Below are positions 1-10,245 of a stretch of 10,245 nt of DNA, piece by piece; position 1 is the first letter of the stretch; every line of letters begins with the position of its first letter. The position numbers and the translations under genes are program-made. Below the pieces are notes generated by a model. The model saw only the letters and a list, made by a program, of their open reading frames with translations, ran no database searches and had not been told where the DNA came from. Source of the stretch: Pirellulaceae bacterium (lineage in GTDB: Bacteria > Planctomycetota > Planctomycetia > Pirellulales > Pirellulaceae); contig JADLDX010000703.1 of NCBI GenBank assembly GCA_020846515.1, positions 1 to 10,245 on the forward strand, given 5' to 3'.

Positions 1-228
1 CGCATGGAGCGCGAAGTCCGCCAGGCCATCATTAATTTCGAGCCCCGGATCCTGAAAGATACGTTGAGCGTACGCGTGGTCTACACGTTTGATTTGATGA
101 GCCGCAATACGGTCGTCTTTGAAATCGACGGAGAACTGTGGGCTCAACCGGTACCGATCAAAATGTACTTGAGAACGGAACTGGATCTGGAAACTGGCAA
201 GGTGAGCATTGCCGAATCGAAACAGTAA
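1..228 (+). CDS. tssE: T6SS baseplate wedge subunit TssE, 3' part (partial)
   Basis: This is the last 75 codons of a gp25-like protein; the frame is open to the left edge, so the start lies outside the window and the methionine at base 4 is probably internal. TssE is the T6SS counterpart of phage T4 gp25, and it joins TssF and TssG in the cytoplasmic baseplate wedge from which the sheath polymerises. Visible support is the family hallmark EPRI (residues 14-17 of the visible part, within REVRQAIINFEPRI), a following beta-rich stretch, and the closing YLRTELDLETG segment typical of the TssE C-terminus. Complete family members are roughly 140-180 residues, so about half is missing here. tssF begins 26 bp downstream on the same strand, the usual T6SS order. 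The short length is the main limit on certainty; the neighbours make the call firm. Confidence 0.87.
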   Translation, partial: RMEREVRQAIINFEPRILKDTLSVRVVYTFDLMSRNTVVFEIDGELWAQPVPIKMYLRTELDLETGKVSIAESKQ

Positions 229-254
229 CCAACGGAATGTAGAGCCGACCAACT

Positions 255-2129
255 ATGGATCCTCGCCTGCTGGACTATTACAATCGCGAACTACTCTACA
301 TTCGCGAGATGGGTGGCGAATTCGCCAAAGAATTTCCGAAGATCGCCGGGCGTTTGGGGCTGGATTCGTTTGAATGCGCTGATCCCTATGTGGAACGACT
401 CCTGGAAGGCTTTGCCTTCATGGCCGCCCGGGTCCATCTGAAACTGGAATCGGAGTTTCCAAAGTTTACCGATCATCTCATGGAGATGATCTATCCACAC
501 TATCTGGCGCCAACACCGTCGATGGCGGTGGTACAGTTCGAACCCGATCTGCAGGAAGGCAGTCTACTGAAAGGCTTCACACTGCCGCGCGGTACGTCGA
601 TTCATAGTCTGATGGGGCCTGGCGACCAGACCAAATGTCAGTACCGCACATCGCAAGATGTCACGCTGTGGCCGTTGACCATCAAGCATGCCAGTTACTC
701 TAGTCGCGATGTGGTGGCCTCGCGTCTACCCAGTCGCTTTCAGGACGCCAAATCGATCTTGCACTTGCGGTTGGCTGTACCGAAAGTCAACACGTTTCGT
801 GAACTACCCATCGATCGACTGCCCATTTTTCTACGCGGTCGTGACTCACGCTCCATGTTGCTCTACGAACAATTGTTCGCTGATGTCAGTAGCATGATCG
901 TCATGTGGGAGGGACAAACGTCGCCCGTGGTCTTGGATAACGCTGTAGGGCCTATGGGCTTCGAGGACGATCAGGCTCTCTTGCCCACTGGTCCACAGTC
1001 GTTCAAAGGCTATCGGCTGCTCAACGAGTATTTTGCGTTTTACCAGCGATTCATGTTTGTCGAATTCATCGGACTGCAAAAAGCATTTTCGCGTTGCCCA
1101 ACCAATGAAGTCGATTTAATTTTGCCGCTACGCCGTTCGCACGCGCGTTTGGAGAACATCGTCGACTTGGAAAACTTTGCGCTGAACTGTTCGCCAGCGA
1201 TCAATTTGTTTCCGCACATGGCCGATCGAATTCATCTGAACGAGTCTGAGGTGGAGTACCATATCGTTCCCGATCGCACGCGCCCCATGGACTACGAAGT
1301 CTATTCGGTTCAGGGCGTGCAAGGCTTCGACGCTAGTTCCGAGGCAGGGCAGTCCTTCCGACCATTTTACGCCATTGAGGACGCGGATCTGGCCGGTTCA
1401 ACACGCGAAACTGGTTACTACTCCACGCGACGAGCGCCTCGCCAGCTATCAGCCAAACAACGCCGCAAAGGCCCGCGCAGCAGCTATATCGGTAGCGAAG
1501 TTTATCTGTCGATCGTCGATCCTGCCAACGCGCCGTACAGTCCCTCGTTGTCCCAGTTGAATCTAAAGCTGTTGTGTACCAATCGCGATTTGCCGCTTTC
1601 CATGCCTGTCGGCAAACTGAATACCGATTTCACTCTCGAGACTGGTGCGCCGGTCAAATCCATTCGTTGCCTGGCAGGTCCGACAGAGCCAACACCTTCG
1701 TTTGCGACTCTGCCTGGTGATCGCAGTTGGCGACTGATAAGTCATTTGGCACTCAATTATCTATCGATCATCGACAGCGATAACAATGGGGCGGCCACGC
1801 TGCGCGAAATGTTGATGTTGTACGAAGATGTTTATGCCACGGGCAACACGCGCGAAACCGAAGGTGTCGTTTCGGTCGCGTCGCGTTCGATCATTCATCG
1901 ACTATCGCGACGTGGACCGTTGGCATTCGGCCGTGGGGTCGAGATTACATTGACGTGCGATGAGTCGAAGTTCGATGGAGCCAGTGCGTTTCTATTGGCC
2001 TCAGTGCTCTCGGACTTCTTCAGCAAGTATGTTTCGATCAATTCGTTTACTCAGACTGTTCTGCGAACCTTGGACCGCGGTGAGGTAATGCGATGGCCGA
2101 TCAACGTCGGACGCAGACAGATTCTCTAG
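255..2129 (+). CDS. tssF: T6SS baseplate subunit TssF (VasA/ImpG family)
   Basis: The 624-residue product has the full length expected for TssF, the largest protein of the T6SS baseplate wedge (TssE-TssF2-TssG). The wedge docks on the membrane complex and surrounds the VgrG spike. The N-terminus is classic: YYNRELLYIREMGGEFA near residues 8-23, then KIAGRLGL, DPYVERLLEGFAF (43-55) and a block ending MIYPHYLAPTPS near residue 89. The C-terminus also matches the family, with SINSFTQTVLRT followed by a W-P-x-N-x-G-R-R ending. No signal peptide or membrane helix is evident, as expected for a cytoplasmic protein. The ATG at 255 fits the conserved N-terminus, although only a weak purine tract (AGAG at 241-244) precedes it. 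The last 37 bp overlap tssG, which suggests translational coupling of the two wedge partners. Confidence 0.97.
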   Translation: MDPRLLDYYNRELLYIREMGGEFAKEFPKIAGRLGLDSFECADPYVERLLEGFAFMAARVHLKLESEFPKFTDHLMEMIYPHYLAPTPSMAVVQFEPDLQEGSLLKGFTLPRGTSIHSLMGPGDQTKCQYRTSQDVTLWPLTIKHASYSSRDVVASRLPSRFQDAKSILHLRLAVPKVNTFRELPIDRLPIFLRGRDSRSMLLYEQLFADVSSMIVMWEGQTSPVVLDNAVGPMGFEDDQALLPTGPQSFKGYRLLNEYFAFYQRFMFVEFIGLQKAFSRCPTNEVDLILPLRRSHARLENIVDLENFALNCSPAINLFPHMADRIHLNESEVEYHIVPDRTRPMDYEVYSVQGVQGFDASSEAGQSFRPFYAIEDADLAGSTRETGYYSTRRAPRQLSAKQRRKGPRSSYIGSEVYLSIVDPANAPYSPSLSQLNLKLLCTNRDLPLSMPVGKLNTDFTLETGAPVKSIRCLAGPTEPTPSFATLPGDRSWRLISHLALNYLSIIDSDNNGAATLREMLMLYEDVYATGNTRETEGVVSVASRSIIHRLSRRGPLAFGRGVEITLTCDESKFDGASAFLLASVLSDFFSKYVSINSFTQTVLRTLDRGEVMRWPINVGRRQIL

Positions 2130-3151
2130 AGAAGCTGCGTGCTCTTCAACTTCAACCCTATCGCTATGGTTTTTTTAGCGCTCTGCGCATGCTGGACAGC
2201 ATGTTCCCAGACAGTCCTCGTACGGGCACATCGGATCGGCCTGGCGAGGAAGCGATACGTCTGGGACAGGATCCCAATTTGAAATTCGCGCCGGCACCGC
2301 TGGCAAGTTTTCAGCGTCGAGCGTCAGATGACACCTGGCAACTGAAAACCTATTTCTTAGGTGTATTTGGACCCAATGGGCCCATGCCCACGCACATCAC
2401 GGAGTTCGTGCAGCAGAGAATTCAGCATCAACGCGACCACACGTTTGCACGTTTCGCCGATATTTTTCACCACCGGATGGCCACGTTTTTCTATCGAGCT
2501 TGGGCCGACAGCCAGCCGACCGTACACCTCGATCGACCAGAGTCCGATCGATTTGCCAAGTATATCGGAGCTCTATGTGGATTGGGTATGACCACGACGC
2601 GAGCTCGTGATGCTATGCCTGACCGCGCCAAGCTGTTCTTCGCAGCTCACTTGGCTTGCAATACGCGGCACGCCGACGGTCTGCGGGCGATATTGGAGAA
2701 TTACTTTGGAGCCTCCACGGAAATTGTACCCTTCGTCAGCCACTGGATTCGCCTGCCCGACGACTGTCGGTGGCAACTAGGCCGCGGCGCCTCTGCGGGA
2801 CAATTGGGTGTCAGCACAACCGTAGGTGCCAGAGTCCGCGATTGCCAGCAGCGCTTTCGCATCGTGATCGGACCATTAGATTACCAGTCGTTCGTCAAAT
2901 TGTTGCCACCTGGTGAGAGTCTAAAGCGGCTGCGGTCGATCGTAGATCAATACGTGGGTTTCCAGTTCAGTTGGGTTGTCCAGTTGGTGCTGAAAAAGAC
3001 TGAAGTCAAACACATGCAGTTGGGACGCCAGGGCAGCCTGGGATGGACCACATGGCTGGCCAGTCGCACACCGCCGCAAGACGCCTGCGAGTTAGTCATC
3101 GACCCCATGGCTCCGCGTCGTGGTCCGGTCCGAGCCAAAAAAGGTGCATGA
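2093..3151 (+). CDS. tssG: T6SS baseplate subunit TssG (VasB/ImpH family)
   Basis: The 352-residue product is a full-length TssG, which clamps the TssF dimer in the T6SS baseplate wedge. Recognisable family segments are PYRYGFFSALRML (residues 22-34), FLGVFGPNGPMPTHITEFV (88-106), FADIFHHRMATFFYRAW (121-137), YIGALCGLG (157-165), and a C-terminal LGWTTWL block near residue 320. The tail is basic and proline-containing (PRRGPVRAKKGA). The ATG at 2093 lies inside tssF in another frame and is preceded by GAGGT at 2082-2086, six bases upstream. That spacing supports this start and coupled translation with tssF. No membrane segment is seen. The gene is followed by an unusually long gap (130 bp) before clpV. 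Confidence 0.96.
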   Translation: MADQRRTQTDSLEKLRALQLQPYRYGFFSALRMLDSMFPDSPRTGTSDRPGEEAIRLGQDPNLKFAPAPLASFQRRASDDTWQLKTYFLGVFGPNGPMPTHITEFVQQRIQHQRDHTFARFADIFHHRMATFFYRAWADSQPTVHLDRPESDRFAKYIGALCGLGMTTTRARDAMPDRAKLFFAAHLACNTRHADGLRAILENYFGASTEIVPFVSHWIRLPDDCRWQLGRGASAGQLGVSTTVGARVRDCQQRFRIVIGPLDYQSFVKLLPPGESLKRLRSIVDQYVGFQFSWVVQLVLKKTEVKHMQLGRQGSLGWTTWLASRTPPQDACELVIDPMAPRRGPVRAKKGA

Positions 3152-3281
3152 TGCATAGGCCTTGATCTCCACAGTGGACGTGCCGAGCTGTTTACACAGC
3201 TTTCCATGATCCGATCACTCGATACCAAAATAATTTTGCAACCAAACAACATCCTCACTCCTTTGAAAAGGAATTCGTCGC
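3152..3281 (+). other. tssG-tssH intergenic region with small inverted repeats
   Basis: This is the only sizeable gap inside the T6SS gene string. It holds a perfect 6-bp stem-loop, AGCTGT (3186-3191) and ACAGCT (3196-3201) around loop TTAC, followed by only three T residues, so it is a poor terminator. It also holds an AT-rich palindrome, CAAAA-TAA-TTTTG (3226-3238). TTTACA (3191-3196) resembles a -35 box, but no good -10 stands 16-18 bases downstream. The region may be an untranslated leader, an operator or a weak internal promoter for clpV; sequence alone does not decide. Confidence 0.35.
3266..3272 (+). promoter_or_regulatory. Ribosome binding site deciding the GTG start of tssH
   Basis: AAAAGGA ends nine bases before the GTG at 3282. 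It is the only good Shine-Dalgarno-like match near the clpV N-terminus and supports the GTG start over internal codons. Confidence 0.65.
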
Positions 3282-6029
3282 GTGTCCGAAATCAGTCGTC
3301 CTAAACTATTTGGCAAACTTAATGCCCTTGGGTTCAAAGCCATCGAAAGCGCAACCACGTTTTGTAAGTTGCGAGGCAATCCCTACGTCGAGATCGTGCA
3401 CTGGTTCCACCAGATTTTGCAGCTGCAAGATTCCGACATCCATCAAATTATTCGCAAGTTCGAGCTGCAACCCGCTCGACTGGCCAAAGACTTTACCGAC
3501 GCACTCGACCGCTTGCCACGCGGTGCGACCAGTATCTCGGACCTCTCGTCGCACGTCGACGAAGCCGTCGAGCGCGGTTGGTTGTATGCCACATTAATGT
3601 TCGGCGACAATCAAGTTCGCACGGGACACTTGATCGTCGGCTGCTTGAAGACGCCGACACTGCGCAATGCACTGCTGAATATTAGTCGCGAGTTTGAGAA
3701 GGTGAAGCTGGATCAGCTCACGGCGGAATTCGCCAGTATTGTCGGGGCGTCGGTGGAGCAGTCGCTGGAACGCCGCGATGGAGCCGGTGCTGGTGGCGGT
3801 GCGTCGCCCGGTGAAGCCAGCGGCGCGATGCCGGGAGCTAATGGCGACAACGATGCACTCAACCGCTACACGGTTGACCTGACGGAGCAAGCTCGACAAG
3901 GCAAAATCGATCCGATCGTGGGTCGCGATGATGAGATTCGGCAAGTCGTCGATATTCTGATGCGTCGCCGTCAGAACAATCCAATCCTTACTGGTGAAGC
4001 AGGCGTCGGCAAGACGGCCGTGGTCGAAGGTTTTGCCCTGCGCATTGCAGCCGGTGATGTTCCGCCTACCTTGAAGGACGTTTCGCTGCGAGCCTTGGAT
4101 GTCGGCTTGCTGCAAGCCGGGGCGAGTATGAAAGGTGAATTTGAAGAGCGACTGAAGCAGGTCATTCAAGCGGTTCAGTCTTCACAGAAGCCGATTATCC
4201 TGTTTATCGACGAAGCGCATACGCTGGTCGGCGCAGGTGGTGCCGCCGGGACAGGTGATGCTGCCAACTTACTCAAGCCCGCGTTGGCTCGCGGTACGCT
4301 GCGCACGGTCGCGGCGACGACTTGGGCCGAATACAAAAAGCACATCGAAAAAGATCCGGCTCTTACGCGACGATTCCAAGTTGTGCAAGTTGATGAGCCC
4401 AGCGAGGAGAAAGCTATCCTGATGATGCGTGGACTAGCCACTACCTTGGAACGCCATCATCGTGTCCAGATTCTCGACGAAGCCATCGAAGCCGCTGTGC
4501 GTCTGTCACATCGTTATATACCCGCTCGACAACTGCCTGACAAATCGGTGAGCTTGCTGGATACTTCGGCCGCGCGAGTGGCCATCAGTCAGCACGCCGT
4601 ACCGGCTGAAGTCGATGATTGCCGACGGCACATCGAAGCGCTCAAGACCGAACTGGAAATTATCGATCGCGAGAAGGCAGTGGGCGTCGATACTCGTGAG
4701 CGCGAACAATTCGCTCGCGAAAAACTCTTGAGTGAACAAGTGCGTTTAGAGGGTCTTGAGCAGCGTTGGACCAGTGAAAAGAAGTTAGTTGAAGACATCT
4801 TGAAGATTCGCGCCAAGCTTCGCCAAACGACGGGCAAAGTCGAAGGTACTCACAGTCAACTGGAAGCTCGCGCCGACCAGGTCAAAGCCGTGGCCGAACC
4901 GGCTGCGGAGGAAGCTCCCGCCGCCTTAACGGAGCAACAGCGTGAGAAACTGCTGACGCTATTGAAAACGCATCAAACCAAGTTGTCCGAGTTGCAGGGC
5001 GACAACCCGCTCATCCTGCCAACGGTCGACGAACAAGCCGTTGCTTCGGTGGTGGCCGACTGGACAGGTATTCCAGTGGGACGCATGGTGAAGAACGAGA
5101 TTGAAGCGGTGCTTACTCTCGGTGATACACTCAATCGCCGTGTCATTGGTCAACGTCATGCCCTGGACATGATTGCGAAACGCATCGAAACTTCGCGCGC
5201 CAAGCTAGACAATCCCAGCAAACCGATCGGCGTGTTTATGCTGGCGGGGCCCTCGGGTGTGGGCAAGACAGAGACCGCGATGGCGCTGGCCGAGTCGCTC
5301 TATGGTGGTGAGCAGAACATCGTCACCATTAACATGAGCGAGTTTCAGGAAGCGCATACGGTCTCGACACTCAAAGGCGCCCCTCCGGGATATGTTGGCT
5401 ATGGTGAAGGTGGCATCCTTACTGAAGCCGTGCGTCGTAAGCCGTATAGCGTTGTCCTACTGGATGAGGTCGAGAAAGCGCATAGCGACGTGCATGAAAT
5501 CTTCTTTCAGGTCTTTGACAAAGGGATCATGGAAGATGGCGAAGGTCGCTTGATTGACTTCAAGAATACGCTGATCCTGTTGACGACCAACGTCGGCAGC
5601 GATTTGATCATGAATCTGTGCAAAGATCCGGAACTAATGCCCAGTCCCGAGGGCATAGCCAAAGCGCTTCGCGAACCTTTGTTGAAGGTCTTTCCAGCGG
5701 CCCTGCTGGGCCGCATTGTAACCATCCCTTATTATCCGTTGAGCGATGAAATGGTGGCCAACATCTGTCGGCTGCAACTGAGCCGCATCGAGAAGCGGAT
5801 CGCAGCCAATCACAAACTGCCTTTTGTATTCGATGATGACGTGGTGCAACTGATTGTCGATCGCTGCACGGAGCTGGAAAGCGGTGGTCGTATGATCGAC
5901 GCCATTCTGACCAACACATTATTGCCCGCAATCAGCCGCGAGATGTTGACTCGCTTAATGAGCGGAAACAAAATGTCGCAAGTACGGGTCAGCGTCAATG
6001 ATGGTGAGTTTACGTACTTATTTGATTAG
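3282..6029 (+). CDS. tssH: T6SS sheath-recycling AAA+ ATPase ClpV/TssH
   Basis: ClpV is a hexameric Clp/Hsp100 ATPase that extracts and unfolds TssC from contracted sheaths so that TssB/TssC can be reused. The 915-residue product shows every expected part. An N-terminal Clp repeat domain (about 8-155) is followed by a Gly/Ala-rich linker (165-188). AAA-1 has Walker A GEAGVGKT (238-245), Walker B ILFIDE (306-311) and LTRRF (361-365). A charged helical middle domain covers about 440-570. AAA-2 has Walker A GPSGVGKT (656-663), pore loop GYVGYGEGG (703-711), Walker B VVLLDE (724-729) and sensor-2 GGRMIDAIL (868-876). The first pore loop reads [11 protein letters not shown], the form seen in ClpV rather than the aromatic KYRGEFEER of ClpB. 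Together with the tssF-tssG context this identifies TssH and not a general disaggregase. The start is GTG at 3282 with AAAAGGA upstream. Confidence 0.98.
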
Positions 6030-6064
6030 GGTCGTCGACATGTTCGTAGGTTTACTGGTCGAAA

Positions 6065-7126
6065 ATGAAGGTGCCTCGAATCATGGGTAAGAAAGATGCG
6101 AGCATCGCAATTCGCGCAGAGTGGCTGGACGTTCAGAAACTGGTTGGTCCGGCGGCTCTGGCGGTAGTGGATGCTCAAACGTTGGAGCTGGATTTTGAAG
6201 TGGTGGTTCCCAAGGAGTACGTCCGCGATGAACCGCCAGAGTTTGAAGTACGCAAAAGTGCAGAGCTGAAAAAGCTGCGTACTGCTATGGAATCCAAGCT
6301 CGTCGAAACCTTTGAGCTGGTGATGCGTTGTCAGGCAGAAGATAAAGCTGGCGATGACGGTGCCTTTGACGAGGCGAAGAAAGCGCTGGACGCACTCAAC
6401 AGTTTTTTAGAACGCAGCATCGAACAGATTCGTCCGGCGGCTCGCGCCGCGATCGGTAATTTGGTGGGTGCGAAACCGGACCAATTACAAACGTTTGGTC
6501 GCATCGACTTTGAGAAGTACGAGATCCGGGCGGGCGTCTTTGAGCATGAGGTCAGCGTCGACACCGCTATGCTGGATCTGAGTAAAGCTGTCAAACGCAA
6601 AAAATGGCAAGAATGTGGCGTGGCGTGGAAGGCGGATGGTTGCGTGATCTCCGTGAAGCCTAAAAAGGAGTTCAAGGACGCTGAGCTGAAGGAGCTGCGG
6701 TCTGCCTTACCTGAGGGACTGGACCGCGGGGCACGTATGGTTGGGGGGCGATTCAAGGCTGAATCGGCGACCAACGTTGTTTTCGAATTCACTACGGGAG
6801 ATGAAGTGCCGCGCACACGGTTGTTGCGGCAAGCCATGAAAGCCCAAACGGGCTCAGCCGTAAATGTCAGCCGCACATTTGCCGAGCGCGATAAAAAGGC
6901 CAATCAAGACGATCCGGCAAAAGGCTCGGATGCCAAGTCCTCGAGTCAGGCCACAAAAAAAGGCCAGGCTAAAGCGGTCGTAACTCCAGCACCAACCAAG
7001 GGAAAAAAGGCATCACCCAAAGAGACGCCGGCGCCGAAGGGTAGCCAATCGTCGCCCAAGGTGGCCAAAACATCCCCCAAGGTTCCTCAGCCGTCCCCGA
7101 AGGCTACCAAGAAAAAAACCAATTAG
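6065..7126 (+). CDS. Uncharacterised protein with lysine-rich SPK-repeat tail, T6SS-linked
   Basis: I do not recognise this 353-residue family. Residues 1-275 look like a soluble mixed alpha/beta protein with no signal peptide or membrane helix. A helical stretch (about 98-135) contains ALDALNSFLERSIEQIRPAARAAIGNLVG. The segments AELKKLRTAM (66-75) and AELKELRSAL (206-215) agree at 7 of 10 positions, a hint of internal duplication. From about residue 277 the protein changes to a low-complexity tail rich in Lys, Ser, Pro and Ala, with Ser-Pro-Lys motifs at 317, 330, 337 and 344, like histone H1 or other nucleic-acid-binding tails. The gene starts 35 bp after clpV and 31 bp before the channel gene, so co-transcription is likely. 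Two starts are possible: ATG 6065 and in-frame ATG 6083. The latter has AAGGTG (6068-6073) nine bases upstream and may be the true start, giving 347 residues. Function is unknown; chaperone, adaptor, effector or DNA-binding accessory roles are all guesses. Confidence 0.82.
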   Translation: MKVPRIMGKKDASIAIRAEWLDVQKLVGPAALAVVDAQTLELDFEVVVPKEYVRDEPPEFEVRKSAELKKLRTAMESKLVETFELVMRCQAEDKAGDDGAFDEAKKALDALNSFLERSIEQIRPAARAAIGNLVGAKPDQLQTFGRIDFEKYEIRAGVFEHEVSVDTAMLDLSKAVKRKKWQECGVAWKADGCVISVKPKKEFKDAELKELRSALPEGLDRGARMVGGRFKAESATNVVFEFTTGDEVPRTRLLRQAMKAQTGSAVNVSRTFAERDKKANQDDPAKGSDAKSSSQATKKGQAKAVVTPAPTKGKKASPKETPAPKGSQSSPKVAKTSPKVPQPSPKATKKKTN

Positions 7127-7144
7127 TAACAGCTCAAATGATTT

Positions 7145-7150
7145 CAGGAG
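7145..7150 (+). promoter_or_regulatory. Ribosome binding site deciding the GTG start of the channel gene
   Basis: CAGGAG ends seven bases before GTG 7158, an almost ideal Shine-Dalgarno match and spacing. No in-frame ATG lies nearby, so it fixes the GTG start. Because the gene has its own good site, it need not be translationally coupled to the preceding gene. Confidence 0.75.
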
Positions 7151-7157
7151 CCGACAG

Positions 7158-8114
7158 GTGGTTGATTTATGTTATCAGATTACGCGTTCCCAGTGGTTCG
7201 GCCGGTTCATCATCTCGCTAATCGCGATTTCTGGTTTACTGGCCGGCCTTGAGACGTATCCACAGTGGTCGGAAGGTACGTCGGCAGGGGCGGTCCTTCA
7301 AATCGGGCAAAATATTATTTTGACCGTCTTCGTCATCGAGATCGCGATGAAAATTATTGCCTGCGGTTCTTCGCCATGGAAATTTTTCCAAGAGCCGTGG
7401 AACCTCTTTGATTTCATCATCGTGGTTATCTGCCTGCTGCCGATCGATATGCATTCGGCCAGTGTGGTACGTATGGCCAGAATTCTTCGCGCTATGCGGA
7501 TGATTACTGTGCTGCCTCGACTGCGTCTGTTGGTGGCGGCGTTGTTGAAATCCATTCCATCGTTGGGATATATCGGCGTCTTGCTGGGACTGCATTTCTA
7601 TATCTACTCAGTCATCGGTACGATCACTTTTGGTAAGAACGATCCGCTGCGTTTTGGCACCCTGCATTCGACAGCTGGTACGCTCTTTCAAGTCTTGACG
7701 CTCGAAGGTTGGAACGATGTCCGGGACACTCAGATGTTGGGATCGGATGTCACCTATGATGATGCATGGAAAGTCTTGAGCGAGGGGCAGCGTGTATCGG
7801 AGGCACAGCCCGTGGCCACGACGATCTACTTTATGTCCTTCATTCTGCTGGGCACGATGATCATGCTCAACCTGTTTACAGGTGTCATCATCAGTAGCAT
7901 GGAGGAAGCCCAGCAGGAGGACCATGCTAACCGAAACGAGCAACTGTCCCAGCGTGGTTTCTTGACCATGCACGATGAACTTCGACTGGTCAGCTCGCAA
8001 TTGCAGGAACTGGCCGGCCAAATGGCTAAACTGCAGGAGCGAGCCGCAGCGCTTAATCTGCCGTCCAGCCCGCCACCGCCCGATTCGCCGCAGGATCTGA
8101 AAGAATCGTATTAG
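7158..8114 (+). CDS. Voltage-gated cation channel, bacterial Nav/Cav family, TLEGWND filter
   Basis: The 318-residue product is a single-domain six-helix channel subunit that would assemble as a tetramer in the inner membrane, as in NaChBac and NavAb. Approximate segments are S1 14-32, S2 46-70, S3 81-97 (WNLFDFIIVV), S4 101-120 with arginines every third residue at 105, 108, 111 and 114, S5 130-158, pore helix 170-180, selectivity filter TLEGWND (181-187) and S6 219-248 (IMLNLFTGVIISSMEEAQ). A charged helix (about 250-298) suits the C-terminal coiled-coil bundle of this family. NavAb has TLESWSM in the filter; the engineered calcium channel CavAb has TLDDWSD. Gly at filter position 4 and Asp at position 7 therefore favour calcium or mixed permeation over pure sodium, which is an inference. 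About 31 residues separate filter and S6, longer than in NaChBac. The gene starts with GTG, follows the SPK-tail gene by 31 bp, and is followed at once by a terminator. Channel assignment is very secure; ion preference is not. Confidence 0.95.
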   Translation: MVDLCYQITRSQWFGRFIISLIAISGLLAGLETYPQWSEGTSAGAVLQIGQNIILTVFVIEIAMKIIACGSSPWKFFQEPWNLFDFIIVVICLLPIDMHSASVVRMARILRAMRMITVLPRLRLLVAALLKSIPSLGYIGVLLGLHFYIYSVIGTITFGKNDPLRFGTLHSTAGTLFQVLTLEGWNDVRDTQMLGSDVTYDDAWKVLSEGQRVSEAQPVATTIYFMSFILLGTMIMLNLFTGVIISSMEEAQQEDHANRNEQLSQRGFLTMHDELRLVSSQLQELAGQMAKLQERAAALNLPSSPPPPDSPQDLKESY

Positions 8115-8126
8115 TTCCGCTGCTGC
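8111..8126 (+). repeat. Fragment of the REP-like module overlapping the channel stop codon
   Basis: TTAGTTCCGCTGCTGC differs at one position from the same segment of the first full module (8313-8328, TTAGTCCCGCTGCTGC). Its TAG is the stop codon of the channel gene (8112-8114). The matching GCAGCG arm is missing, so this looks like a broken module end rather than a full hairpin. Confidence 0.55.
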
Positions 8127-8131
8127 AATTA

Positions 8132-8151
8132 ACCCTCCCTTTAGGGAGGGT
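8132..8151 (+). other. Stem-loop ACCCTCCC/GGGAGGGT
   Basis: A perfect 8-bp stem (8132-8139 with 8144-8151) closes a TTTA loop 17 bases after the channel stop codon. It is not followed by a T run, so it is more likely a 3'-end-stabilising or REP-type hairpin than a terminator by itself. Its arms match the CCCTCCC/GGGAGGG arms of the repeats downstream, so it may be a reduced copy of the same palindrome. Confidence 0.6.
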
Positions 8152-8153
8152 CG

Positions 8154-8183
8154 AAAAACAGGCGCTACTGCAGCCTGTTTTTT
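8154..8183 (+). terminator. Rho-independent terminator, apparently bidirectional
   Basis: AAAAACAGGC (8154-8163) pairs perfectly with GCCTGTTTTT (8173-8182) around a nine-base loop, and a sixth T follows. Read on the plus strand it is a GC-containing stem ending in TTTTTT, about 40 bp after the channel gene. Read on the minus strand the A run becomes a T run, so the same structure can stop the convergent transcript from the 8501-9517 gene. It probably marks the end of the T6SS-channel transcription unit. Confidence 0.8.
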
Positions 8184-8335
8184 CGGGGAGGGTGCGTGCG
8201 CCGCACGGACGAGTCGGCAGCTGCGAGATGCGAGCCTTGGTTAGTCGTTAGAGGCCCCCTCCCCGACTGAGCTGCCGCCAGTCGACCCTCCCGCTGCTAC
8301 GCAGCGGGAGGGTTAGTCCCGCTGCTGCGCAGCGT
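8184..8335 (+). repeat. REP-like palindromic module, copy 1 (152 bp)
   Basis: This is the first of two tandem near-identical units. It contains, in order, an outer inverted repeat TCGGGGAGGG (8183-8192) with CCCTCCCCGA (8257-8266), a small GTGCG/CGCAC hairpin (8192-8206), CGACTG/CAGTCG (8264-8269 with 8279-8284), a perfect 13-bp hairpin ACCCTCCCGCTGC/GCAGCGGGAGGGT (8285-8297 with 8301-8313, loop TAC), and a terminal hairpin CGCTGC/GCAGCG (8320-8325 with 8329-8334). No coding capacity is apparent. It lies between convergent genes, the usual place for repetitive extragenic palindromes. Genome-wide copy number is unknown from this window. Confidence 0.85.
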
Positions 8336-8487
8336 CGGGGAGGGTGCGTGCGCCGCACAGGCGAGTTCGCAGCTGCGAGATGCGAGCCTTGGTTAGTCGT
8401 TAGAGGCCCCCTCCCCGACTGAGCTGACGCCAGTCGACCCTCCCGCTGCTACGCAGCGGGAGGGTTAGTTCCCACTGCTGCGCAGTG
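8336..8487 (+). repeat. REP-like palindromic module, copy 2 (152 bp)
   Basis: This second tandem unit is offset by exactly 152 bp over most of its length. It differs from copy 1 at four clustered positions near 8359-8368, at 8427, at one extra base near 8470, and in the last hairpin. The 13-bp hairpin is conserved without change (8437-8449 with 8453-8465). The last hairpin reads CACTGC/GCAGTG (8473-8478 with 8482-8487) where copy 1 has CGCTGC/GCAGCG, so both arms changed together and pairing is kept. The unit ends 13 bp before the 3' end of the minus-strand gene. Confidence 0.85.
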
Positions 8488-8500
8488 AGAGGGGTAATTC

Positions 8501-9517
8501 TCATGACGCGAGGATGTGGCAGTGCTTGGTAAGCCATTGATGTGTGCGGTGAGGTGCGGTTGGTTGATCGGTGCCAGCGGCATTCCATAGCGAACTGGCA
8601 CCATCGCCGGTGACGCGGATCCGGCCGCCAACCAGCGAGGCCAGATGGCGCGCACATTGGTAGGCCAGTGGCGGTGAACGGTCGGCATCGTCGAGGCAAT
8701 GCACTGCTTCGCAAAGCAACTGGGCACTGGCCAAAGACCAACTGCGAAGATCAATAGACGGGCTGCTCAGGCCCTGTAGTGCGAAATCGAATCGTTCTAA
8801 GGCTGGCTGCAGCTTTACTTCAGCTTCCACCCGGCCTATCGCGTGTGACCAACTCGCCAGTTGCGCCTTTAGCCAGGCTATCTGTTCGAGGAGTGTGCGG
8901 GAAGGCAGTTCGATCTGCGGCCAAAAGGCATCGAGGGTCGCCCCGGTCGCTACATCCAGCTGCAAACGATCCTGGAACTGAATCGTCATCGAAGTTGTGT
9001 CGCGGCCCAAGGAGACCGCAATCGCTTGCCCAGCACCCAACGTAATCGCCGAACTCCCTGCGCCGCAGGCGACTGTTGCCGGCTGGCCTGCCTCGTTGAC
9101 GAACGTAAGTTCAACTGGGATGGGGCCAACGACTCGCGCGTCGTTGCCCGCCGTTGAAGGACTGGACACAGCGGCCGAAGATCCCGACACTGTGCCTGCG
9201 CCGGAATGAATCTCCGGTTGAAGCGCCGGTTTAGTCTCCGGCAAGACAGACTTGACCATTTCGTTGGCTACATCCAAGGCTTCTCGCTGTTCGATGACCG
9301 CTAGAGAGAAAATCAAATTCGGTAACAGGCTGCGAAACTTCGGGTGAGTTTGCTGGGCAGGCATGAAGAGGTGTTGGGATTCGCCCGCGGCATCGGGCAA
9401 TTCAAAGTCTAATCGGTCGGCACTGGCATGAACTCGCCATTTCTTCTGCGTCATGTAGGCTATTACATGCGAGAGGCTGATTGTACCGAACAGTGTTTGA
9501 ATATTCTGAATCGACAA
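8501..9517 (-). CDS. Uncharacterised 338-residue protein
   Basis: I do not recognise the family. The N-terminal part (about 1-92) looks like a compact domain with an early helix (SLSHVIAYM), a short strand-rich stretch containing KKWRVHASADRLDFELPD and a second helix (NLIFSLAVIEQREALDVANEMV). A Ser/Ala/Pro/Gly-rich linker (about 93-127) follows. A strand-rich middle region (130-195) has PVELTFVNEAGQPATV and a SMTIQFQDRLQLDV segment. The rest (205-338) is mainly helical. No signal peptide, membrane helix or catalytic motif stands out, so it appears cytoplasmic. The start is TTG at 9517, supported by GGAGAG five bases upstream; the first internal Met is residue 22, inside the first helix. A glycosyltransferase gene ends 66 bp upstream on the same strand, so they are probably co-transcribed. 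Coding is supported by length, the start site and the domain-linker-domain layout. Confidence 0.75.
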   Translation of the reverse strand: MSIQNIQTLFGTISLSHVIAYMTQKKWRVHASADRLDFELPDAAGESQHLFMPAQQTHPKFRSLLPNLIFSLAVIEQREALDVANEMVKSVLPETKPALQPEIHSGAGTVSGSSAAVSSPSTAGNDARVVGPIPVELTFVNEAGQPATVACGAGSSAITLGAGQAIAVSLGRDTTSMTIQFQDRLQLDVATGATLDAFWPQIELPSRTLLEQIAWLKAQLASWSHAIGRVEAEVKLQPALERFDFALQGLSSPSIDLRSWSLASAQLLCEAVHCLDDADRSPPLAYQCARHLASLVGGRIRVTGDGASSLWNAAGTDQPTAPHRTHQWLTKHCHILAS

Positions 9518-9522
9518 TGGAA

Positions 9523-9528
9523 CTCTCC
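9523..9528 (-). promoter_or_regulatory. Ribosome binding site deciding the TTG start at 9517
   Basis: Read on the minus strand, GGAGAG stands five bases before TTG 9517. This purine-rich match is the reason to accept the rare TTG start rather than a methionine 21 codons further in. Confidence 0.6.
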
Positions 9529-9583
9529 GTTGGGCTGAATGTTTGTATTGAGTATGGGTATCAGTGCCCTGGGTTGACGGCGG

Positions 9584-10245
9584 CTAAGGCTGTTTAGACG
9601 AAGGGAAACCGCGGCTGACGCCCGCTGGTGCAGGTGGGGATGGTTGAGTTAGCAGTGCTTGGATGCTCTGTGCGAATCGTCGGGCGTCGCAGACGATCGA
9701 CTGTGCCATTTGCGTGTGTAGCCGTTGGCGGATGGATCCAGCGACCTGCGCATCGCACCTATGCACCAAGATTTGTTGCGCTCGATCGATAACCAGGTCG
9801 CGATATTCGTCGAGACTCTTGGCGATGTAACCTACTTCGCCAACCGATCGTAAAATGCTGGTGGTGATTCGACCGCATAACGTTTCAGCTTCACAGGTGA
9901 TCACGGGCACGCCCAACCACAGCGCATCGCAAGCCGCTAGCGGGCTGCACACCGGATAGGGATCAACGACCAGGTCGACACCCTGAAAAAACTCGAACGC
10001 TTCGATACGCGAAACGGTCGCTACCAATTTCAAGCGATCTCGCTCCAAGCCTGCTTGATGAAATCGTTCTGTCACTTCCTGGCAAATCGATTCATCGGCA
10101 TAAGCCGCATCGGCCAGTTGGAAATGATATTGGGGTAGGCTTGCCAGAACTTCGCACCAATGATTCAGCAAGACGGCCGTTAACTGCATCGGCGCGCAGG
10201 CGCTACCCAGGATGGCTTTGTCACTCGACTGTGCAATCGGGGCCA
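9584..10245 (-). CDS. OGT/SPINDLY-like glycosyltransferase (GT41 type), C-terminal part (partial)
   Basis: The frame stays open to the right edge, so 219 residues of a larger protein are visible; the Met at 10189 is internal to the domain and not the start. The visible part resembles the second Rossmann lobe of O-GlcNAc-transferase-like enzymes, which usually follow TPR repeats and move a sugar from a nucleotide donor to protein or another acceptor. Support is, in order: LLNHWCEVLASLPQYHFQL, matching the W-x-x-I-L-x-x-V-P region; a helix with FHQAGLERDRL; FFQGVDLVVDPYP; DALWLGVPVIT (about 106-116); GRITTSILRSVG; and EYRDLVIDRA. In human OGT the phosphate-contacting His-Thr-Thr stands seven to five residues before the DVLWAG motif. 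Here the aligned stretch is Pro-Leu-Ala, so activity or donor may differ. A Pro-rich tail (PSPPAPAG) ends the protein. Family is likely; substrate is unknown. The 338-residue gene follows 66 bp downstream. Confidence 0.8.
   Translation of the reverse strand, partial: APIAQSSDKAILGSACAPMQLTAVLLNHWCEVLASLPQYHFQLADAAYADESICQEVTERFHQAGLERDRLKLVATVSRIEAFEFFQGVDLVVDPYPVCSPLAACDALWLGVPVITCEAETLCGRITTSILRSVGEVGYIAKSLDEYRDLVIDRAQQILVHRCDAQVAGSIRQRLHTQMAQSIVCDARRFAQSIQALLTQPSPPAPAGVSRGFPSSKQP

Follow-up and report, generated by a model that had tools for sequence, protein, structure and literature searches.

What does a bacterial voltage-gated channel with the filter T-L-E-G-W-N-D conduct, and why should its gene close a run of type VI secretion system (T6SS) genes? 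Both questions are raised by the window, the whole stretch of 10,245 nucleotides analysed here, which is one entire contig of a Pirellulaceae bacterium (source assembly 6.48 Mb, 81% complete). On its plus strand tssE, tssF, tssG, clpV, ORF353 and the channel gene follow one another in the same direction, the channel ending the T6SS run 31 bases after ORF353, whose matches in two other genomes adjoin ClpV (33% in G463, 27% in G472). On the minus strand, 3′ of the channel, lie a gene that we call the partner and then the end of a GT41 gene (Table 1). Channel and partner converge, and the two inverted repeats that separate them are likely a terminator; a terminator consensus scan did not report them.

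Table 1. Features of the window, with coordinates counted from its first nucleotide.
Feature	Position	Strand	Evidence
TssE, 5′ part lost at contig start	4..228	+	PF04965; TIGR03357 below its own cut-off
TssF	255..2129	+	PF05947, 757.6 bits
TssG	2093..3151	+	PF06996; TIGR03347, 341.9 bits
ClpB/ClpV-type AAA+ ATPase; TssH/ClpV name from context	3282..6029	+	AAA_2, AAA_lid_9, ClpB_D2-small
ORF353, function-unassigned protein 3′ of the ClpV gene	6065..7126	+	without hydrophobic segment
Voltage-gated cation channel subunit, 318 aa, S1-S6, GTG start	7158..8114	+	PF00520 (Ion_trans), 157.6 bits; BacNav alignment
S4 voltage-sensor core, R105 to R114, four arginines spaced by three	7470..7499	+	alignment
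Selectivity filter T-L-E-G-W-N-D, residues 181-187	7698..7718	+	ORF translation, homologue alignment
Long filter-S6 loop	7719..7811	+	alignment with NavAb/NaChBac/NavMs
S6 pore-lining helix, invariant N238	7812..7892	+	hydropathy; homologue alignment
Two inverted repeats between convergent channel and partner genes, likely terminator	8115..8200	.	by eye
Partner protein, 338 aa	8501..9517	-	no Pfam or NCBIfam match, no hydrophobic segment found
GT41-type glycosyltransferase, C-terminal part, cut at contig end	9584..10243	-	PF13844

The original prediction had placed the filter at 7698..7718 in a protein with a full S1-S6 layout and a four-arginine S4, and both readings are borne out. The codons acg ctc gaa ggt tgg aac gat encode T181-L-E-G-W-N-D187 at exactly that position in the ORF 7158-8114, the Pfam Ion_trans domain spans residues 12-254, and in the alignment with NavAb the arginines R105, R108, R111 and R114 fall on R99, R102, R105 and R108, while the charge-transfer residues of the voltage sensor, F58, E61 and D85, fall on F56, E59 and D80. 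Out of 8,000 candidates scored, 1,624 matched at E 0.001 or better, and conservation was assessed over the best 120 of these; the species-named homologues are Pirellula sp. and Pirellulaceae. The four S4 arginines, F58/E61/D85, the filter residues T-L-E-G-W-N and the S6 asparagine N238 are identical in 120/120 of this set, and filter position 7 is Asp in 117/120 and Glu in 3/120. With 1,624 matches the channel belongs to a large family and is thus no lone oddity; its filter is under strong constraint and no chance string, and the fact that every gating charge is kept points to genuine voltage sensing. Between filter and S6 the channel has 21 residues more than NavAb, NaChBac and NavMs, and the alignment gives a likewise long loop (+17 residues against the same three) for the channel of Meiothermus taiwanensis. 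A scan of viral contigs found no relative, and an NCBIfam match of the channel to T6SS_Burk_ExIF (E 0.32) was dismissed as noise.

For selectivity we relied on published work, taken from excerpts of three papers (PMC7041947, PMC10120453 and PMC8002053). CavMr of Meiothermus ruber has the filter TLEGWVD, as the original prediction had stated, Gly4 included, and a PCa/PNa of 218 (PMC7041947, Table 1). Gly4 is the measured determinant of this Ca2+ selectivity, the ratio dropping to 11.9 in G4S and still being 144 in D7M (PMC7041947). NavPp of Plesiocystis pacifica, with TLEDWTD, prefers sodium (PCa/PNa 0.31), and its D4G mutant, with the filter TLEGWTD, reaches 41.4 at a PK/PNa of 0.81 (PMC7041947). 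Because of these mutant values it is Gly4, not Asp7, that argues for calcium; of the calcium logic originally proposed for the filter the Gly4 part thus stands and the Asp7 part does not, and CavAb, which had been invoked as an analogue, is assigned a selectivity mechanism different from CavMr's by the same authors (PMC7041947). A non-polar residue at position 6 is needed for full CavMr selectivity, and V6T, which also gives TLEGWTD, lowers the ratio from 218 to 40.1, K+ now passing at a PK/PNa of 0.69 (PMC7041947); position 6 can thus be said to set the tightness of selectivity. All five Gly4 filters tabulated there prefer Ca2+ over Na+ (218, 215, 144, 40 and 41), and the CavMr filter is also that of domain I in Cav3.1/3.2 (PMC7041947).

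Throughout the best 120 of the 1,624 matches (120/120) the window channel's Gly4 is present, as in CavMr-like Cavs, and position 6 is a polar Asn, unlike the non-polar residue of CavMr. Asn6 is also found in human Cav3.2, whose domain II filter has Trp-Asn behind an acidic pair. Both position 6 and the T6SS setting were overlooked in the earlier reading. No permeability value for an Asn6 filter was found in the literature looked at; by analogy, we would forecast a tens-fold preference for Ca2+ over Na+ with incomplete exclusion of K+, because the nearest measured filter, TLEGWTD, gives a PCa/PNa of about 40 in two scaffolds. With its polar Asn6 this backbone could also yield a sodium or non-selective channel, poorly selective like CavMr G4S or NavPp. 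TLEGWTD does admit K+ (PK/PNa 0.69-0.81) and NavPp stands at 0.31 (PMC7041947), charged filter residues alone no longer predict selectivity (PMC8002053), and the tree described below is compatible with the BacNavs as sisters. We nevertheless judge this unlikely, since every tabulated Gly4 filter favours Ca2+ (PMC7041947) and Spafford's scheme classes one-domain Gly4 filters as calcium-selective (PMC10120453).

Natural prokaryotic calcium channels had been described as rare, which fails for this filter type: an exact TLEGWVD pattern scan of named genomes returned 52 stretches, and 41 of them contain an ORF that has TLEGWVD and matches the channel profile, across ten named phyla and one unassigned record. 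Three more (L036, L053 and L058) contain TLEGWVD channel fragments. TLEGWVD channels also occur on two archaeal contigs, L071 (Nitrososphaeraceae archaeon) and, as a fragment, L058 (Nitrososphaera sp.), and two alphaproteobacterial stretches, L038 and L050, each hold two tandem TLEGWVD channel genes, which the quick tree places on the side of NavAb.

To place the family we built two trees, a quick one with 74 rows and a careful one with 65, the latter including 10 of the 120 family proteins and two rows from alphaproteobacteria. Meiothermus channels, that of M. taiwanensis among them, stand in for CavMr, and planctomycete TLEDWTD channels for NavPp. The careful tree and the AU tests were run without 8 long-branch or fragment rows (L071, L048, L043, L028, L039, L029, L030 and L078), the quick tree without L029 and L030, and the identity comparison without L001, L005, L031, L069, L053, L060 and rows below 85 bits. 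In the careful tree a single planctomycete clade (100/99) unites the TLEGWND proteins; it is joined at 99/98 by planctomycete channels with TLEGWVN or TLEGWID, and the TLEDWTD planctomycete channels form neighbouring branches. NaChBac, NavCt, NavAb and NavMs, together with the two alphaproteobacterial TLEGWVD channels, form a separate clade (100/98), and a placement of the family beside NaChBac/NavCt is rejected (AU p 0.027). The phylogenetic check that the original prediction had called for thus puts the TLEGWND family outside the canonical BacNavs. The planctomycete clade groups with Meiothermus to the exclusion of the BacNavs at 84/96, and the quick tree has the BacNavs beside the planctomycete channels and Meiothermus outside. 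A firm kinship with CavMr over the BacNavs was therefore dropped, as the AU tests leave the BacNavs as possible sisters, whether in a clade with the family and its Gly4 sisters (p 0.419) or with all planctomycete rows (p 0.429). Since TLEGWVD is found on the side of NavAb too, filters with Gly4 are spread over at least two regions of the tree, having arisen or persisted on that side as well. The window channel has the single-domain S1-S6 Ion_trans architecture, the charged S4, the non-TLESW (Gly4) filter and the position outside the Bacillus and NavAb-like groups that mark ancestor-like BacNavs (AnclNavs); it has neither the TLESW filter of canonical BacNavs nor a place in the NaChBac/NavAb clade.

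Turning to the T6SS setting, we compared 15 channel genomes of the order, our own included (E 1e-60 or better; the source draws overlap). Their filters are TLEGWND (G000, the own genome, G012, G629, G825, G800, G883 and G472), TLEGWVN (G050 and G454), TLEDWTD (G041, G731, G849, G808 and G817) and TLEEWTA (G463). Six of the 15 have T6SS genes no more than 6 kb from the channel: tssF, tssG and clpV in the own genome; VgrG, with a DUF6931 protein, in G629 and G825; a TssB-TssC fusion in G472; a TssB-TssC fusion, ClpV, an ORF353 homologue and TssK in G463, with DotU/TssL at 7 kb; and VgrG in G808. The sole VgrG match of G629, a single-contig genome, is 3.8 kb from the channel, and the one match each of G825 and G808 is at 3.8 and 0.3 kb. 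With the own genome excluded, 5/14 loci are T6SS-linked compared to 0.13 expected by random placement (P ~1e-7), an estimate that uses TssF, VgrG and VipB matches, treats genomes as independent and was computed after the linkage had been seen. Because the genomes are related such chance estimates are too small, and with G629/G825 and G472/G463 being same-genus pairs the true linkage figure is less extreme.

The linkage is far above chance but not general. In 9/15 loci a tblastn search with the query set, covering about 8-10 kb on each side or up to the contig end, found no T6SS gene, and G849, G817 and G731 have no TssF, VgrG or VipB match genome-wide. Among 60 genomes of relatives, the own counted, 15 have a channel match at E 0.001 or better and 4 at E 1e-70 or better (own, G012, G050 and G041); as TssF is found in 27/60 and such close channels in 4/60, most T6SSs do without the channel. 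Chance adjacency, suggested by a first T6SS check in which TssF proved common, was reversed by the flanks of the other loci. No Ca2+-sensing protein turned up in those neighbours that were put through Pfam. Beside the channel, both L102 (7779-9797) and L093 (1916-3682) have TssB and TssC matches within one ORF; 11/12 channel genomes with a VipB match carry a second, low-scoring one (E 1e-55 to 1e-20), the fusion having been checked in L102 and L093. On L092 a minus-strand gene (1-1642), which adjoins VgrG and a DUF6931 protein, encodes one apparent hydrophobic stretch by eye, shows no Pfam or NCBIfam match and has relatives on L109 (54%) and L113 (25%).

These loci could simply house a general-role Ca2+/Na+ channel, serving ion homeostasis or voltage signalling, whose gene hitch-hikes with the T6SS with no functional tie. 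TLEGWND channels whose surroundings, as far as read, hold no T6SS genes (G012, G800 and G883) and the spread of TLEGWVD channels over ten named phyla speak for this account. In our view it is somewhat unlikely, since 5 of the 14 remaining loci have T6SS genes at 6 kb or less where random placement would give 0.13, and the partner weighs in the same direction.

The partner adjoins the channel in 6/15 channel genomes of the order, on the same strand in G012, G629 and G825, divergently in G472 and G463 and convergently in the window. A search with the single sequence finds it in 5/396 genomes, with the channel directly beside it in all five, and G825 is the sixth; the adjacency was independently confirmed in 5/6 genomes, all but G825. 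A profile search finds the partner in 7/396 genomes, 5 of them with an adjacent channel. The extra matches, in G582 and G756, come without a channel on the sequence that was read, and the pairing is thus not absolute: the first is a short partner-like gene (L126 9337-9819, minus strand) inside a tssEFG-clpV-TssBC locus, and the second a weak profile match in the C-terminal part of a 1212-aa ORF (L125 5599-9237). As the G463 channel falls on the TLEDWTD side, the channel-partner pairing spans two channel clades. Counted without the own genome, the single sequence finds the partner in 4/395 genomes, each of them one of the 8 channel genomes, and the more sensitive profile in 6/395, 4 of them among those 8; together with genes that are rearranged and yet still adjacent across genera, these counts argue against a general-role channel with no tie to its surroundings.

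A protein profile search gives 13 partner members, the window's own included, of which three seem to lie on the same contigs as listed channels, with which they agree in source and in the length of the longest contig (P0132/P0017, 10,749; P0133/P0020, 15,942; P0134/P0027, 3,534). The partner family, undescribed so far and tied to T6SS loci, has a conserved domain at its N terminus that in most members reads NIQ..LF...Y...W...F...H..FR..PN..F.L...E.R.A...A. The first ~90 residues of the partner match PADLOC PDC-M02B weakly (best E 1e-6), which makes a link to defence a lead, although the literature listed for it offered nothing of use; PDB profile matches to de novo Ig designs (E 4e-5) were dismissed as low-information. 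A TPR protein that resembles or carries GT41 lies near partner and channel in G012, G463, G629 and G825, the Pfam GT41 model passing only in G012 and G463 of these four.

G629, G825 and G808 have VgrG genes close by, and the channel might be thought of as T6SS cargo, a pore for rival membranes with the partner as its adaptor, in the manner of Tse4/Tse5; pore-forming and even voltage-sensitive T6SS effectors are known (excerpts of PMC12169545 and PMC9637101). We find this very improbable. A six-segment channel with all gating charges in 120/120 homologues (best 120 of 1,624) exceeds what a toxin pore needs, close channels are also found away from T6SS genes, and the partner, the most constant neighbour, is no typical membrane immunity protein because it has no hydrophobic segment.

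The reading that we prefer, at a probability of roughly 40%, is that of a Ca2+-preferring, depolarisation-activated resident channel that is tied to the T6SS in some planctomycetes. It draws on the identity of filter and sensor in 120/120 (best 120 of 1,624), apart from Asp or Glu at position 7; on the separate clade (100/99), with NaChBac/NavCt placement rejected at p 0.027; on the extended filter-S6 loop, shared with the Meiothermus channel and lacking in the three BacNavs; on the published Gly4 values, which favour Ca2+ (PMC7041947); and on T6SS genes within 6 kb and an adjoining partner, each in 6/15. Counting against it are the polar Asn6, given that polar Thr6 costs selectivity, and NavPp, a sodium channel assigned to the same group (both PMC7041947), as well as a tree that leaves the BacNavs as possible sisters, the 9/15 channel loci with no T6SS gene in the stretch read, the many T6SSs that do without the channel and the lack of a Ca2+-sensing protein among the neighbours scanned.

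For the preferred resident channel we propose the following course of events. The ORF would encode one subunit of a homotetramer that, judging by homology, opens on depolarisation and works like the AnclNavs CavMr and NavPp. Its Gly4 filter would prefer Ca2+ over Na+, with weaker K+ exclusion than in CavMr. In a fair proportion of the carrier genomes T6SS loci would have taken up the channel; depolarisation or envelope damage would open it and let Ca2+ enter, and the adjacent soluble partner may relay a signal to the T6SS. Counter-attack by a T6SS after membrane damage follows a known logic, which makes a depolarisation-and-Ca2+ trigger plausible. In its strongest form, which we regard as doubtful, the T6SS would be electrically gated: a locus-encoded homotetrameric Ca2+ channel would sense the depolarisation that comes with attack or contact, and partner-relayed Ca2+ would trigger or prime firing. 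If true, this would be analogous to Ca2+-triggered secretion in animal cells.

TLEGWND lies between the measured variants TLEGWVD, TLEGWTD and TLEDWTD, and given its conservation a single measurement would probe the influence of position 6 on Ca2+ selectivity in a simple four-fold pore. As to why bacteria keep voltage-gated Ca2+-type channels, the authors of the CavMr study, in the excerpts used here, offered possibilities only, for instance flagellar rotation (PMC7041947); the recurrence of the window channel's family in T6SS loci, beside a partner not described before, provides a concrete and testable answer. In the literature searched we found no mention of a TLEGWND filter, no publication on a BacNav together with a planctomycete and, among the titles listed, nothing on the pairing of a T6SS with a voltage-gated channel, this last absence being weakly tested.

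When set beside known systems, the window channel resembles CavMr as a single-domain six-segment channel with Gly4 and Asp7 in TLEGWxD, and differs from it in having Asn6 and not Val6 (PMC7041947). The long filter-S6 loop, seen in the M. taiwanensis channel, adds to the likeness, whereas an identity to Meiothermus channels of 37-40% and a planctomycete clade of its own set it apart, as the linkage to T6SS and partner may. NavPp shares its filter TLEDWTD with planctomycete relatives that are 38-45% identical to the window protein, and unlike the latter has Asp4 and Thr6, prefers sodium and is blocked by Ca2+ (PMC7041947). With NaChBac, NavAb and NavMs the channel has in common the fold, the four S4 arginines, the acidic residues of the voltage sensor and the S6 asparagine, but these have a TLESW filter, a short P2-S6 loop and a separate clade, at 31-36% identity. 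Eukaryotic Cav domain I filters likewise have Gly4 and an acidic or polar position 7, but belong to four-domain proteins, in which Asn6 was seen only in the domain II filter of Cav3.2. Finally, Tse4 and Tse5, in the partial accounts at hand, are similar in being ion-conducting membrane proteins tied to a T6SS; they are delivered toxins of a different fold, whereas the window channel looks resident.
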